A stretch of 64,000 nt of DNA from a virus: positions 62,001-126,000 of IMG/VR virus record IMGVR_UViG_3300026521_000466; one strand, written 5' to 3'. The position numbers and the translations under genes are program-made. Positions 1 to 64,000 of the stretch are shown in pieces. The number at the start of each line of letters is the position of its first letter. Position 1 is the stretch's first letter. The notes under the pieces are model-generated. The model did no database searches and was not told the DNA's origin. It worked only from the letters and a program-made list of their open reading frames with translations.

Positions 1-1026
1 TTTCAAGTCTATCAGAGATTTACTGTCACTTGGACTCAACAAGGTAAGTCCGCACAGTATAGTGTTTATAAACGGATGTCTTTCAACATTACTGTCAACA
101 TCATTTTCAGGCAATCTTATATATTTATTTGCCATAATATTATTGATCACTCTATTGAATAGAGATTCACTAATATTAAACCGTGACATTTCACTAATCA
201 TTGTGCCAGGGCTATCTTTTTCATAAGATGTGTCTTCTGGTATCAATGCTTTTGGCAAGAATTGGTTTGCAATAACGTAATTATAGAATATATCAACATA
301 CATAAGTTTACTATACTCTATCTCATATGAGAAATCAATAGTGTAGTAACCAGTCTCCTTATTAAACTCTATCTTCGGTTCTCTTATGTCTTTAAAAATA
401 CCATTGATATTATTTATAGTTGTTGAATATGTCACGTTTACAGGGCGACCACTATTATCATATGTTAATTCCAAACCATTATCGGATATAGATGAAAGGA
501 ATTCTAATAGCTCCATATTAATCAAATTATAATTTGTTCTGTATTTATGGATAAATAGTATCAGGTAGGAGATGGTGTTGTTTAAGTAATAGATATACTT
601 TGAATGGTGGGTCAATCTGAATCCCTCCATGGCTACACGATATAACCTATCTGCTATTTCATTTATTACGGTTCGTGATTTTGAAATCACTTTAAAATTT
701 AACTCCATTTTATACTGTATATAGACAGGTTTTACAGTTAAATCCCTATCTTGTATAAACGGTTTGTTTGTATTATAGGCAGGCATAAAATATAATGGGT
801 CTTCAGAAGGACTTTCCTCATAGTAGACATCTATTTTATTTGCTCGTATTTCGTTATCTTTTTTATATTTCAATAGATACTTTTCATTTTTAAAATCACT
901 ATTGTCATATACTAAGTCTACTGCATTAGTGAAATGCAGTAGCTCTCGTACATTATCCATTACTCCTAGAGCAATGGTGTGACTAATAGTTTTATCAGTT
1001 GCGGGTAGTGTTTCACGTATTATCAT
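1..1026 (-). CDS. Partial unknown protein, probably tail/baseplate; runs off window start
   Basis: An open frame of 342 codons starts at ATG 1026-1024 and has no stop before the window edge, so the C-terminus is missing. It overlaps the stop of the upstream gene by four bases (ATGA), which implies translational coupling. The protein begins MIIRETLPATDK and is mixed alpha/beta without signal peptide or membrane segment. It lacks a recognisable catalytic motif. The run of Tyr/Asn-rich strand-like segments and the position beside other likely tail genes suggest a virion tail or baseplate protein, but this is inference only. Confidence 0.7.
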   Translation of the reverse strand, partial: MIIRETLPATDKTISHTIALGVMDNVRELLHFTNAVDLVYDNSDFKNEKYLLKYKKDNEIRANKIDVYYEESPSEDPLYFMPAYNTNKPFIQDRDLTVKPVYIQYKMELNFKVISKSRTVINEIADRLYRVAMEGFRLTHHSKYIYYLNNTISYLILFIHKYRTNYNLINMELLEFLSSISDNGLELTYDNSGRPVNVTYSTTINNINGIFKDIREPKIEFNKETGYYTIDFSYEIEYSKLMYVDIFYNYVIANQFLPKALIPEDTSYEKDSPGTMISEMSRFNISESLFNRVINNIMANKYIRLPENDVDSNVERHPFINTILCGLTLLSPSDSKSLIDLK

Positions 1027-1283
1027 ACAGCCACTCCCTCATTGACAAAGGCTAATGAGTGGCCATACAACATTTCATAAATATTGATGTCATCTTTATT
1101 AGTGGTCAATTTATTGGTATCAGGAACATAAGTTATATCATTTGAAAGATTTAAGATTGTGTCTCTACCCATTCCCATAGAGACAAGCTCAAATGCATTA
1201 TTTTTAATATGGAATAGATTTAAATCCACACCTAAGGAAAATGATATCTTTTTCATTGTTGACTCTATTGTTACACTTTTCAT
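1023..1283 (-). CDS. Small unknown protein (86 aa)
   Basis: The start ATG at 1283 is preceded by AGGAGC at good spacing. The short protein ends in a TGA that overlaps the ATG of the following partial gene, so the two are probably made together. It is soluble-looking and mixed in composition, with no motif I recognise. Tight coupling to a probable tail protein makes a virion assembly role plausible but unproven. Confidence 0.7.
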   Translation of the reverse strand: MKSVTIESTMKKISFSLGVDLNLFHIKNNAFELVSMGMGRDTILNLSNDITYVPDTNKLTTNKDDINIYEMLYGHSLAFVNEGVAV

Positions 1284-1361
1284 ATATTGCTCCTGTTAGT
1301 AAAATCATTAAATTAAAGGTGTTTATTTTTTATTGATACTTATATATAAAAGGAAAAACCT

Positions 1362-2180
1362 ATGTTAAAACTACATATCGATGCCTATACTGATATGAAT
1401 CTTGAAGATTCCATGTTTATCGACATAAAACGACTCTCAAAAATGAATAACCATATATTCCAATCTTTATCTGCTAAGTTATATAAATTGTTCAATTTCA
1501 AAGAACATTTGGATAACCTGATAAAAGATGATATGCTCATCGGACTTATGACTGCGGCCAAGAATGAAAAGCTGTTTATTGCTAAGTATGACGAAATAAA
1601 AGATGAAAGTATCCCTGTCCCTATGGGATTCAACGGTAACTTAATTGGAATTACCGGAGTAATTGATAAATACTTCAGAGATTATCTCACTATGTATGAA
1701 GAGAGAATGACTACTTTCAATCAGGAACTTTCTGAATTTATCAACAGCAAAGATGCAAGAACAAAATTGGTATTCAGCTATGATAATACTGATCTAAAGA
1801 AACATTTAATTAAGATGGATAAAGAGATACATGACCAGCTGACAAAATATAAAAGTCCAGTGGCCACTGTAGGTGATCTTTTTGTAAGTAAAAAAGGGTT
1901 TGGAGAAGTAGTAAAAAACCTAACACCATCTATGAGGTATATTAACAGTAAACGTATGAAAGAGTATGTTGGTATGGTACGTGCATTGAATGTAAAGTTG
2001 AAAGCATTGCAAGATATGGTAGAGGTGGAGAAGGACACTGTAAGTAAGAAAGCTCTGGTGCATATGATAGAAGAGATAGAGCTGGCAGCTAACATGGCTA
2101 CTCTACTAGGCAAATATGCTTTGGCTGCTTATGAGACTGTCAATATTATGAAGAGTGTGAATACAATGATAACAAAATAG
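1362..2180 (+). CDS. Unknown alpha-helical protein, possible virion protein (272 aa)
   Basis: ATG 1362 follows AAAAGGAAAAACCT. The protein is almost entirely helical, rich in Lys, Met and Leu, with long amphipathic stretches that could form coiled coils over residues 95-270. Residues 13-16 read NLED, matching the N-[LM]-E-[SGD] motif seen near the N-terminus of many structural proteins in this window, so maturation by the prohead protease is possible. It is convergent with the next gene and shares a palindromic terminator with it. Function not recognised. Confidence 0.75.
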   Translation: MLKLHIDAYTDMNLEDSMFIDIKRLSKMNNHIFQSLSAKLYKLFNFKEHLDNLIKDDMLIGLMTAAKNEKLFIAKYDEIKDESIPVPMGFNGNLIGITGVIDKYFRDYLTMYEERMTTFNQELSEFINSKDARTKLVFSYDNTDLKKHLIKMDKEIHDQLTKYKSPVATVGDLFVSKKGFGEVVKNLTPSMRYINSKRMKEYVGMVRALNVKLKALQDMVEVEKDTVSKKALVHMIEEIELAANMATLLGKYALAAYETVNIMKSVNTMITK

Positions 2181-2183
2181 TAG

Positions 2184-2203
2184 GTAGTCTCATATGAGAC
2201 TAC
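2184..2203. terminator. Palindromic terminator between convergent genes
   Basis: A perfect 20-base palindrome (GTAGTCTCAT and its complement) lies between the stop of the plus-strand gene and overlaps the last codons of the minus-strand gene, so it can serve both directions. Confidence 0.6.
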
Positions 2204-3405
2204 TTTACTATTAAGTTATTATGCGGCGCATACGATATATGGTTTCTACCCTCATGAGAAAGTATTGTATAGTAACGAATCATCTTCTCTGTTTCGTATA
2301 TATACATATAGAGTTTAGCCCCCTTCAATAGCATACCAAGCCTGTTCCTATTAAATGTATCGACATTGGTCTTTATCGGCACTTTATATTTTCCATACGG
2401 TATTTTTACAAGGAAATCGCCTTTCTCCTTTAGAGCACCATCAACTACAAAATGCTCAGTTATATCTATCCACTTATCTTTCTCTTCCATTATTTTATTT
2501 CTGATAGAGGTCACCTCATCTTTTATTTTATATAAGAGTGCGGGCGGTGTATAGAGGAAAGCCACAGTAGTGGAATCCATAACACTGTACTGCATCATGT
2601 TATAGAATCCCTCTATCTTTAACTTTGGATAGGATCTTAATGCACGTATCACTCTAGGTGAGTATATGGTAGATGCCTTGAACAGTACGGGTATACCCAT
2701 TCTGTTATGTGGTTTCACATATTTATAGAGTTCATTTACTCTCTCCATAGGAGTCCCTTTATCCAATAGGGTATAGTTTATCTCAGTGATCACTCTACCT
2801 ATCTCATTCGGTTTAATGTACTCTTTTTCATCTATCCCATTACTTACACATAGAAACTCCTCTTCTGAATCATCTGTTTCAGGGTAATAGACTATTGTAT
2901 TGCCTGTTACATATCTTGGCCTATCTGTCTTTATCCTCCAAAAGTTTTTATCTTCATCTATGTGCATGATATTAAGCGTATCATCATCTACCAGTTTTGC
3001 GTAGGTCTTTAACTCTTCAATGTACTCTTCCATAAATCTCATAGGGCACGGCTCTGTTATACTTGCCAAACCTTTTATTTTATCAGGATCTTTAAACTGC
3101 TCGTCGCTGTATGAGTTTATTCCCTGCCCATGCTTTATGTAGTTGAAGAGCTTGATTGCATTGGCTAAAATAAATAGTTTCTTAATTTCTACTCCATTAA
3201 ATATCTCCTCTATATGTTCCGGTGTATTCATATAGATGCCAAAAAAGTAATATTCTGGTATAGTAGGGTTTATGGGCTTAACATTGTATCCATTCATAGT
3301 AGCGAAGGATTTCTTAGGGCCTGTCTCATTTAGTTTCTTTTCGATGCCTGTTTTATATCCATACACCAATAGTTTATTATCAACAGCATCTATATACATT
3401 ATCAT
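2200..3405 (-). CDS. Unknown protein (401 aa)
   Basis: I chose ATG 3405 (MIMYIDAVDNK) because AAAGGATG sits just upstream; a longer reading from GTG 3435 lacks a ribosome site. The protein is soluble and mixed alpha/beta, with many Tyr and Pro residues. It contains several segments such as KPHNRMGIPVLF and a Lys/Tyr-rich C-terminal half, but no enzymatic signature. It is monocistronic, convergent with the upstream plus-strand gene and divergent from the next. Tail/virion role is possible from position; otherwise unknown. Confidence 0.75.
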   Translation of the reverse strand: MIMYIDAVDNKLLVYGYKTGIEKKLNETGPKKSFATMNGYNVKPINPTIPEYYFFGIYMNTPEHIEEIFNGVEIKKLFILANAIKLFNYIKHGQGINSYSDEQFKDPDKIKGLASITEPCPMRFMEEYIEELKTYAKLVDDDTLNIMHIDEDKNFWRIKTDRPRYVTGNTIVYYPETDDSEEEFLCVSNGIDEKEYIKPNEIGRVITEINYTLLDKGTPMERVNELYKYVKPHNRMGIPVLFKASTIYSPRVIRALRSYPKLKIEGFYNMMQYSVMDSTTVAFLYTPPALLYKIKDEVTSIRNKIMEEKDKWIDITEHFVVDGALKEKGDFLVKIPYGKYKVPIKTNVDTFNRNRLGMLLKGAKLYMYIYETEKMIRYYTILSHEGRNHISYAPHNNLIVK

Positions 3406-3496
3406 AGTACATCCTTTTAGTTTTATTCTTTTCACTAAATGACCAGATAATGATTTTTACATCGTTTTTAATGATTAAAATAGAATGGAGACCACC

Positions 3497-4096
3497 ATGA
3501 TAATAGATAATATAAAAAGAGTATATATTTTTAACCCACCATTTGATGTTCACAATAAGAAAGAGAATATACTGCTTGTCTCTAAAAAAGATATTCAGGA
3601 GTTAATATCCTCAAAATTGGATATATTCACACTAATATATAAGCCTGTAGGTTTAACCAACAGTGATATGCTTTCTGATATGAACAGTAATGTGAAGATA
3701 TTAACCTTTAGAACAGACAGCGGAGATTATATTGACATTCCTGAAAAATATGTACTTATTGATGAGAGCACATTTACTGGCGTAGAGTATCAAAGTAACA
3801 TTATGGCATTCAAACTACCTGCATTGCCGTCAAATGAAGATTTGGATACCTTAAGAGCAGAACTTGAAGAGTATGTTAATAACCGTTTGGGGATTGAGTG
3901 TAGTTCCACAATTATGGAAACATCTGCAAAGACAGTGATCTCCAGAGATCAACATGAGTTAAACATGATTGATAGAAACCAAAAAAAAGAAGATGTGGGT
4001 CTATATAACAAATATATCACATGTATGGCAGAAAATTCTAAACTGAAAACATTTATCGATAAACTATTAAATTACTACAAAAATAATTGTAACTGA
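3497..4096 (+). CDS. Unknown protein (about 199 aa)
   Basis: Two in-frame ATGs are available at 3485 and 3497. I prefer 3497 (MIIDNIKRVYIF) because GGAG lies eight bases before it, whereas 3485 has no ribosome site. The N-terminal two thirds is mixed alpha/beta and contains an acidic loop; the C-terminal 60 residues look helical and may form a coiled coil. It ends just before a palindromic terminator shared with the convergent Trp/Gly-repeat gene. No family recognised. Confidence 0.7.
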   Translation: MIIDNIKRVYIFNPPFDVHNKKENILLVSKKDIQELISSKLDIFTLIYKPVGLTNSDMLSDMNSNVKILTFRTDSGDYIDIPEKYVLIDESTFTGVEYQSNIMAFKLPALPSNEDLDTLRAELEEYVNNRLGIECSSTIMETSAKTVISRDQHELNMIDRNQKKEDVGLYNKYITCMAENSKLKTFIDKLLNYYKNNCN

Positions 4097-4119
4097 CGTA
4101 GAGGATTATTCCTCTACGT
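4096..4119. terminator. Bidirectional terminator
   Basis: Nine-base inverted repeat ACGTAGAGG / CCTCTACGT around ATTATT. It overlaps the stop of the minus-strand gene and is followed on the minus strand by a T-rich tract. Confidence 0.65.
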
Positions 4120-5185
4120 GCAGTATTCTTAATCTGTTGTTGTCAACGACATATGTTTTGTCATTGACTTTTAGATAGTTTATTCCGCCCGCCTCTTTGC
4201 TTATATCGTGTAGGTATGATGTGGATGGGATGTCTACCCAGTCGAGAGTGTCAAATGACGTAGTCTCCTCTACCATATACTCGATATTGGATAGGAGCAG
4301 TTTCTTCTCCAATAGCACAGAGAGCTTATCACCTGCTTTATATCCTTTATCCTCGAACATCTCCTTGAAAAGAACCTCTATCTTGTTCACCGCTTCTTTA
4401 TCGGTTTCTTCCAACTCCATATTTTTCAAGGATTGGAAATCCGTAATGAAATTTGTAAAGTTGGTAAAAGTGATATTTACCAAATAAGAATTTGCCAAAT
4501 GGTATAAGAACTTGTTGAACTCATCAGGCAGCTCTTTTGGAGCTATGTTTGATTTGTTCAACAAGGCGTTTATTACCGTGGGCGCGATATCCTCTTTCAG
4601 AATATACTTTTCTTCTGCTTGGAAGAAGACCAACTTCTCCATCTCCCCGCCTGCTAGTTTGACAGACCATGGATGTATAACCTTATTGAGGTTGATGCTT
4701 TCCGGCACGCTCACCTCTTTGGCGAATTTGTATGGATGGTATATTTTATGTGCATCTTCCTGCACCGGTTCTTTCCCCGGCGTTTTTGACTGGACTGTCT
4801 CATTCTGTACATCGTCAAATAGACCGCTGCTGTTACAAATTGTCGATGGAGAAGTGAACATATCATCCCCTTCCAATCCTGTTTTTGATTCATCGAACAG
4901 AGAGTCGTTATCCCAGAGCCCGCCGCCGCTAGTATCCCAAAGACCGCCTCCTTGACCGCCCCATCCACTATCTGACGAACCCCAACTGCCCGATGAGTCC
5001 CATCCACTATCAGACCCATCCCATCCGCCTGAGCCTCCCCAGCTGCTTGAACGACTCTTTATTCTCTTTACCAGTTTTGGTTCTCTATAGAGTTTTTTCT
5101 CTCCAAACTCATTGGTGATACCTATTAAGTAAATACCGTCTCCCCTACGTGTGTAGAGTTTATTGCCTCTCCTGATTACTTTCAT
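4106..5185 (-). CDS. Protein with Trp/Gly/Ser/Asp low-complexity repeats (359 aa)
   Basis: ATG 5185 follows AAAGGATAGAT and an early-type promoter element at 5239-5248. Residues about 44-95 form an irregular repeat of units such as GGWDGSDSGWDSSGSWG and GGGLWD, with regularly spaced tryptophans between Gly, Ser and Asp. Residues 1-40 look like a small basic beta domain, and residues 145-359 a folded, mostly helical domain. Similar GW/SGW-rich disordered segments in other systems act as flexible, multivalent binding tracts; here that is inference. Function unknown. It is alone in its transcription unit. Confidence 0.8.
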   Translation of the reverse strand: MKVIRRGNKLYTRRGDGIYLIGITNEFGEKKLYREPKLVKRIKSRSSSWGGSGGWDGSDSGWDSSGSWGSSDSGWGGQGGGLWDTSGGGLWDNDSLFDESKTGLEGDDMFTSPSTICNSSGLFDDVQNETVQSKTPGKEPVQEDAHKIYHPYKFAKEVSVPESINLNKVIHPWSVKLAGGEMEKLVFFQAEEKYILKEDIAPTVINALLNKSNIAPKELPDEFNKFLYHLANSYLVNITFTNFTNFITDFQSLKNMELEETDKEAVNKIEVLFKEMFEDKGYKAGDKLSVLLEKKLLLSNIEYMVEETTSFDTLDWVDIPSTSYLHDISKEAGGINYLKVNDKTYVVDNNRLRILHVEE

Positions 5186-5208
5186 ATCTATCCTTTATTT
5201 TTTGTGTT

Positions 5209-5231
5209 AGTGGATTTAGCTACTATCCACT
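5209..5231 (-). promoter_or_regulatory. Leader hairpin of the Trp/Gly-repeat gene
   Basis: AGTGGAT / ATCCACT arms lie between the promoter element and the ribosome site, so the hairpin would sit near the mRNA 5' end. A similar leader hairpin at the same relative place precedes the gene starting at 25120. Confidence 0.5.
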
Positions 5232-5238
5232 ACATATA

Positions 5239-5248
5239 AATAATATAC
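5239..5248 (-). promoter_or_regulatory. Early-type promoter element GTATATTATT
   Basis: Minus-strand GTATATTATT, 54 bases before the start at 5185 and directly after the terminator at 5261-5282. One of ten copies in the window. Confidence 0.65.
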
Positions 5249-5260
5249 ATATAAAAAACC

Positions 5261-5282
5261 GTCATAGGCATGTGCCTATGAC
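5261..5282 (-). terminator. Terminator of the holin-like operon
   Basis: Ten-base perfect stem GTCATAGGCA / TGCCTATGAC with a two-base loop, followed on the minus strand by GGTTTTTT. Confidence 0.8.
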
Positions 5283-5362
5283 AGGGTTCTAAACAGTGTG
5301 TCGATAGCTAACCAAAACATTATAACGGTTGCATAAGTTTTAACTCTTGCTTGTATTAACAT
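5276..5362 (-). CDS. Candidate 28-residue membrane peptide
   Basis: A small frame starts at ATG 5362, two bases after the stop of the holin-like gene, and ends inside the terminator stem. It encodes MLIQARVKTYATVIMFWLAI followed by eight more residues, which would form one short membrane helix. The start has an upstream GGATAAG that could serve as ribosome site. Its position right behind a holin-like gene suggests a lysis accessory such as a small holin or antiholin, but the frame is short and may be chance. Confidence 0.4.
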   Translation of the reverse strand: MLIQARVKTYATVIMFWLAIDTLFRTLS

Positions 5363-5364
5363 TT

Positions 5365-5706
5365 TTACTTATCCTTTCCTTTCAAGTATGTTAATCCTAT
5401 CATCTCTTCTATACGCTTACGAATAATATCAGGCATAATAATCAATATGATCTGTACCAACTCTGCACCCATCAGTGTAGAGATTCCGTAAATCAGTGAC
5501 TCCAACCCACTTCCCTTTTTGATATTGAAGTACTCAAATATGAATGGGTCGATATACATGATTGTAAATGTACCACTTAGTACTATGGTCATGATGATCC
5601 TGACATTTGCAGTGTTCAGGAATAACGCTTGTAGGAATGCTGTCATAATAACAGTAAATCCGTTTTGTAAATCTTTAAGAATATTGAATGTGTTGTTCAA
5701 ATCCAT
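5365..5706 (-). CDS. Holin-like membrane protein (113 aa)
   Basis: The protein has three hydrophobic segments, at about residues 17-34, 36-53 and 72-93, a short amphipathic N-terminus and a charged C-terminal tail ending KGKDK. This size and layout fit a class I phage holin, which forms inner-membrane lesions for lysis. The start at 5706 shares its bases with the stop of the upstream gene. No endolysin was recognised beside it, so the call rests on topology alone; another small phage membrane protein is possible. Confidence 0.5.
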   Translation of the reverse strand: MDLNNTFNILKDLQNGFTVIMTAFLQALFLNTANVRIIMTIVLSGTFTIMYIDPFIFEYFNIKKGSGLESLIYGISTLMGAELVQIILIIMPDIIRKRIEEMIGLTYLKGKDK

Positions 5707-6269
5707 TATTTGCCTTTCTCTATTTTTAACTCTGTGGTATAAGTAACTTTATATTTGTTAACATTGTCTTCATTGTCTGTCTCTATGATAAACACTATTG
5801 ACCCTGGTTCCATCATAATGATAGGTGCATCGCACACATAGCTTTTGTTATTGACGATTGATATATCTGTGGCAACTGAAAGTATGGTACAACTTCCTCT
5901 GTACTCATATGTTAATTTCTTAACATTTATTGCGGGCACATTTATAAATAGGAGTACACTATGACTGCTTTTATCAACGTTTACAGAGAGGTAGTATTTT
6001 TCAAATCCTTTTGAATCTTTTAATAACTCTTTTGTGTATTTGTTAAATATAGGTTTTACGGAGTAGTAATCCTCTATAAGCGGCACAACAGCATCTCTGT
6101 TTACTATATTCTTTTTTACTATCTTATCATCAATTCCTATTTTTATTTCCCATGTACTTTTTGATTTCTGTCCATGGTTTACATTATAGTGTCTTCCATC
6201 GTCTGTTAATGTAGCTGAGACAGGAGCAATGTCCTCTTCTCTGTAATCTACTAACCTTAATAATCTCAT
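5706..6269 (-). CDS. Unknown beta-rich protein (187 aa)
   Basis: First gene of the operon that continues with the holin-like protein. It begins MRLLRLVDYREEDIAPVSAT and is composed mostly of predicted beta strands, without membrane segment or catalytic motif. Beta-rich proteins of this size in this context are often tail or fibre attachment domains, so a virion role is possible. It is divergent from the propeller gene at 6413. Confidence 0.65.
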   Translation of the reverse strand: MRLLRLVDYREEDIAPVSATLTDDGRHYNVNHGQKSKSTWEIKIGIDDKIVKKNIVNRDAVVPLIEDYYSVKPIFNKYTKELLKDSKGFEKYYLSVNVDKSSHSVLLFINVPAINVKKLTYEYRGSCTILSVATDISIVNNKSYVCDAPIIMMEPGSIVFIIETDNEDNVNKYKVTYTTELKIEKGK

Positions 6270-6412
6270 AACATTTGCCTTTTTATATAAAATAAGTCAT
6301 TAAATATAAGTATAGCTTAACAACATATTAAGCCTATACTATAAATATTAATTTCATTGATGTTTAAGCTTAGCATAATTAGCTTTACACACTAGATTAA
6401 AAAAGGATAACG

Positions 6413-7624
6413 ATGTTAAAGGATTTTTTTGAAAAACTGAAAAGTGGAGAACTTATTGTTGTAAACCCACAAAATATTGATCGTAAATGTAGGCCGTCCA
6501 GCGCGATGCTTGATATGTGTATTGATGAAATGGCGGACTCTTTAGTGGAACATAATGAGTTCTCACCTGTTGAAGGAACTTATGTTGTTGACAACGGGTA
6601 TCGTCTTGGAAGATATACAGATGACTCTATATGCCAAAGACCATTCCGCCTTGACAAAGATGGGGATTATATTGTATCTGCCGATCATGACCGCCATGCT
6701 ATATTCTACTACGATAAAGAGTTTAACTTACAGAAAAAATATTATCTTGGCGATGTCAGTGATAACAGATATCCAAAATGTGTTGCTATTTCAGAAACTA
6801 AACTTTTTGTAGGTACTGACTATAACAGAATCATTTGTATTGATAAAGTTACCGGTGACGTGGATTGGGCATTTGGTACCTATGGGCATAGAGGAAAATG
6901 TTCAGAGGGGTATATCGGTGAAGTTATGCAGATACAACTACTATCTACAGGCAATCTCCTTGTAGCCACATATGAAGGAGCCGGTGATTTAAATAAATAC
7001 TATGGTACACTGGAAGAGTTTGCGCCTGACGGAACGTGGGTAAAAACACATCTTCAGTATAACAGATCAGGCCAGGGTGTAGATGGTGAAACAAGATACC
7101 CTCAATCACTACGTATTTATGACGATATTGTTTATGTTGGTAAAAGTAACGAAATTGATGTGTTCAGTTATGCTGATGGTGAACTTACATATGCGCAAAC
7201 TATTAGAAAGCCGTCTAACAGTGGCGTTGATGATCTTTCACTAAGAGATTTTGTTATTGAGGATGGTATTCTCTATATCACTTCTCCTGGATTGAAAAAG
7301 GTAGTTGGATTTGATCTGAATACCCATACACTGACATTTAGTGCTGGTATATATTCATATGAAGCTTCAGGTGGAATTAAACATACTGGAAATGGTATGA
7401 ATTACCCGGACGGAATTGTTATTGTTGATGGTCATATCTATATTGCAGATACATCGAACTATAATATTACTGAGGTATTTAAAGATAACTTCATCTATCC
7501 TGAGTATGATATTCCAGAAAATATCAGCGAGGTAATTTATAGCTCTCTTGAAATGGATGGTAGAAAAGGAATTGTCCCTGTTGGTGAAGAGCCACCAAAA
7601 CTTACCATGTTCTACAGATCTTAA
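6413..7624 (+). CDS. NHL-type beta-propeller protein, probable tail-associated (403 aa)
   Basis: After about 45 N-terminal residues the protein consists of successive blades with the hallmark of NHL/YVTN-like propellers: short repeats such as DYIVSADHDRHAIFYYD, KLFVGTDYNRIICID and IYIADTSNYNITEVFKD, each a strand pair followed by an aromatic/aspartate turn. I count about six blades. Such propellers bind protein or sugar ligands. It sits just upstream of a beta-helix tail protein, so I infer a host-binding or adhesin-type role at the tail. No signal peptide is visible. An ATACTATAAA-like stretch lies about 70 bases upstream. Confidence 0.75.
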   Translation: MLKDFFEKLKSGELIVVNPQNIDRKCRPSSAMLDMCIDEMADSLVEHNEFSPVEGTYVVDNGYRLGRYTDDSICQRPFRLDKDGDYIVSADHDRHAIFYYDKEFNLQKKYYLGDVSDNRYPKCVAISETKLFVGTDYNRIICIDKVTGDVDWAFGTYGHRGKCSEGYIGEVMQIQLLSTGNLLVATYEGAGDLNKYYGTLEEFAPDGTWVKTHLQYNRSGQGVDGETRYPQSLRIYDDIVYVGKSNEIDVFSYADGELTYAQTIRKPSNSGVDDLSLRDFVIEDGILYITSPGLKKVVGFDLNTHTLTFSAGIYSYEASGGIKHTGNGMNYPDGIVIVDGHIYIADTSNYNITEVFKDNFIYPEYDIPENISEVIYSSLEMDGRKGIVPVGEEPPKLTMFYRS

Positions 7625-7625
7625 A

Positions 7626-7657
7626 CTGCGTGTGTGCGGATGTCCGCACACACGCAG
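7626..7657 (+). terminator. Very stable 15-bp hairpin after the propeller gene
   Basis: Perfect 15-base stem CTGCGTGTGTGCGGA with a TG loop. It is followed by TCCTCTTCGC rather than a clear U-tract, so it may be a terminator, a transcript-end protector or a processing site. Confidence 0.55.
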
Positions 7658-7750
7658 TCCTCTTCGCATATTTTGTGAATATACTATTATAAAGGGTTTA
7701 TTTCAAAAAACTCAAATATGTGTATGGAAACATAACAACAAAGGAAAAAT

Positions 7751-10120
7751 ATGAGCTTAGATATACTTAGACGTGTGGATTATGCTTCTGGGCCAGAGGG
7801 TATTGTAAATGCTGAACTGGTGAACATTATGGCATTTAACATTGCCAACGCTGTAGATTACGAGGGCTTTGACGATATCGGTGAAGAGTTGCAACTCCGT
7901 ACTGTGTTTGAACACCTGATTAATTTTAACCATTTTACAGTGGGAGGAACAGCAAATGACGTGGAGATCACCAACCTTGCAGCGGTATCAACCTATGTTG
8001 ATGGCATGTATATAAAGTTCACCGCAAAGCACACGAATACCGGCAGCATGACGTTGAAGGTAAACAGCGGTAATGCTTTAGCTATGAAAATGATGGGTGG
8101 TGACGAAGTACCTGCTGGGTTTATTCGTGCCGGTGAAGATGTAATTGCTATTTTCAATGGAACAGACTTTACTGTCCTTTCCATTAGTGACAGAAAAATT
8201 ATTGGTAATCTTAATAATCAAGTTGAGATACTGCCTACTGGCGTACAATGGATTAAGTCAGGCGCTGGTAAATATAACGCTATAGTGTCAGATGATGGTA
8301 GCGATATGTCTATTGGTTATAAAGGAGATGAAGATGAAGCATTTACTAAGCTGTTATCATTTCAATCAGATGGTGAAGTGCTACTGCATAAAGCAGGTAC
8401 AACAGGCGCTAGCCTAATTAACAAATTTCAACTTGATGGATCTATTAGCGCCATTTATGATACAATGAACACATATCAAGGTATCTTATACCCTGAAGTA
8501 TATGATGGTCCGTCATTAATATCAGCCACTGACGTTAATTCTTTTGTGGCTGCCGCGAATAGTCTGAACTATAAAAGATTAGAATATGATGTAACTATTG
8601 AGTTGGCCGAAGGCACATATGCATTAAATAATGATGGTGGATATGGTGTGAAATTCACCCATATAAATGATAATGGAGACACAAATCAAAAATTTAATAG
8701 ACTAACTATTAAAGCAGCTGATAATGCAGAGGTGATAATAGAAGGAACATGCCGAGATTGTGGAGATGGCTTGAATGAGGATACTGTATTTGGTATTTCT
8801 GCGTCTAATAATATAGCGATTAAAGATATTAAATTTTCAAATGCAACACGTTGGTTAATGAATATAATTATGTCCACAGATATTAGGATGTCTAATATAA
8901 GTACTGTCGAAGATGATAATTGGTGTAATACATGGCTGTATATAAGTGGTCATTCAACTGTATACATGTCACACTGTACTATACATAATGCTTATCAGGG
9001 GATACAAGGCATGCGTTCCACTATTACATATGATCACATATCATTTACAGCGGATGATGAGGACCACGGCGAACCAGCGATCGGAATGGCAGCCTCTTTT
9101 TGGGGATGTGATTTAATAGATTATGGCTATGGGTTCATGAATATGAATAATTACGAAGTAGGAATCTCAGTAAGTAAATGCACCGGAACAATACATGTTG
9201 CTTTTGATAGTGTTGTAGATAGACCTTTAAAGATAACTGACTCAAGTATTAAGTCAGTTCAAGTTAACGGCGGGTCCTGTAACAACACCGCAGTAGAGAT
9301 TCAAAATTCAACAATTGATATACTTAATGTTGCAGATATTGATAATTCAGTTTATGCGGTATATATAAAAGATTCAGAAATCGGCAGTGGTTACATATCA
9401 GACCTTTACCGTAATTTATATCCTGTATATATTGAAAACAGCCTACTAAAAAATTTCCAAGACATCACCGTTGCAGGAGACACAGAAGATGATCGTGGAA
9501 TTCGGGCCATTAACTCGACTATACATGTTGACGATATAATTGCAAACAATGTAAAATGGGGATGTCAATTTGAACGATGTGAATTATTTATCAATGGTGA
9601 TATTACTTTAACAGGTAGGGATGATACAAGAGGAGACGACGATTCGTTTGGGATTATTTTGAATAAGTCTTCCCTCATTAGATATTTAGGAATTACAAAT
9701 ATCAATATCGATAAATTTCACTATGGCGTTAGATGTTATAATAATGCATTATTTAATAACTCCAATTTAACAATTAATGATGTATCGGTAGGGTTATATG
9801 CCATCTATAGTTCCAAGATATATGCTAATTATGCAACTATTCAGAATTGTAGCTCGGTAGCGGTATATGCAAGTGATTTGTCTATATGTAAAATTAATTA
9901 TTCTGATATAACTATGGTAAATGATGAAGGTGTTATTTTTAAGGCAGAAAGAAAGGCAAGTATAGATGGTTGGGATGCTACTATAAATAATCCAAATACA
10001 GATATGCTTATTTATTCTAGTAAAGGAGCGTATATAGACATGCACGGAAATGCAGATGACTATACATTGAATATTGAGCCAAACACTGTTACTATTGACG
10101 GAACAATACGAATATCATAA
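7751..10120 (+). CDS. Tail spike/fibre with parallel beta-helix (789 aa)
   Basis: The N-terminal 150 residues look like a virion-attachment domain, including a small beta domain with FTAKHTNTGSMTLKVN and FIRAGEDVIAIFNGTDFTVL, a pattern common in phage fibre proteins. From about residue 240 to the end the protein shows rung-like repeats rich in Asn, Ser, Ile and Asp (for example SASNNIAIKDIKFSNATRW, INSTIHVDDIIANNVKW), typical of right-handed parallel beta-helices of the pectate-lyase/tailspike type. Such spikes bind or degrade host surface glycans. No catalytic residues can be assigned by eye. It ends in a short beta segment without a chaperone domain. Confidence 0.8.
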   Translation: MSLDILRRVDYASGPEGIVNAELVNIMAFNIANAVDYEGFDDIGEELQLRTVFEHLINFNHFTVGGTANDVEITNLAAVSTYVDGMYIKFTAKHTNTGSMTLKVNSGNALAMKMMGGDEVPAGFIRAGEDVIAIFNGTDFTVLSISDRKIIGNLNNQVEILPTGVQWIKSGAGKYNAIVSDDGSDMSIGYKGDEDEAFTKLLSFQSDGEVLLHKAGTTGASLINKFQLDGSISAIYDTMNTYQGILYPEVYDGPSLISATDVNSFVAAANSLNYKRLEYDVTIELAEGTYALNNDGGYGVKFTHINDNGDTNQKFNRLTIKAADNAEVIIEGTCRDCGDGLNEDTVFGISASNNIAIKDIKFSNATRWLMNIIMSTDIRMSNISTVEDDNWCNTWLYISGHSTVYMSHCTIHNAYQGIQGMRSTITYDHISFTADDEDHGEPAIGMAASFWGCDLIDYGYGFMNMNNYEVGISVSKCTGTIHVAFDSVVDRPLKITDSSIKSVQVNGGSCNNTAVEIQNSTIDILNVADIDNSVYAVYIKDSEIGSGYISDLYRNLYPVYIENSLLKNFQDITVAGDTEDDRGIRAINSTIHVDDIIANNVKWGCQFERCELFINGDITLTGRDDTRGDDDSFGIILNKSSLIRYLGITNINIDKFHYGVRCYNNALFNNSNLTINDVSVGLYAIYSSKIYANYATIQNCSSVAVYASDLSICKINYSDITMVNDEGVIFKAERKASIDGWDATINNPNTDMLIYSSKGAYIDMHGNADDYTLNIEPNTVTIDGTIRIS

Positions 10121-10138
10121 GAAACTAAAGGACCACAA

Positions 10139-10609
10139 ATGACTAGATTTGAAGAACAAGCAATAAAAAGAGCAGAACATATGCTTAGGATAATGAAAAA
10201 AGAAGATCCGAACACTCCATACACACTTGAAGATTTTATAATAAAAAAACCAAAGGCGCTAGAGCAAGCGCCTTCTCTTCAAATAGAAAGTATTGAAGAG
10301 AAGCCCGGTTTTACAGAAGACTTTTTTATAGGACAAATTGAAAGATTTATCCAAAATGAAGTGAAGAGATTAAACAAAGCAAAGAAGATCAAACTTCAGA
10401 ATAAAATATCATGTAAACTCTATGGTGAAACAGAGGGATATATTTATCAGCAAGAGTGTATTGATATCTGGAACTGGTCCGTAAAAGATGTTTATGAGCC
10501 TATGAGAGTCTGGAAAGATACACTCACAGAGATTCCCACATTGGAAGAGTTTGAAGCAGAACTTAACAAACATAAGTATACAGTAGTATACCCTGAAGAG
10601 GAGGAGTAA
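10139..10609 (+). CDS. Unknown charged protein (156 aa)
   Basis: It starts 18 bases after the tail-spike stop and is followed by the next gene after three bases, so it belongs to the same operon. The sequence is highly charged and helical, with a basic stretch around residues 75-95 and an acidic C-terminus ending EEEE. No motif recognised. A fibre-assembly or chaperone function is possible from location only. Confidence 0.7.
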   Translation: MTRFEEQAIKRAEHMLRIMKKEDPNTPYTLEDFIIKKPKALEQAPSLQIESIEEKPGFTEDFFIGQIERFIQNEVKRLNKAKKIKLQNKISCKLYGETEGYIYQQECIDIWNWSVKDVYEPMRVWKDTLTEIPTLEEFEAELNKHKYTVVYPEEEE

Positions 10610-10612
10610 TTT

Positions 10613-11032
10613 ATGTTTGAAGTGTTATTCCTTATATTTTCAAATGCGGTAATATTTACTATTATCGTGTTCTCATTCATGATAATAGTTCCTATCAATA
10701 TGTTGAGACATATCGTGCTCTCTTTTGATATAAGTGAGTATCTCTATACACTCCTTAAAGGATTGGACCAACTGGGGGGTAGTATCATATATGGTACGGA
10801 GGATTATACTATTTCATCATGGACGTACTACCTCTATAAAAAGAAAGGAAATATCTATGCAAAATACTTTATGGCCTTAATAGACGGCTTAGCAATGGGT
10901 ATGTCATATATACTGTATAAACTAGGTACTCTTAGTGAAGAGGATTATCTTTGGAACAAGAACCATTGCCAAAACAGTTTTATCGACGAAACAAAAACGC
11001 TATACGAAAAAGGAAAGAGTCACATGGAGTAG
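10613..11032 (+). CDS. Small membrane protein (139 aa)
   Basis: A good ribosome site (GAGGAGGAG) overlaps the preceding stop. Residues 3-32 form one or two hydrophobic helices. The following domain holds the pattern GGSIIYGTEDYTISSW and a later HCQNSF, which resembles a small family of phage proteins with a GG-x-D-x-TIS core that I have seen annotated only as hypothetical. Function unknown; a role at the membrane during lysis or infection is possible. It is the last gene of the tail operon and ends in a shared palindrome. Confidence 0.7.
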   Translation: MFEVLFLIFSNAVIFTIIVFSFMIIVPINMLRHIVLSFDISEYLYTLLKGLDQLGGSIIYGTEDYTISSWTYYLYKKKGNIYAKYFMALIDGLAMGMSYILYKLGTLSEEDYLWNKNHCQNSFIDETKTLYEKGKSHME

Positions 11033-11048
11033 CGATCGCTACTCCATG
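11023..11048. terminator. 26-base perfect palindrome between convergent genes
   Basis: CATGGAGTAGCGA and its exact complement. It contains both stop codons (TAG of the plus gene, TAG of the minus gene) and probably ends transcription from both sides. Confidence 0.65.
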
Positions 11049-12259
11049 ACTTTCTGTTCTTTTAGTTCTTTATGTATAAGTTCCAGTAATTCAGTGGTCT
11101 CTTTCTGAGTCCAGTTTTTATTACTAGGATCAATCACATTACGCTCTTTCAGCATTTGCTCCATAGCATAAGTATTTCCATCTCTCCAGACAATCTCTAT
11201 CCTATGCATAGTGGCGAAGTTAGGATAACGGTTGTATATCTCTTTACTATAACCTAACTGTTTCATAAACATACGGACCTTCTTAAACTCCCCCTTCCGA
11301 ATCAATGACATAGCATAATCCACATCCTTCACTTCCATTTCAGAAGGGAACCAAATCTTATTCTTATCCTCCATAATATCCACTACAACTTCAGTATGTG
11401 TGAACAGATGATAGATGACAAATAGTGGAGCGTCTATCTCGATAAAATTTAAGTTGTTATATCCAGTCTGCATATCAAGTGCACTTATATTTCGATCCCA
11501 TCTATACTCATTATAGTTTAAATTTGCATTATATTTATCATTATAGAATGAAACATTTCCAAATGATTGTGTTGGTTTATATACTAAATAATCAGTTATG
11601 CATTTAAACGGCCCTGTTGAAATATACGTTGAACCAACGAATACCTCATGCGCTTCTTTCACTTCTTTAATGCTCAGCATTTTATTTACAAGAGCTATCA
11701 ACTCTATGGTGGAATTACTTCGATCCATAGAGACCATCTTTTGTATTATGTCTGCTTGAAATGCTATATCTTCTGCATAACCGCCTATGGTCATAGTAAC
11801 CTCTTCTTCACATAAGGAGTCGCTGGAGACATCAACTACTCTGGCTGAGACACTGACAATAGTAGCTATCGATTTTATAACCACTGTCGCCCACATATGT
11901 TTTGGAAGCGTTACTCTGAATACATAGTATGGTGCATCTGATACAATATATTCACTTTCAGGAACATTAGCAATCATCACAGCTCTTAGGTTAGTGTGGA
12001 GATGCCCATTCTTTACATGTCCATACCTCATCAATTCAAAGTGCTCATCATCGATCATGGATGCTGGCTTTACTAACTTAACAGGGTAATATTCCACCGG
12101 ACGAGAAGGTCGATTGCCCGCTCCCTCTTTCAACAGTGCTTCAAACCTCTTTTCTGGATAGTTCGCTTTATCTTTTCCTCTGGATACTGCCGCAAATTGA
12201 GTAACCCACTCATGGACTACATCTTTCTCAGGGTCAAATTTAAAGACCTCTATATTCAT
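11039..12259 (-). CDS. Unknown protein (406 aa)
   Basis: The ATG at 12259 overlaps the TGA of the upstream gene. The protein is soluble and mixed alpha/beta, with a beta-rich middle (residues 90-160) and a helical C-terminal domain from about residue 310. It carries no Walker, nuclease or protease signature that I can see. It is the third gene downstream of the early-type promoter at 13383-13392, although a terminator lies in between. Function not assigned. Confidence 0.7.
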   Translation of the reverse strand: MNIEVFKFDPEKDVVHEWVTQFAAVSRGKDKANYPEKRFEALLKEGAGNRPSRPVEYYPVKLVKPASMIDDEHFELMRYGHVKNGHLHTNLRAVMIANVPESEYIVSDAPYYVFRVTLPKHMWATVVIKSIATIVSVSARVVDVSSDSLCEEEVTMTIGGYAEDIAFQADIIQKMVSMDRSNSTIELIALVNKMLSIKEVKEAHEVFVGSTYISTGPFKCITDYLVYKPTQSFGNVSFYNDKYNANLNYNEYRWDRNISALDMQTGYNNLNFIEIDAPLFVIYHLFTHTEVVVDIMEDKNKIWFPSEMEVKDVDYAMSLIRKGEFKKVRMFMKQLGYSKEIYNRYPNFATMHRIEIVWRDGNTYAMEQMLKERNVIDPSNKNWTQKETTELLELIHKELKEQKVME

Positions 12260-12702
12260 TTTCTCTCCTTCAACTGTTTTCTTGCTTCCTCTTCTGTTCC
12301 CCCAAAAGAGTAATTGCCTTCATTGTTTTGGTCTTTTACAAGATACCCTGGTATAGAGAATGACTCCGATAGTGTGCAGTAAAGAATCACTTCAAATAGA
12401 TCGTTGTTTTTATTCAGTATCTTGAATAGATAATCAGATATGATCAAATGTACTCCTTCACTAACTTCACCATTTAGATACCATTTATCGTCTATCTCCT
12501 CTAAATACCCAGGCACTCCATATGGACACCATTGAATGGTTTGATTTGTTAGATACACATGTTCTATATTAGGCATGTCATAGCGCATTGCCAGTACATC
12601 ACTGCCATGGGTTGTAACTATATCGTTTGACTTACCAACACATGAACTACCAGAAAATACCATCACACCTTTATCGTTATTGATTACTACCGATGAACCC
12701 AT
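12256..12702 (-). CDS. Unknown protein (148 aa)
   Basis: Start chosen at ATG 12702 (MGSSVVINNDKG), which has AAGGAAAAAAGAG upstream; an in-frame ATG at 12747 lies inside the terminator of the previous gene. The sequence includes a Ser/Cys-rich loop SGSSCVGKSNDI that looks superficially like a P-loop but lacks its Gly spacing. A beta-rich N-terminal half is followed by a charged tail. No function recognised. Confidence 0.65.
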   Translation of the reverse strand: MGSSVVINNDKGVMVFSGSSCVGKSNDIVTTHGSDVLAMRYDMPNIEHVYLTNQTIQWCPYGVPGYLEEIDDKWYLNGEVSEGVHLIISDYLFKILNKNNDLFEVILYCTLSESFSIPGYLVKDQNNEGNYSFGGTEEEARKQLKERK

Positions 12703-12731
12703 CTCTTTTTTCCTTTTTAAAAAAAGATAGA

Positions 12732-12748
12732 TGTGGGGAGACCCCACA
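12732..12748 (-). terminator. Terminator after the acidic 194-residue gene
   Basis: Stem TGTGGGG / CCCCACA with an AGA loop, followed on the minus strand by ATCTATCTTTTTTT. Confidence 0.75.
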
Positions 12749-12754
12749 CCATGC

Positions 12755-13339
12755 TTAAACGTGTTCCTCTACGCCATCATCTTCCGGCTCCGCATCCACC
12801 GGATCAGTTTTTGCAGCTTCTGCTTTTTCTGCATCACTGATTGCACGTAACTCATCGGTGGCTTCTTTGATGTGTTGATATGCTGTATCGATGAACTCTT
12901 TCTCCACACCCTCACGCGATGCGCGGATCTCGTTTGTATCCATATTAATGAGGAGTGTGATCCCATCTTTTCCATATTCCATGTTATTTGTCATTGGAAC
13001 ATATCTAAGAGCGAATCCTTTATCTTCACAAATGGTTTTAAGTTTACCATTTGTAATAAGGAACAACTTGATCTCTTCCATCGTATTTGATGTTTCAACC
13101 ATAATTGATCCGATGATATCACTTACCTTATCCGTGCCTTCTTGCACGGTAATAGACTCCACGATAGTTGCTTGGAGCAATTTAATCAACTCATTGATAT
13201 CTTCAATGTTTGGTTCCATAGCAATAATTGCGGCGTATAGTTCCGCGCTCATATTTGATACTTGTGTGTTTCCACAAGTCTCCTCCGTTACTTCCTTAGC
13301 AGTTTCTGCCATTTCAACATTCTCATTTTCGTTAGCCAT
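12755..13339 (-). CDS. Acidic unknown protein (194 aa)
   Basis: A strongly acidic protein with disordered ends: residues 1-30 are rich in Glu/Asn/Thr, and the last 30 residues are rich in Asp, Glu and Ala. The middle is helical. It sits alone between an early-type promoter (13383-13392) and its own terminator, which suggests an early gene expressed independently. Acidic early phage proteins are often inhibitors or DNA mimics, but nothing here proves that. Confidence 0.75.
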   Translation of the reverse strand: MANENENVEMAETAKEVTEETCGNTQVSNMSAELYAAIIAMEPNIEDINELIKLLQATIVESITVQEGTDKVSDIIGSIMVETSNTMEEIKLFLITNGKLKTICEDKGFALRYVPMTNNMEYGKDGITLLINMDTNEIRASREGVEKEFIDTAYQHIKEATDELRAISDAEKAEAAKTDPVDAEPEDDGVEEHV

Positions 13340-13382
13340 GTTTTTTTCCTTTTTTTAGTATACTACATCTGTAGTTCACCAT

Positions 13383-13392
13383 AATAATATAC
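13383..13392 (-). promoter_or_regulatory. Early-type promoter element GTATATTATT
   Basis: Lies 44 bases before the start at 13339, followed on the minus strand by ATGGTGA. An ACTACA/TGTAGT hairpin lies in the leader at about 13363-13376. It abuts the U-tract of the terminator at 13406-13429. Confidence 0.65.
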
Positions 13393-13405
13393 AAAAGAAA
13401 AAATA

Positions 13406-13429
13406 CTATGGTGGATCTCTCCACCATAG
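13406..13429 (-). terminator. Terminator of the fibronectin-like gene
   Basis: Ten-base stem CTATGGTGGA / TCCACCATAG, loop TCTC, followed on the minus strand by TATTTTTTCTTTTG. Confidence 0.8.
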
Positions 13430-13435
13430 ATAAAG

Positions 13436-14320
13436 TTATAGTTGTGTAGGTAATTTAAATGGCAACCTGTTCGTGTTTCTTACTGAATATCTGTATACAT
13501 AGTTCCATATATCACTGCCTGTCTCTCTTACTCTAACAAACAATATAGTTGATAAAGTAACTCCATAGTCCGGTATATTGATGTGATCACCGCTATCAGT
13601 ACCTTCATAGACTTTATTTGAATTCATATCATATATCTCTATATCAAAACTATCGACTGGGTTTATATCAAATGATAAAGGACTTCCCAGAGAATACTCT
13701 ATACTTTCATCAATAATCAACACATTCGAGATATGTGTTCTAAAGACGAAGGATGCAAAATCACTGGTAGTATTTGTTATCGTTGTTATTGAAGCTTTTA
13801 ACACATAGACTTGATTCATCTCTAACTCTTTATGTATGTAGATATAATCAAGTGTACTGCTCTCATTACTTAAATCATAAACAAGATTATTATCCATATC
13901 AAATAGAAACCAATCTACTTTCCGTATTTTATCTTCACTGTCTTTGCTTATCCCCAAGTTAAATCTTAAATATTTGATTGGGTAGAAATCCCCACTATCT
14001 ATAGAGGATACGATCTCCGGTATATCAGCATAGATGGGCGGTATGATAAATAGCTCCATATCATTACTATCTTCCACTTCAAAGATTATTGTATCGCTCC
14101 ATGCCTGATACCCGCCAGGTTCAAGATAGAATCTAACACGCGCATAATATTTTGTGCCTGTAGCTAGTGAAATATTATAATCTCTTGCCAGTAACTCAAC
14201 TTCTTTTTCGTCATCTATCAGCATATCGGAGAAATCTTCATTCTCAGATATTTGTACCCATGTCTTTGTATGTACTTCGTCGTTCTCCAGAGTAGGAGGC
14301 ATTATCTTTACATATAGCAT
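13436..14320 (-). CDS. Fibronectin-III-like beta-sandwich protein, probable virion/adhesin (294 aa)
   Basis: The sequence is nearly all beta strand and falls into about three modules. Each has the spacing of fibronectin type III-like domains: a WxQxSxxxDF start (WVQISENEDFSD), a TKYYARVRF strand and an AWSDTIIFEV end, with a similar TILFVRVRETGSDIW in the last module. Such domains decorate phage capsids and tails and bind carbohydrates weakly. It is a single-gene unit with a strong terminator. A head-decoration or tail-surface role is inferred; no enzymatic residues are seen. Confidence 0.6.
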   Translation of the reverse strand: MLYVKIMPPTLENDEVHTKTWVQISENEDFSDMLIDDEKEVELLARDYNISLATGTKYYARVRFYLEPGGYQAWSDTIIFEVEDSNDMELFIIPPIYADIPEIVSSIDSGDFYPIKYLRFNLGISKDSEDKIRKVDWFLFDMDNNLVYDLSNESSTLDYIYIHKELEMNQVYVLKASITTITNTTSDFASFVFRTHISNVLIIDESIEYSLGSPLSFDINPVDSFDIEIYDMNSNKVYEGTDSGDHINIPDYGVTLSTILFVRVRETGSDIWNYVYRYSVRNTNRLPFKLPTQL

Positions 14321-14427
14321 ATTTATCCTTTATTGAATATCATCATCTAATAGAAACAAAAAAGAAAGAGTACAGGTCTGAGCTTTTACCTCGCATCCTA
14401 CTGTCCCTTAGAAATTGAAAAAAGAAT

Positions 14428-14451
14428 CACTCCATGCTTATGCATAGAGTG
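14428..14451 (-). terminator. Terminator of the SF2 helicase gene
   Basis: CACTCCATGC / GCATAGAGTG hairpin overlapping the end of the gene, then minus-strand ATTCTTTTTTCAATTTC. The same TCTTTTTTCAATTT tail follows the terminator at 16530-16553. Confidence 0.75.
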
Positions 14452-15928
14452 TATTCGGGTATGTAGATTCTGTTATTGTCTTAACTCTCTGCAAGAGATA
14501 CTTTTTATTTCTTCTTACATATTTAGCATGTTGCGGAACTACTGTGGATACTAATTGTGTAAATATTACCTGTACCTCATTTTCTCTCAATCTTCCTATC
14601 ATTTGGAACAGGGCAGATATACTATCCATATTAATAGTATTTAGCGTGTAGATAAGCCCTTTAATGTCAATAGCTGCACCCAATGATTGTGAGTGTGATA
14701 CTCTGATGTCAGGCTCTAAGGCATTCTCATATTTTGAACCGCCTATATATTTCCTTACATCTAAGTCTTTATAGTGTTTCTTCAAACTCTCTGTTAGAAA
14801 ATCTATCATATCAAGAGATGATGCATAAACCAAACACTTATGGCCATCCTCTCTCTTTGACATATAATGTTTATCAATATAGAAAACTACCATGCGGAAG
14901 AACTCTTTTCTCAATCTCTTATTTTGCAATATGAATTTTTCAAATCGCTTATGTGAGTAGCCGTATCCGTATGAGAAGTTCATGCGTTTAGCAGAATGGA
15001 TATGATAGTTTGCATTCTCTATGATAGTAAATCGTTTATATGCCTCCAGCGCTAATCTTGACTCTTTAGGAAACAGTTGTTTATGGAACTTTTCCAATGA
15101 ACTATCCTTCGTGATCAGGGTAGCGCTCAACGCAATCATTCTTTTTGGATCTAGCATCATAGTTGCTATGAATATGTTATTAAACGATTGATGTGTTTCA
15201 TCTGAAAGCATAATGCCTAGATTCTTTTTCTCCATAAACTCATCAGGCTGTAGTGCATATCCATCATTCACTATAGCGGAGTTTGACGTATTTTCAAAAT
15301 AGACCCTCATAGTATCAGCAGACGCGATAACTATTTTGTACTGTTTGCTGTCATCCATAAACTCCTTTAAGGAATCACTCCCCTGTATTACACATATCTC
15401 GTCCTTAGTTACTTTTAGATAGGTTTCGATATCCTCTATCCATTTATCTATATAGCGAGGAAGGATATATATTAGTACACCTTTGTTTATTTTTGATATA
15501 GCCTCTGCAAACATATATGTTTTACCATATCCTGTCTCAGCTTCAACTATGACTCTGTGATGTGATTTATCAGAAACCATACCGTCGATAAAGAACGGTT
15601 GCTCATCACGCGGTGTAAATGATACATTCATCTCAAACGGCACAGTGTCAGTATCAGTCTCTCTTACCGATACGGCGACATCCCGTTTACTAATACCATT
15701 ACTGAATATATGGTAAAAGAACTCTTTCATTAATGTATCGATTATTACATATTCATGTTTATAATTTATATAGTAGTAGTAGCGATCAGACTTTTCATAC
15801 TTGGTAATACCTTTAGATCTTACTGGTTTATAGGTATATGAATTTCTGAGAAATCCTTTTACTACCCTATCCTCTTTGTCATCTGAGGGCAGTACCCTGA
15901 TTGTTTGGTTGTAGCGTATAACTTTCAT
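14438..15928 (-). CDS. Superfamily 2 DNA/RNA helicase (496 aa)
   Basis: Residues 131-137 are the Walker A loop ETGYGKT. The Walker B/DExH box is DETH at 243-246, motif III is SAT within ALSATLI at about 274-280, and QMIGRLRE near residue 460 is motif VI (QxxGRxxR). Together these define a two-RecA-domain SF2 helicase of the UvsW/XPB-like type, which in phages remodels branched DNA in recombination-dependent replication. The 100-residue N-terminus is a separate basic, Tyr-rich domain. An early-type promoter lies 54 bases upstream. It ends TYPNTLYA and has its own terminator. Confidence 0.85.
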   Translation of the reverse strand: MKVIRYNQTIRVLPSDDKEDRVVKGFLRNSYTYKPVRSKGITKYEKSDRYYYYINYKHEYVIIDTLMKEFFYHIFSNGISKRDVAVSVRETDTDTVPFEMNVSFTPRDEQPFFIDGMVSDKSHHRVIVEAETGYGKTYMFAEAISKINKGVLIYILPRYIDKWIEDIETYLKVTKDEICVIQGSDSLKEFMDDSKQYKIVIASADTMRVYFENTSNSAIVNDGYALQPDEFMEKKNLGIMLSDETHQSFNNIFIATMMLDPKRMIALSATLITKDSSLEKFHKQLFPKESRLALEAYKRFTIIENANYHIHSAKRMNFSYGYGYSHKRFEKFILQNKRLRKEFFRMVVFYIDKHYMSKREDGHKCLVYASSLDMIDFLTESLKKHYKDLDVRKYIGGSKYENALEPDIRVSHSQSLGAAIDIKGLIYTLNTINMDSISALFQMIGRLRENEVQVIFTQLVSTVVPQHAKYVRRNKKYLLQRVKTITESTYPNTLYA

Positions 15929-15981
15929 ACCCTCTCCTTATAGTAGTTAAGACATTATCATAGAAACATCTTATGTACAAT

Positions 15982-15991
15982 AATAATATAT
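15982..15991 (-). promoter_or_regulatory. Early-type promoter element ATATATTATT for the helicase
   Basis: Lies 54 bases before the start at 15928 and directly downstream of the U-tract that ends the non-coding RNA. A TAAGATGT/ATGTCTTA leader hairpin (with two G-U pairs) follows. Confidence 0.6.
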
Positions 15992-16003
15992 AAAGAAAAA
16001 AAA

Positions 16004-16475
16004 CTAACCCACGACATCATATGGTTTGCGGCCATATGATGTCGGTTACATACTCACTCAACTGTGCACTGTCGAGGGCTGCTTGCATTTGTACCTTTTC
16101 TGGGTAAAGGCGTCTCCTTCAGGTCAACTCCGGAGATCTTACTTCATAAACTGGGGCTGGTCCCCATTAACGACAGGAGTTACCGATGACCCGGCTATCC
16201 CCACGGCGTTTTACGACATACACGCTCTGCCGGAGCAGGTCAGACTACCCCACTCACTTTTACGAGGCCACAATGCCTCTTCCATATAGCGATATAGTGC
16301 CATGTCCGTTTAGCACTTCAGTCATTTGTTTCGCGCAATGACATTACCCGCCGCGAGAACAGTGTTTGCAAGTCACTGTTCATTTATGGTCCTTTCGGAC
16401 GTGCTTTGGCCGTCGCCGCGATAATCATATCACCAAGTATAACTACCGCAAATACAGAATTTCCTATCCTATACT
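16004..16475 (-). ncRNA. Candidate large structured non-coding RNA (about 470 nt)
   Basis: The whole 620 bases between two genes (15929-16548) lacks a credible ORF. The minus strand has an early-type promoter at 16482-16491 and a strong terminator at 16013-16043, so the block reads as one transcript. Its G+C is about one half by eye, against about one third in the genes around it. Many local hairpins are visible: AACAGTG/CACTGTT (16359-16381), GTCATT/AATGAC (16321-16342), GGGG/CCCC (16154-16166), GTCC/GGAC (16389-16400), AGGC/GCCT near 16265 and TCTCC/GGAGA near 16112-16137. It does not match RNase P, tmRNA or rRNA signatures known to me. Large ornate phage RNAs such as GOLLD or ROOL are possible classes. 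Confidence 0.7.
16013..16043 (-). terminator. Terminator of the non-coding RNA
   Basis: Twelve-base perfect stem GACATCATATGG / CCATATGATGTC with a seven-base loop, then minus-strand GTGGGTTAGTTTTTTTT. Confidence 0.85.
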
Positions 16476-16481
16476 CACAAT

Positions 16482-16491
16482 AATAATATAT
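16482..16491 (-). promoter_or_regulatory. Early-type promoter element ATATATTATT for the non-coding RNA
   Basis: Followed on the minus strand by ATTGTGAG, matching the GTG seen at the same spacing in other copies. No protein-coding start follows it for more than 500 bases, so it must serve the RNA. Confidence 0.65.
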
Positions 16492-16529
16492 AAACATAGT
16501 ATCTTGGAAATTGAAAAAAGATAATGTCA

Positions 16530-16553
16530 CCTAGGTGGAATTAACCACCTAGG
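16530..16553 (-). terminator. Terminator of the RNA polymerase operon
   Basis: Nine-base stem CCTAGGTGG / CCACCTAGG overlapping the end of the beta-prime gene, followed on the minus strand by ATTATCTTTTTTCAATTT. Confidence 0.8.
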
Positions 16554-18438
16554 AGAGTAACTCTTTTGGACAATGCACAACATCCAGCGGATGCGGAGTT
16601 TTATCTTCATAAAAGTTCATTATGTTAAGGAACGTATCTTTCTCACCCATGTTCAGTGCAGTGGTAAGACATCTATTCCTATATATCTGTTTGGTTTTAC
16701 CTATTTGTGCATTCACTCCTCTCACTAATCTGAAATCATAAGTAGCAGGATTCCTAGAGGTATATGCATAGGCCACCAGTGCAGCATGACTAATATGGAG
16801 ATAGAGTTTACTGTTATAGAGAGTGAATAGATTTAACAGTAGTTCACCTGCCGTTTCTATTGTTTCTCCATTGGGTGTCTTGGATGAATCCAGTATTGAC
16901 CTAATATTCTTATTCAGTATATTATAATCAAACACCTCTTCCGGTAGGAACATGATCCCATCTCTCTTATTCCATCCGCTCATATCTATCATATAGTTAC
17001 CATAGTCATCTATTGAGTAACCATGCTTCACTACATAGAGTAGGAACTTGTTTGTAAAGACAGCTGTCTTATTACCGCTTTTCACTTTCAAACTAATGGT
17101 CTCTACACCTTTGCGTGTGTTGTTCTCAATAACAAATCCACTTACATTTGATATCCGTGTAGGATCTGCAAGTTTCGCCATATCCACAGTTTTCAAATCT
17201 TTCAGTCCGTAGAACTGTTCAGAGCTGATTCTCAGTATTGGCTTCTTACCGATAGGCTCTTTAAAGTAGAGCGTATTGTCTTTCACCTTTATATACTTAG
17301 ATACATCACTTTCCAATACATAGACAGTGCCATCCGCAGATACAATATAGTGTTTTGTACTAAGCAGAGACTGCGTAGCTGGCTCATTGATCTTCGTACA
17401 TGCCCAGTGTCCCAGGTTGAACTTCATGAGTTTCTCATACCCCTGCACGCCATAACAATGGACACAGACAGTATCTTCTCGCTCATGCTTACAGGAGATT
17501 GCTGTTCGTATATAGATATACTTCCCAATGATCTCTTTTGTATCTTTGGTAATTAGTCTCCACTCATCCTCTTTGTTATACTTAAAGTATTGGCCTACCA
17601 CACCTTTGAATGTTCCGGGTGTTATATTGGATTTAGGTTCAATGTATATCAGAGTCCCTTCATCTGTACCACAATCATCATATGATAGATACTTTACCAC
17701 TTCAGATATTGTTTGTGTATGTTTGGCAAATGTCTCCGCATCCTGAATAGATGTCTTGGAGAAGACCAATGAAGTAACTGCACCGCGTGATTCCCCGGCA
17801 TACTCTACAATATCAGTAATACCTTCAATATATCCTGTAGTGACAGGCTTCTTGAATATTTGACTGTCAAAGTCTGATGGGTATCCCCTTAACACACATT
17901 GGTCAAACTGTCTGGCAGATACACTCTTGTTTATATAGGTATGAGCCACTTGGTTGTCTGCCAATTTTGCAGAGTTGAATATCACATCTCTTACTGCGGC
18001 ATAGACATCCTGCACACCCTCTTTGGTAGGGTGTTCTCTAAACTCTTTTAGCTTAGCCTGTACTTCATCCATATAGACTATCTCCAAGACATCATCAAAG
18101 TCGGAGAAGATAACGGATTCCATATTCTCATAGGCTAATTTATTATAGATAAAACTGATAGTGTCGAATACATGTTTTGACAACAACTCCAACTTGTTAA
18201 CCAGAGTATGGTCGTTGATAGATTTAAATAGTATATCCGTAACTATATGGTCAAACACTGATGTTACAGACGATTTTTCAAATCTGCCATCTACATAGTG
18301 TGATGTAATACTATACTCCTGTTTCAGCGGAAGACGGAAGACAGAGAGTACTTCCCATATCTTCATGTTTATCTCATAGACCAATGGTACTTGAGACTCC
18401 ACTACACCATTCGTAAACTTTACCTTTTCAATCTTCAT
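16549..18438 (-). CDS. Phage multisubunit RNA polymerase, beta-prime C-terminal half (629 aa)
   Basis: Residues about 175-260 align by eye with the beta-prime bridge-helix/trigger-loop region: GYIEGITDIVEYAGESRGA followed by a FSKTS...VVKYLSYDDCGT block corresponds to the cellular EYFISTHGARKG...DCGT segment. Cysteines at 316, 325, 328 form a zinc-site cluster, and NLGHWACTKINEPATQ at 341-356 corresponds to the SIGEPGTQ motif. It overlaps the end of the beta gene by 11 bases and is co-transcribed with it. In phiKZ-type phages the non-virion polymerase transcribes middle and late genes. The early-type promoter suggests this copy belongs to that enzyme. Confidence 0.88.
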   Translation of the reverse strand: MKIEKVKFTNGVVESQVPLVYEINMKIWEVLSVFRLPLKQEYSITSHYVDGRFEKSSVTSVFDHIVTDILFKSINDHTLVNKLELLSKHVFDTISFIYNKLAYENMESVIFSDFDDVLEIVYMDEVQAKLKEFREHPTKEGVQDVYAAVRDVIFNSAKLADNQVAHTYINKSVSARQFDQCVLRGYPSDFDSQIFKKPVTTGYIEGITDIVEYAGESRGAVTSLVFSKTSIQDAETFAKHTQTISEVVKYLSYDDCGTDEGTLIYIEPKSNITPGTFKGVVGQYFKYNKEDEWRLITKDTKEIIGKYIYIRTAISCKHEREDTVCVHCYGVQGYEKLMKFNLGHWACTKINEPATQSLLSTKHYIVSADGTVYVLESDVSKYIKVKDNTLYFKEPIGKKPILRISSEQFYGLKDLKTVDMAKLADPTRISNVSGFVIENNTRKGVETISLKVKSGNKTAVFTNKFLLYVVKHGYSIDDYGNYMIDMSGWNKRDGIMFLPEEVFDYNILNKNIRSILDSSKTPNGETIETAGELLLNLFTLYNSKLYLHISHAALVAYAYTSRNPATYDFRLVRGVNAQIGKTKQIYRNRCLTTALNMGEKDTFLNIMNFYEDKTPHPLDVVHCPKELLS

Positions 18439-20509
18439 TGTTTTCCCTTAACTCTAAACCATAGCCAAATGTATTGGTTATTGATTTGTGGATATTCACC
18501 ACAGTCTCATTTCCGAACGGCACTTTATCTCTTGGCGTAATGTCATCTATATCGGTTGGCTTATCGGTAGTCAATATGACATCACACATATGCAATAGTG
18601 TAGGAACAGAGAGATTTCTATCCCTAAACTCAGCCAAGGCCTCTTCACCTGCATACGCTGCAAAGAATCTCAAGTCTGTTTCGGAACCTATCTTTACAGG
18701 CGTTGCATTATAGAGCATCATACTCTTCAATGTTTTTGACGGTGATACAGGCAAGGTAAACGGATTCAGTCTGGCAGTAGATACGGCCAACCAGTCATCT
18801 CCTGTCTTATTGAGCATGAACATATACTGTCTTGATATATATGTTTTATTTACAGTATACTCATTCTTACCATTGAATCTTAGTAGAACCTTATCTTTCT
18901 TCGGACTATAGCCTTTTGCCTTTAATCTCTTGATAACAATATTGTCATCCATATTATCTTCAGAGATATTCTGATCTACATGGAATTTGATATAGAGGTT
19001 GTCTTCCACTATATCTAACAATACAACCTTTCTCTGTTTCTCTGTGAGTTTCTTATATCCCTTATACTGTACTTCATCGATACAGGATATGAAATCCAAC
19101 AGTTGCTCATATATGGTTGAAGTATCATTATGGATTATCTTCTCTTTCACAGTTTCACCAGGAAGTTTCTTAATCTCTTCGATCAGCTTCTTCCTAAATA
19201 TAGTAACTGTAGTCAAAACAAATCCTTCCGCCGGATTACCCATGTTCATACGACGATTTGAGCTAGATGGATCAAACATCATATCTGCCACTAATCCATT
19301 GGCATCTACAGGCATCTCCTCTTTAGGAAGTACCATACTGACAATACCTTTACTACCGTGTGTGGTAGTGAGTTTAATACCGTTATGCGGCACTTTATCA
19401 TACTTCACAACAATATCTATCTCAAACTCATTGGCTGGGTCTTGCATATATTTGTTCTTCACTTTAGGGTGCTCTAATGCCTGTAACCTTACAAGAGTTA
19501 CATGTAGTGTGTTCCCAAACTCTACATTGGTAAATTGCCGCTTCAACTCTTTACAAGTCTCTATGAAGTTTTTGTTATACGCATGTTTATGTTCAGCGAG
19601 TTCTCTCAAGTGATCAAATGCTTTAGTTACATGAGCTTTATTTTTTGTTTGTGGTGTATAGATAATATTTATATCTTCTATTACACCTGATGCAGAACCT
19701 ATTCGGTAAACATCATCGTATAGAGGAGATATCTCTTTCAGTTGATCCTTTGACATCAGCACATGAGCAAACATAGGATCTACTTCGCGGATAGCCATAA
19801 CTACACCATTCTCCTTTACTTTCTCACCGTAATCAGGAAGAATTTTATATGCATCATCGTCTCCAAAGATATTCAGTGGTATTCTATCATTACCGGCATT
19901 GGTATGTATATGTGAAAACAGTGGATATTTCAATCTCTTCATCAACTCATCAGATACCACCATCGCATCTTCTCCTACCTCTCCGATAGAGATAGGCAGA
20001 ATATTAACTTCAACCCCATGACTATAGACACCGTCTTTATCTGAGTTTGTACTGGTCAGCTTTGTATTCGCAGGCAGCACATCCTCTTCTTCCATAAGCA
20101 GTGTCACATCTTCAAGAGTTTGAACGTATCCAAACTTCTTGTCTTTCTTTCCCCATTTAAAGACTCTTTCCAAGTCTATTGTGTTTAATTCATAGTCGTA
20201 ATAGATAATGTCTATGAACATAGCTTTTGAATAATCATCAGTATACTGATCCACATTCGGGGGATAGTACGGCATGATCTTCAATATCTTTGATTTGTTC
20301 TCCAACTTGTGGTTGAAGTTACATTTAGCCATCTCTCGCTCCAACCCCGTTATTAATGTGGGTGTGTCTGGCTCGTATGGCAGCAAAAGGTTCCCCATTT
20401 GCGAGTTAGTCATAAATCCCCTGGCAGAGGAGTCTTTTAACTGAAATCTGTTAAAGGCACTGATCCCCAAATGCCTCATCCTTACCGGTATTCTTTTTTT
20501 ATGTGACAT
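18428..20509 (-). CDS. Phage multisubunit RNA polymerase, beta C-terminal half (693 aa)
   Basis: GEVGEDAMVVSDELM at residues 176-190 matches the beta-subunit FEDSILISE motif. THGSKGIVSMVLPKEEMP at 383-400 matches the HGNKGVISKIVPVEDMP active-site segment with its catalytic lysines, and FDPSSSNRRMNMGNPAEG at 412-429 matches NPLGVPSRMNIGQ. The beta N-terminal half is absent, as expected for phiKZ-type polymerases with split beta subunits; its gene must lie elsewhere. An early-type promoter sits 35 bases upstream. It is the first gene of a two-gene operon with beta-prime C. Confidence 0.9.
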   Translation of the reverse strand: MSHKKRIPVRMRHLGISAFNRFQLKDSSARGFMTNSQMGNLLLPYEPDTPTLITGLEREMAKCNFNHKLENKSKILKIMPYYPPNVDQYTDDYSKAMFIDIIYYDYELNTIDLERVFKWGKKDKKFGYVQTLEDVTLLMEEEDVLPANTKLTSTNSDKDGVYSHGVEVNILPISIGEVGEDAMVVSDELMKRLKYPLFSHIHTNAGNDRIPLNIFGDDDAYKILPDYGEKVKENGVVMAIREVDPMFAHVLMSKDQLKEISPLYDDVYRIGSASGVIEDINIIYTPQTKNKAHVTKAFDHLRELAEHKHAYNKNFIETCKELKRQFTNVEFGNTLHVTLVRLQALEHPKVKNKYMQDPANEFEIDIVVKYDKVPHNGIKLTTTHGSKGIVSMVLPKEEMPVDANGLVADMMFDPSSSNRRMNMGNPAEGFVLTTVTIFRKKLIEEIKKLPGETVKEKIIHNDTSTIYEQLLDFISCIDEVQYKGYKKLTEKQRKVVLLDIVEDNLYIKFHVDQNISEDNMDDNIVIKRLKAKGYSPKKDKVLLRFNGKNEYTVNKTYISRQYMFMLNKTGDDWLAVSTARLNPFTLPVSPSKTLKSMMLYNATPVKIGSETDLRFFAAYAGEEALAEFRDRNLSVPTLLHMCDVILTTDKPTDIDDITPRDKVPFGNETVVNIHKSITNTFGYGLELRENNED

Positions 20510-20543
20510 GCTTTTCTCCTTTTTTATTATCTTATTGCTATTT

Positions 20544-20553
20544 AATAATATAC
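20544..20553 (-). promoter_or_regulatory. Early-type promoter element GTATATTATT for the beta/beta-prime operon
   Basis: Lies 35 bases before the start at 20509 in the divergent gap with the plus-strand gene at 20584. No leader hairpin is evident here. Confidence 0.6.
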
Positions 20554-20583
20554 AAAAGAAAAAATACTAACGAAAGGTCAGAT

Positions 20584-20898
20584 ATGTTAGATAACATGCT
20601 TACTATTACAAACAAATACCCATACACAAAAGATACGATACGCAAGATAAACGCAGTAACCCAATGGCTGGAAGAGAAAGACTTCTTTATTATAGAAATT
20701 GACTTTACTACTTCTAAAAAGTTTTATGGAGATTTCAGTGGTTTATTAAATAGTTTAAATGTCCCATTGGTACTTCATCCATATATCATGTCTATAAATA
20801 ATATAGACTCCTCTGATATGCATATGACAGATATCAAAGAGTTAAAATTGGTAAATGAAGACAAAATAAAAAGTATACTGGACTACACACTGGGATAA
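20584..20898 (+). CDS. Small unknown protein (104 aa)
   Basis: Start chosen at ATG 20584 (MLDNMLTITNKYPYTK) with GAAAGG upstream; an in-frame upstream ATG at 20503 lies inside the divergent promoter region. The short protein is mixed alpha/beta and acidic, with no recognised motif. It is a single plus-strand gene between two minus-strand operons and ends in a terminator shared with the convergent neighbour. Confidence 0.65.
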   Translation: MLDNMLTITNKYPYTKDTIRKINAVTQWLEEKDFFIIEIDFTTSKKFYGDFSGLLNSLNVPLVLHPYIMSINNIDSSDMHMTDIKELKLVNEDKIKSILDYTLG

Positions 20899-20912
20899 TC
20901 CAGTGTGTAGTC
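20881..20912. terminator. Bidirectional terminator
   Basis: Thirteen-base perfect inverted repeat GACTACACACTGG / CCAGTGTGTAGTC with loop GATAAT; the plus-strand stop lies in the loop. Confidence 0.75.
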
Positions 20913-20914
20913 TA

Positions 20915-22186
20915 TCAATACCATGGAAGGTCGTCATCTATAAATTCCGATTCGCCAAAACCATAGTCGTCCCTGCGTCTTCTCTGCGGCCTGAAGAAGT
21001 CATCTACCCCATCATCCACATATGAGATTCTTCTTTTTCGTCTACTCGGTCTGAAGAAATCATCTACATCATCATCCTCTATAAACTCATCCCTTCTTCT
21101 TTTAACAGGTCTTCGCTTTTTCCTTTTTGGAGTATAATATTCATCATCATAAACATCGTCCTCCACAAAATCATCCCTGTATCTATTAGATACGTTATGT
21201 AACTTTGAAACCAGCTCTTTAGCAGATACATACTCTCCACTATCGTCACTCTTTGATGTCCTGCGTTCTTTTGACTTTGTCCTAACGTCCGCTGTTTTAA
21301 CTACTTGAACTTTATCCTCATCTACAATTACTGTAGGCATGAACTCAGCTTCTTTTCTAAGCTTCTGTGCAATAGAAATATCCTTCACTGTCAACTCACC
21401 ACTGAACTCGTTGAAGAAAGTATCGCTGTCTTCTACCAACACCCAGTATTTCTTAATAAACTCATCCACATGAATAATAGCTTTCATAAGTGCTGTGGTG
21501 TCAGATATACCATCTACATTAGAAACTCCGAGAATATTTCCAAGTTCTTCTGCGAAGAATGAGAAAATGGCTTTATATACTCTTAAATCCGTTTTCCTCA
21601 TCTTACTATTGCCAAGCTTAGTATTCTCCTCTAAGGCCTCTTTAAGCTCGTTTAAAACAGGGTACTGAACCACTACGCCTGATGCAAACTCTTCACCCTC
21701 ATATGTAACTTTATGTCTTTCGATAACTTTGACAATATCAAGGTCGGTATTTTGCATAATGGATTTGTAGAAATTTTCCAGTGTAAGATCATCAATCTTT
21801 GATTTTGACCTAATCGTAGCCTGCTCCAACTCTTTATAGAGTGACTCCATCATAAAGAGCACTGAAGAGGGATATTCATAATCTGTATGCAATCTCTCCA
21901 GAAACACTAATGCCATACTCTTCAACATCATATTCAACTGTATCTCAAACACACCTATCACTTTCAGCAGTGGCTTTGAAATACCATCAAGAACATTCTC
22001 ACTCAATACATTGAACGGAATTCCTTTATGATCTAGTATTACATTATCATTTTTCCCCTCCATATATACATACAGCGGTAACTTGTTAACCAATAGAGGA
22101 GTCTCCCCCATCAGCACCTTGCCTTTCTTATCTACCGTGAGCCCTACAGAGCCCAACAGTTTCTTATAGAATTTCACTAGCGTCAT
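20915..22186 (-). CDS. Unknown protein with a repeated Arg/Asp-rich C-terminal tail (423 aa)
   Basis: Residues 1-280 form a helical domain. The last 130 residues are disordered and strongly charged, with alternating basic and acidic blocks. The unit VDDFFRPSRRKRR recurs as VDDFFRPQRRRR, and a related RRRDEFIEDDD occurs before them. The protein ends EFIDDDLPWY, which resembles the acidic hydrophobic tip of bacterial SSB proteins (DDDIPF) that recruits replication partners. It is the last gene of a three-gene operon with an early-type promoter. A DNA- or partner-binding role is inferred; no fold is recognised. Confidence 0.75.
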   Translation of the reverse strand: MTLVKFYKKLLGSVGLTVDKKGKVLMGETPLLVNKLPLYVYMEGKNDNVILDHKGIPFNVLSENVLDGISKPLLKVIGVFEIQLNMMLKSMALVFLERLHTDYEYPSSVLFMMESLYKELEQATIRSKSKIDDLTLENFYKSIMQNTDLDIVKVIERHKVTYEGEEFASGVVVQYPVLNELKEALEENTKLGNSKMRKTDLRVYKAIFSFFAEELGNILGVSNVDGISDTTALMKAIIHVDEFIKKYWVLVEDSDTFFNEFSGELTVKDISIAQKLRKEAEFMPTVIVDEDKVQVVKTADVRTKSKERRTSKSDDSGEYVSAKELVSKLHNVSNRYRDDFVEDDVYDDEYYTPKRKKRRPVKRRRDEFIEDDDVDDFFRPSRRKRRISYVDDGVDDFFRPQRRRRDDYGFGESEFIDDDLPWY

Positions 22187-22200
22187 AGCTATCCTTTCAT

Positions 22201-23610
22201 TTATAATAATTCACCAATCATACCACTTAGAGTTTTTGTAGCCATATCCAAATCTCTCTCATCGCCTACCACACCACCTGTCAATGATGATGTAAACATC
22301 GTGATATTATAACTCTCAACAGGTCTGTTGTAAAGTTTTACTCTAATGTTTGTTACTACAGGAGTAATATTTACAGCAATATCAAGATCCACTTCACCAT
22401 TTTTAGATACCACTGGGAATACCATAGTATTAATAGCTTCCAGAAATAGCGATACAAACGCCATTGGATTAGCTACATTAATACGGAGTGTTGCAGTGTC
22501 CCTTAATGGTTTTGTTATTACCTCTCCTGTCTTGGTCATATTCGTAGATTTGAATATCAGAGTCTCTATTTTAAACTTGCTATAGTACTCCATCATTAAG
22601 TCTACAAATTTCTCTGCTATCCTAGCCTCGGGCTTAAGTGTCTTTGTACTGGTTCCATCAAATACCCGTTCGCCATTAACACTGCCTGTTTGGAAAAGAT
22701 TTACTATTTTACCATAGTTTCTTTTCATTGTCGGCAATATTTCTACTAATGTACGAAACGAGAACGACGCGTGTGTCTCCAGTTCACCTCTATTAATAAG
22801 TGCGAATAGAGGATTTAGCTGCAATGAATCTTCCTGAACAAATGCCGATGCAGTCATTCCTATATCGAATGCATCATCTGTTATCTCAGATGCGTGCTTT
22901 GACACCATTTGTGCTTTCATAGACTTTGACAATATTGAGTATGGGTTATTTGATACAGATGATGTAACGTCATCTATCAATTCATTTGACATAAATATCC
23001 CATGTTCTGACTCACCTACAGAATGGGTGATGTTTAAATCCTCCGGTCTCATAGAGTATAGATTTACTTTATCGACAAACTCAGTGTCATTTTCAAGAAC
23101 ACTGCCTGTTGGAGTATGTAGAACATTATACGCACCCACAAGTTTTGCAGGTCCGTTTAAATCATACTGCTTTAACTTCAATACTGAGTTTACATAGAAC
23201 ATCGTATCAGGATCTATGATTCCTTTATGGTTTACCTCTGCTCTATCGGTATATCCTTCATAAATATATGTGTATATTGTATCGGGACTACCCTCTATAT
23301 ATGAAGCCTCTTTTGTTTTTAGCTCCAACTCAAAAGCAAACCTTCTACTGCCCCATCCTGATTCAATAGGTACATCCGCAAGATCAGATGTATACTCCAC
23401 CAATTCAGGCAGTTCTTTCATAACCTTTTTATCGTCTAACCAATTTGGTCCATATTTATCTATGGATCTCTCCATGTGATCTAACATATTGTGTGTTGCC
23501 CGATAGACCTTTCTACTTCTTGAGCGTTTATCCTTTGGATTTACCTCACGTAGTGTTAGTTTAAATGGACGCAGGTTAGCCAATGCCTCGTCCAATAGAT
23601 TGAATCCCAT
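22201..23610 (-). CDS. Unknown protein (469 aa), second gene of early-type operon
   Basis: ATG 23610 follows AAAAGGAGACAAAA. The protein starts with a basic segment (KDKRSRSRKVYRA) and then appears mixed alpha/beta throughout. The C-terminal 120 residues are beta-rich, with LRINVANPMAFVSLFLEAIN and two later strand pairs. It has no catalytic signature and no membrane segment. It lies between two other unknown genes in one operon, 15-20 bases apart, so the three products may act together. Either a structural or a replication-related role is compatible with what is seen. Confidence 0.7.
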   Translation of the reverse strand: MGFNLLDEALANLRPFKLTLREVNPKDKRSRSRKVYRATHNMLDHMERSIDKYGPNWLDDKKVMKELPELVEYTSDLADVPIESGWGSRRFAFELELKTKEASYIEGSPDTIYTYIYEGYTDRAEVNHKGIIDPDTMFYVNSVLKLKQYDLNGPAKLVGAYNVLHTPTGSVLENDTEFVDKVNLYSMRPEDLNITHSVGESEHGIFMSNELIDDVTSSVSNNPYSILSKSMKAQMVSKHASEITDDAFDIGMTASAFVQEDSLQLNPLFALINRGELETHASFSFRTLVEILPTMKRNYGKIVNLFQTGSVNGERVFDGTSTKTLKPEARIAEKFVDLMMEYYSKFKIETLIFKSTNMTKTGEVITKPLRDTATLRINVANPMAFVSLFLEAINTMVFPVVSKNGEVDLDIAVNITPVVTNIRVKLYNRPVESYNITMFTSSLTGGVVGDERDLDMATKTLSGMIGELL

Positions 23611-23629
23611 TTTTGTCTCCTTTTATTAT

Positions 23630-25120
23630 TTAAAATGCTAGCATATACTCTACTAATAGAGTCTTTATATTATCAGGTAGTATTACATTTTCATCTTCGC
23701 TATCTGTGTATTTAGTAGGAAGTATGAATTTATAATCATCCTCTTCAAAGTAATTTATTACCTTATCGATAGTGGCATCTATAGCATATGTTACTATCTC
23801 TTTATTTTTTAGTCTTGTTATAGCTTTTACTGGATACTTCTCCTCAATGCGCTCAAGCAGCTCGCTCTTTACAGGGGCTTTAAGATTGATAGAACTTAAT
23901 GAAAAGTCCAAAGATGTCTTTGGCTCAATGGCAAGATACTTTGCAATGTGAGAATATCCGTTCTCTATCAGATATGTGATAGTCACTACCAATAGATTTA
24001 CTAAACCATCACGGTACATTGATTCTATAGACCTACTATCTATAATCTTATGTGTTATTAATGCCATTAGTATTACAGATCCATTGTTTATAGAATATAT
24101 TGGTGTTCTCATCCGAGAAAGTGCTACATTTATCTCATTAAGTAACTCTATGTCTTTAACACCAATGTCATTTGCGAGTCTATCAATATTACCAGTTACC
24201 ATCTTAATAATGGATAGCTCTCCTATAGGCAATCTTGTAGACTGCCTGTACCCTTCAGTAACAGACTCACTATCATCATCCCCTGAATCATTCTTGAAAG
24301 TCTTCTTCTGCTTTACTGCATCTGTTAACTTCTCTTGTCCTGTGACTACACCTGTTGCATATTTGAATATTGATGCCACTATATTACCGCTTGATGGGTA
24401 GTTCATAGTCACCAATGCAATAGGGAACTTATTGAAGAGTTCAATGGCCAATACATAGTCGGTTAAATCATCAGCGGCAATACCTAGATTTAGAACACGT
24501 CTGTTCTTTGCATCGTCAGTTCTGGCAGCTTGATTAATATGCGCGTCTATGTAATCTACCAATCTCATCATCTGTGGTGTGTCAAACAAAGGATGATCCA
24601 TCATCATAGTTAATAATGAGATAACCATATACTTATCCTTAGTGATTGCTCTAATAGGAATAAGTGCCTTTGATATCATTACAATAGCCATTAGCCCGTA
24701 GAATTCAGGTTTTGTATATGTCTGTCTTCTAGTCTTCTTCATATCTTTCTCATCGTTGATGTCAAATTCATCAACTAATGAGTCTGGCGGTTTAATGCCA
24801 ATGTCCCTAAGATACTGTTCGACACTCTTAATATCCATAATGTCAAGTATGTCATTAATATACTTCTTCATTGTGGCATCACTATAGTTGTTTGTTGGGT
24901 CAAGTGAACCATACATCTCTTTATATAGAGTGAACAAAGCCTTATCCCTACCTGTTGATCTTACAAAGTCGTTAAATATCTTGAACTGAAAAGAGTCTCT
25001 TAATACTACCTTAGCTACTTTATAAGTAACATTGGAAGCTGATAACTCTAAGGTATCCCCTTTATATTCAATCATCAATTCGACTTGTGAGACCTTGTTT
25101 AAGGAGAATTCCATAAACAT
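23630..25120 (-). CDS. Unknown protein (496 aa), first gene of early-type operon
   Basis: AAGGAGCACGG precedes ATG 25120, and a promoter element with a leader hairpin lies just upstream. The protein is predominantly helical from residue 40 on, with an acidic/charged insert at about 270-285 (KNDSGDDDSESVTEG). No P-loop, nuclease or zinc motif is visible. The size and helical character are compatible with a scaffolding or replication accessory protein, but I cannot choose. Confidence 0.7.
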   Translation of the reverse strand: MFMEFSLNKVSQVELMIEYKGDTLELSASNVTYKVAKVVLRDSFQFKIFNDFVRSTGRDKALFTLYKEMYGSLDPTNNYSDATMKKYINDILDIMDIKSVEQYLRDIGIKPPDSLVDEFDINDEKDMKKTRRQTYTKPEFYGLMAIVMISKALIPIRAITKDKYMVISLLTMMMDHPLFDTPQMMRLVDYIDAHINQAARTDDAKNRRVLNLGIAADDLTDYVLAIELFNKFPIALVTMNYPSSGNIVASIFKYATGVVTGQEKLTDAVKQKKTFKNDSGDDDSESVTEGYRQSTRLPIGELSIIKMVTGNIDRLANDIGVKDIELLNEINVALSRMRTPIYSINNGSVILMALITHKIIDSRSIESMYRDGLVNLLVVTITYLIENGYSHIAKYLAIEPKTSLDFSLSSINLKAPVKSELLERIEEKYPVKAITRLKNKEIVTYAIDATIDKVINYFEEDDYKFILPTKYTDSEDENVILPDNIKTLLVEYMLAF

Positions 25121-25142
25121 CCGTGCTCCTTTTTGTAGTGTT

Positions 25143-25165
25143 AGTGTATTCGATCGTTATACACT
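25143..25165 (-). promoter_or_regulatory. Leader hairpin before the gene starting at 25120
   Basis: AGTGTAT / ATACACT arms. The flanks GTGTTAGTG and CACTACATATAAATAATATAC are shared almost exactly with the leader at 5205-5248, although the two operons are unrelated. Confidence 0.5.
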
Positions 25166-25172
25166 ACATATA

Positions 25173-25182
25173 AATAATATAC
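25173..25182 (-). promoter_or_regulatory. Early-type promoter element GTATATTATT
   Basis: Lies 53 bases before ATG 25120, just downstream of the terminator of the capsid gene. Confidence 0.65.
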
Positions 25183-25215
25183 ATTCATTTTAATCCCGTT
25201 AATAAAAGAAAGCAC

Positions 25216-25237
25216 CACCCTGGAATGATCCAGGGTG
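25216..25237 (-). terminator. Terminator of the capsid gene
   Basis: CACCCTGG / CCAGGGTG stem with loop AATGAT, followed on the minus strand by CTTTCTTTTATT. Confidence 0.75.
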
Positions 25238-25247
25238 ATAATCAGTA

Positions 25248-27245
25248 TTACTGAGATACGTTTACAGTAAGCTTTTTGATCGCTAGGTCAAGACCTCTAA
25301 TTCTAACTTCTGTCAGTACTGGGTTTGTAATAATGTGTTCAAAGATTGGGTTCACAAGTAGAACTGCAACTTCTGTACCATCAACAGTTCTTGTTGATTC
25401 ACTTACTACAGATGGAGTAAAGTCGAATGCACCAAAGCAGAACGGATCATGCTCTTCTTTGTTAATAGTTGCGCCTCTGTATCCAAGTAGGATAGAGTCT
25501 CTTAGAGCTTTTTCATTTGTATACTCTACTTTTGCAACGCGCCCATTGATTTCAACTTCAGATCCAAGGAATCTTTTGAATTTACTACCAGCATTTACAA
25601 CAACTTCATATGCATAGTCAGATGCTTCAATAAAGTTCTCGAAACCAGAAGAGATAGTCATTTCGTCAAATTCAAGTTCAAGAAGATCAACAATAGCAGC
25701 TTTGATACTTGTTTTTCTGCCTTCATTTTGAAGTGAGTCAAGATAATCTACCATATTCATATCAATTGGTTTGTAGTATGGTTTTACAATTGTTTGCACC
25801 GGACCATCAAATACAACAGACAGAGGATTGTTTGTTTTTGCATATGTCTCTTTCGCTTCTTTCAGGAAATTGATCAGTGTCATATATCCAGAGTGTCTGT
25901 TTTGAGTTTTTTGTCCAGCAATAAGACCTTTCATAAAGTCGGCATCTGTATTTTCAAGTGTGCCGTTAAGACCACCGATAGGAGCTTTTGTATAGAAAGG
26001 TGTTTTTGCTCTTATTCCATATGTAGAACCAACACCCTGCGATGTGAGGTAGAGACCTTTGATTCTTCTGTTGTCATTTTTGAATCTTGTGTCGATCAGA
26101 TACCCATTCTCTGCCGGCTTATACTTAGCAAATGCATCTTTAAGATTGGAGTATACTCGGCTTGACTCATCAACTGGACCAGCTGCGGTAGTTGCGCCTG
26201 CAAGTGTAAATTCTGTTACTTTAACATCAAACTCTTTTGTTCTAAGGTTACCAGAACCGATAACTTGAACATCGACGAGTGCATTCAGTGAGTTTGCAAA
26301 ACCTGCAAAAATATTGTTGTCATCACCTGTAATAAGTTTCCATTGTTTTACAGGGATACTTACTCTCTTGTTAAAGATAACTTCAACATCATGCTCGTCA
26401 CCAGTTGCAGTGCCACGCCATTTAACGCCCTGGTAGTCTTTAACGCTGTATTCAAATCTGTCTGTATTATCAGCGTCAGAGAATGTCAAGTACAGTTTAT
26501 CAAGAACAACTGTGTCATCAAGAATATCTGTGTTGTTAAGCACGCCTTTTGAAAGCAGCACTTGATCTTGTGCAACATATCCGAGAGGAATCTTCTTACC
26601 TGCTTTGAATGGAGAAGTTGTTACTTCCTTACCGTTAAGTGGGCTTTTCACAGTAATAGTATAGTTTGCTGCAAGGAACTCTTCTGTATCCGAAGTTTTT
26701 ACTGGGATCAATCTGAGTTTATCTTCACCGAACGGAGAGCTCTCTGCATCGTTCATGAACTCGATGATAGATCTTTTGTTCTCTTTGATAGATTCAAATG
26801 TTGTATCTGTTACTTTATAGTCATCGATAACATAGATTGTTCTTACAACGACTCTGATTGTTCTGTATTTAGGGTTGTTCACATATGTAGGGAACAATGC
26901 TTCAAGGTATGCATCTTGCTTTGAACCGAATGTATTGAATGCAAGAGTTGTAGCCACTTCAACATCTGTTCTTGGCATAGTGAAATGCTCAAGGTTAAAA
27001 TTAGATGCTTTAGTGCCTTGGAGCTGTACTTCTTTAACACCTGTTGGAAGCTCTGCATCTTTTGAATAACATGCTGAACCTAGAAGTACTGGGGCGAGTG
27101 CGTTATTAACTGTGTCGCTTTCGAGGTTCGCATCCATTCTTGCGATGTCTGTAACCAATCTTTCACCTTCTGATGCGGTGATGCCTTTTGCAAAATCAAT
27201 ACCTGAATCGGCAACAGCTTTTGCTATGTTTAGTAAATGGGACAT
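25248..27245 (-). CDS. Probable major capsid protein (665 aa)
   Basis: The size, the single-gene unit with a strong terminator, and a codon choice that differs from neighbouring genes and looks tuned for high expression all fit a phiKZ-type major capsid protein. The sequence has HK97-like features: an N-terminal helical arm, a strand-rich core with YRTIRVVVRTIYVIDD, and a C-terminal domain ending in repeated strands (FEHIITNPVLTEVRIRGL). NLES at residues 40-43 may be the prohead-protease cut, which would remove a short propeptide. No early-type promoter is present upstream; TTTATAAAAG lies about 50 bases before the start. A large tail or head protein of another type cannot be excluded without a search. 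Confidence 0.7.
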   Translation of the reverse strand: MSHLLNIAKAVADSGIDFAKGITASEGERLVTDIARMDANLESDTVNNALAPVLLGSACYSKDAELPTGVKEVQLQGTKASNFNLEHFTMPRTDVEVATTLAFNTFGSKQDAYLEALFPTYVNNPKYRTIRVVVRTIYVIDDYKVTDTTFESIKENKRSIIEFMNDAESSPFGEDKLRLIPVKTSDTEEFLAANYTITVKSPLNGKEVTTSPFKAGKKIPLGYVAQDQVLLSKGVLNNTDILDDTVVLDKLYLTFSDADNTDRFEYSVKDYQGVKWRGTATGDEHDVEVIFNKRVSIPVKQWKLITGDDNNIFAGFANSLNALVDVQVIGSGNLRTKEFDVKVTEFTLAGATTAAGPVDESSRVYSNLKDAFAKYKPAENGYLIDTRFKNDNRRIKGLYLTSQGVGSTYGIRAKTPFYTKAPIGGLNGTLENTDADFMKGLIAGQKTQNRHSGYMTLINFLKEAKETYAKTNNPLSVVFDGPVQTIVKPYYKPIDMNMVDYLDSLQNEGRKTSIKAAIVDLLELEFDEMTISSGFENFIEASDYAYEVVVNAGSKFKRFLGSEVEINGRVAKVEYTNEKALRDSILLGYRGATINKEEHDPFCFGAFDFTPSVVSESTRTVDGTEVAVLLVNPIFEHIITNPVLTEVRIRGLDLAIKKLTVNVSQ

Positions 27246-27338
27246 TATATTCCTTTGTATAAATTTTGTCGTAAACTTTTTTAAACTTGACTAACTTTTA
27301 TAAACAAGCACGTCTTGTTCATTAAATAGTTAAAATGA

Positions 27339-27770
27339 TTAATAGTACGCTTTCGATTTCGGTTGTCTATAAACCGCAGCGGCTTTCATAGAGATATAGT
27401 TTGAGAGCAGTGTAGAGTCTAATATTTCCGGGTCAGAGTGTTCTCCATAAAAGTCTACATATGCTTTAAGTATGCTGTATATTGATGCTAACGATTTGTT
27501 TTTCAAAATATCAACATCCTCATCCGGAATAACTACGACTTCTCCATCGTATTTATACCCAGCGCCTTTACTTGGAAGTCCTTCCATATAGATAGGATTA
27601 TTGTTCGTAACAATCATGGTTCTCGTCATTTGTGTGGTAAACATAGTTTTCAAAGTATCCATTATCTCTTTATCATGTTTGGAGATATGTCTTTCCAAAT
27701 CTGACAGGTCAACATCCAGTTGACCTTTTACTTCAAATATCGATTTTGGCATTATATATTGTATATTCAT
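27339..27770 (-). CDS. Small unknown protein upstream of capsid gene (143 aa)
   Basis: The start at ATG 27770 (MNIQYIMPKSIFEVK) is supported by AAAAGGATCGCT; an upstream in-frame ATG at 27785 lacks a site. The protein is mixed alpha/beta with an acidic loop VVVIPDEDVD. Its position just before the capsid gene suggests a head accessory protein, which is inference. Confidence 0.7.
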   Translation of the reverse strand: MNIQYIMPKSIFEVKGQLDVDLSDLERHISKHDKEIMDTLKTMFTTQMTRTMIVTNNNPIYMEGLPSKGAGYKYDGEVVVIPDEDVDILKNKSLASIYSILKAYVDFYGEHSDPEILDSTLLSNYISMKAAAVYRQPKSKAYY

Positions 27771-27854
27771 AGCGATCCTTTTCATAGTGATTTTTAGTTC
27801 ATATAAAATTAATCATTGAGTGCTATTTATCTGAAATCAGAGAAGGAGAAAAAT

Positions 27855-29393
27855 ATGCCAATCACTATATTGATAGATGCAATTCTACTATTATTAAAAG
27901 AATCTAAAGTACATATGGAGAATAGTAGTGTAAATAAAATAAGAAATCTATTGGGGCTAAAAACGAATAAAAATGATAAATGGGTTTTAGGGGATGAAGA
28001 TGTAACATCAAAATTGATAAATATAATTAACGAACTATTAGACAATATTGAACATGAAGAACCCATTAATGTAGATAGTGTCTTAAGACGCATACGATTG
28101 GAGATAGTAGAAGATGATGAGCTGACTGGCGATGATTCTCTAAAAGAAACTATCGTCGGTATGCTTGAGTCTGCAAAGATACAAAAAAGCTTTGACGAGG
28201 AGATGAACGACATCAATACATTGAGTAGATCATTGACTATTTTCTTTACAAGAGAAAAACTAAAGAATGTCTGCAAAAATGTGAATTTAGAATTAACAAG
28301 AAATAAAACAAGAAATCCTTATAAAACAATGACGTCTCTATTAACAGAACTGGATAATTTATCTACAACAGCAACTGATATTGATGAGGAGATATTGGAG
28401 TTTAGTTCAGAAGATGTACATGACGATAAAAAAATGAATGAATTGACAAACACAATTAAGAAGAAACATATATTCAGAACAGGGTATATAGATTATAACT
28501 TAATGTTACAAGGCGGCATAAGAGTACCTGAAGCAAAAATCAATGCGGCACTAACACATAACTATAAAACAGGGTGGATACTATCAGTATGGGTATCTAT
28601 ATTATTATATAATAAACCCAAACCCACAGAAAAGAAACCATTGGCAGTATGGTTCAGTATGGAAGATGAAGTAATTGATATTATGGCATTTATCTATAGA
28701 CAAATAATGGTAACAGAAACAGGCAAAGTTGTAGATTATCCTGATATGGACCCGAAAGAGCTATTAAGATGGGTTAACAAAAGACTAACTGCCAATGGAT
28801 GGAATGTAAAAATAGTAAGAATAAAAAATCCATCAGATTATACATATAGAGATTTAATAAACAAAGTTAAAAAATATAGAGCCGCAGGGTATGATATACA
28901 GGCATGTGTAACTGATTATGCAGATAAGTTATCGACCGAAGGAATTAAATCAACAGGGCCTGTAGGTAGCGATAAGAAAGAGTTAGTGAGAAGATTGAGA
29001 AACTTTTTCTCTTCAATAGATTGTTGGTGGGACACACCTTGGCAGCTGAACCCTGCCGCCGGGGATCTTAGAAAAAGTGGAGTGGAGGATTCAGATTTCC
29101 TAAACTATGTTCATAATAGAGGATATTATCAGGGGGTAACAACTCTTGGTAATGAGATGGACCTTGAAATATTCACACATATAGTAAAAACAAAAAACAA
29201 TGGTGATTGGCTACACATAAGAAGAGGAAAGCATAAGATACCATCAATAGTAAATAAAAAATACCAATCTATGTATTTGCCATTTCCTTCTGATGGACCA
29301 ATTCCATTTGATTTACAGAGAGGGGAACCTATAAGCAGAAACAGCGTTAAAGAGGATAATGTATTTTACTCAATGACATCGGACCTAGTCTAA
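27855..29393 (+). CDS. DnaB-like replicative helicase with a degenerate P-loop (512 aa)
   Basis: AAGGAGAAAAAT precedes ATG 27855. The N-terminal 200 residues are helical. A RecA-like core follows: FRTGYIDYNLMLQGGIRVPE at 207-226 is the entry to the fold, THNYKTG at 234-240 stands where the Walker A loop should be, and WFSMEDEVIDIMAF at 266-279 matches the helicase FSLEM segment. VTDYADKLS at 352-360 matches the Walker B VIVDYLQL, and the KTKNNGDW/HIRRGKHKIP end resembles the DnaB KNRxGPxG region. Replicative helicases of this type unwind the phage fork. The P-loop lacks the usual GxxxxGK spacing, as in some T4 gp41-like and phage DnaB variants. Confidence 0.75.
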   Translation: MPITILIDAILLLLKESKVHMENSSVNKIRNLLGLKTNKNDKWVLGDEDVTSKLINIINELLDNIEHEEPINVDSVLRRIRLEIVEDDELTGDDSLKETIVGMLESAKIQKSFDEEMNDINTLSRSLTIFFTREKLKNVCKNVNLELTRNKTRNPYKTMTSLLTELDNLSTTATDIDEEILEFSSEDVHDDKKMNELTNTIKKKHIFRTGYIDYNLMLQGGIRVPEAKINAALTHNYKTGWILSVWVSILLYNKPKPTEKKPLAVWFSMEDEVIDIMAFIYRQIMVTETGKVVDYPDMDPKELLRWVNKRLTANGWNVKIVRIKNPSDYTYRDLINKVKKYRAAGYDIQACVTDYADKLSTEGIKSTGPVGSDKKELVRRLRNFFSSIDCWWDTPWQLNPAAGDLRKSGVEDSDFLNYVHNRGYYQGVTTLGNEMDLEIFTHIVKTKNNGDWLHIRRGKHKIPSIVNKKYQSMYLPFPSDGPIPFDLQRGEPISRNSVKEDNVFYSMTSDLV

Positions 29394-29406
29394 GCTAGGT
29401 CCGATG
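29377..29406. terminator. Bidirectional terminator
   Basis: Eleven-base inverted repeat CATCGGACCTA / TAGGTCCGATG. The stops of the convergent helicase and structural genes overlap inside it. Confidence 0.7.
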
Positions 29407-30544
29407 CTCTGTCTAACACGATTAACGCGTCTTTTAAAAGTGCATATCTATCAATGATTGAAGTCATTGCAAGATCATGTAGATCAAGATAAACGCTCTT
29501 ATATTTTTTATAGTTCGGGGATGCGAAGTTTGCCATGCTGTACTTTTGCATTTTTGTCAAATCTTTAGTAAGTTTATCCAACTCTTTAGTTATCTCAGAA
29601 GTGAGGTCCTTTGCTACAGATATAGAGAGTATGTTTTTAAACTCTACCGGCTCTTCAAACTTAAGTATTCGTTTGCCAGTTACTCTCTTCAGCTTAAAGA
29701 CGTTATCTACTATAGTAGCGTCAACCGCACCTACCATTAAAACAAGCACGCCATCTTTATAGGGGCTTGATATAAATGTTTTTATGGACCGGTCTTTAAT
29801 GCTATTTATTTCTGTTTTTGAAAAATCAGATTCTTTATAGATAAAATCAATGACTGAAACATCAGCTTTATTTTGCTCAAGATTCTTCCATAGCAAATCA
29901 CGGATATCTCTAAGTGTACTCTCAGTAACATCCTCGCTGTTTAATATATCATAACATTTCATCACATCATCAATATGACCGCTATCTCTCTTCAAGGAGG
30001 ATATTAGTGCAGTTATACTGTCTATCTTATTGATAGCGATATATGATCTAAACGAACGCTCGACAAAATCATAATCGGATTGTTTAAGTTCAATATTGTG
30101 TCTTATGGAATTCTTAAATATATTTTTCAAAGTATCTATCTGGCTTTTACCTTTTACAGATTGAGTCAATCTCTTACTGAAATCAAATACTGAGTTTGTC
30201 GTTTTGGTTATTTTGGCAGCCAGTGCGTCTTTTATCTTTTTCATAGCCGATACACCCTCCATATTTAACATAGAGATAGCTACATCTTTGTCCTGATACT
30301 CTTTTGATAAAAGGGAAGTATCTACATTAGCAACTTCACCAAGCATAATTATTGTACTTGACAATACATTAAGTGTATCTAGCTGAACTCCCTCGGACTC
30401 AAGATTTGAATCCATAAAATCTTTAACTGCCGCACACTTATCAAACAACTGCACACTGACCTGATGATCTTTTGCAGCGTCCAATACAGAACCAATGTCT
30501 ATATTATATACTTCATCTTTACTTATTAGACTAGAAAGTCTCAT
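29390..30544 (-). CDS. Probable virion inner-head protein (384 aa)
   Basis: The protein is helical at both ends with a beta-rich middle. NLES at residues 47-50 and NMEG at 94-97 are candidate protease sites. After NMEG comes an amphipathic stretch (KKIKDALAAKITKTTNSV) and a LKNIFKNSI segment. The middle GVLVLMVGAVDATIVDN corresponds to the YLVGMTTTSFSVLAI and YLMGKSNASFIAI segments of the proteins at 53169 and 54626. I therefore group it with them as a paralogous inner-body-type family. It is the last of a run of four minus-strand structural genes. Confidence 0.6.
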   Translation of the reverse strand: MRLSSLISKDEVYNIDIGSVLDAAKDHQVSVQLFDKCAAVKDFMDSNLESEGVQLDTLNVLSSTIIMLGEVANVDTSLLSKEYQDKDVAISMLNMEGVSAMKKIKDALAAKITKTTNSVFDFSKRLTQSVKGKSQIDTLKNIFKNSIRHNIELKQSDYDFVERSFRSYIAINKIDSITALISSLKRDSGHIDDVMKCYDILNSEDVTESTLRDIRDLLWKNLEQNKADVSVIDFIYKESDFSKTEINSIKDRSIKTFISSPYKDGVLVLMVGAVDATIVDNVFKLKRVTGKRILKFEEPVEFKNILSISVAKDLTSEITKELDKLTKDLTKMQKYSMANFASPNYKKYKSVYLDLHDLAMTSIIDRYALLKDALIVLDRASDLA

Positions 30545-30545
30545 A

Positions 30546-30965
30546 TTATCTCCTATCTAACGAACGCACATACTGAGTCAGTACGAGAAGAGTAGCTCTT
30601 GACGCTATGTGCTTTGTAGTAAACCCTCGCAGGTATTTATATAGGGAGATTGCACTATACTCTTTTAGTACATTGATATACTCTCCTCTAAAACTTTCAG
30701 TGTCGTCAGAAACAGCAACCTCTTCTCTACTAAGTGCATCTGTTACAAACACTTCAAGACCCATGTCAACTCCCTCTTTAATAGTGTTCAAGACAGATTT
30801 GACAGCATATTTTTGAGTGCCATACATATTGAATGTTACACCGTTCTCTATTTCCGAAAATGGACTATGTGGATTCAGATTTGTATTCTTGAAGAACTCG
30901 GAAAGCGTATCGAGAAAATCCATAGAGGTAGTTTTCTCACTGTATAAATATTCATATACGTCCAT
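30546..30965 (-). CDS. Small structural-operon protein (139 aa)
   Basis: Good ribosome site TGGAGGAATAG precedes ATG 30965. One base separates it from the gene downstream and its start abuts the stop of the gene upstream, so it is translated as part of the virion operon. The sequence is helical and soluble. No motif recognised; head assembly is inferred from context. Confidence 0.65.
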   Translation of the reverse strand: MDVYEYLYSEKTTSMDFLDTLSEFFKNTNLNPHSPFSEIENGVTFNMYGTQKYAVKSVLNTIKEGVDMGLEVFVTDALSREEVAVSDDTESFRGEYINVLKEYSAISLYKYLRGFTTKHIASRATLLVLTQYVRSLDRR

Positions 30966-31841
30966 CTATTCCTCCAGTTTTCTTATTTTTGCATCGTACT
31001 TCTTCACTCTCTCTTCGTAGTACTCGATCTGCTTATCTATAGTGGTAGACACATCACCTCTCTCCTGCTTCTCTTTAAGCTGGATAAGCTTATACTCGGT
31101 GATACGTTTCATATCTCTATATCTAGCTGCTCTTTTAAGTTCAAAGTCCACCCACCATTTACCGAGGAAATAAAATGGATTTCCGTTAAATGAATTTGAT
31201 GGAAGACTAAAAGACAGATCATAGTCACTTGCCACTTCTCTTAATACTGTTTTATCAACATTGATTTGGACGTCGGATAGATCAGCTATCCTTCCATAGA
31301 TGCCTTTCCCGACACTGAGAGACTTCATAATAGTATCAAAATTACTACCACCGCCCAATACTCTTTTTGTGAAATTAGGATAAATTACATTCTTTTCACC
31401 ATTTAACTCATATACAATAAATGTCATAAGATCGGAGAGATAACCTATAGCGCCGTCCAACTGAGATGCTAGCGTGAGAATGGCAGACTGTCTAATCGTG
31501 ATATTATCTGTAACCAATACATTTGGCATAAATTCATCAATTAGTGTCTTTGCATCTTCCACTCCGACAGACAACCTTGTTGCATATTCTTTCATAGAGG
31601 AGATGAAATCCTCTTTGTTTCTTGCTTTAAAATGCACAAGCTTCAATACTTTCATAAGAGTCTTTTCATCGATCGTGCCGTCTTTTACATACACTTCCAT
31701 TTTCTCGATGGTCGGAAATATATTCTCTTTCAGTGTTGTTGAAAGATTCTCCATACCAAGTAATAACTCACTCTTCTTAATAACATCCACATCTTTCCCA
31801 TTAATGGCATCTTTAAACCATTGCATTACGCCTGTTAGCAT
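30966..31841 (-). CDS. Probable virion protein with C-terminal coiled coil (291 aa)
   Basis: I prefer ATG 31841 (MLTGVMQWFKDAI) because AAGGA stands at proper spacing, whereas ATG 31847 follows the site directly. The N-terminal 100 residues are helical. Residues 235-291 are a charged coiled coil (RAARYRDMKRITEYKLIQLK...EYYEERVKKYDAKIRKLEE). A Gly-rich loop VLGGGSNFD lies in the middle. The same N-terminal architecture (short helix, MxxWFKD, then helical bundle) recurs in the other inner-head-type proteins. Function unknown. Confidence 0.6.
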   Translation of the reverse strand: MLTGVMQWFKDAINGKDVDVIKKSELLLGMENLSTTLKENIFPTIEKMEVYVKDGTIDEKTLMKVLKLVHFKARNKEDFISSMKEYATRLSVGVEDAKTLIDEFMPNVLVTDNITIRQSAILTLASQLDGAIGYLSDLMTFIVYELNGEKNVIYPNFTKRVLGGGSNFDTIMKSLSVGKGIYGRIADLSDVQINVDKTVLREVASDYDLSFSLPSNSFNGNPFYFLGKWWVDFELKRAARYRDMKRITEYKLIQLKEKQERGDVSTTIDKQIEYYEERVKKYDAKIRKLEE

Positions 31842-31853
31842 ATTCATTCCTTC

Positions 31854-32918
31854 TTAGTAGTTTTTGCTTAGCAAGAATTCAAGTATCTCACTATTTTTAT
31901 CTCCACCCGTTGAGAGTGATTTATAGGTTACAGTAATAGAATCAGTAAAGTCATGTAGATAGAACTCAGCTAGACTAAAATCATCATTCATCACAACTAG
32001 GGTAGATGATTTTGAATTTTCCAATACTTTATCTCTGTATTTTTGTTTATCAAGGGAGCCACCAATGATCTTTTCGATATCTTCTCTGTCTCTTTCTGTA
32101 ATAACCATCATCTGATAATAACGTGCAAAGCCGAGTGCTTGATTTGTAACTAACTTCATAGTACTGGTTCGCTGTCTATCTTCAAGAGCCTTGAGTATTT
32201 CATCTTTATCTTTCAATCTGTTCTTTTTGTAGTTACGTACCATGTCTCTTGCAAATATAAAATTACCTATTGATACAGCACCTGCCATCATATCATCCAC
32301 TCTACTCCAGAACCCATATTTATCGGACCCTGTTTCTATCAATTTAATAATATTTACACTAGAGACATATTTCACACCCATAGCGACCAGCACTTTAATA
32401 GTTACCACTTCATCTTTTTTCTTTCCTACTTTAGCAGTAAGTTCCAGTTGTCTAAAGACTCTTTCGATGCCTTTCTTTGAATTTTCCATGTTATGGCTTT
32501 TGAAAGGATGGATAAGGGAGTCATCTTGTAATTTCACCATCATATCAGATACTACTACTTTCACACCATCTTCAGACTCCATATTCAACGCTTTGGAGTA
32601 AAAATCTTTACTGGATATCATCTTCATAGCAAATGAAGCATCAAATCCATATACTGAAAGCAATACATCGAAAACCTGTTTTGTAGTGGATGCGAATATT
32701 TCAGCAAGTGCAGTCTCAACATCTTTTATATGGCTATTTCCCTTAAGCGATTCGCTAATAACTACTTGTGGTTCCAGTACATACTGTGATAAAAATTTAT
32801 TGGCGGAGCCTTTAGACAGAATCAAGTCTATCTCTCTCTTGTTTTTCGGGTCATCTGTTTCATAATCTGTCATTACTTTTGCTACACTCAGTAGCGCATT
32901 TGTAATAGTGCTGAACAT
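31854..32918 (-). CDS. Probable virion protein (354 aa)
   Basis: First gene of the four-gene minus-strand operon, with AAAAGGATAATAA before ATG 32918. The protein is helical and contains NMES at residues 112-115, a candidate processing site, followed by EDGVKVVVSDMMVKLQ. The C-terminal 80 residues hold strand-like segments ending DKNSEILEFLLSKNY. Its position and motif suggest a head or inner-body protein processed at maturation. No enzymatic signature is present. Confidence 0.6.
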   Translation of the reverse strand: MFSTITNALLSVAKVMTDYETDDPKNKREIDLILSKGSANKFLSQYVLEPQVVISESLKGNSHIKDVETALAEIFASTTKQVFDVLLSVYGFDASFAMKMISSKDFYSKALNMESEDGVKVVVSDMMVKLQDDSLIHPFKSHNMENSKKGIERVFRQLELTAKVGKKKDEVVTIKVLVAMGVKYVSSVNIIKLIETGSDKYGFWSRVDDMMAGAVSIGNFIFARDMVRNYKKNRLKDKDEILKALEDRQRTSTMKLVTNQALGFARYYQMMVITERDREDIEKIIGGSLDKQKYRDKVLENSKSSTLVVMNDDFSLAEFYLHDFTDSITVTYKSLSTGGDKNSEILEFLLSKNY

Positions 32919-33001
32919 TTATTATCCTTTTGTCTCAGTTTAAGTATTTCATAAAATTATGTTTTTACCGCAATTCAATGATTATTTAAACGGAGATGAA
33001 C

Positions 33002-34036
33002 ATGATAGACAGTAAAATTAATGACGCGTATCAAGACGCACTTAGAGTTCATACGATATATAAAGAGGAAGATTTACGATTTACAAATATAGTTAAAGGT
33101 ATCTCAAATACACAACAAGTCATCATGCCTGAAGCGGACAGTGATGACATGACCTTTTATTTTTTTACCAGGCCTATGATGAATCTAACTGACTATAATT
33201 TGTATCGAGATAGACTGACAGTTGCATACCAAGATACATCCAACATGGGAGTAAATAATTATATTAGAAGATTGTTAGATCCAAAATATGATAAAGAAGC
33301 AAAAGACAAAAATCCGTTAATGGATTCCAATAGTCCATTCATTAATGTATTTTCAAATACTCTACTGACTGCAAGTGGATGGCCTGACCAGGTAATTGAT
33401 TCCTGGGTTTCTCCTGATGGTCAGAATAAAATAAAATGGGGATACTCTGTAGGTTCAAACAGAGTACATAGAGAGTTTGAAATGGATTTAAAGTTTTTTA
33501 ATATCAAAGAGGAAATAGTAACTAGAATCATAGATATAATGGGCACATACCAATCAAACGTTTCCACTGGAGTATTCTATCCATCAAACAATGCAATGAT
33601 GAATAGATATATAGACTATCAAATAGGAGTATACGTTATAGTTACAACTTATAACTATAAGATAAAGAAGATTGCTAAAACTATTGGTCATTTTATTGCA
33701 AACTCCAAAGGTGTCTATTTTGACTACGATAGAAAACAGTTAAAAACACAACAAAACCCTACATTTTCTACACGATTAAAATGTTTTAACGCATGGTATA
33801 ATGATCCTATACTACTGATGGATTTCAATAGAACAGTAATGGCAATGAACCCTGCCGTAAAAGCTATGGTAAAAGACGGGAGCAAAGAGGTGGTAGAAGT
33901 TCCAAAAAATCTGAGGACTGTATTTCAAAATGAAGGTGTCCCGTTCATTGATATGAAGTACAACACTTTGGAATGGCTAATACCAAAAACAAAATATGAC
34001 ATAGTAAAAAAGAAAATAGAGAAGGAAGATAAATGA
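33002..34036 (+). CDS. Probable tail/virion structural protein (344 aa)
   Basis: Start chosen at ATG 33002, which has GGAG six bases before it; ATG 32996 is in frame but overlaps that site. The protein has an alternating strand pattern with conserved-looking Trp and Pro residues (WPDQVIDSWVSPDG, VSTGVFYPSNNAMMNRYID). It overlaps the following 947-residue gene by four bases (ATGA), so the two are coupled. Both are probably tail or baseplate proteins; the exact part is unknown. Confidence 0.6.
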   Translation: MIDSKINDAYQDALRVHTIYKEEDLRFTNIVKGISNTQQVIMPEADSDDMTFYFFTRPMMNLTDYNLYRDRLTVAYQDTSNMGVNNYIRRLLDPKYDKEAKDKNPLMDSNSPFINVFSNTLLTASGWPDQVIDSWVSPDGQNKIKWGYSVGSNRVHREFEMDLKFFNIKEEIVTRIIDIMGTYQSNVSTGVFYPSNNAMMNRYIDYQIGVYVIVTTYNYKIKKIAKTIGHFIANSKGVYFDYDRKQLKTQQNPTFSTRLKCFNAWYNDPILLMDFNRTVMAMNPAVKAMVKDGSKEVVEVPKNLRTVFQNEGVPFIDMKYNTLEWLIPKTKYDIVKKKIEKEDK

Positions 34037-36876
34037 ACCCTTTAGAAGCAATAAGTTTAGATCCGATAAGTGCACAGCGTATAGTGTTAAAATCAATAAT
34101 GGGAGAAGAGGTAAATCTTGAAAATCCAACCAATCCATTAGTAACATTAACGGAAGCTATATCTACAACCACCGCAGGTGCATTACAAGAGTTTGTACAA
34201 TCTGAAAAGTATATGTTTCCTGCATTAGCCACTAACGAGGAAGAGCTCTATCCACATATTACAAATATTGATGAACAGCATCTATTTGCATCTCCATCAC
34301 ACACTACGCTCACTATGTTTATAGACCTTGAAAGCATCATAAACTCTGGTGTTTTTGAAAATGGAGCATACAAAATTACCATACCAAAAGATTCTTATGT
34401 GGTTATCGATGAGGTAAGATTGACTATCAGCAATGACGTTCATGTATATATCAATAAGAAAGATGGGCAGTTTATTAGTTTTGTAGAACATGAAATTACT
34501 ACAGAATCTACAGAGGCCACAAACATAGGCACTATCTACTCTACCATAACCACACTTGAAGACAATACACAATGGGTAATGTTTGATATACCAGTTACTC
34601 AGGTGAATATAATCCATACTGAAGCCATCGCTACTTTAGGTTTGGATTTCCATGTAGAGATACCAATAACCGATCAATACTATTATAGTGTTGTCGAATA
34701 CTTAAATCCATTAACTAACGAGCATACGCCTGTGCAGAAAACATATGTTGAAAGCATATATGATCCACATACACCAACAGCCTATATCCAGTTGTTAAAC
34801 GACAAGGTTATTTATAAGATACCAAAAATCTATTTGGATAATATAATACGGTCAAATACTATACGTATCTCTATATATACCACAAAAGGTAAAATAAGAA
34901 TGCCTTTGAACAAATATAAGGTAGAAGATTTTAAATTCTACCTATTTAAAGATAAAGACACTATTCATAAAGCAGCTGCATTTAACGTGAACTTTATTGT
35001 AAAATCTAACAATATATTAGATGGTGGGGTAAATAGAAGAGTAGTTCGAGATATGAGAAAGAAATTTATCAATAGAGTAACGGGTAACATCGACATGCCT
35101 ATTACTGAACATCAGCTAGTTGAAAAAAGCAGATTGGATGGATTCTTCTTAGATAAACTAAAAGATACACTTTATGAAAGAGTCTATGTGGCGAGTAAAG
35201 ATATCAATGACTTTACAACAATAGACGTCCCAATTTATGTCTATAATGCAAACACAAAGCTTTTTAATATAGATGATAAACAGGACTCCTTTATAATAGA
35301 GGATGATATGTTCTTGGTAAAACCGAATACGTTGTTTAAAAATGTAAATGGAATGACGAGTCCAGTAACGCAGACTGAATATGATTTTGTAAAAAATATG
35401 GATTTAGCATCAAAAATAAAGTATCTGAATGAAAATAACTTCCTATATAATCCTTTCCTATACATCATTGATAATGACTTAGATATAGTTACATCAAGGA
35501 TATACAGTATAAATAAACCTACTGTAGAGAGACTCTCTATAATAAATAAAAACAAATCTCTAAAAGAGAATGTGAATATAACAGGCTATAATATAGTGAG
35601 AGAAAATGATAGATACTACATATTCTTTAAACTAAGTGGTAATGATGCATACGAACTTATTAAAGATAACATCACTATTCAATTAGCTGTAGAGAGCACT
35701 TATGGAAAACGATACTTCTATAGTTTTGTAGATACTGTTCTCTCAGAATCATATATAGGTAGAGAGGATGACACGGTTCATATTATACAAGTTGACACTG
35801 ATAATCTTAAAATAGACAATGACGAACAGATGTTATTAATACCCGAAGATAATAATGTCAATAATATATCTCTCTTTTCACATTCAGACATAGTTATCTT
35901 CTATAATGGAACTGACTTAACAAGCACTGGCGGCGTGCAAACAGATGCCACGCTCTACTTAAATGCGAATGAAATTCCTGGACGAGGAGATGTTATCGGC
36001 TTAACCAGGGAGAGTGTCGATATAACATTTGCTACAAAATTGAAATATTTCTGGAATAGAGCTGATAGTGTATTTACAGAAAACAAATATATGAAATATG
36101 AGTACGATGTTCCAAAGATATATCCCGAAGATGTCTATGACGATAATCTATTACCATTTGATGTATCAGACACAGATGGTGATGGCATATGCGATGCATT
36201 AGAGTTTAATATAATCCATCATAAAGGTGAGATAGTCTATGATGCAAATGATAATATAGTGTATGAACATAGAAAAGGTGACATCATATATGATGAAGAG
36301 GACAATCCAATCATTGATAAAAAGTATGGGCTATTGAAATACGTTGATATACTGATGATGGAGTATAACTATAAAGCTTCCAATAAAACTATTTACCTAG
36401 ACCATATTGAGGGAATAGAGGATCTGCTATTAGACTGGTCTATGTATAAGATGGCTGAATTAAATAATAAAACATTAGATAATACAAAGATACTGTTTAG
36501 GGCAAGGCGCTCTAGCGACTTAGTAATATCGAAAACAAAAAATAAATATACAAAAGTATTATCGCCGACAGTAACATTATACTACAGACAAGATAGCAGT
36601 GCATTTAAAACGGACTTTGATACAGTTTACAAAAACATCGGCATGATATTAAATAGATATTTTAGTAAACCATACATCAACATCACGGATATTGAACACA
36701 GTATTATAAAATCACTTGATAGCAGTCTATTGACAGTGGACGTTTCTGATTATCTTCCAGATAATCCAAAAATAATAGACCTGGAAACATTCAGTAATAG
36801 ATTTGAAATAAAGAAATCAATAGATGATATTTTCCAGATACGGTACGACTACAAGCTCAATATAGAATACATATAG
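34033..36876 (+). CDS. Large probable baseplate/tail protein with a calcium-binding loop (947 aa)
   Basis: The protein is rich in beta strands, Asn, Asp and Tyr over its whole length, as in jumbo-phage baseplate or fibre-network proteins. At about residues 712-726 it carries DTDGDGICDALEF, the D-x-D-G-D-G-x-x-D calcium-binding loop of thrombospondin type 3 and dockerin-like repeats. The C-terminal 100 residues contain a domain with SPTVTLYYRQDSSAF and SSLLTVDVSDYLPDNP, reminiscent of baseplate wedge C-termini. There is no membrane segment. A structural role is likely; calcium binding is inferred from the motif alone. Confidence 0.6.
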   Translation: MNPLEAISLDPISAQRIVLKSIMGEEVNLENPTNPLVTLTEAISTTTAGALQEFVQSEKYMFPALATNEEELYPHITNIDEQHLFASPSHTTLTMFIDLESIINSGVFENGAYKITIPKDSYVVIDEVRLTISNDVHVYINKKDGQFISFVEHEITTESTEATNIGTIYSTITTLEDNTQWVMFDIPVTQVNIIHTEAIATLGLDFHVEIPITDQYYYSVVEYLNPLTNEHTPVQKTYVESIYDPHTPTAYIQLLNDKVIYKIPKIYLDNIIRSNTIRISIYTTKGKIRMPLNKYKVEDFKFYLFKDKDTIHKAAAFNVNFIVKSNNILDGGVNRRVVRDMRKKFINRVTGNIDMPITEHQLVEKSRLDGFFLDKLKDTLYERVYVASKDINDFTTIDVPIYVYNANTKLFNIDDKQDSFIIEDDMFLVKPNTLFKNVNGMTSPVTQTEYDFVKNMDLASKIKYLNENNFLYNPFLYIIDNDLDIVTSRIYSINKPTVERLSIINKNKSLKENVNITGYNIVRENDRYYIFFKLSGNDAYELIKDNITIQLAVESTYGKRYFYSFVDTVLSESYIGREDDTVHIIQVDTDNLKIDNDEQMLLIPEDNNVNNISLFSHSDIVIFYNGTDLTSTGGVQTDATLYLNANEIPGRGDVIGLTRESVDITFATKLKYFWNRADSVFTENKYMKYEYDVPKIYPEDVYDDNLLPFDVSDTDGDGICDALEFNIIHHKGEIVYDANDNIVYEHRKGDIIYDEEDNPIIDKKYGLLKYVDILMMEYNYKASNKTIYLDHIEGIEDLLLDWSMYKMAELNNKTLDNTKILFRARRSSDLVISKTKNKYTKVLSPTVTLYYRQDSSAFKTDFDTVYKNIGMILNRYFSKPYINITDIEHSIIKSLDSSLLTVDVSDYLPDNPKIIDLETFSNRFEIKKSIDDIFQIRYDYKLNIEYI

Positions 36877-36903
36877 TCAGAGAGGGAATCATCCCTCTCT
36901 GAC
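36876..36903. terminator. Bidirectional terminator
   Basis: Twelve-base perfect inverted repeat GTCAGAGAGGGA / TCCCTCTCTGAC between the convergent genes; it overlaps both gene ends or nearly so. Confidence 0.75.
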
Positions 36904-38283
36904 CTTTTCTTTAAGTTTTTTATATTCTACCATCTCTTCTTGCAGCGCAAGAATAATATCAGCATAAGAATTCATCTTTCTTACAGCTAGGCCGATATAG
37001 TAATTCATTGTAGCTATGCCCTTATACTCTTTCAGTAATTTTATCATATAGTTAAAGTAATTCAATGTATAGTCATTACATCCAGCTAAATGGGCTCTCT
37101 TCTCAACAATCTTTTGAACTGTGTCTTTTGGAACTTTCGCAAACTCCTTTTCCATGGTGCGAATCTCTTTGAATAGAGATTTGTAAGTAGGCAGCTTATC
37201 AATCTCTTTCCCATATTTGTGTATAAAGACCATCTCTTTATCAAAGAGCATATACTCCTGATATGCAGGGTCATTCTTATTAAACATATGCGGCATATCG
37301 CCAATCTGTACTCTTATCGTATCTGAGCTTTTCACAAAGTCACAATCTGACCCGAATATTATCAAATCTACATAGACATCACTGTCCCCGGTCCCCATAT
37401 TATCTACAGATGCATTAATACAACAAATCTCATATCGTGGATAAGCGTCCAGATTATAATTTGGGAAGTAATCACGTATAAGACTCTGCCACATTTTGCT
37501 GTTGGAGTAATTAGGCATAAGAATATCAATCTTATTAGGATCTTTATCTATTGCTTTAAGAAATACTTTCATATTTGCATCAAAATCAACATACTGCTCT
37601 TTAAAGACATCGACCTTGTACATCTCGTTGATATATACAATGGCTTTTAGATACTGTATATCAGGAGTACGTTTACTCTCTATTCGTCTAAGCAATCTTA
37701 GTTTTTTATCTATAGAGAATGCAAGATCATATATCTTTTTCTCAATCGATGTTTCAACACTCGGTTCTTCTTGAACATCATCACGAACTGAATCCTGCTC
37801 ATCTGTTACATTCGATTCTTCTACAATCTGTTTTGCCTCAGCTATAACCTTTGCCGTCTGAACCTTTCCCGTAGCGACATCTCGCACAGATTTACTGCCA
37901 GAGCTAGAACTGCCACCGCCAATACCAAAGATAGAACTTAAGAATTTAAGGATAGCTTTAAAGAAAGACATAATGGCATTTACAATACCGCTTACAACGC
38001 CTTCACTGTTATACTTGATCAATTCTACAAAATGATCATATTCCATATTCATCTCTTGAGCTTTTAACTCCAATGCGGCTTTTGCTTTCATTTTGAACAC
38101 TGGGTTAAACTCATGCTCTACATCATCAAGAAGATCTTTAAATCCACCAGTAAATAATTTAGAAACATTATCCATAGCATCACTACATTTATCCATGGCC
38201 AGTTGGTGTTCTGCTGCCGTTAAGCCTAGCGCAAAGCTAGACTCTGGTATCTCCTCATTTATCATGTCCCGTATATTCATCAT
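36889..38283 (-). CDS. Probable inner-head/virion protein with a glycine-serine linker (464 aa)
   Basis: Start chosen at ATG 38283, where AAGGAGGGGT precedes it; an earlier in-frame start has no site. It overlaps the end of the upstream gene by 29 bases. Residues 79-82 read NMEY, followed by an amphipathic or membrane-active segment (VVSGIVNAIMSFFKAILKFL) and then a flexible GGGSSSSGS linker at about 125-133. An acidic linker follows, then a helical and beta C-terminal domain. The motif plus hydrophobic helix order matches the proteins at 53169 and 54626. It could be an ejected or inner-body protein. Confidence 0.55.
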   Translation of the reverse strand: MMNIRDMINEEIPESSFALGLTAAEHQLAMDKCSDAMDNVSKLFTGGFKDLLDDVEHEFNPVFKMKAKAALELKAQEMNMEYDHFVELIKYNSEGVVSGIVNAIMSFFKAILKFLSSIFGIGGGSSSSGSKSVRDVATGKVQTAKVIAEAKQIVEESNVTDEQDSVRDDVQEEPSVETSIEKKIYDLAFSIDKKLRLLRRIESKRTPDIQYLKAIVYINEMYKVDVFKEQYVDFDANMKVFLKAIDKDPNKIDILMPNYSNSKMWQSLIRDYFPNYNLDAYPRYEICCINASVDNMGTGDSDVYVDLIIFGSDCDFVKSSDTIRVQIGDMPHMFNKNDPAYQEYMLFDKEMVFIHKYGKEIDKLPTYKSLFKEIRTMEKEFAKVPKDTVQKIVEKRAHLAGCNDYTLNYFNYMIKLLKEYKGIATMNYYIGLAVRKMNSYADIILALQEEMVEYKKLKEKVREG

Positions 38284-39013
38284 ACCCCTCCTTAAATTTA
38301 ACAATAATATCATCTCTCAATCTTGTATTGAACAGGACAGTAAACTCGATCACAGCAACCAACATTTCAGGCACGTTCATTTCATTATGTACGGCGGATG
38401 AACTAATATAATCTTTAGCAATAAACTCAGCGCGCATAGAATCAAGTGTCGTTCTGTATTGTTTGCGATCTATCACCCAGCGACCATAATCCAATACACC
38501 ACCGATAGTATTGATATCAAGATGATCATATAGTTTCTCTTTATGATTATAGATGTTCATAAGAATACGCTCATCCGCATCATCTATTAAATCCTCTAGT
38601 TGGTCTAATATTTCAGGTATATCAATAAGTTTTACATCCCACAAACTTATCAATGTGTCATTGACGTTAATGACAATAAGTGAAGATCTAAATAATTTAA
38701 GCATAATATCATTAATCTTCACGTCAGTAAGATTATCAAGCCTATCAACTAAGGAGATCGTGTCCTCTATGATTTTCATAGACTCCTCTTTTGTATATGT
38801 CTTAGGAGCATGTATCAATCTCCTTAGGAAGTTAACTGTCATATCATACTGTTGTATAGACGGATGTTCTGTGTATGCATTTTTAACAATCTCTTCAAAG
38901 AGAGCTCCCTCAGTAAGTTCATCAATAGACTCTGCCTGCTTCCTGCTAATAGACTGTGCTATTTCTAATCGATTCAGCTCAGCCTCTATCAGTTTTCTAG
39001 TTGCCTTATTCAT
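38255..39013 (-). CDS. Unknown helical structural-operon protein (252 aa)
   Basis: I take ATG 39013, which overlaps the stop of the upstream gene (ATGAATAA) and implies coupling. The protein is almost wholly helical, with heptad-like stretches over residues 1-35 and 120-170. No motif recognised. It shares an operon with the metalloprotease and inner-head-type genes and is probably a virion or assembly protein. Confidence 0.65.
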   Translation of the reverse strand: MNKATRKLIEAELNRLEIAQSISRKQAESIDELTEGALFEEIVKNAYTEHPSIQQYDMTVNFLRRLIHAPKTYTKEESMKIIEDTISLVDRLDNLTDVKINDIMLKLFRSSLIVINVNDTLISLWDVKLIDIPEILDQLEDLIDDADERILMNIYNHKEKLYDHLDINTIGGVLDYGRWVIDRKQYRTTLDSMRAEFIAKDYISSSAVHNEMNVPEMLVAVIEFTVLFNTRLRDDIIVKFKEGYDEYTGHDK

Positions 39014-39428
39014 CGTTTTGTCCAAATAGAGAATTAAGATCTTCTAGGGCATTCTTATTGTTATTAGCAATATTTATAAAATGCTGTATATCAGTTGTAG
39101 GTTTACCGTAATTTTCAGCACCCACAGATGCATTAAACATTGCTCTTTGGCTATCCATCAGTTCCATTACGATAAAATTAATAGGAGCTGCTTCAAAAGG
39201 ATATGCAAACTCATCTCTTAATTTATCAACTTGTGTAGAGACTGTCTCTCTGGTAGCTTTATGTATGGCTGGTGTATTTATCGTAAGGTCTTCGTTCAAC
39301 ATCATCTTTTGAATATTCTGCACTGCTTCTGTTTTAAATACCCTATCGGCGAGAACGAAAAAAGCCAACTCTTTTTTCGCACCGTTTGTATTGAAATACT
39401 CATCTATTTTAAAATATTGTTTTGTCAT
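39006..39428 (-). CDS. Small structural-operon protein (140 aa)
   Basis: Starts 12 bases after the metalloprotease gene with AAAAGGATAACCC before ATG 39428. It is soluble and mostly helical. Its last codons overlap the next start. Context is the only guide: co-transcription with virion genes suggests an assembly or head role. Confidence 0.65.
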   Translation of the reverse strand: MTKQYFKIDEYFNTNGAKKELAFFVLADRVFKTEAVQNIQKMMLNEDLTINTPAIHKATRETVSTQVDKLRDEFAYPFEAAPINFIVMELMDSQRAMFNASVGAENYGKPTTDIQHFINIANNNKNALEDLNSLFGQNDE

Positions 39429-39440
39429 GGGTTATCCTTT

Positions 39441-40892
39441 TTATTTAAAAATTCTTTTGAAAGTTTCAGATCTGACATGCATGTCATTTTCCATCAACTC
39501 TTCTGCTGACATATAGAAATCAGAGATACCTACCTGTCTACGTCTCATAGTGAATAGATACTTTAGATTTGTAAATATTCCTCTATCCTCCTCTACTTTC
39601 TCAATCAATTCCTCAATAGTGGAAATTTGAACCAATATATCGGACTTGTTTTTTGTACTTGTCTCTTTCATCTGTCTGATAAGATCATATTTAACACGTC
39701 TAAATCTCTGTTCTAAATCATCATAAATAGAATCAGTATCAAGCATTAATTCTCTTAACTTATTTGGATCTGTTACTCCGGCAACAGTGGAAACTTGTGC
39801 AAGTTGAACTAATGCAAAGATCATGTAGATTACCCAGAAGAGTATGTAAAAGAACATTGCGGCCATTGGGTTAGTCATTATTATAACTACTATAAGCACT
39901 GCAATAGCTGTATACGTCATAAATAGAGCTAAAGAAAATGAATGGGAATCTGCTTTATTATCCTCAGCCCCTTCAAGATTACCTGTTATTCTAGCCAATG
40001 CGGTGACTAGATCTTGTCCTAGACCGTGTCTTACAGCAAATTGATCAGCCATACTTTCATTGTTTTTAATAGCGTATACATTCCCATTTGTTTTATCACT
40101 CATGTTAAAGATATCATAGAACAACTCCTTAACATCAGAAACATTACGACCGTCAATGGCAATAATATTATTGTAACTCTCTATAAGCTCTTTTTCATTC
40201 TTTGATTCATACATTCCCTCCACAGCAGTATTGACTGTAGTAAAGTATTGATGCATATATGCCAATGAATTGAATCCATGTCCAAATTCATGGTAAGTGA
40301 TTGCCATAATTTCACGTACGGTAAAGTTTGCTCTGAACAACTGTATAAATGGTATACCAACAAAAACAACAACATCTTTGTTTAGACCTTCTATTTTACC
40401 CTTAGCAAAATCTATCTTTACTTTCTTGTTAAAGTATTGTTTTTCAATCTCGTTCATAGATTGTCCAAGAGTGGCATATAGATTAATAAGATCTTTGCTG
40501 CTCTTCAATGCTTTAATGTCTGTACTTTTATTATCTGGTCGTATCTTATATTTACGCATAACGTTTTTGATTATTTTACTAATCTCTGCGTTTTGATGTG
40601 CTATGATATTGCTAGATGGTCCGGGAGGAACTATACAATGAGGTCCTGCGTTTGTGGAGTAGAATTTAAAATGTATTCCATACTCTACAAAGACTGCATC
40701 TTCCAGTTCTTCAAATTTCTCCCTATACCCTTTCTGTTTTGTAATGTCGTCATTACTTTGAAATTTCAGCATGCCGTGTTCTGTCTTTAAATATGTAAAC
40801 AACTCTTCCATTTTTTTCAAAGTTTTATTTTCAGTAACTGCTTGTATAGACTCCATATTGAAATCGTTTTTAAGTGTTAATCGCATCTTCAT
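39441..40892 (-). CDS. Membrane-anchored HExxH zinc metalloprotease (483 aa)
   Basis: The motif HEFGH at residues 201-205, within IMAITYHEFGHGFNSL, is the zinc-binding site of gluzincin peptidases. NESMADQFA at 278-286 supplies the expected third ligand (E279) and an Asp, as in M48-like enzymes. Two membrane helices follow at about 321-341 and 345-368. Residues 12-15 read NMES, so the enzyme may be trimmed by the prohead protease and travel in the virion. The role is not known: it could cleave a host membrane or envelope protein at entry or act in lysis or maturation. It is first in an operon with inner-head-type genes. A TATATTAA-like element lies just upstream at 40911-40921. Confidence 0.75.
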   Translation of the reverse strand: MKMRLTLKNDFNMESIQAVTENKTLKKMEELFTYLKTEHGMLKFQSNDDITKQKGYREKFEELEDAVFVEYGIHFKFYSTNAGPHCIVPPGPSSNIIAHQNAEISKIIKNVMRKYKIRPDNKSTDIKALKSSKDLINLYATLGQSMNEIEKQYFNKKVKIDFAKGKIEGLNKDVVVFVGIPFIQLFRANFTVREIMAITYHEFGHGFNSLAYMHQYFTTVNTAVEGMYESKNEKELIESYNNIIAIDGRNVSDVKELFYDIFNMSDKTNGNVYAIKNNESMADQFAVRHGLGQDLVTALARITGNLEGAEDNKADSHSFSLALFMTYTAIAVLIVVIIMTNPMAAMFFYILFWVIYMIFALVQLAQVSTVAGVTDPNKLRELMLDTDSIYDDLEQRFRRVKYDLIRQMKETSTKNKSDILVQISTIEELIEKVEEDRGIFTNLKYLFTMRRRQVGISDFYMSAEELMENDMHVRSETFKRIFK

Positions 40893-40960
40893 TGCATAGT
40901 CCTTGTGTAAATTAATATATCAAGGAAAAGTTTATATTGTTAAATAAAGAAAAAAAGACA

Positions 40961-40983
40961 GTATGTAGGGATTCCCTACATAC
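40961..40983 (-). terminator. Terminator after the 229-residue gene
   Basis: GTATGTAGGGA / TCCCTACATAC stem followed on the minus strand by TGTCTTTTTTTCTTTA. Confidence 0.8.
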
Positions 40984-41665
40984 CAAATTTAATATTGTTT
41001 ACAATTGTTTTCTTTTCATCAACCATATCAGGATATGTTAATATTTGCAGGAGTGTGGCCATAAATACGTCCCTACCTGACATAGTTCTTAGTTCATCCC
41101 CATACATGAAATTTATAGGCTCGTTATAGATCAACAGCGAGTAGACATTATCACTAACATCTATATCAAAGTTAGCTCTATAGAAATAGTTAAAGTTCAT
41201 ATATTCCTCAGTGAGCTCACTAATATTACTTCTGTTGAAGATGCTATTGAACGTATACAAATCTACATCGGCGTATGTTAATGACCTCAACATCTTGATC
41301 TTATTATCCTTCCAATGTAATAGTCCTTCCCTAATATAGATGTCCGAGGTGTATTTTTCACCATTAAGCTTATCATCTATTGTGAAAAATGTTCTACCAG
41401 AACCACTCTGCTTTGTCACCAATATATCAAAGATAGGACGAGTCAATCTTGTATACACCTCTTTATTTCTCTCCAATACTTTTGTGTAATCTATACCCGC
41501 TACATCTTTTATCTCATACCATATATCGTCATCGTCATGCAAGGCAAACTCTATTGTTGGCGTTATTTTACATTTACTCAACCATGCCTCTTCATAAAAC
41601 TTCCCTTTAACTACCTCTCTGATAGAGGCTGCTAACTTATTAATCTCTTGTACTACTTCTGTCAT
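40976..41665 (-). CDS. Unknown protein (229 aa)
   Basis: ATG 41665 overlaps the TAA of the amber-interrupted frame upstream (TAATG) and has AAAAGG before it. The protein is mixed alpha/beta with an aromatic, acidic C-terminal half. There is a run of four aspartates (HDDDDIWYEI) in the first quarter. No domain recognised. It depends on the promoter at 41971-41980. Confidence 0.7.
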   Translation of the reverse strand: MTEVVQEINKLAASIREVVKGKFYEEAWLSKCKITPTIEFALHDDDDIWYEIKDVAGIDYTKVLERNKEVYTRLTRPIFDILVTKQSGSGRTFFTIDDKLNGEKYTSDIYIREGLLHWKDNKIKMLRSLTYADVDLYTFNSIFNRSNISELTEEYMNFNYFYRANFDIDVSDNVYSLLIYNEPINFMYGDELRTMSGRDVFMATLLQILTYPDMVDEKKTIVNNIKFGM

Positions 41666-41910
41666 TATTTGTTCCTTTTAATATTTGTTTCACTCTCATT
41701 TATAGGTGATAGATATTCAGGGTATTCAGTTTTTAACGTATGACCAGACAACATTTTTCTCACGCGTATTAACTCATCACCATCATCTCCAAAGCACGCA
41801 TCGTAATCTACTCTAGTTTTACCTATGAACAACGCAACAGCTTCCTACACTCTCACCACACACCCATTAAAGACTGCGTAGAGTCCCTTTATGTTTTCTA
41901 TTGTATACAT
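41665..41910 (-). pseudogene. 81-residue frame interrupted by an in-frame TAG
   Basis: ATG 41910 has a near-perfect ribosome site (AGGAGGTAGTG) and a leader with promoter and GTTATT/AATAAC hairpin. The reading MYTIENIKGLYAVFNGCVVR-V stops at TAG (codon 22, 41845-41847), then continues open for 59 codons, EAVALFIGKTRVDYDACFGD onward, and ends at TAA overlapping the next start. The downstream part reads like protein, so this is either a recent nonsense mutation, a sequencing error or a suppressed stop. TAG is used as an ordinary stop elsewhere in the window, so genome-wide recoding is unlikely. Confidence 0.6.
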
Positions 41911-41944
41911 CACTACCTCCTAGTAGATTATTAATAGTTATTAA

Positions 41945-41980
41945 ATAACACCTAAAGCCCAATCCACTATAATAATATAC
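41945..41980 (-). repeat. Copy 1 of a 35-base promoter-proximal repeat
   Basis: ACACCTAAAGCCCAATCC followed by ACTATAATAATATAC on the plus strand. It is nearly identical to 43025-43056. The two copies drive adjacent unrelated transcription units. Confidence 0.55.
41971..41980 (-). promoter_or_regulatory. Early-type promoter element GTATATTATT
   Basis: Followed on the minus strand by ATAGTGG; 61 bases before the start of the amber-interrupted frame. Confidence 0.65.
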
Positions 41981-42001
41981 AGATAAAAAGAAATAGTAAA
42001 A

Positions 42002-42037
42002 GCACTACGCTATCGCCTGATGCTGGCGCTGCGTGCA
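42002..42037 (-). terminator. Imperfect GC-rich terminator
   Basis: GCACTACGC...GGCGCTGCGTGC inverted repeat with an internal bulge, followed on the minus strand by TTTTACTATTTCTTTTT. Confidence 0.55.
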
Positions 42038-42241
42038 ATAAAAAAGATAATACCCTATAGGTACATACTGTGCGGGTCACTCCTAGGGTCGCGTCCCTTA
42101 GAGAGTTCCTACGGTCACTCTCTACCAGTATGATTGTATTTATATAATCCTCTCACTCAACCCCTCCTAGAAGGTTCCCCTTCTCTCTCTCCTTATATTC
42201 ACATAATAGCAACCAAATAAAAAAATATAACAGAGAGGATA

Positions 42242-42757
42242 TTACTCCTCCCTGATGGTACTAAGCAGTGAGGAGTAATACTTAATATCCTCCTCTACTG
42301 CATTAGCACCTGCATCATTATAGCCTCTTTTCTCTAGCATAGAAATCATGGCTATAATGATGCTTTCCCTAATGTCGTAATCAACATTAGGGTTTTCTAT
42401 ATCAAGTGGGGAGGCTTGATATACTACAGAGCCCTCTACTAACGAGGATTCACTCTCAATACCTGCTTCATTATACCCTGAGGTAATATGGCAGGCATGT
42501 GCACCCACCCCATTTTTCAGCATCATGGCTGATCTAATGGTGCGGGTGTTAATGATGACAATGCTATGCTTGTCATCAATAGTAGCTATTGAAAAATTAT
42601 CAGGTGTCCCCATCGCTTGATAATTTCCTTTGGGATACGATAATACCAATGCTGGTTTGCCATCTACCCCACCTAGACTTAACCAACTGGCGGACTTGTC
42701 CATACCCGCCAGATGAATTTTGAAGTCATGCTTCAGAGCATTGTATGATTTTAACAC
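42242..42757 (-). CDS. Unknown protein with GTG start (171 aa)
   Basis: The start is GTG 42757, supported by AGGAGCATCAC at ideal spacing and by overlap with the stop of the upstream gene. Residues 20-100 are beta-rich, with repeated strands around SIATIDDKHSIVIINTRTI, followed by a short Gly/Cys/His segment (GVGAHACHI) and a helical C-terminus. No catalytic motif recognised. It belongs to a two-gene early-type operon. Confidence 0.7.
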   Translation of the reverse strand: MLKSYNALKHDFKIHLAGMDKSASWLSLGGVDGKPALVLSYPKGNYQAMGTPDNFSIATIDDKHSIVIINTRTIRSAMMLKNGVGAHACHITSGYNEAGIESESSLVEGSVVYQASPLDIENPNVDYDIRESIIIAMISMLEKRGYNDAGANAVEEDIKYYSSLLSTIREE

Positions 42758-42984
42758 GTGATGCTCCTATGAAAATCAATCTGCATCTGAGAGAAGAATC
42801 TCTCACTCTCTCTCAGATGCTCTTTAAAACAGAGGTTGTGATGGGCAGCGACAACCTCCCCTCGTTGCGGTTGGGAAATGTCGAGATTTCTCATCTCTTC
42901 CATCTCCCTCTCGACTTCTTCGAGTTTCTTGAAGAAGTCTTTCTCCGACGGAAATGGTCCATCGGTTAATGGTTTTAATGCCAT
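42751..42984 (-). CDS. Small coiled-coil protein (77 aa)
   Basis: ATG 42984 follows AAGGAGATAATT. Residues 14-37 are a Glu/Lys-rich coiled coil (DFFKKLEEVEREMEEMRNL) and a His-rich turn follows (VVAAHHNLC). The gene begins an operon under the promoter at 43047-43056. Function unknown. Confidence 0.7.
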   Translation of the reverse strand: MALKPLTDGPFPSEKDFFKKLEEVEREMEEMRNLDISQPQRGEVVAAHHNLCFKEHLRESERFFSQMQIDFHRSITC

Positions 42985-43024
42985 AATTATCTCCTTACGA
43001 TAATAAATAATTAGTATCATAGAT

Positions 43025-43056
43025 ACACCTAAGCCTAAACCACTATAATAATATAC
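43025..43056 (-). repeat. Copy 2 of the promoter-proximal repeat
   Basis: ACACCTAAGCCTAAACC then ACTATAATAATATAC, matching 41945-41980 with few changes. Confidence 0.55.
43047..43056 (-). promoter_or_regulatory. Early-type promoter element GTATATTATT
   Basis: Followed by ATAGTGG on the minus strand; 63 bases before ATG 42984, with a GTATC/GATAC leader hairpin. It lies in the divergent gap with the DNA polymerase N-terminal gene. Confidence 0.65.
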
Positions 43057-43131
43057 AAACACTACGGCTTGCAATTTGATTTATTCTTTATAACTTAATT
43101 ATAGGATAAGAGAAATAATAAAGGGTGTGAT

Positions 43132-44883
43132 ATGAGTGATATATGTAAAGAGTTTAGGTTTGCTGTACACCTGCCTAATAGTGACGATGGCGATTATCAT
43201 TTAGTGAAATTCCTAAATCACTATCCTGATGGTAGACAAGAGCACTCTATAGAGTTAATAAAAGATTATAAAAGACCATTTTATGTAACTAAAAAGTTCT
43301 ATAGAAATCATAAACAGAGGAAAGAAGCCGAGCATTTGAGTAGATTAGATAAGTTCATGTCTACAGAATCAGGATTAGCAAATAGCATATTTAAAGCATT
43401 GGGGAAACCAAAATATAAGAAAGCAAAACTATACGAGGTAAGAAGAGATAGAGATAGTATCTATGTTTATGGTGCAGACATACCATCCACTACACTGCTC
43501 TCTATGGAGTATAAAAAGAAGTGTGATAAGATAACACCGTTTATCCCCGGTTTTCTCGATATTGAAAATGATGTAGATACAAAAGAGATATCCCTGAATA
43601 CATTCGTCTATACAGAAGATGGAATCGATAAGGTTTATACTTTTGTAAATAATAACCTTATTCCAAACCTGCCTGGATTGGAAGAGAGGATAATTAATAA
43701 GTTATTAAAATCCTTACCTGATAAACTCCCATATGGACTAGATGTTGATAACTTAAAAATATCAATAACCAAGTGTAAAGATGAGAAAGAGTTAATACAA
43801 AAATCATTTAGCAGAATACATCGCTCTGATATCGATATATTATCCGGATGGAACTTTGAATTTGATATCTCTACTATTGCAAAAAGATCTGTGGTAAATG
43901 GATTAAGACCCGAAGATGTATTTTGTCATCCTGATATACCAAAAGAGCTCAGGTTCTTCGAGGTGATAGTAGGTAGGAGCGAGAAAGTGACTCAGGCAGG
44001 CAAGGTAACACCAGTACCGCCTGAAGAGAGGTGGCACGTAATGAAGAGTGCTGCTAAGTTCATAATGATGGATAGTATGTCACTCTATCGATATATTCGT
44101 TCACAAGATAAAAAGATACAAGGCGGGTATGGTTTAGATAACGTATTGGCAAAGTCTTTGAAGATAGGTAAACTTAAAACAGTTGATATTGAAGGTGTAA
44201 CAAAATATGAGTGGCATAAAACCATGTCTAATAAACACCCTATTGATTACTCTGCATATAACATATGGGATTCACTAGGATTAAATTGTAAAAATAAAAA
44301 AGACCACGACCTAGATTACTCACTACCCCTATTGAGCGGACATACTACATTTTATAACTTTAACAGTAACCCCACTAAGATATATGAGGATATGTATGAG
44401 TTCTATATGAAAGAGGATAAAGTACTGGCTATGTTTAAGAGTAAGGATGAGCAGGAGAGCAAATCTTTAGGCAGGGAATATTGGACAGTCACACTTAACC
44501 TATGGAGAATAGATGAGAATTATAGCGTACCTATACTGGATGATGAGTATTATTTAAATACTACAGAGTTACAGGATAAGGCTGCGCAAATGGTAGCATC
44601 ACATTACAATACGCCAAGGCCATTAACTAAGACAAGAGCTTATATACTGGCCATGGACTTGGATGTTACCTCTGCTTATCCAACAGTTACTTATGTTTTG
44701 AATATCAGTAACGATACATGTGTAAGAGACCTATTTGATGTAGTGGGAGTAGAAAAAGAAACATTTAAACATGCCAATATTGATTTAATCACCGGTGTAA
44801 TATCACATTTAGATTATGGTCATATTATGCATGAGTTACCTACATTGATAGAGGTGGATAGTATGATAGATGATTATTTATAA
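43132..44883 (+). CDS. Family B DNA polymerase, exonuclease half plus motif A (583 aa)
   Basis: The 3'-5' exonuclease motifs are in order: Exo I DIE at 143-145 (FLDIENDVD), Exo II GWNFEFD at 239-245 and Exo III YNIWD at 376-380. Palm motif A follows as LAMDLDVTSAYP at 506-517, with the metal-binding Asp. The protein then ends at residue 583 without motif B or C. These are found in the gene at 57709-59832 on the other strand, so the polymerase is made from two polypeptides. The break lies between motif A and the fingers. It has no early-type promoter of its own on this strand. Family-level call is strong. Confidence 0.88.
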   Translation: MSDICKEFRFAVHLPNSDDGDYHLVKFLNHYPDGRQEHSIELIKDYKRPFYVTKKFYRNHKQRKEAEHLSRLDKFMSTESGLANSIFKALGKPKYKKAKLYEVRRDRDSIYVYGADIPSTTLLSMEYKKKCDKITPFIPGFLDIENDVDTKEISLNTFVYTEDGIDKVYTFVNNNLIPNLPGLEERIINKLLKSLPDKLPYGLDVDNLKISITKCKDEKELIQKSFSRIHRSDIDILSGWNFEFDISTIAKRSVVNGLRPEDVFCHPDIPKELRFFEVIVGRSEKVTQAGKVTPVPPEERWHVMKSAAKFIMMDSMSLYRYIRSQDKKIQGGYGLDNVLAKSLKIGKLKTVDIEGVTKYEWHKTMSNKHPIDYSAYNIWDSLGLNCKNKKDHDLDYSLPLLSGHTTFYNFNSNPTKIYEDMYEFYMKEDKVLAMFKSKDEQESKSLGREYWTVTLNLWRIDENYSVPILDDEYYLNTTELQDKAAQMVASHYNTPRPLTKTRAYILAMDLDVTSAYPTVTYVLNISNDTCVRDLFDVVGVEKETFKHANIDLITGVISHLDYGHIMHELPTLIEVDSMIDDYL

Positions 44884-44895
44884 TAAAGAAAAAAG

Positions 44896-44922
44896 AGAGT
44901 ATGGGTTAAATTCCCATACTCT
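44896..44922. terminator. Bidirectional terminator
   Basis: AGAGTATGGG / CCCATACTCT stem, flanked by A-rich sequence on one side and TTTT on the other, so it works in both directions. Confidence 0.75.
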
Positions 44923-44946
44923 TAAATTTTTTGTTTAATGCTGTCA

Positions 44947-45192
44947 TTAACCACCCCAATCATTGTCTGGGTCTAGTCCTTGCCTCTTTTCCCAATCCTC
45001 CAATGTTTTTCTCAATAACTTAATAGGACTATTATTTCCATCAATAGTTTTTGTTTTAGACATCCCACCGTGAGGAATTTGATCATGCGTTATAACTATA
45101 ATATACTCGCAAACGCCTTCATTAACAAGTTTACTAGAAAAATCATTCAATATTTTCTGTAGCTTATCTACTTTTTTTAGTTTTGTTATCAT
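44947..45192 (-). CDS. Small unknown protein (81 aa)
   Basis: I take ATG 45192 (MITKLKKVDKLQKI) with AAAAGGACATTAT before it; a longer frame from 45246 overlaps the upstream gene and lacks a site. The protein is basic at its N-terminus and ends in an acidic, Trp-containing tail (DPDNDWGG). Function unknown. Confidence 0.6.
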   Translation of the reverse strand: MITKLKKVDKLQKILNDFSSKLVNEGVCEYIIVITHDQIPHGGMSKTKTIDGNNSPIKLLRKTLEDWEKRQGLDPDNDWGG

Positions 45193-45245
45193 ATAATGTC
45201 CTTTTAATTTAATGTTTATTGCCCTAGTATGATCACATAACAACA

Positions 45246-46445
45246 CTACCTTTTTATATCTGTTATACTTATTGTATATATATATACTGCTATAATAATC
45301 GTGCTGGATGATAAAACACCTCTAGTCTTTATACCAGTTACCTCTTTTACCATCTTGATTATTTTATTTTTGATATCTTGCATATCTTTATCTTTTAAAC
45401 TACTGCTACTCCAATAGTTCTTTAAGAACTTGAATACTGCAATAAGTCTATCTGAATAAGGAGGATACATCTTCTCAACATAGAGATATCTGTTATTGAT
45501 CTCTATGATCTTCACACACATATCTACCATCTCTTTACTTTCAAATGCTTTCTGCTGAATATGTTCTAATGTCTTCAACACAGCATCTATTTTTATTCTC
45601 GGATAGAGCTCAGATACAATGCTAAGAAGATCTTTATCTATAAAATCATCTTTAATATATATTTTTCTTTTGATGCTCTCAACATATACACTGTGTATGT
45701 CATTAACCTCACGTACCCTCTCTTCATTATCTTCTCCGTCTCTTGCCACTGGAGAAGCGGTTCTTCTTAACTTATCCTCTTCTTGAACTTTTACTAAGAC
45801 ACTATACTGTTGTAGAATAAATGACTTTATCGTTGTATTTAAATTTGATACATAATAAAGAAATTTCATAGGCTTGTCTCTTTTTAATACCTTTGACCAA
45901 TTTCCACTTTCATATCTTGATATTGCATTATGCTCCAATACTTTATAATTCGACCCTAACCTTTTTATAATAAATTTTCTAGGAAGTCTCTCATATAGTG
46001 TCGTAGCCATATCTTTTGATACTGCATAGTTGAAGTATCTAAAATACATAGACGTAATCATCTTATATTGAAATATAATATTAAGATTAATGTAGAAGTC
46101 TCTTTTTATACTTTCGCTAACCTTGCTCTCTAATGCCTTGCGCAGATAAAGAGCACATACAACATTAAATGGGTCAGTAATAATATTCCAACTAGATTTT
46201 ACACCATCTAATTTCTTAATGTCATTTTTCAATTCAGTCTCATCTATATCCAATAGTAGATATAAGTTCTCTTTATCATTATCTCTAAAACGTATCTCAT
46301 GTACTCCAAAATAGAAACTATTAAACCACTCCATAGAATCTTCTGTCCTAGTCATAATAGCTATTAGATACTGCTTCATCTTAACACTTAACTCTTTACT
46401 TACAGGCACAGTTGCATGTTTCAACATCATCTCTTTAATATTCAT
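45246..46445 (-). CDS. Unknown helical protein with C-terminal hydrophobic segment (399 aa)
   Basis: The protein is helical and basic, with a charged linker at about 225-245 (RRTASPVARDGEDNEERVRE) between two helical halves. Residues 378-395 (SSSTIIIAVYIYTISIT) form a short hydrophobic segment before a charged end, which could be a tail anchor. It is the last gene of a minus-strand run without early-type promoter. A structural or membrane-linked assembly function is possible. Confidence 0.65.
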   Translation of the reverse strand: MNIKEMMLKHATVPVSKELSVKMKQYLIAIMTRTEDSMEWFNSFYFGVHEIRFRDNDKENLYLLLDIDETELKNDIKKLDGVKSSWNIITDPFNVVCALYLRKALESKVSESIKRDFYINLNIIFQYKMITSMYFRYFNYAVSKDMATTLYERLPRKFIIKRLGSNYKVLEHNAISRYESGNWSKVLKRDKPMKFLYYVSNLNTTIKSFILQQYSVLVKVQEEDKLRRTASPVARDGEDNEERVREVNDIHSVYVESIKRKIYIKDDFIDKDLLSIVSELYPRIKIDAVLKTLEHIQQKAFESKEMVDMCVKIIEINNRYLYVEKMYPPYSDRLIAVFKFLKNYWSSSSLKDKDMQDIKNKIIKMVKEVTGIKTRGVLSSSTIIIAVYIYTISITDIKR

Positions 46446-46484
46446 GGTAAAGCCTTCTTTTTTCTTATCAAATAAAAAGATGTA

Positions 46485-46508
46485 CAGAGTGTTCTTACGA
46501 ACACTCTG
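46485..46508 (-). terminator. Terminator of the Lys/Thr/Pro-rich gene
   Basis: CAGAGTGTTC / GAACACTCTG stem, loop TTAC, followed on the minus strand by TACATCTTTTTATTTG. Confidence 0.75.
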
Positions 46509-47247
46509 CCATTACATAACCCATACCGATGAATTTTCCATAGAATTGATTTTTAATACCTGTTTTAGGCATATCTTTCAATTTCCCGTTTTGTTTAGCT
46601 GCCGCCATAGCAAGGACTGCGGTATATGCATCAAGAGACTCTCGATCTCCTGCCCAGATTTGAATTACAGTTCCTGCTTGCGCCATAAGTTTTTTAATAT
46701 TAGCCAAATGATCAAGTACATTATTAGCTATTTTTATCCTTACGGTAATATCTTCATCTTCATTTGAAAGTACAATGTTCATACCACTGATAAAGTTCAA
46801 TGCCATATGAGCCTCTGCGGATGTTTTCTTTTTAGCAGAGATAGACTTTGAAATATCAGCCATCTCTTTAACAAGAGGGTGTGTTTTCTCTTCTTTTGAT
46901 TCTTTTACTGTTGTATCTGTAGGAAATGATTTTTTTTCCTCGGATTGTGTCTTTTCAACCGGCTTGACTGGCTTCGTTTCATCGGTTGGTTTCTTTGCAT
47001 CCTGTGCTGATTTCGGAGTTTCCTTAACCGGTTCTGTTTTTACAGGTGTTGGTTCTGGAACTTTTTCTTTTGCTTTAACTGGTGTCTTCTCTACTGTTTT
47101 TGTAGGTGTTTTTTCTTCAACGGCAGCTGTCTTTTCTACAGTCGTTGTGTCTTTTGTAGCAGCTGTTTTCTTTGCAGCTTTTGAGGAAGACCCAGAAGAT
47201 CTAGTTTTTTTTGTCGTAGTGCTCTTTGTTGTTTCTTTACCTGACAT
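46495..47247 (-). CDS. Protein with Lys/Thr/Pro/Glu-rich disordered N-terminus (250 aa)
   Basis: Residues 1-130 are disordered and built almost only from Lys, Thr, Ser, Ala, Pro, Glu and Val, with tandem degenerate repeats such as EKTPTKTVEKTPVKAKEK. The composition resembles histone H1-like or nucleoid-binding tails. Residues 135-250 form a folded helical domain. AAAGGACTAAAT precedes ATG 47247. It may bind nucleic acid or act as a flexible virion linker. No family recognised. Confidence 0.7.
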   Translation of the reverse strand: MSGKETTKSTTTKKTRSSGSSSKAAKKTAATKDTTTVEKTAAVEEKTPTKTVEKTPVKAKEKVPEPTPVKTEPVKETPKSAQDAKKPTDETKPVKPVEKTQSEEKKSFPTDTTVKESKEEKTHPLVKEMADISKSISAKKKTSAEAHMALNFISGMNIVLSNEDEDITVRIKIANNVLDHLANIKKLMAQAGTVIQIWAGDRESLDAYTAVLAMAAAKQNGKLKDMPKTGIKNQFYGKFIGMGYVMAECS

Positions 47248-47280
47248 ATTTAGTCCTTTCTATATTAGTTCATTTAATAA

Positions 47281-48003
47281 TCAACCCTCTACAACGGAGG
47301 ATAGATACTGTTCTAGTTCCATCATTGAATCATTAGAGCCAAGATTGAACACCCTGAAATCTAGTATAGTAGATAATCTAAGTATTTTAGATATATCAAA
47401 TCCAAGTTCTTTAAACTTTACATCCTTTGACATTGCCGATGTTCCGCATGGAGTATATATAATCGCAAACTCTATCGGTGCGTTACAACCCTCGCCCAGA
47501 AGAAGATGTATAAAGTTTGCCCTGAATGCTTTAAAGAAGCTTTTCATATCGTTATACTTATCTGCATCTGATTTAAACAACTGTTTTTCAGTCCATATAG
47601 CAACATTGTGCGCCATCTTAGTAGGTCTCTTAATGATGGGTTGAATGGATTTATTCATATCTGCCCATGGAAGAAAGACCTCTTTGTATGCTGCTTTTAT
47701 AAAGGCGTGTTTTGCAATCTTGTTGTTTCTATCTTCCGGGTTGATTCGGAGCGTCCACTCTTTTAAGCTTAGTCGATCAATCACTCTATTGAGTGTCTCT
47801 TTTGCTTCATCCGGCACTTCCACTTCCGAATGTATGTAATAACATTTATTATTGCGTTGTAGTGTATCGACTTCAAGGTTGATTCCCTCATATACAGGCT
47901 CTTCAAAACGAGACCCACCGTTATTACTCTCCTGCGGCTTAGTTTCCACTTCACTTTTCAGCTGCTCTGGAGTTTTCTCCACCATATCATAAATATCTGA
48001 CAT
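47281..48003 (-). CDS. Unknown protein (240 aa)
   Basis: Start taken at ATG 48003 (MSDIYDMVEKTPEQ) with AAAAAGGAAACAT upstream. The first 50 residues are charged and probably disordered and include INLEVD; the remainder is mixed alpha/beta. No signature recognised. It is co-directional with the virion-type RNA polymerase fragment upstream, separated by 42 bases. Confidence 0.65.
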   Translation of the reverse strand: MSDIYDMVEKTPEQLKSEVETKPQESNNGGSRFEEPVYEGINLEVDTLQRNNKCYYIHSEVEVPDEAKETLNRVIDRLSLKEWTLRINPEDRNNKIAKHAFIKAAYKEVFLPWADMNKSIQPIIKRPTKMAHNVAIWTEKQLFKSDADKYNDMKSFFKAFRANFIHLLLGEGCNAPIEFAIIYTPCGTSAMSKDVKFKELGFDISKILRLSTILDFRVFNLGSNDSMMELEQYLSSVVEG

Positions 48004-48045
48004 ATGTTTCCTTTTTGTTATATTGTTCATCTTAAATATGTAATA

Positions 48046-49290
48046 TTAAAATAAGTCATCTACTGTTAACTCTACCAAGTTATATGTAGTGGCATGGAAT
48101 TTAGACATATTGAAATTTAGATATTCGCCACCTAATCCAATAGCTACGAGTAACATACCTTGTTCCACTTTCGATAATGAATCACCTGTGCATTTCTTAC
48201 AGAATTTACCTCTTCCTGCCTTACAGAGATGAGGTAATCTCAAATCTACATACTTACCCACTAATGAATCTACTGTATCATTTGATATTCGTATGGTAGC
48301 GCCGTTCTTGAAATAATATTTACCTACCATTATCTCTTTATTATCTTCTGTTATTTTATATGGATATGACTCTTTGGTTTTACAATCATCCACATCAATT
48401 AGATAAGCGAATAACATCTTCACCAGTATCTTTTCAAAATATCCAGAATCCTTTGTAGAGATACCCCTTTGTGCTGACCCATTGTATATGTTGTTTACTA
48501 TATCTGCAAACTTCTCCTTATCCAAAGGAGCGCCGCTCATTAAGGCTTCCTCTATAATAGCAAATGCCTTTTCTGGATCTAGTGTATCTATCAAACCTAC
48601 TGCGACAAATCTCTTTTTCAAGGACTGTTCAACAATCTTTTTATCTGTGGTAATGCCATATGTGGGATCATCTTTCAAATACTCTTTATACCTTGTCATT
48701 ACTTCATTTTCATACTCAAGGTATATTTTGGAATCTTTTAATGCATCGTCCCCATACTTTTTGATATACTTTGCCTTTACCTCTTTTTTATAGCTATCCA
48801 ACCAGTCCGGTTTAAAATCCACCTTTTCGGTAGACGGTATGGTTACATAAACAGCAATAGGTCTCATAAAGACCACTACCTTTGCTGCTTTTTTATAATC
48901 CGATATAGGTATCTTCTTCTCATTTACCAAAGGTATGAGTTTTTTCTCAATAGTTCCGAAATCAAACATTTCATTAATGTATTCAAACATAGCATTTGTG
49001 CCATACTCAATATATAGATAGTTATTTATTAACCGTCCTACAGTACTCTCCATTCTAGTTTTTACACACCTCATCATATCAGGAGTTACCACCACCTTAT
49101 CATTGACTCTAAATACGGGGTCTCCCTTTTTCCTACTGAGAAAATAATCCTTGGATAGATGTAGTGTATAACCATTCTTTTCTATAGTGACTAATTTATT
49201 ATTCTTCCCTGGGGTAGATAGCAAGGTCTTTATATTATCCACATCATGCAGTATTTCGTTACTTACAATATCTTTCCATATTTCATCCAT
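48046..49290 (-). CDS. Second RNA polymerase beta-prime C-terminal fragment, probably virion enzyme (414 aa)
   Basis: I take ATG 49290, preceded by GGAGAG and overlapping the previous stop (ATGGATGA). The stretch GSAQRGISTKDSGYFEKILVK near residues 255-275, followed by YLIDVDDCKT, matches the beta-prime KTADSGYLTRRLVD...DCGT block. A C-x14-x2 zinc pair (LCKAGRGKFCKKC) and GLGGEYLNFNMSKFHATT correspond to the zinc site and SIGEPGTQLTMRTFH segment. The protein ends 15 residues later. It is distinct from the copy at 16549-18438 and has no early-type promoter, so I assign it to the virion-packaged polymerase. It lies among late-type genes. Confidence 0.8.
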   Translation of the reverse strand: MDEIWKDIVSNEILHDVDNIKTLLSTPGKNNKLVTIEKNGYTLHLSKDYFLSRKKGDPVFRVNDKVVVTPDMMRCVKTRMESTVGRLINNYLYIEYGTNAMFEYINEMFDFGTIEKKLIPLVNEKKIPISDYKKAAKVVVFMRPIAVYVTIPSTEKVDFKPDWLDSYKKEVKAKYIKKYGDDALKDSKIYLEYENEVMTRYKEYLKDDPTYGITTDKKIVEQSLKKRFVAVGLIDTLDPEKAFAIIEEALMSGAPLDKEKFADIVNNIYNGSAQRGISTKDSGYFEKILVKMLFAYLIDVDDCKTKESYPYKITEDNKEIMVGKYYFKNGATIRISNDTVDSLVGKYVDLRLPHLCKAGRGKFCKKCTGDSLSKVEQGMLLVAIGLGGEYLNFNMSKFHATTYNLVELTVDDLF

Positions 49291-50062
49291 TATACTCTCC
49301 ATGCACAAATCCGTTTACCTGTTCAATATACTCGTCTGGGATATGTATATATAAACGCTCTAAATTATCTGTCAGAGACGCTGTCATAAAGTTTACAGCA
49401 ATAAGAACTCTTACTGCCCACTCATCTACATGCCCTGCAAAATCTCTAAATTTTGCAATGATTACATTATCAGTAATCGATAAACGAGATATCTCTCTAA
49501 GGAATGCAAGGTTGATATCTTTGATACTGTATTTTTCAATAAGCTCTTTTCGCTTCTTATTTATTCCATATATCTCTTCCATCTCATGGTCATCAACATC
49601 ATCAGTAGAAAGAAACTCTTTGATAACAGATATGAAATCATCTTCAATATCTCCTATCAGATAATGCAAGTCTTCAGATATAACAAGGAAGTATTCGGAC
49701 AGTAAATCATTTAGAGATTCTATATTATCCTCGCCATCCAATGCTAATAGCGCATCTTCTTTTAAACCAATATCGATATCCTCGAGCACGATTATAGCCT
49801 GAAGAATATCCAGAGCTTTTGATAATGAACACTCTTCGTTTACAGTAATACCAAAATTGCTCAATGTGTTTCGTATATTTCTTTCAAAGATGTCCAATAC
49901 CTCTGAGTGTATGTGATCTCCTTCATATATATTATTCGTTAATTCATTAAGCTCATCTGTGTAGATTGTTGTATTGAAATATTCAAGTACCTCCACACAT
50001 TTTGAAAATAATTCCCCTGCCATTGGATTTATTAATCTATGCTCGATCATATATCGTATCAT
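49283..50062 (-). CDS. Unknown acidic protein (259 aa)
   Basis: AAGGAATGAAAAG precedes ATG 50062. The protein is helical and very acidic, with a repeated Glu/Asp/Leu character (EDNIESLNDLLSEYFLVISE, DDVDDHEMEEIYG). Its stop overlaps the start of the virion-type RNA polymerase fragment, so the two are co-translated. That coupling suggests a partner or assembly factor for the polymerase, which is inference. Confidence 0.65.
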   Translation of the reverse strand: MIRYMIEHRLINPMAGELFSKCVEVLEYFNTTIYTDELNELTNNIYEGDHIHSEVLDIFERNIRNTLSNFGITVNEECSLSKALDILQAIIVLEDIDIGLKEDALLALDGEDNIESLNDLLSEYFLVISEDLHYLIGDIEDDFISVIKEFLSTDDVDDHEMEEIYGINKKRKELIEKYSIKDINLAFLREISRLSITDNVIIAKFRDFAGHVDEWAVRVLIAVNFMTASLTDNLERLYIHIPDEYIEQVNGFVHGEYNG

Positions 50063-50152
50063 CTTTTCATTCCTTATAGTTATATTATATTCAATTAAAT
50101 TTTACTTTTACTATATTAATGAACAATACAAACAGTAAAAAAGGATAAGACA

Positions 50153-50560
50153 ATGAGTATTAACAGAAAGATAAGAAGAAAACAGGAACAAAACACAATT
50201 AAAGACAAAGAGATCGACAGTGTTATAGCAAATGCTAAAAAGTTGATCATTACTGCCAAAGAGCCAAAAGCATTTTTAAGCGAATTGCTATATAATATTG
50301 TGGAATCAGAGGAGACGAAAGATGATATTGCTTATGTCAAAGGTATATATAACGGCATAGAAAATGTCATTCCATCCATTGAGGAAAATATTAAAAAACT
50401 AGAATTATTGGTTGGTGCAAAACGAACAGATAAGTTTATGCTTGATGCGGTTGAAACAATAATGGAAGTAAGTGAAAAATGTTTATTGTTGGAAGATAAT
50501 ATACGAAAAGCTTACACGGTATTTAAAAGTCTTGAAGAAGCAGGTGAAAAAAATGAGTAA
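50153..50560 (+). CDS. Small coiled-coil protein (135 aa)
   Basis: AAAAAAGGATAAGACA precedes ATG 50153. The N-terminus is basic (RKIRRKQEQN) and the rest is helical with coiled-coil character. It overlaps the start of the next gene by eight bases (ATGAGTAA), so they are translated together. In phages a small coiled-coil gene before a long one is common in tail or baseplate modules; function not recognised. Confidence 0.65.
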   Translation: MSINRKIRRKQEQNTIKDKEIDSVIANAKKLIITAKEPKAFLSELLYNIVESEETKDDIAYVKGIYNGIENVIPSIEENIKKLELLVGAKRTDKFMLDAVETIMEVSEKCLLLEDNIRKAYTVFKSLEEAGEKNE

Positions 50561-52016
50561 AGAAAAAAAGATGTTAGGTGAAATTGGAGAAAACGATATA
50601 GGTGTTTTTCTCCCCACAAATTATGTTAATGCATATAATGCAATGGCTGAAAAGTTTGAGGCAATAGAAAAAGCGGTGTATAATAGTAACGATCAAGAGG
50701 TTGTTTTAAAAACATTACAAGAGCAGTTGGCAAAATCTTTCTATGCTTTAAATTTCGGATATAATGTAAAACAAGAGTCAAAGTTAAATAACAAGATCGA
50801 AATAGAGGCAAATGGGGACGTAAAACAACTTATAAATAAAGAGGCTACAGTAAAACCTAAAAGACAGGGTAAACTAAAAGGTACAGGTTTATCAGCTATT
50901 GCTGCAAATGCAACAGGTGTTTCTGCAAAACAGACCAAGTGGCATCTTTACAATAGTGGATTTTGGATAACTATTAAACCTATGAGTTCAGATGATAAGA
51001 TTGCATTAGAAGCAAGATTGGTTAATGAACTTGTTGAAGTAGGTATTAATACGTTAGGTTTAATATTCAGTAATGATGCAGCGGCATATCGCTCTATTTT
51101 ATTGGATTTTTTACGGCCATTTATAGATATGTCAAACAGTTCTCTAAAATTTGAAGAGGGCGATGACCCATATGATTATATCTCTGCTCTTGATACCGAT
51201 ATACTTATAGCTGCGCTTGTCTATAACATCTACCCGACAGGTTTTCCAATCACTCTCATCTGTAGAAACAATTTGGAGATTGAAGTGAATGGTGTGAAAA
51301 GTCGCGCTAAATGCGATAATGTATTGGAAGATACGGTGAATGCGTTGGAGTGCGTCTATGCGGACATGGATTCTCTTACCGAAGAGCAGATCAATATTTT
51401 GGCCATGGGACGCGCCTCCGTATATAAAGGCACTGAGGAAGAGTATCAAAATGACAATGAAATAGGACTCTCCATATTGGACTACAAAAATGACATGGTA
51501 AATGTAAGAGAACTATCATATACAAACGGAAAATTCAATACAGCTATGGATATAAAATTGACAATAGGCGATACTACAGTAAATGATTTACTTAAGTCTG
51601 CCGATAAATTTATCATTGACTTGAAGACTAAAATAGACGATATCATTTTGGAGCTCTCCGATAAAACAGAAAAACAGGCAGTGATTGAGCAATTTATGGA
51701 TAACGTACTCTTGGGTAAATATATCCATTTCATAAAACGTCTTGAGATAGGCGGAAATTGGTCGGATGATATGTATGATATTTATGATGCTCTTAATACA
51801 CTGCGCGAGAATGATGAACTTGCGGCTGATATTATCACAAAGATATCTGAGTTCATAGATGACACACTCAATTATGCCATAGGACATCCTAGATTTGAAT
51901 GTAGTCAATGTAAAAAAGTAATGAATGAAGATAAAGTACTGCCAAACAAGAACCTTGAAAGTATCATACCATTTAACATACTATATGTTTTTACGATTCT
52001 CCGTATTATGCCATAA
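50553..52016 (+). CDS. Long unknown protein truncated by a frameshift (487 aa in this frame)
   Basis: ATG 50553 overlaps the previous stop and has AGGTGAAAAAA before it. The protein is mixed alpha/beta with a Lys-rich linker near residue 110. A CxxC pair (FECSQCKKVMNED) stands near residue 455. After NKNLESIIPFNILYVF the frame runs into unrelated residues and a TAA at 52014-52016. The minus-one frame is open from 51977 to 52477 and continues as plausible protein, so the intact product would be about 641 residues. The C-terminal CxxC and location recall T4 gp26-type baseplate proteins only weakly. Confidence 0.65.
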   Translation: MSKEKKMLGEIGENDIGVFLPTNYVNAYNAMAEKFEAIEKAVYNSNDQEVVLKTLQEQLAKSFYALNFGYNVKQESKLNNKIEIEANGDVKQLINKEATVKPKRQGKLKGTGLSAIAANATGVSAKQTKWHLYNSGFWITIKPMSSDDKIALEARLVNELVEVGINTLGLIFSNDAAAYRSILLDFLRPFIDMSNSSLKFEEGDDPYDYISALDTDILIAALVYNIYPTGFPITLICRNNLEIEVNGVKSRAKCDNVLEDTVNALECVYADMDSLTEEQINILAMGRASVYKGTEEEYQNDNEIGLSILDYKNDMVNVRELSYTNGKFNTAMDIKLTIGDTTVNDLLKSADKFIIDLKTKIDDIILELSDKTEKQAVIEQFMDNVLLGKYIHFIKRLEIGGNWSDDMYDIYDALNTLRENDELAADIITKISEFIDDTLNYAIGHPRFECSQCKKVMNEDKVLPNKNLESIIPFNILYVFTILRIMP

Positions 52017-52477
52017 AAGAGAATGGCGAAGAAACTTCCCATCCTTTCATTAATGCGGAGACTATATACGGTCATAAACAGATTATTTATGGTAGTAGCG
52101 CTAACCTTAATCAAATACCACTCTTTGCAGATGTATTAAGAACCAATGTGGATAACTATACGGATCTTAATATTGTGAAGAGGGCATCGTATAGACGAAT
52201 ATATGGTGAGATCAAAGAGAGTGAATTTTATAAAAAACTCTACCCTATCATGCAATCCAAGCTATTGGATTTGGGATATAACAAGACAAGGTATGAGATG
52301 ATGGAAATGTTTGTAATAAACAATATGCAAAAGAACTTAAATATTACATTTAAGGAGTTTATGGCACTTCCCATACTGGACGCTTTTGAGTTGGTGCACT
52401 ACACAATGAAGTTAAACAAAAAGATATTGGAATTGAAAAAGACAGGAACGCCAAATGAAAATGACAATATATACTGA
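51977..52477 (+). CDS. Minus-one continuation of the frameshifted gene
   Basis: In the minus-one frame the sequence reads CFYDSPYYAIKENGEETSHP and onward without a stop for about 160 codons, ending at 52477 just inside the next gene. A GTG at 52148 could be called as a separate start but has no ribosome site and cuts off about 55 good codons. The switch point is a run of five T at 51988-51992. I treat this as the second part of the gene above, joined by a one-base indel or by recoding. Confidence 0.6.
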   Translation, partial: HTICFYDSPYYAIKENGEETSHPFINAETIYGHKQIIYGSSANLNQIPLFADVLRTNVDNYTDLNIVKRASYRRIYGEIKESEFYKKLYPIMQSKLLDLGYNKTRYEMMEMFVINNMQKNLNITFKEFMALPILDAFELVHYTMKLNKKILELKKTGTPNENDNIY

Positions 52478-53078
52478 GATAGATACTCTGTTTGACACAA
52501 GACTCCCCATCGTGACAGAAGTTCACGATGTGGGAAAAAAGAGTTATATCAATAGGACAGATGACAATTTCGATTTTATCGGAGAAGATTCTTTTAAAAT
52601 ACTCTATAGTAAACGAGAGAGGTTTCATTTACATAAAGCAAAACCTACCCTTATGTTTGAAGAGATAGGTAATATGGCAAATAAAATGATTAAAGAGAAT
52701 GAAGGAGTTAGCATTGAGTTGATTCTAAACATTTATCCTTATGAATTAATGCCTGTTGAAATATGTAACTTTATGGAGCTATTAGAAGAAACATATCCAT
52801 TTTGCAAAATCACCATAGCTGATATAAAACCAACATATGAAATATTAAGTCGATATAATGTAACAGTATGTTATACAGGGATAGAGTTGTTAGAGGATGC
52901 TTTTCGACACGGAGCTGATATACTATCATCTGATACGTCATTGGTCGTCCCTGCATTGGCTAGTCGGTATGCTAATGGTTTAGATATAGTGAATGGCTTC
53001 AAGGCAACCATGAAAGAGTTTGAACCAATAATAAACTTAGTTTACTACGATGCGATATATTGGTCTCATTATGAATAA
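52455..53078 (+). CDS. Unknown protein (207 aa)
   Basis: Starts within the end of the frameshifted gene, with AGGAACGCCAA before ATG 52455. The sequence has an alternating alpha/beta pattern in the second half (SIELILNIYPYELMPV, KITIADIKPTYEIL, NVTVCYTGIELLEDA), reminiscent of a Rossmann-like or response-regulator-type fold, but without a catalytic signature. Coupling to the preceding genes implies a shared process. Unknown. Confidence 0.65.
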   Translation: MKMTIYTEIDTLFDTRLPIVTEVHDVGKKSYINRTDDNFDFIGEDSFKILYSKRERFHLHKAKPTLMFEEIGNMANKMIKENEGVSIELILNIYPYELMPVEICNFMELLEETYPFCKITIADIKPTYEILSRYNVTVCYTGIELLEDAFRHGADILSSDTSLVVPALASRYANGLDIVNGFKATMKEFEPIINLVYYDAIYWSHYE

Positions 53079-53168
53079 TATATTTATATGACTATAAATG
53101 TTATGTAGTCAAAAATACCTATGATATGGTATTTGCAAATATCAAATTAACACAATAAAGGACATTTT

Positions 53169-54479
53169 ATGTTTACACTTAAATCTATGGTAACGGCTGC
53201 GGCTGAGCCAAATCTCGAAAGCCATCAACAAGACGATGGTGCAAAAGCATTTGTAACTGGTTATGAAGCTGGTATGATGGACGCTCAAGTTGAGCAAGGA
53301 TTCTCTCTTCTTTCTGAAGCATGTGATGATATGGACAATATGAGCGAAGCAAGAGCAATTGTTGCAAGTAACCTTGAAAGCGGAACTGTTACAAATGAAC
53401 TGCAAGAAGCATACCAATCTGTAATGTATCGCATGGAAGGTAAATATGGAATCACTGGTCTTGGTGATGTAAACCTTGAAAGTGGAGAAGCTGTAAAAGG
53501 ATTCTTGAAAAACCTCGCTGCCGGCGCTGCACAAATCATTGCTAAGATCACTGCAATGGCTAAAAAAGTATGGCTTAACTTCTCTGCATGGCTTGCTACT
53601 TCTGACGACAAAGTTAAATCTCTGAAGAAGAAACTTGAAAAAGCAAAAGAAGAAGGAAAAGAATTCAGAATCAAAGGTGAGAAAAAAGCCGATCAATTTG
53701 CTACAATAGTTGCAAAAGCAGAACTGGTTGTTCCAAGCGAAAGCCTAATATACCAAGGTGATGACAAATTCAAGACTGACGGCCTAAAACCTTCTGATGC
53801 TAAAACCGCCGTTGAAGCCGCACTTGCTGGCGAACTTGACACCAATGCAATTGCAGAAAATGGTAAATTGGGATATGCTAGACTAAATCTCCCAGTAGAA
53901 AAACTTGACATTTCAAATGAAAAAGATGAGTTCTTGTTGAAAGACAAAAATACAATAACATATCTTGTTGGAATGACTACAACTTCATTCTCTGTACTCG
54001 CTATAAACACTGAGTTTACCCCAGAAGATTCTACTGAAGATCCATTCTATGTTGCAAAACTAATCTCCTTTAACAGAGAAGTTGATATTGAAGGTGATCT
54101 GGATAAAACGAAAGAGGACCTCTTTGGTAAAACAAATATCGATGCTGATGAAGAAGTGAATGTGAAAAAAGATGATCTCCACGTTGAAAAGGTAATTACA
54201 CTATGTAATACTTTACCAAAAGCAAAAGATCTTCAGAACAGTATCAAAAAAGGTTTCAAAGGCCTTGATAAAACAGCAAAAGCTGTAGAAAAAACTTTCG
54301 GTAAAGTTGATGATTGGGAAGGTAAAGGTAAAGCTGCCGCTGCGAAGAAAACCGCATACGTTGCTGCATCCAGAGCACTCTACTCAAATGTAAAATGGAA
54401 ACTTGACGTTTACAGATCTACATTGGCAATCGTAGAGTTTGTTGCAGGTAACCTCTCCAAACCAACAGAAACCAAATAA
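53169..54479 (+). CDS. Probable inner-head (inner-body/ejection) protein, paralogue of next gene (436 aa)
   Basis: The protein carries NLES three times, at residues 15-18, 68-71 and 102-105, each a candidate prohead-protease site, so the N-terminal 100 residues may be a removable propeptide. Then come an amphipathic or membrane-active stretch (FLKNLAAGAAQIIAKI, KKVWLNFSAWL), a Lys/Glu coiled segment, a beta-rich middle with YLVGMTTTSFSVLAI and a helical end. Codon choice is distinct and looks like that of the capsid gene, which fits high expression. The same order is found in the next gene. Abundant paralogous inner-body proteins are known in phiKZ; assignment here is by analogy. Confidence 0.65.
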   Translation: MFTLKSMVTAAAEPNLESHQQDDGAKAFVTGYEAGMMDAQVEQGFSLLSEACDDMDNMSEARAIVASNLESGTVTNELQEAYQSVMYRMEGKYGITGLGDVNLESGEAVKGFLKNLAAGAAQIIAKITAMAKKVWLNFSAWLATSDDKVKSLKKKLEKAKEEGKEFRIKGEKKADQFATIVAKAELVVPSESLIYQGDDKFKTDGLKPSDAKTAVEAALAGELDTNAIAENGKLGYARLNLPVEKLDISNEKDEFLLKDKNTITYLVGMTTTSFSVLAINTEFTPEDSTEDPFYVAKLISFNREVDIEGDLDKTKEDLFGKTNIDADEEVNVKKDDLHVEKVITLCNTLPKAKDLQNSIKKGFKGLDKTAKAVEKTFGKVDDWEGKGKAAAAKKTAYVAASRALYSNVKWKLDVYRSTLAIVEFVAGNLSKPTETK

Positions 54480-54498
54480 TACCATATCCAGGTATATT

Positions 54499-54520
54499 CA
54501 GTATGGCTCATGCCATACTG
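54499..54520 (+). terminator. Terminator of the inner-head gene
   Basis: CAGTATGGC / GCCATACTG stem, loop TCAT, followed by GATACTATCTTTT. Confidence 0.7.
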
Positions 54521-54625
54521 GATACTATCTTTTAATTGTTTTATATTCCGTTGTTTATATTCTTTTTATATTGAAATATACACTAAACTGATTTTCTATG
54601 ATTATACTATAAAAAGGGAATAACT

Positions 54626-55603
54626 ATGTTTAATATTAAAGAAATGGTTAAAGATTATAAAGGACAGGAATACTTTGAACCAAACTATAATTTAGAAGAT
54701 GATGCTGAAAAATATATGAGTGACACAGAAGATATAGCCAAACACTGTTTTGACAGATCTACACTTGGTGATATATATATGTCTCTTAAAGACGTTAACA
54801 TGGAAGGATTTGTAAAAAACACAGCAGATATTATCAAGAGTCTATGGATACGATTTAAAGAGATGTTGTCTAAAATACTCAATGTTGTAAAAAAAGCATG
54901 GTTGCGAACAGTGATCTTCTTTGCAAAAAAAGATAAAGAGTTAACAAGGTATAAAGAAAGAGCCGGTAAAGCTATTATGATAGAGAGCACGAATAAGAAT
55001 GCGCTGAAGGACCTCTTACAAAATTATGGTTTCAACTATAAATTAGGATTTATAACAAACGCAGACGTTGACTCAAGTGCATTGCATACAGATAAAGACT
55101 ATGATAGAATACGTGATATCATCAAGTATGTAAAGAAACCAAAATCTAAAACAGTAGATTATCTTATGGGGAAAAGCAATGCCTCTTTTATCGCTATTGA
55201 TAAAGATGCTGTATACTTGACATCAATAAGTAAAGAATCAAATAACGAAAAGTATGCTAGTATGTATAAAGAGATTGTGGATCATAAATATTATGATGAA
55301 GCAAAGAAAAAAATGTACAAAGATATTGACGATGGTGATATTACAGAAGGTGTTAAGAGTCTATTTGCAAATATTGAACCATTTGACATTATCAAAACAA
55401 AGCTTAACAAAGCATCATCTATGTTAGAAGGGTATGCCCATAGAATAGAAGCACTCATGAATGAGAATACAAGCGACACAAAGAGAGTACAGCTGCGTTA
55501 TGAGACGTATAATACTGAAGTAAAGTATATTTACTATACTATTAAGTATATGATACGCCAAACTAAACTTGGACTCAATATGGGCGAGTTACTATTTGAT
55601 TAA
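54626..55603 (+). CDS. Probable inner-head protein, paralogue of previous gene (325 aa)
   Basis: Shares with the previous gene a candidate processing motif (NMEG at 58-61, with NLED at 22-25), an amphipathic segment (FKEMLSKILNVVKKAWL), a charged KKDKELTRYKERAGKA stretch, the middle DYLMGKSNASFIAID and a helical C-terminus. The protein is shorter mainly because the propeptide-like part is shorter. It has its own ribosome site AAAAAGGGAATAACT. A virion role is inferred; ejection with the DNA is possible. Confidence 0.65.
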   Translation: MFNIKEMVKDYKGQEYFEPNYNLEDDAEKYMSDTEDIAKHCFDRSTLGDIYMSLKDVNMEGFVKNTADIIKSLWIRFKEMLSKILNVVKKAWLRTVIFFAKKDKELTRYKERAGKAIMIESTNKNALKDLLQNYGFNYKLGFITNADVDSSALHTDKDYDRIRDIIKYVKKPKSKTVDYLMGKSNASFIAIDKDAVYLTSISKESNNEKYASMYKEIVDHKYYDEAKKKMYKDIDDGDITEGVKSLFANIEPFDIIKTKLNKASSMLEGYAHRIEALMNENTSDTKRVQLRYETYNTEVKYIYYTIKYMIRQTKLGLNMGELLFD

Positions 55604-55614
55604 AAAAAGATACA

Positions 55615-55642
55615 CTCTGTAGGAGCATGTGCTCCTACAGAG
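55615..55642. terminator. Bidirectional terminator
   Basis: Thirteen-base inverted repeat CTCTGTAGGAGCA / TGCTCCTACAGAG with loop TG; the minus-strand stop lies in one arm. Confidence 0.75.
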
Positions 55643-56213
55643 ATGTTTTAATCTCAGTGACGTCTTCTCCACTATTTATCTTTTTACAATATGCTGTATA
55701 AACATCTTGTAACATAAGATAGTCGCTTATAGACAATCCTCCTGTTGGAGATGTATAGAAGCCACCCTCATGATCTGGTGTGGATCTACCTGCGTGTATC
55801 TCTTTATAATCTATGGTATCTTTAATATCTTCCACTGCACCATAGTCAAAATCAAATCCAGCAATAACCTGATCTTCTTTTGCCTTGTACATTTCATCAA
55901 GATACATAAGTCCATAAACCATATCCTCTGTAGGGTCGTAGAACTCTTCTAATAACTCAGGCATATATAGATCAAGAGTAAATATCTCTTCATAAATACC
56001 TGTTATATCATCATAGACATCATCTACAAGTTGTAGATACTCGTCTGATTCATAGAAGTCCACTACTCTCCTTGTATCAATCCATGCATCTCGCCCCATG
56101 TCATTCAGCATACTACTGAACTTATCCATGCCGGAGCTCAATGATGAGATGTCCACCACCCTTCCCTCACGTTGTGCAAAGGCTTGATAGTTTAAATAGG
56201 ATGTATCTGCCAT
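55635..56213 (-). CDS. Acidic unknown protein (192 aa)
   Basis: AAAGGATAAAT precedes ATG 56213, and the gene begins two bases after the stop of the beta-prime N gene, so it is co-transcribed with it. The protein is very acidic and Tyr-rich (DLYMPELLEEFYDPTEDMVYG), mostly helical. No motif recognised. Association with the polymerase operon makes a transcription-related role conceivable; phiKZ's non-virion polymerase has a fifth subunit of unrelated sequence, but there is no evidence that this is it. Confidence 0.65.
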   Translation of the reverse strand: MADTSYLNYQAFAQREGRVVDISSLSSGMDKFSSMLNDMGRDAWIDTRRVVDFYESDEYLQLVDDVYDDITGIYEEIFTLDLYMPELLEEFYDPTEDMVYGLMYLDEMYKAKEDQVIAGFDFDYGAVEDIKDTIDYKEIHAGRSTPDHEGGFYTSPTGGLSISDYLMLQDVYTAYCKKINSGEDVTEIKTSL

Positions 56214-56215
56214 AT

Positions 56216-57658
56216 TTATCCTTTCAGTAGTTTCTCTTGTTGATATATTGCATTAGAGATTGTCATAGTGGTAATATCAGGCACAGCTACTTTTCCGAAA
56301 ACTTCACCTGGAGATGACGCACAACTTAATGATGTATTATGCGGCTTAAATACACTAAACATATCTGCTAACTTCTTATCTAGTGGAAGCGCTATATTAA
56401 GTTGGTCACCGTCAACATCGGCATTTGGTAAAGGCATAACCATTAAAGACATACTCAGAGTCTCATCATAAACATTCTCCTTCACATATGTGATACGTTG
56501 AAGTAGTTCGGATGCATTGTTCTGCGATGGATTTCGTTGCAATAGTGCAGGTATACCATCTCCGGATTCCTTTAAGAGTATTTGTATCACATCCCATATT
56601 ACATCCACCTTTTTAATCTCAGCTTCAAACAGAAGATCGGTGATCTCATTATATGAATAGTTCATGCGATTATACATAATATTTATTATGTGTAAACGTA
56701 ATACTACAATAGCTATCTTCCACGGTATGTGAAGCTCATCTATCTCATGCTTTCCTACAATAGGAGTAAGTACAGCTCTAAATGAGAAGTGAGCTCTAAA
56801 TCCATAGAGATTCTTTCTCCACAACCCACTCTTTGAAGAGAGTAAATCATTGGTTATTCCAAGGTCGGCGTTTGCTAGTAATGAAATGATACGACCTGTA
56901 ATCTTTTCATTATACTCTTTTTTATTTAAGTCTTTATACCTAATGTAGAGCAGTGCAGTATTGACAACCTCTGTAAGATACCCTTGGATAAATTGGCCTT
57001 TATTTGTCTTCTCCTGGATTACAAACCTCCTGTTTGGAAGGGGGAGTCTATCAGATAGAATAGTCTCCTTATGATTTCTATAGACATCTATGAGCTTATT
57101 TATCCTAAGTCTCTTTTTCTTATCCGTGGTTACAGATGCAATTACGGAGAGTATCTTTACAAGGTTCTGTTGGAAGTACGTATAACTTCTTTCTAAACCA
57201 GTAATAGACTTTACTGCATTCATTACCCTGCTAGTCACTGCATTGAGACGAATGTTGTATCTCTTATTACTGAACCATGTGATAAGAGAGAAGTTCCCAT
57301 TTTGCAGGCCCAGTGTTTTATCCATCAGCAATATATAATGCGGAGAGATAAACTGTGGCATATTTGGAAATTTCTGTAACCAAGCAAAAGGCATATAGTC
57401 AGTATAGGCCTCTCTAACCTCTGTATTGCACGATTTACAGACGACACCTATATCTGCATTCTTCACCAACTCTCCGCAGTAGCAGGACGCTACAAGAGAG
57501 ATAACATCATCATTGATGGTAGTCTTGATCGCCTTCTCCAGTATCTCTCTATCTTTTTGACTATTGTAGTCAAGTTTGGCAATATCCAAAATAAGCGATG
57601 GGTCTATTGTATTGTATAGACTATCAATATCTGTCATTACAGCCTGTAACGATTTCAT
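56216..57658 (-). CDS. Phage multisubunit RNA polymerase, beta-prime N-terminal half with catalytic loop (480 aa)
   Basis: NADVDGDQ at residues 412-419 is the universally conserved Mg-binding loop (NADFDGDQ). SKSGLWRKNLYGFRAHFSFR at 275-294 matches the beta-prime [20 protein letters not shown] region, and QRNPSQN at 374-380 matches RAPTLH. Cys 59, 61, 74 and 77 form a zinc ribbon. The protein ends shortly after the catalytic loop, as in phiKZ-type split subunits. It carries an early-type promoter (57690-57699), which groups it with the beta and beta-prime C genes at 16-20 kb, so it is probably part of the non-virion enzyme. Confidence 0.92.
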   Translation of the reverse strand: MKSLQAVMTDIDSLYNTIDPSLILDIAKLDYNSQKDREILEKAIKTTINDDVISLVASCYCGELVKNADIGVVCKSCNTEVREAYTDYMPFAWLQKFPNMPQFISPHYILLMDKTLGLQNGNFSLITWFSNKRYNIRLNAVTSRVMNAVKSITGLERSYTYFQQNLVKILSVIASVTTDKKKRLRINKLIDVYRNHKETILSDRLPLPNRRFVIQEKTNKGQFIQGYLTEVVNTALLYIRYKDLNKKEYNEKITGRIISLLANADLGITNDLLSSKSGLWRKNLYGFRAHFSFRAVLTPIVGKHEIDELHIPWKIAIVVLRLHIINIMYNRMNYSYNEITDLLFEAEIKKVDVIWDVIQILLKESGDGIPALLQRNPSQNNASELLQRITYVKENVYDETLSMSLMVMPLPNADVDGDQLNIALPLDKKLADMFSVFKPHNTSLSCASSPGEVFGKVAVPDITTMTISNAIYQQEKLLKG

Positions 57659-57689
57659 TTTTTCTCCTTTTTCTGTTTGGTTACACTTT

Positions 57690-57699
57690 AATAATATAT
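57690..57699 (-). promoter_or_regulatory. Early-type promoter element ATATATTATT for beta-prime N
   Basis: Followed on the minus strand by AAAGTG; 32 bases before ATG 57658, and 10 bases after the end of the polymerase second-half gene. Confidence 0.6.
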
Positions 57700-57708
57700 A
57701 AATAGTAA

Positions 57709-59832
57709 TTACTCATATGTATCTTTTATCAAAATACCATCTCTTTTATTTACTCCCAACAAAGAAGCTACCATATAGATAGGTGACAACATATCTTCTA
57801 CAGCTCTTACTCTATCATATATATCAAGTATCTCTTTTGGGAGTCCATTGTTTTTTATAATATCATAAGGGAGTAGAAAATTGGTATATTTAAATCTTTT
57901 GTTTCTTTTGTTGAAGTTTTCAAATTTGGCAGCCAGTGATTTGTCTTCCATATTATTTAGGTAGTTTGTACACTTTGATTTCTTATCAATACTAACATTG
58001 ACTTTCAGTGCAAGGTACGGCGGTTCTAGAACAGGGCCGTATTTATCTGCAAACACATCCCTCCATAACTTATAGTGTAAGAAGTTATTTGCATCTTCTC
58101 CATCCTTATATGTTTCAGCAGCATTGATATTAGAGAATTTACATGCTCCCACAGGATCTTCTTCTATAATGTTAAGTACAGCATTTTCCAGGTAGACTAT
58201 TTTATCAATAACCGTTCTAAGATCAATCCTTTTACCAGACTCCAATGAAGTAACAATGTACTCGACCAATTTATCCTTTTCATCATTAAACGCTTTAAGG
58301 ATATTACCCGCAATAAGATTCACACCATGATATCCAAGTTCCATGTCTTTCATAATAGACATCTCTTTTACAAGAGTGTTTTCTATATAGTGTTTAGAGG
58401 CATGTGTTGGAAGGAATGATGAAAAGAAATACTCTGATTTCATATCTATATCACCTATACGGTCTTTATCAATATTCATATTGACACCTAATAACATCAA
58501 TATATTACGAATAGTCTCAGATACAAATATACCTGCCGCTGCTGCATACCCTACTGTTTTATCATTTACTACATAGAGGCCAAACCTCTCTTTAATATAG
58601 TGCGTGTATGTTGATACTGTTGAATCAGTGTCTGAAAGAATAATGATTCTTCTATTGGCCAGCTTTATTTTTGAAACATTGGGAGGAACTACTTTTGATT
58701 TAAAGAACGCATTTACCAATGGTGTAATTGCTTCCATAGTGCGGTCTATATTCTTCATTGTTCCCGTTACTTCTCTGCCTAGCTGCGTGTCTTTATATTT
58801 ATAAAGATCTTTATCTTTTCCGCGCAGTTGCTTTATCATAACGTGATAGAGTAGATTAAGTTTATAGTCAGATGATTTATATACATAGTCGATATCAGCA
58901 TCAGCCTCTTTAACAGATGAAAGAGTACTTAACATATCCTCTATAAACTCTTTATTCAGTTTATGTAAATGGTATAGGTCGAATGTGTAATAGACAGACA
59001 TTCTTTCCAACTCATCAAGTGTCTCTATATAGTTATATATGATTTCAAAATACTTTTTATTTCTCCAATAGTAGTTGCTGTTATAGAGTACCAATAATGC
59101 AATGTCTTTTACAGTAGGTACTTTTAAAGAATAAACCTCTTTAGCTTTCTGTATAGCTCCCCTATCCATATAGGTCACTAATGCATTTAAATGCCTCAGA
59201 ACGTCCTCTGGAGTATAGTATAGGCGTGTTCCTGCGACAATAGACTCACTGATCGTATTTGCTGTACTGGTAAATATTCTGGTAGTAGATGTCAATGCAT
59301 AGTGACTAGAATGGTGTGACAGAGGATATTTTTTCAATGCGTACATTCCGGAAAGTGAATTATTTTTTACTTTCTTAGCTACCTGTAATGTACCATAGAT
59401 AATTGTATTGGTCTCATCGCCTGCATCATAATACTCTTTTGCTTTTTTCTTAAATACAGATCTCTCTTTTTTATTCACATCAGTCCACACACTGTGTACC
59501 GAGTCCCACTTATTTCCCTCATAATCAACTTTTGTATAACAACTGAATGATGGAGCTATAGTTAATTTATCCCTCTGTATAGTTTTGACATAGGTACTTA
59601 ACCCCACTATAGTCTCTTCTCTATCCAGTGTTTTTAAATCCTTTTGATCTATAACTATCTTTCTCTCTTTAAATTTATCCTTAAATATCTTAACAGCTAC
59701 TTCTCTTGCCTTCTCTTTTCCTATTCCTTTTTTCTTCATGATATAGGTGGTAACTTGCTCCACCCATCCGGATATATAGTCCAGATCAAAATCATACTCT
59801 TCAAACTCTTTTACAAAAGGATTAATGCTCAT
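57709..59832 (-). CDS. Family B DNA polymerase, fingers/palm half with motifs B and C (707 aa)
   Basis: KVKNNSLSG at residues 154-162 is motif B (KxxxNSxYG, with Ser in place of Tyr). The palm motif C is ILSDTDSTV at 398-406 (YxDTDS), with Asp 401 and 403. About 240 residues separate B from C, far more than in most family B enzymes, which suggests an inserted domain. The first 90 residues have no equivalent in the other half. Exonuclease motifs and motif A are missing here and lie in the gene at 43132-44883. The two products must assemble into one enzyme if the polymerase is active. Confidence 0.85.
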   Translation of the reverse strand: MSINPFVKEFEEYDFDLDYISGWVEQVTTYIMKKKGIGKEKAREVAVKIFKDKFKERKIVIDQKDLKTLDREETIVGLSTYVKTIQRDKLTIAPSFSCYTKVDYEGNKWDSVHSVWTDVNKKERSVFKKKAKEYYDAGDETNTIIYGTLQVAKKVKNNSLSGMYALKKYPLSHHSSHYALTSTTRIFTSTANTISESIVAGTRLYYTPEDVLRHLNALVTYMDRGAIQKAKEVYSLKVPTVKDIALLVLYNSNYYWRNKKYFEIIYNYIETLDELERMSVYYTFDLYHLHKLNKEFIEDMLSTLSSVKEADADIDYVYKSSDYKLNLLYHVMIKQLRGKDKDLYKYKDTQLGREVTGTMKNIDRTMEAITPLVNAFFKSKVVPPNVSKIKLANRRIIILSDTDSTVSTYTHYIKERFGLYVVNDKTVGYAAAAGIFVSETIRNILMLLGVNMNIDKDRIGDIDMKSEYFFSSFLPTHASKHYIENTLVKEMSIMKDMELGYHGVNLIAGNILKAFNDEKDKLVEYIVTSLESGKRIDLRTVIDKIVYLENAVLNIIEEDPVGACKFSNINAAETYKDGEDANNFLHYKLWRDVFADKYGPVLEPPYLALKVNVSIDKKSKCTNYLNNMEDKSLAAKFENFNKRNKRFKYTNFLLPYDIIKNNGLPKEILDIYDRVRAVEDMLSPIYMVASLLGVNKRDGILIKDTYE

Positions 59833-59897
59833 TGGAATTTCCTTATTATTTTATTCCCTTATCATTAATATTTGTCAAAATAAAAAAGTTATCACAC

Positions 59898-59915
59898 CAT
59901 GGGATTAATCCCATG
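59898..59915 (-). terminator. Terminator of the 582-residue gene
   Basis: Eighteen-base palindrome CATGGGATT and complement, followed on the minus strand by GTGTGATAACTTTTTTATTTTG. Confidence 0.7.
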
Positions 59916-59925
59916 ATGTAATGTG

Positions 59926-61674
59926 TTACATAAAGTCGTCACCGAATCCGAATCCAGCTGTGCCGCTGAAGTCATCATCAATAAATCCACCAAATCCATT
60001 ATCGGAGAATCCGATGCTATCAAAGCTTGTAATGTCAGGCATTGCCAATCCACCACCCATATCTTCAACAGCAGGAATTTGTAGATTTATACCACATTCA
60101 CGAATTGCTCTAAATAGAGTCAATACGAATTCTGATGTTAAGAACACTCTCTCTTTTACGCCAGTGATTTTGATATCTGGCGATACCTTATTCATCAATT
60201 TCAAGTAGAGATCCACTGAATTCATGGACTTGTCAAACAAACCATTGTCCAGCCTCATCTTGATGATTGCGTCTCTTACACCGAACTTTTTCAGTACCAT
60301 AAGGGTATCAATTTCATCCAGTGATCTTTCGCCTCGTCTGCCGTCTTTGAAATAGCCTGTAGGCATTGTAATAGACTGTCTTCCAAATATCTTTCTCTCC
60401 GGGAAGTTCAATGGAAATTTCCCATTCGTGAACTCATGAGCGCCTTTAACCAACTCTTTTAGATAAGGCTTGTTTGGATCTCCCTTACCGAATGCTTCTT
60501 TAGATGCTCTTAGTAGAGTAGTAAAGTGTACAGACTGAGACATAAATTTCGTTATGTCAAATGCTAACAATGGTGCGCCCTCTGCAAGATTAGATAGTAG
60601 ATCCAATCTGTCTTCATATGGAATGGACTCATCAGCCAGGTTGATCTTCTTAGGTTCTTCATTACCAAGTGAATTTATGATCAGTTCCAGCTCGCCCGGG
60701 TTCTTGCCTGGTACACCCGCATTAGCCAATGCAATCTCCTTCCATCGTCCTTGTGCGGTGGCCGCTCCAGCAGCTGCAATGGTCATCAGTGTTGTCCCCA
60801 ATGATGTTATAAACGCATCTTCCAATGCATTAACCACCATTACTGGGTGAGCTACAATCTTACCAGTTGCTTTCATTGCACGAGAAATCTTTGCATCAGC
60901 ATGTGTTCTAATAGAAGCATTTCTACTAGACCCTGCCAAAAATTGGATGTTTCCGACTATTTTTCCAATTTGTACCGCTGTACCTTCATGATTTATTTCG
61001 TCGGAACCATCACCATCAATAGCTGTCATTGTGATTGAATACTCTACAAATTGCGGCATTCCATTTATAACATAGCCATCGTTTGCATTTATAATAGTAG
61101 GGTATGCCTTAATAGTTCTTGCATGCGCCAATAATTCACCGTATTGAGCTTCGGACCAACCGTTTTCATATTTAGCAGATACACTATTTATGAAGTTTGC
61201 CGCCAATGAACCATAGAATCGCACATTATTATCATCTGAAAGATCCACATTGGACCAGATGATATTTCCATCAATAGAGACCACTTTTATATCAGCGCCA
61301 TATTTCTCTTTCAGGATAGTTGTTATTGCTTTACCTGCCCTAACGTTTAATGCGTTCGATGGAATAATTGGGGCACGTACGCCTCTATCAATCAATTCAC
61401 TGTACTCTCTCGGCATGATTGCTTCTTTGTTTGTACATGCATAAACAAACAAGAAGTTTACAACTACATTGCCAACTTTTTTTGCCAAGATAGCTATGTT
61501 ATACGACAGATCATACTGTCCTTTTTCCAACGAAATCACAGTGATCTCTGAAAAAGCAGGTGTTTCTGCAAAGTAACTCTGGAGTTTATGGTTGAATTCC
61601 TCAACCTCCGGATGTCTACCCTCGTTGGGGTCTACGAATGCTCGTTTTAAATCTGATAGGCTTTTTACTGCCAT
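59926..61674 (-). CDS. Unknown abundant-type protein, glycine/aspartate/phenylalanine tail (582 aa)
   Basis: A monocistronic gene with early-type promoter, two leader hairpins, a strong ribosome site (AAAAAAGGAGAATACC) and its own terminator. Codon use resembles that of the capsid gene. The body is mixed alpha/beta. The last 40 residues form a flexible Gly/Phe/Asp tail (DNGFGGFIDDDFSGTAGFGF). I do not recognise the family. Candidates are an abundant early protein such as the phage nucleus shell (chimallin), a single-strand DNA-binding protein or a structural protein. The size (about 600 residues), early-type expression and disordered C-tail are compatible with a shell protein, but no diagnostic motif is known to me. 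Confidence 0.7.
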   Translation of the reverse strand: MAVKSLSDLKRAFVDPNEGRHPEVEEFNHKLQSYFAETPAFSEITVISLEKGQYDLSYNIAILAKKVGNVVVNFLFVYACTNKEAIMPREYSELIDRGVRAPIIPSNALNVRAGKAITTILKEKYGADIKVVSIDGNIIWSNVDLSDDNNVRFYGSLAANFINSVSAKYENGWSEAQYGELLAHARTIKAYPTIINANDGYVINGMPQFVEYSITMTAIDGDGSDEINHEGTAVQIGKIVGNIQFLAGSSRNASIRTHADAKISRAMKATGKIVAHPVMVVNALEDAFITSLGTTLMTIAAAGAATAQGRWKEIALANAGVPGKNPGELELIINSLGNEEPKKINLADESIPYEDRLDLLSNLAEGAPLLAFDITKFMSQSVHFTTLLRASKEAFGKGDPNKPYLKELVKGAHEFTNGKFPLNFPERKIFGRQSITMPTGYFKDGRRGERSLDEIDTLMVLKKFGVRDAIIKMRLDNGLFDKSMNSVDLYLKLMNKVSPDIKITGVKERVFLTSEFVLTLFRAIRECGINLQIPAVEDMGGGLAMPDITSFDSIGFSDNGFGGFIDDDFSGTAGFGFGDDFM

Positions 61675-61703
61675 GGTATTCTCCTTTTTTAAATAAACTT
61701 TAT

Positions 61704-61744
61704 GCTACCTAAGTAGCGCCTCATTCCAGCCGGCCGTGATGAGG
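61704..61744 (-). promoter_or_regulatory. Two leader hairpins of the 582-residue gene
   Basis: GCTAC/GTAGC at 61704-61717 and CCTCAT/ATGAGG at 61719-61744 lie between promoter and ribosome site. Stable 5' leader structures of this kind can protect an mRNA or control its translation. Confidence 0.5.
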
Positions 61745-61763
61745 TGTTATCCTACATCACTGT

Positions 61764-61773
61764 AATAATATAC
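61764..61773 (-). promoter_or_regulatory. Early-type promoter element GTATATTATT
   Basis: Followed by ACAGTGA on the minus strand; 90 bases before ATG 61674, the longest leader among the ten. Confidence 0.65.
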
Positions 61774-61865
61774 GTTTAAAAAAAAACGACTTGCAATATT
61801 TGTTATCCACTAACCGAAGTTAGCAGAGACATCTATTGTCATATAATAGGTTAAATAAAAAAATA

Positions 61866-61890
61866 GTAAGAGTGGACCTGCCACCCTTAC
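61866..61890 (-). terminator. Terminator after the 130-residue gene
   Basis: GTAAGGGTGG / CCACTCTTAC stem on the minus strand with one G-U pair, followed by TATTTTTTTA. Confidence 0.7.
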
Positions 61891-62279
61891 CTTTTTGTTA
61901 TATTAACGATACCCATTTTTAAACCATAAACATATTGAGCTACTAAGTCAGCCTCTTCTGCACTTAAATCAGTTACCGTAATATCTAATGTAGTCTTATC
62001 AGAAGCTAGCACTATAGATTGTATGTTTATCCATTGCAGTGAGAATATATGTTTCTCATTTGTTATATTGTCCCTAAACTCTACAAATGTATCTTTGGAC
62101 ATATCTGTTATTGGAATGTTCCTGTCTACACATACCTGTGAGTTAATTGTATCAAGGTTTGGATCTTTGGTCAAAGCTGCTGTATAATTGATAATATTCA
62201 ATATAGTAACATTCTTATGCTCTAGCCCTATTACAGAACTAACTGTAGTAAAGTCATAATTTTTATATAGTTCAAACAT
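61887..62279 (-). CDS. Small unknown protein (130 aa)
   Basis: ATG 62279 (MFELYKNYDFTTVS) has AAAAGGAAAAAT upstream; earlier in-frame codons overlap the previous gene. The protein is beta-rich with a helical C-terminus and ends in a terminator. It is the last gene of a five- or six-gene minus-strand cluster of small proteins, none of which I recognise. Confidence 0.65.
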   Translation of the reverse strand: MFELYKNYDFTTVSSVIGLEHKNVTILNIINYTAALTKDPNLDTINSQVCVDRNIPITDMSKDTFVEFRDNITNEKHIFSLQWINIQSIVLASDKTTLDITVTDLSAEEADLVAQYVYGLKMGIVNITKR

Positions 62280-62338
62280 ATTTTTCCTTTTGGGTTCTTT
62301 CTCATTAAAAAAATAAAGAAGACGGATCAACCGCCCCT

Positions 62339-62686
62339 TCACACACCATATATCATAGCGGATTCATTGTAATCCAACAAGTGTGGTATTCCATTATCCT
62401 GAGTGTCTGTATGCCTGGCTAACACCACAGCAGTCAATGTATCTAAGAGCTTTGTGAAGATACGAAGTTCGTGCTTCTCCAATATCCTCATACCTCCAGA
62501 CTTAGTATACATATTAATGAACTCATTGATAGAAAGAGCCATTCCTCTACCCGCCATGTACATTTTAATATCCTCATTGATATACTTCTTAATAAAATCC
62601 TTTTCTACCTCTTTATTAAGAAATATGTCATTGCTATTATGGATTATCACCTTTAATGGATCAGGTGTTTTTCTATATATCAACAT
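62339..62686 (-). CDS. Small unknown protein (115 aa)
   Basis: I take ATG 62686 (MLIYRKTPDPLKVII) with AAGGGAGATAAA before it. A longer frame to 62743 runs inside the upstream gene. Mixed alpha/beta, soluble, no motif. Part of the small-gene cluster. Confidence 0.65.
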   Translation of the reverse strand: MLIYRKTPDPLKVIIHNSNDIFLNKEVEKDFIKKYINEDIKMYMAGRGMALSINEFINMYTKSGGMRILEKHELRIFTKLLDTLTAVVLARHTDTQDNGIPHLLDYNESAMIYGV

Positions 62687-63054
62687 TTTATCTCCCTTAA
62701 AGATACATAATTCAGCGTTGCTGTCTGTACTGAACAGACACACCCTAATGATTTAAATATGTTAATGAAGTACTTATAAAGATCCTCACACAGTTCATTA
62801 AACGTAATCACTGCTTCTTCATCAAGTAGATCAATATCCATAATGCCTTCCATAAGATCACTGTATAGATAACACAGCAATTCATAATCAACGGCTGTAT
62901 CAATATCCCCAAATGTTTCGCCTGTATTAATAAACCCATATATATCATCAACAATCTTATTGGACAAATCAACAAGATTTACCTGTATACCTATCCTGTT
63001 TCCAATCATGACTATATCAGAAAATGCTTTTGGGCTCTTACGCACAGTAGTCAT
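62680..63054 (-). CDS. Small unknown protein (124 aa)
   Basis: AAAGGAGGGTGT precedes ATG 63054, which overlaps the stop of the upstream gene. The protein is acidic and helical, with a Leu/Asp/Glu-rich middle (LMEGIMDIDLLDEEAVITF). Function unknown. Confidence 0.65.
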   Translation of the reverse strand: MTTVRKSPKAFSDIVMIGNRIGIQVNLVDLSNKIVDDIYGFINTGETFGDIDTAVDYELLCYLYSDLMEGIMDIDLLDEEAVITFNELCEDLYKYFINIFKSLGCVCSVQTATLNYVSLREIKC

Positions 63055-63518
63055 ACACCCTCCTTTAATTTAATAAACAACTTACCATGCCTGAAGAAGA
63101 AATTACTTATTCCCATAGTATATAGTTTAGTCTGTCTGCAAAATTCGCAAAACACATAAATGGTATAATCTAACTCTTGAATAATAGTATCCTCTGTCTC
63201 CATATGTATTCTATCATAAAGTTTTGGTTTTTTATCACCGTCAATGTACCGATCTATATATTTACAATAATCCAAACCATTATAGTAGAGATCATCTATT
63301 ACAGAACTATGGATGTCATGTATACTCTCATCACTAATAATTCCTTTCTCTTCATGTTCGGCTATACTATAGACTATAGCCCTATCGAACAAAAGTTCGA
63401 TAAACTCTAGTCCTGATTTTGCTGAACCGAAAACTATAGAGAACGCTCTTACCGCATCCCTTAATTCATTAGAAAACTCCATTACCATTACATTATTTAT
63501 GATTTTTGGTTTTTCCAT
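63051..63518 (-). CDS. Small unknown protein (155 aa)
   Basis: ATG 63518 follows GGAGTAGTT. The protein is helical in its first half; the second half contains CEFCRQTKLYTMG, a short C-x-x-C pair with a single partner set, possibly metal binding. Translational overlap with the next gene. No family recognised. Confidence 0.65.
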   Translation of the reverse strand: MEKPKIINNVMVMEFSNELRDAVRAFSIVFGSAKSGLEFIELLFDRAIVYSIAEHEEKGIISDESIHDIHSSVIDDLYYNGLDYCKYIDRYIDGDKKPKLYDRIHMETEDTIIQELDYTIYVFCEFCRQTKLYTMGISNFFFRHGKLFIKLKEGV

Positions 63519-63520
63519 AA

Positions 63521-63940
63521 CTACTCCAACTCGAATATCTCCAGTATTGTGATATTCTTCTTATTTGTATCTAATATTTTGTGTAGCACAAAATTTGTAT
63601 GCTCTCCAGCATTATGGAGAGCATCTATGCTGTGTTGCATTCGTTTTGCTGCATGTGCAATAATATCATTAAGTATATGAGCCTGTTTTAATACAAACTC
63701 ACGTATCTCTTCCTTACTACCGCTATATAGCACAGATGCAAATATCAAAGCCTCTTCATATCCATGAATGTTATAGGATTGCAAAACATCAATATCGCAA
63801 ACGCCCATACCACCCACATCTATTTTTATAATATGAGTTCCTTTTACAGGCATATACTCTGTAATATTATTAAAATAGACCATAGCTATAGAATCAGCTA
63901 TATCAGGATGAAAACTTCTTTTAAATAATTTTTGTTCCAT
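63521..63940 (-). CDS. Small unknown protein (139 aa)
   Basis: ATG 63940 follows AAAAGGAGTGTTTG. The protein has a beta-rich first third and a helical remainder (KEEIREFVLKQAHILNDIIA). No motif recognised. It begins inside the end of the gene upstream. Confidence 0.65.
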   Translation of the reverse strand: MEQKLFKRSFHPDIADSIAMVYFNNITEYMPVKGTHIIKIDVGGMGVCDIDVLQSYNIHGYEEALIFASVLYSGSKEEIREFVLKQAHILNDIIAHAAKRMQHSIDALHNAGEHTNFVLHKILDTNKKNITILEIFELE

Positions 63941-64000
63941 CAAACACTCCTTTTATCTCATCCATATCTGCATTATGGATAGATACTGATTCAGCACGTC
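63921..64000 (-). CDS. Partial C-terminus of an upstream gene; runs off window end
   Basis: One minus-strand frame is open from the window edge to TAA at 63921-63923 and reads ESVSIHNADMDEIKGVFDGT near its end. It overlaps the following gene by 20 bases, and the next gene's ribosome site lies within it, as is usual in this cluster. Too short to identify. Confidence 0.45.
   Translation of the reverse strand, partial: RAESVSIHNADMDEIKGVFDGTKII

Follow-up and report, generated by a model that had tools for sequence, protein, structure and literature searches.

We propose that positions 15997-16476 on the minus strand of the window (the whole 64,000-base stretch analyzed, bases 62001-126000 of a 164,797-base IMG/VR phage record, to which coordinates prefixed G000 refer) are the gene for a stand-alone structured noncoding RNA of ~480 nt that is transcribed early by the virion RNA polymerase (vRNAP), ends at its own terminator and most likely acts in trans. 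We hold this reading as a whole with moderate confidence. That the unit exists as an early noncoding RNA gene is likely, and it is a separate transcription unit without a credible gene. The unit lies between a gene for a beta subunit of a multisubunit RNA polymerase (RNAP) on its 5' side (16549-18438, minus strand; phrog_3015, E 7.7e-107) and a DNA helicase gene on its 3' side. The record contains RNAP beta families phrog_3015, 3295, 2987, and 2962 together with a DnaB-like helicase, DNA polymerases, a major head protein, and a chimallin-like nuclear shell protein (phrog_4795, E 1.2e-13), and by this gene content the phage is a very diverged member of the phiKZ type with multisubunit RNAP genes that is probably nucleus-forming (Chimalliviridae-like). 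The divergence is considerable, as the top protein matches in named phages are only ~25-30% identical, and of the 128 relatives found with a DNA polymerase profile the 80 that were kept are all at most 30% identical (the best IMG/VR match being 30%). Peptide searches with the beta subunit and the helicase gave no close phage relatives, and the DNA polymerase profile had no match in GTDB genomes.

The coding capacity of the unit is minimal. On the transcript strand there are no open reading frames (ORFs) of 60 or more amino acids between the stop of the RNAP beta gene (16549) and the start of the helicase gene (15928), the longest ORF within the transcript has 30 amino acids, and the small ORFs listed are without a convincing Shine-Dalgarno sequence. 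Its base composition also sets it apart, as over 400 bases its GC content reaches 0.515, higher than anywhere else in the 165-kb record (mean 0.349, sd 0.033). Hence, the gene-free gap and the GC-richer block described in the initial annotation are both borne out. Next in GC content within the record (0.51) is a stretch at window positions 4644-5043, part of a 359-aa ORF (4106-5185, minus strand) that has a repetitive, G/S/W-rich N-terminal part and an early-type promoter on its 5' side. The features of the RNA unit and its immediate surroundings are collected in Table 1.

Table 1. Features of the predicted RNA gene and its flanks, in window coordinates and in 5' to 3' order of the minus strand.
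Feature	Position	Strand	Remarks
RNAP beta terminator	16514..16553	-	9-bp stem 16530-16553, T6 at 16514-16519
Upstream box TTTCCAA, 10 nt 5' of the promoter core	16504..16510	-	Same spacing at three early promoters
Early (virion-RNAP type) promoter, TTTATATATTATTATTGT	16477..16494	-	Repeated motif class and AR9-like spacing
Predicted structured noncoding RNA transcript, ~480 nt	15997..16476	-	+1 = G16476; 3' end in T-tract
Predicted 5' hairpins: P1 16476-16450, P2 16449-16418, 3-bp stem 16417-16408	16408..16476	-	Pair probability 0.97-0.99
Predicted GUCC-GAAA-GGAC hairpin with GNRA tetraloop	16389..16400	-	Pair probability 0.99
Candidate long-range helix, CUUGCA 16372-16367 / UGCAAG 16087-16082	16082..16372	-	p 0.83, nested fold
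Central domain, 14-bp helix 16362-16349/16208-16195	16195..16362	-	Predicted fold
Predicted 3' domain, 16193-16183/16133-16120, with GGGG/CCCC hairpin 16166-16152	16120..16193	-	z -1.6
Intrinsic terminator hairpin of the RNA	16005..16048	-	T8 at 15996-16003; longest stem of 12
Early promoter of the helicase gene, identical 18-mer (18/18)	15977..15994	-	Directly behind the terminator of the RNA
SF2 DNA helicase gene, phrog_16	14438..15928	-	3' neighbor of the RNA unit

In phages such as AR9, phiKZ, and phiR1-37, early operons have one conserved AT-rich motif upstream (PMC7598289), and the early promoter consensus of phage AR9 is AAATATATATTAT-(6N)-G (PMC5312081). The promoter of the RNA unit has the same arrangement, namely TATATATTAT followed by six bases and then G, and this spacing therefore places the predicted +1 at 16476. 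In the whole record the motif class occurs in 15 perfect and eight one-mismatch copies on the minus strand and in no perfect and one such copy on the plus strand, compared with 0-2 copies in shuffled sequence, and the copies mostly lie 40-75 bases 5' of an ORF. The motif is thus AT-rich, strand-specific and repeated before many units with the TATATATTAT-(6N)-G layout, as vRNAP early promoters are. It resembles the early promoters of AR9, phiKZ, and phiR1-37 in its AT-rich TATATATTAT core, the 6-nt interval and the starting G of the AR9 consensus, but it differs from them in being longer (TTTRTATATTATTATWGT) and in that three copies, at window 16504-16510 and at G000 33286 and 69 (minus strand), carry the extra TTTCCAA box. 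Other early promoters often stand directly 3' of a T-tract (TTTTTTCTTT) as terminator-promoter junctions. The strand split of near-perfect early promoters, 23 on the minus strand versus one on the plus strand, indicates that early transcription is almost wholly one-directional over the 165 kb. A local tandem duplication as the origin of the promoter pair that brackets the RNA was considered and rejected, in that the 18-mers are identical yet their flanks differ.

At the 3' end of the unit, the pairing read from the sequence gives a perfect stem of 12-13 bp that is extended by UAACC/GGUUA over a 3-nt bulge and is followed by G and T8, and this is the longest stem among 12 strong minus-strand terminators. 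Together with the terminator of the RNAP beta gene, which is another of these 12, it insulates the unit on both sides. The initial annotation had reported a terminator with a 12-bp stem and a U-tract and had suggested independent early-type transcription; the former is confirmed, and the latter is supported by the presence of an early promoter and a dedicated terminator in the sequence. The promoter element it had placed at 16482-16491 is real, although its extent is larger (16477-16494).

Folding of the predicted transcript favors the transcript strand. For the full transcript the z-score is -3.4 on the minus strand, compared with -0.7 to -1.1 for the plus strand; with the terminator removed, the corresponding figures are -2.5 and +0.4 to +1.0. 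By absolute free energy the minus-strand block is matched by only five of 1522 overlapping window-strands, which all come from one other region, and it is thus one of the two most stably folding regions of the record. The z-score itself is not exceptional: nine of 98 window-strands sampled from the window do at least as well against their shuffles, with extremes reaching -4.6, and the folding of the block without its terminator exceeds the GC trend by 1.6 sd, close to what its GC content predicts. The strand preference of the folding speaks for the structured RNA proposed in the initial annotation. The structure described here is a thermodynamic prediction throughout, and z-scores by themselves do not prove structure. 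Its best-defined elements are the two hairpins at the 5' end, the 14-bp helix of the central domain with the three hairpins that it encloses (16317-16296, 16292-16254, and 16251-16232), the GGGG/CCCC hairpin and the terminator. The 5' hairpin part, which begins at +1, has a z-score of -4.2 versus -0.3 on the other strand and the central domain one of -4.1 versus -1.25, but these values near -4 are flattering because both parts were chosen after folding. The CUUGCA/UGCAAG helix would possibly form a pseudoknot if an alternative hairpin, GAACAGUG/CACUGUUC (16380-16357), is adopted, and as a pairing of only 6 bp it could have arisen by chance.

Other parts of the record also fold strongly or are devoid of ORFs. 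The most stably folding part, more extreme than the 480-nt RNA, is window 42100-43045 (minus strand), which is coding, with ORFs of ~83 and 171 aa, an early promoter at 43042-43059 and an mRNA packed with near-perfect hairpins (z -13.3 for the 946 nt as a whole and about -7 in each 430 nt, whichever strand is folded). A short ORF-less stretch at window 42075-42210 (minus strand), flanked by a terminator and an early promoter, contains an GUGACCGUAGG...GGGACGCGACCC segment and folds no better than its shuffles (z -0.9). Outside the window on the minus strand, G000 163081-163890 folds strongly (z -3.5 and -4.5) and is partly ORF-less. G000 143470-143613, likewise outside the window and on the minus strand, consists of an early promoter, ~130 nt (143470-143598) without an obvious gene and a terminator, with GAGCAUACCA/UGGUAUGCUC pairing across the unit and a z-score of -4.9 versus -1.4 for the other strand. 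A third minus-strand locus outside the window, G000 155390-156435, is a 1-kb ORF-less unit with an early promoter and a terminator, a central tRNA-Met(CAU) and, right after it, a 50-nt tRNA-like piece that has an acceptor and a T arm and no room for D or anticodon arms; an 11-nt GAAA-tetraloop receptor (CCUAAG..UAUGG) and a GAAA hairpin are also present. The noncoding-looking early units at G000 155390-156435 and 143470-143598 make it plausible, if unproven, that this phage uses early RNAs more generally.

The RNA belongs to no family that the available models recognize. Searches with cmscan against Rfam were run at the gathering threshold on the window and up to E = 10 on 15900-16600, and to that limit there was no match to GOLLD, ROOL, OLE or another large RNA, to a group I or group II intron, RNase P RNA, tmRNA, rRNA, 6S RNA or SRP RNA, or to a riboswitch or leader, nor was there a tRNA match in the block. 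These empty scans agree with the earlier statement that signatures of RNase P, tmRNA, and rRNA are missing, and they carry out the comparison with GOLLD, ROOL, group I intron and other large-RNA models that had been suggested as a check, with nothing matched. When the block was compared by blastn with phages, plasmids, and E. coli genomes, nothing related was found, the phage matches being confined to a 28-base stretch (E 0.2). Exact-pattern scans of IMG/VR with four pieces of the RNA returned 3, 28, 0, and 0 matches with no alignable similarity around the matched pieces, and the three pattern matches examined sit in unrelated sequence. There was no credible match to the RNA in 26 records of DNA polymerase relatives and no paralogue within the record itself. 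An antisense relation to other genes of the record was also dropped, as there was no significant complementarity and only chance matches of ~13-28 bases.

The junction between the RNAP and helicase genes could be read in 19 relatives. In 16 of them the helicase begins 5-87 bases after the preceding ORF, which is usually an RNAP gene, and the remaining three gaps measure 250-348 bases and are of ordinary GC content; in several named phages the RNAP and helicase genes are adjacent or have a few small genes between them. The unit is absent from this junction in those 16 relatives; its gene was therefore either acquired by this lineage or lost from every relative without it, and on the sequences compared the RNA gene is lineage-specific. 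The suggestion in the initial annotation that the RNAP and helicase neighbors hint at the role of the RNA is not sustained. Specifically, the neighbors are uninformative on function because relatives that lack the RNA also have the two genes side by side or almost so and because the helicase has a promoter of its own.

We now put forward a hypothetical sequence of events. The virion RNA polymerase would transcribe the unit at the start of infection, and transcription would end at the intrinsic terminator of the RNA. Both ends would then be protected, one by the hairpin at +1 and the other by the strong terminal hairpin, allowing the RNA to accumulate. By analogy to the large noncoding RNAs of other phages, it would most likely act in trans early in infection, as a folded RNA or as an RNA-protein particle. 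An early promoter of a strongly conserved class, a hairpin at +1 and a robust terminator together are the layout expected of an RNA that is stable and stands alone, and it is from this layout that we infer transcription, early timing and stability. In nucleus-forming phages early transcription takes place in a vesicle and later transcription in the phage nucleus. A bolder version, which we regard as unlikely, is that the RNA founds a class of its own among large structured RNAs, is made by vRNAP in the early infection vesicle, serves there as a scaffold or decoy and belongs to a group of early structured RNAs in this record whose other members would be near G000 143470-143598 and 155390-156435.

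A promoter, a structured leader, a terminator and a gene do follow one another on one strand, as they would if the block were a long 5' leader of the helicase that acts as a sensor and controls conditional termination at 16005-16048 in the manner of an attenuator or riboswitch. However, the identical early promoter directly behind the terminator makes read-through unnecessary, no Rfam riboswitch or leader matches, and 480 nt is long for a leader. We therefore consider a leader quite unlikely and a trans-acting RNA the better fit, because the helicase has its own promoter. It is improbable as well that the block is the remnant of a mobile or acquired element, such as an intron, a piece of a tRNA island or host DNA, that folds by chance between a promoter and a terminator. 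A GC content far above that of the genome and absence from the junction in relatives would agree with such an origin, as would the tRNA and tRNA-like piece of the other ORF-less unit of the record; against it are the lack of an intron, tRNA or other Rfam match to E 10 and of any relative in phages, plasmids, and E. coli genomes, and the precise placement of promoter and terminator at the two edges. In addition, a high GC content is what one would expect of a structured RNA in an AT-rich genome.

Two further readings concern what the transcript might do. Membership of the early class and a position next to an RNAP subunit gene could point to a regulator, either 6S-like or antisense, that targets the phage polymerases or other phage genes, and for a noncoding RNA of a phage satellite an antisense role has been proposed (PMC7567579). 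We find this decidedly improbable, since no 6S match was obtained, complementarity to the record is limited to the chance level of ~13-28 bases, and adjacency to the RNAP gene is explained by the conserved RNAP-helicase synteny. Least credible, and in our estimate very improbable, is that the transcript is an mRNA that encodes very small proteins, one or several. Such an mRNA is suggested by the presence of ORFs of 14-30 codons and by a 37-codon early gene elsewhere in this phage (G000 about 33190-33080), but none of the ORFs has a convincing Shine-Dalgarno sequence, each covers at most one fifth of the transcript, and the GC content and folding of the block are unlike those of the genes.

A stand-alone, trans-acting early RNA thus remains the reading that we favor, and so far as the models tell it would be an orphan of the same broad kind as the large noncoding RNAs of other phages, outside the Rfam families. 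GOLLD and ROOL form RNA-only cages (PMC12286853). The RNA resembles them in being phage-encoded, hundreds of nucleotides long, ORF-less and predicted to form many hairpins, but it differs in having no covariance-model match, in being shorter than the 659-nt ROOL and the >800-nt GOLLD and in having no tRNAs alongside. The tRNA-Met unit at G000 155390-156435 is closer to the setting of GOLLD than the 480-nt RNA is, yet it has no GOLLD model match. The Vibrio phage ICP1 provides a stand-alone ORF-less noncoding RNA of ~800 nt in a lytic phage (PMC7567579), and ours is likewise a stand-alone ORF-less unit, here predicted from sequence. ICP1 differs in belonging to another phage group and in that its RNA adjoins the lysis cluster; for sequence, the comparison was that of the blastn search of the phage collection. 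If our proposal is correct, this would be a further case, besides GOLLD/ROOL and ICP1, of a phage that spends at least ~0.5 kb on an RNA with no function assigned so far. In phiKZ, Grad-seq revealed noncoding RNAs of about 100 and 180 nt that derive from a 3' UTR and a 5' UTR (PMC8545117). The RNA proposed here would similarly be a noncoding RNA of a (here probable) nucleus-forming phage, but in contrast to those UTR-derived RNAs it has ~480 nt and a promoter and terminator of its own, and a large early RNA that is dedicated and independently transcribed in this way would add an RNA component to the biology of nucleus-forming phages.
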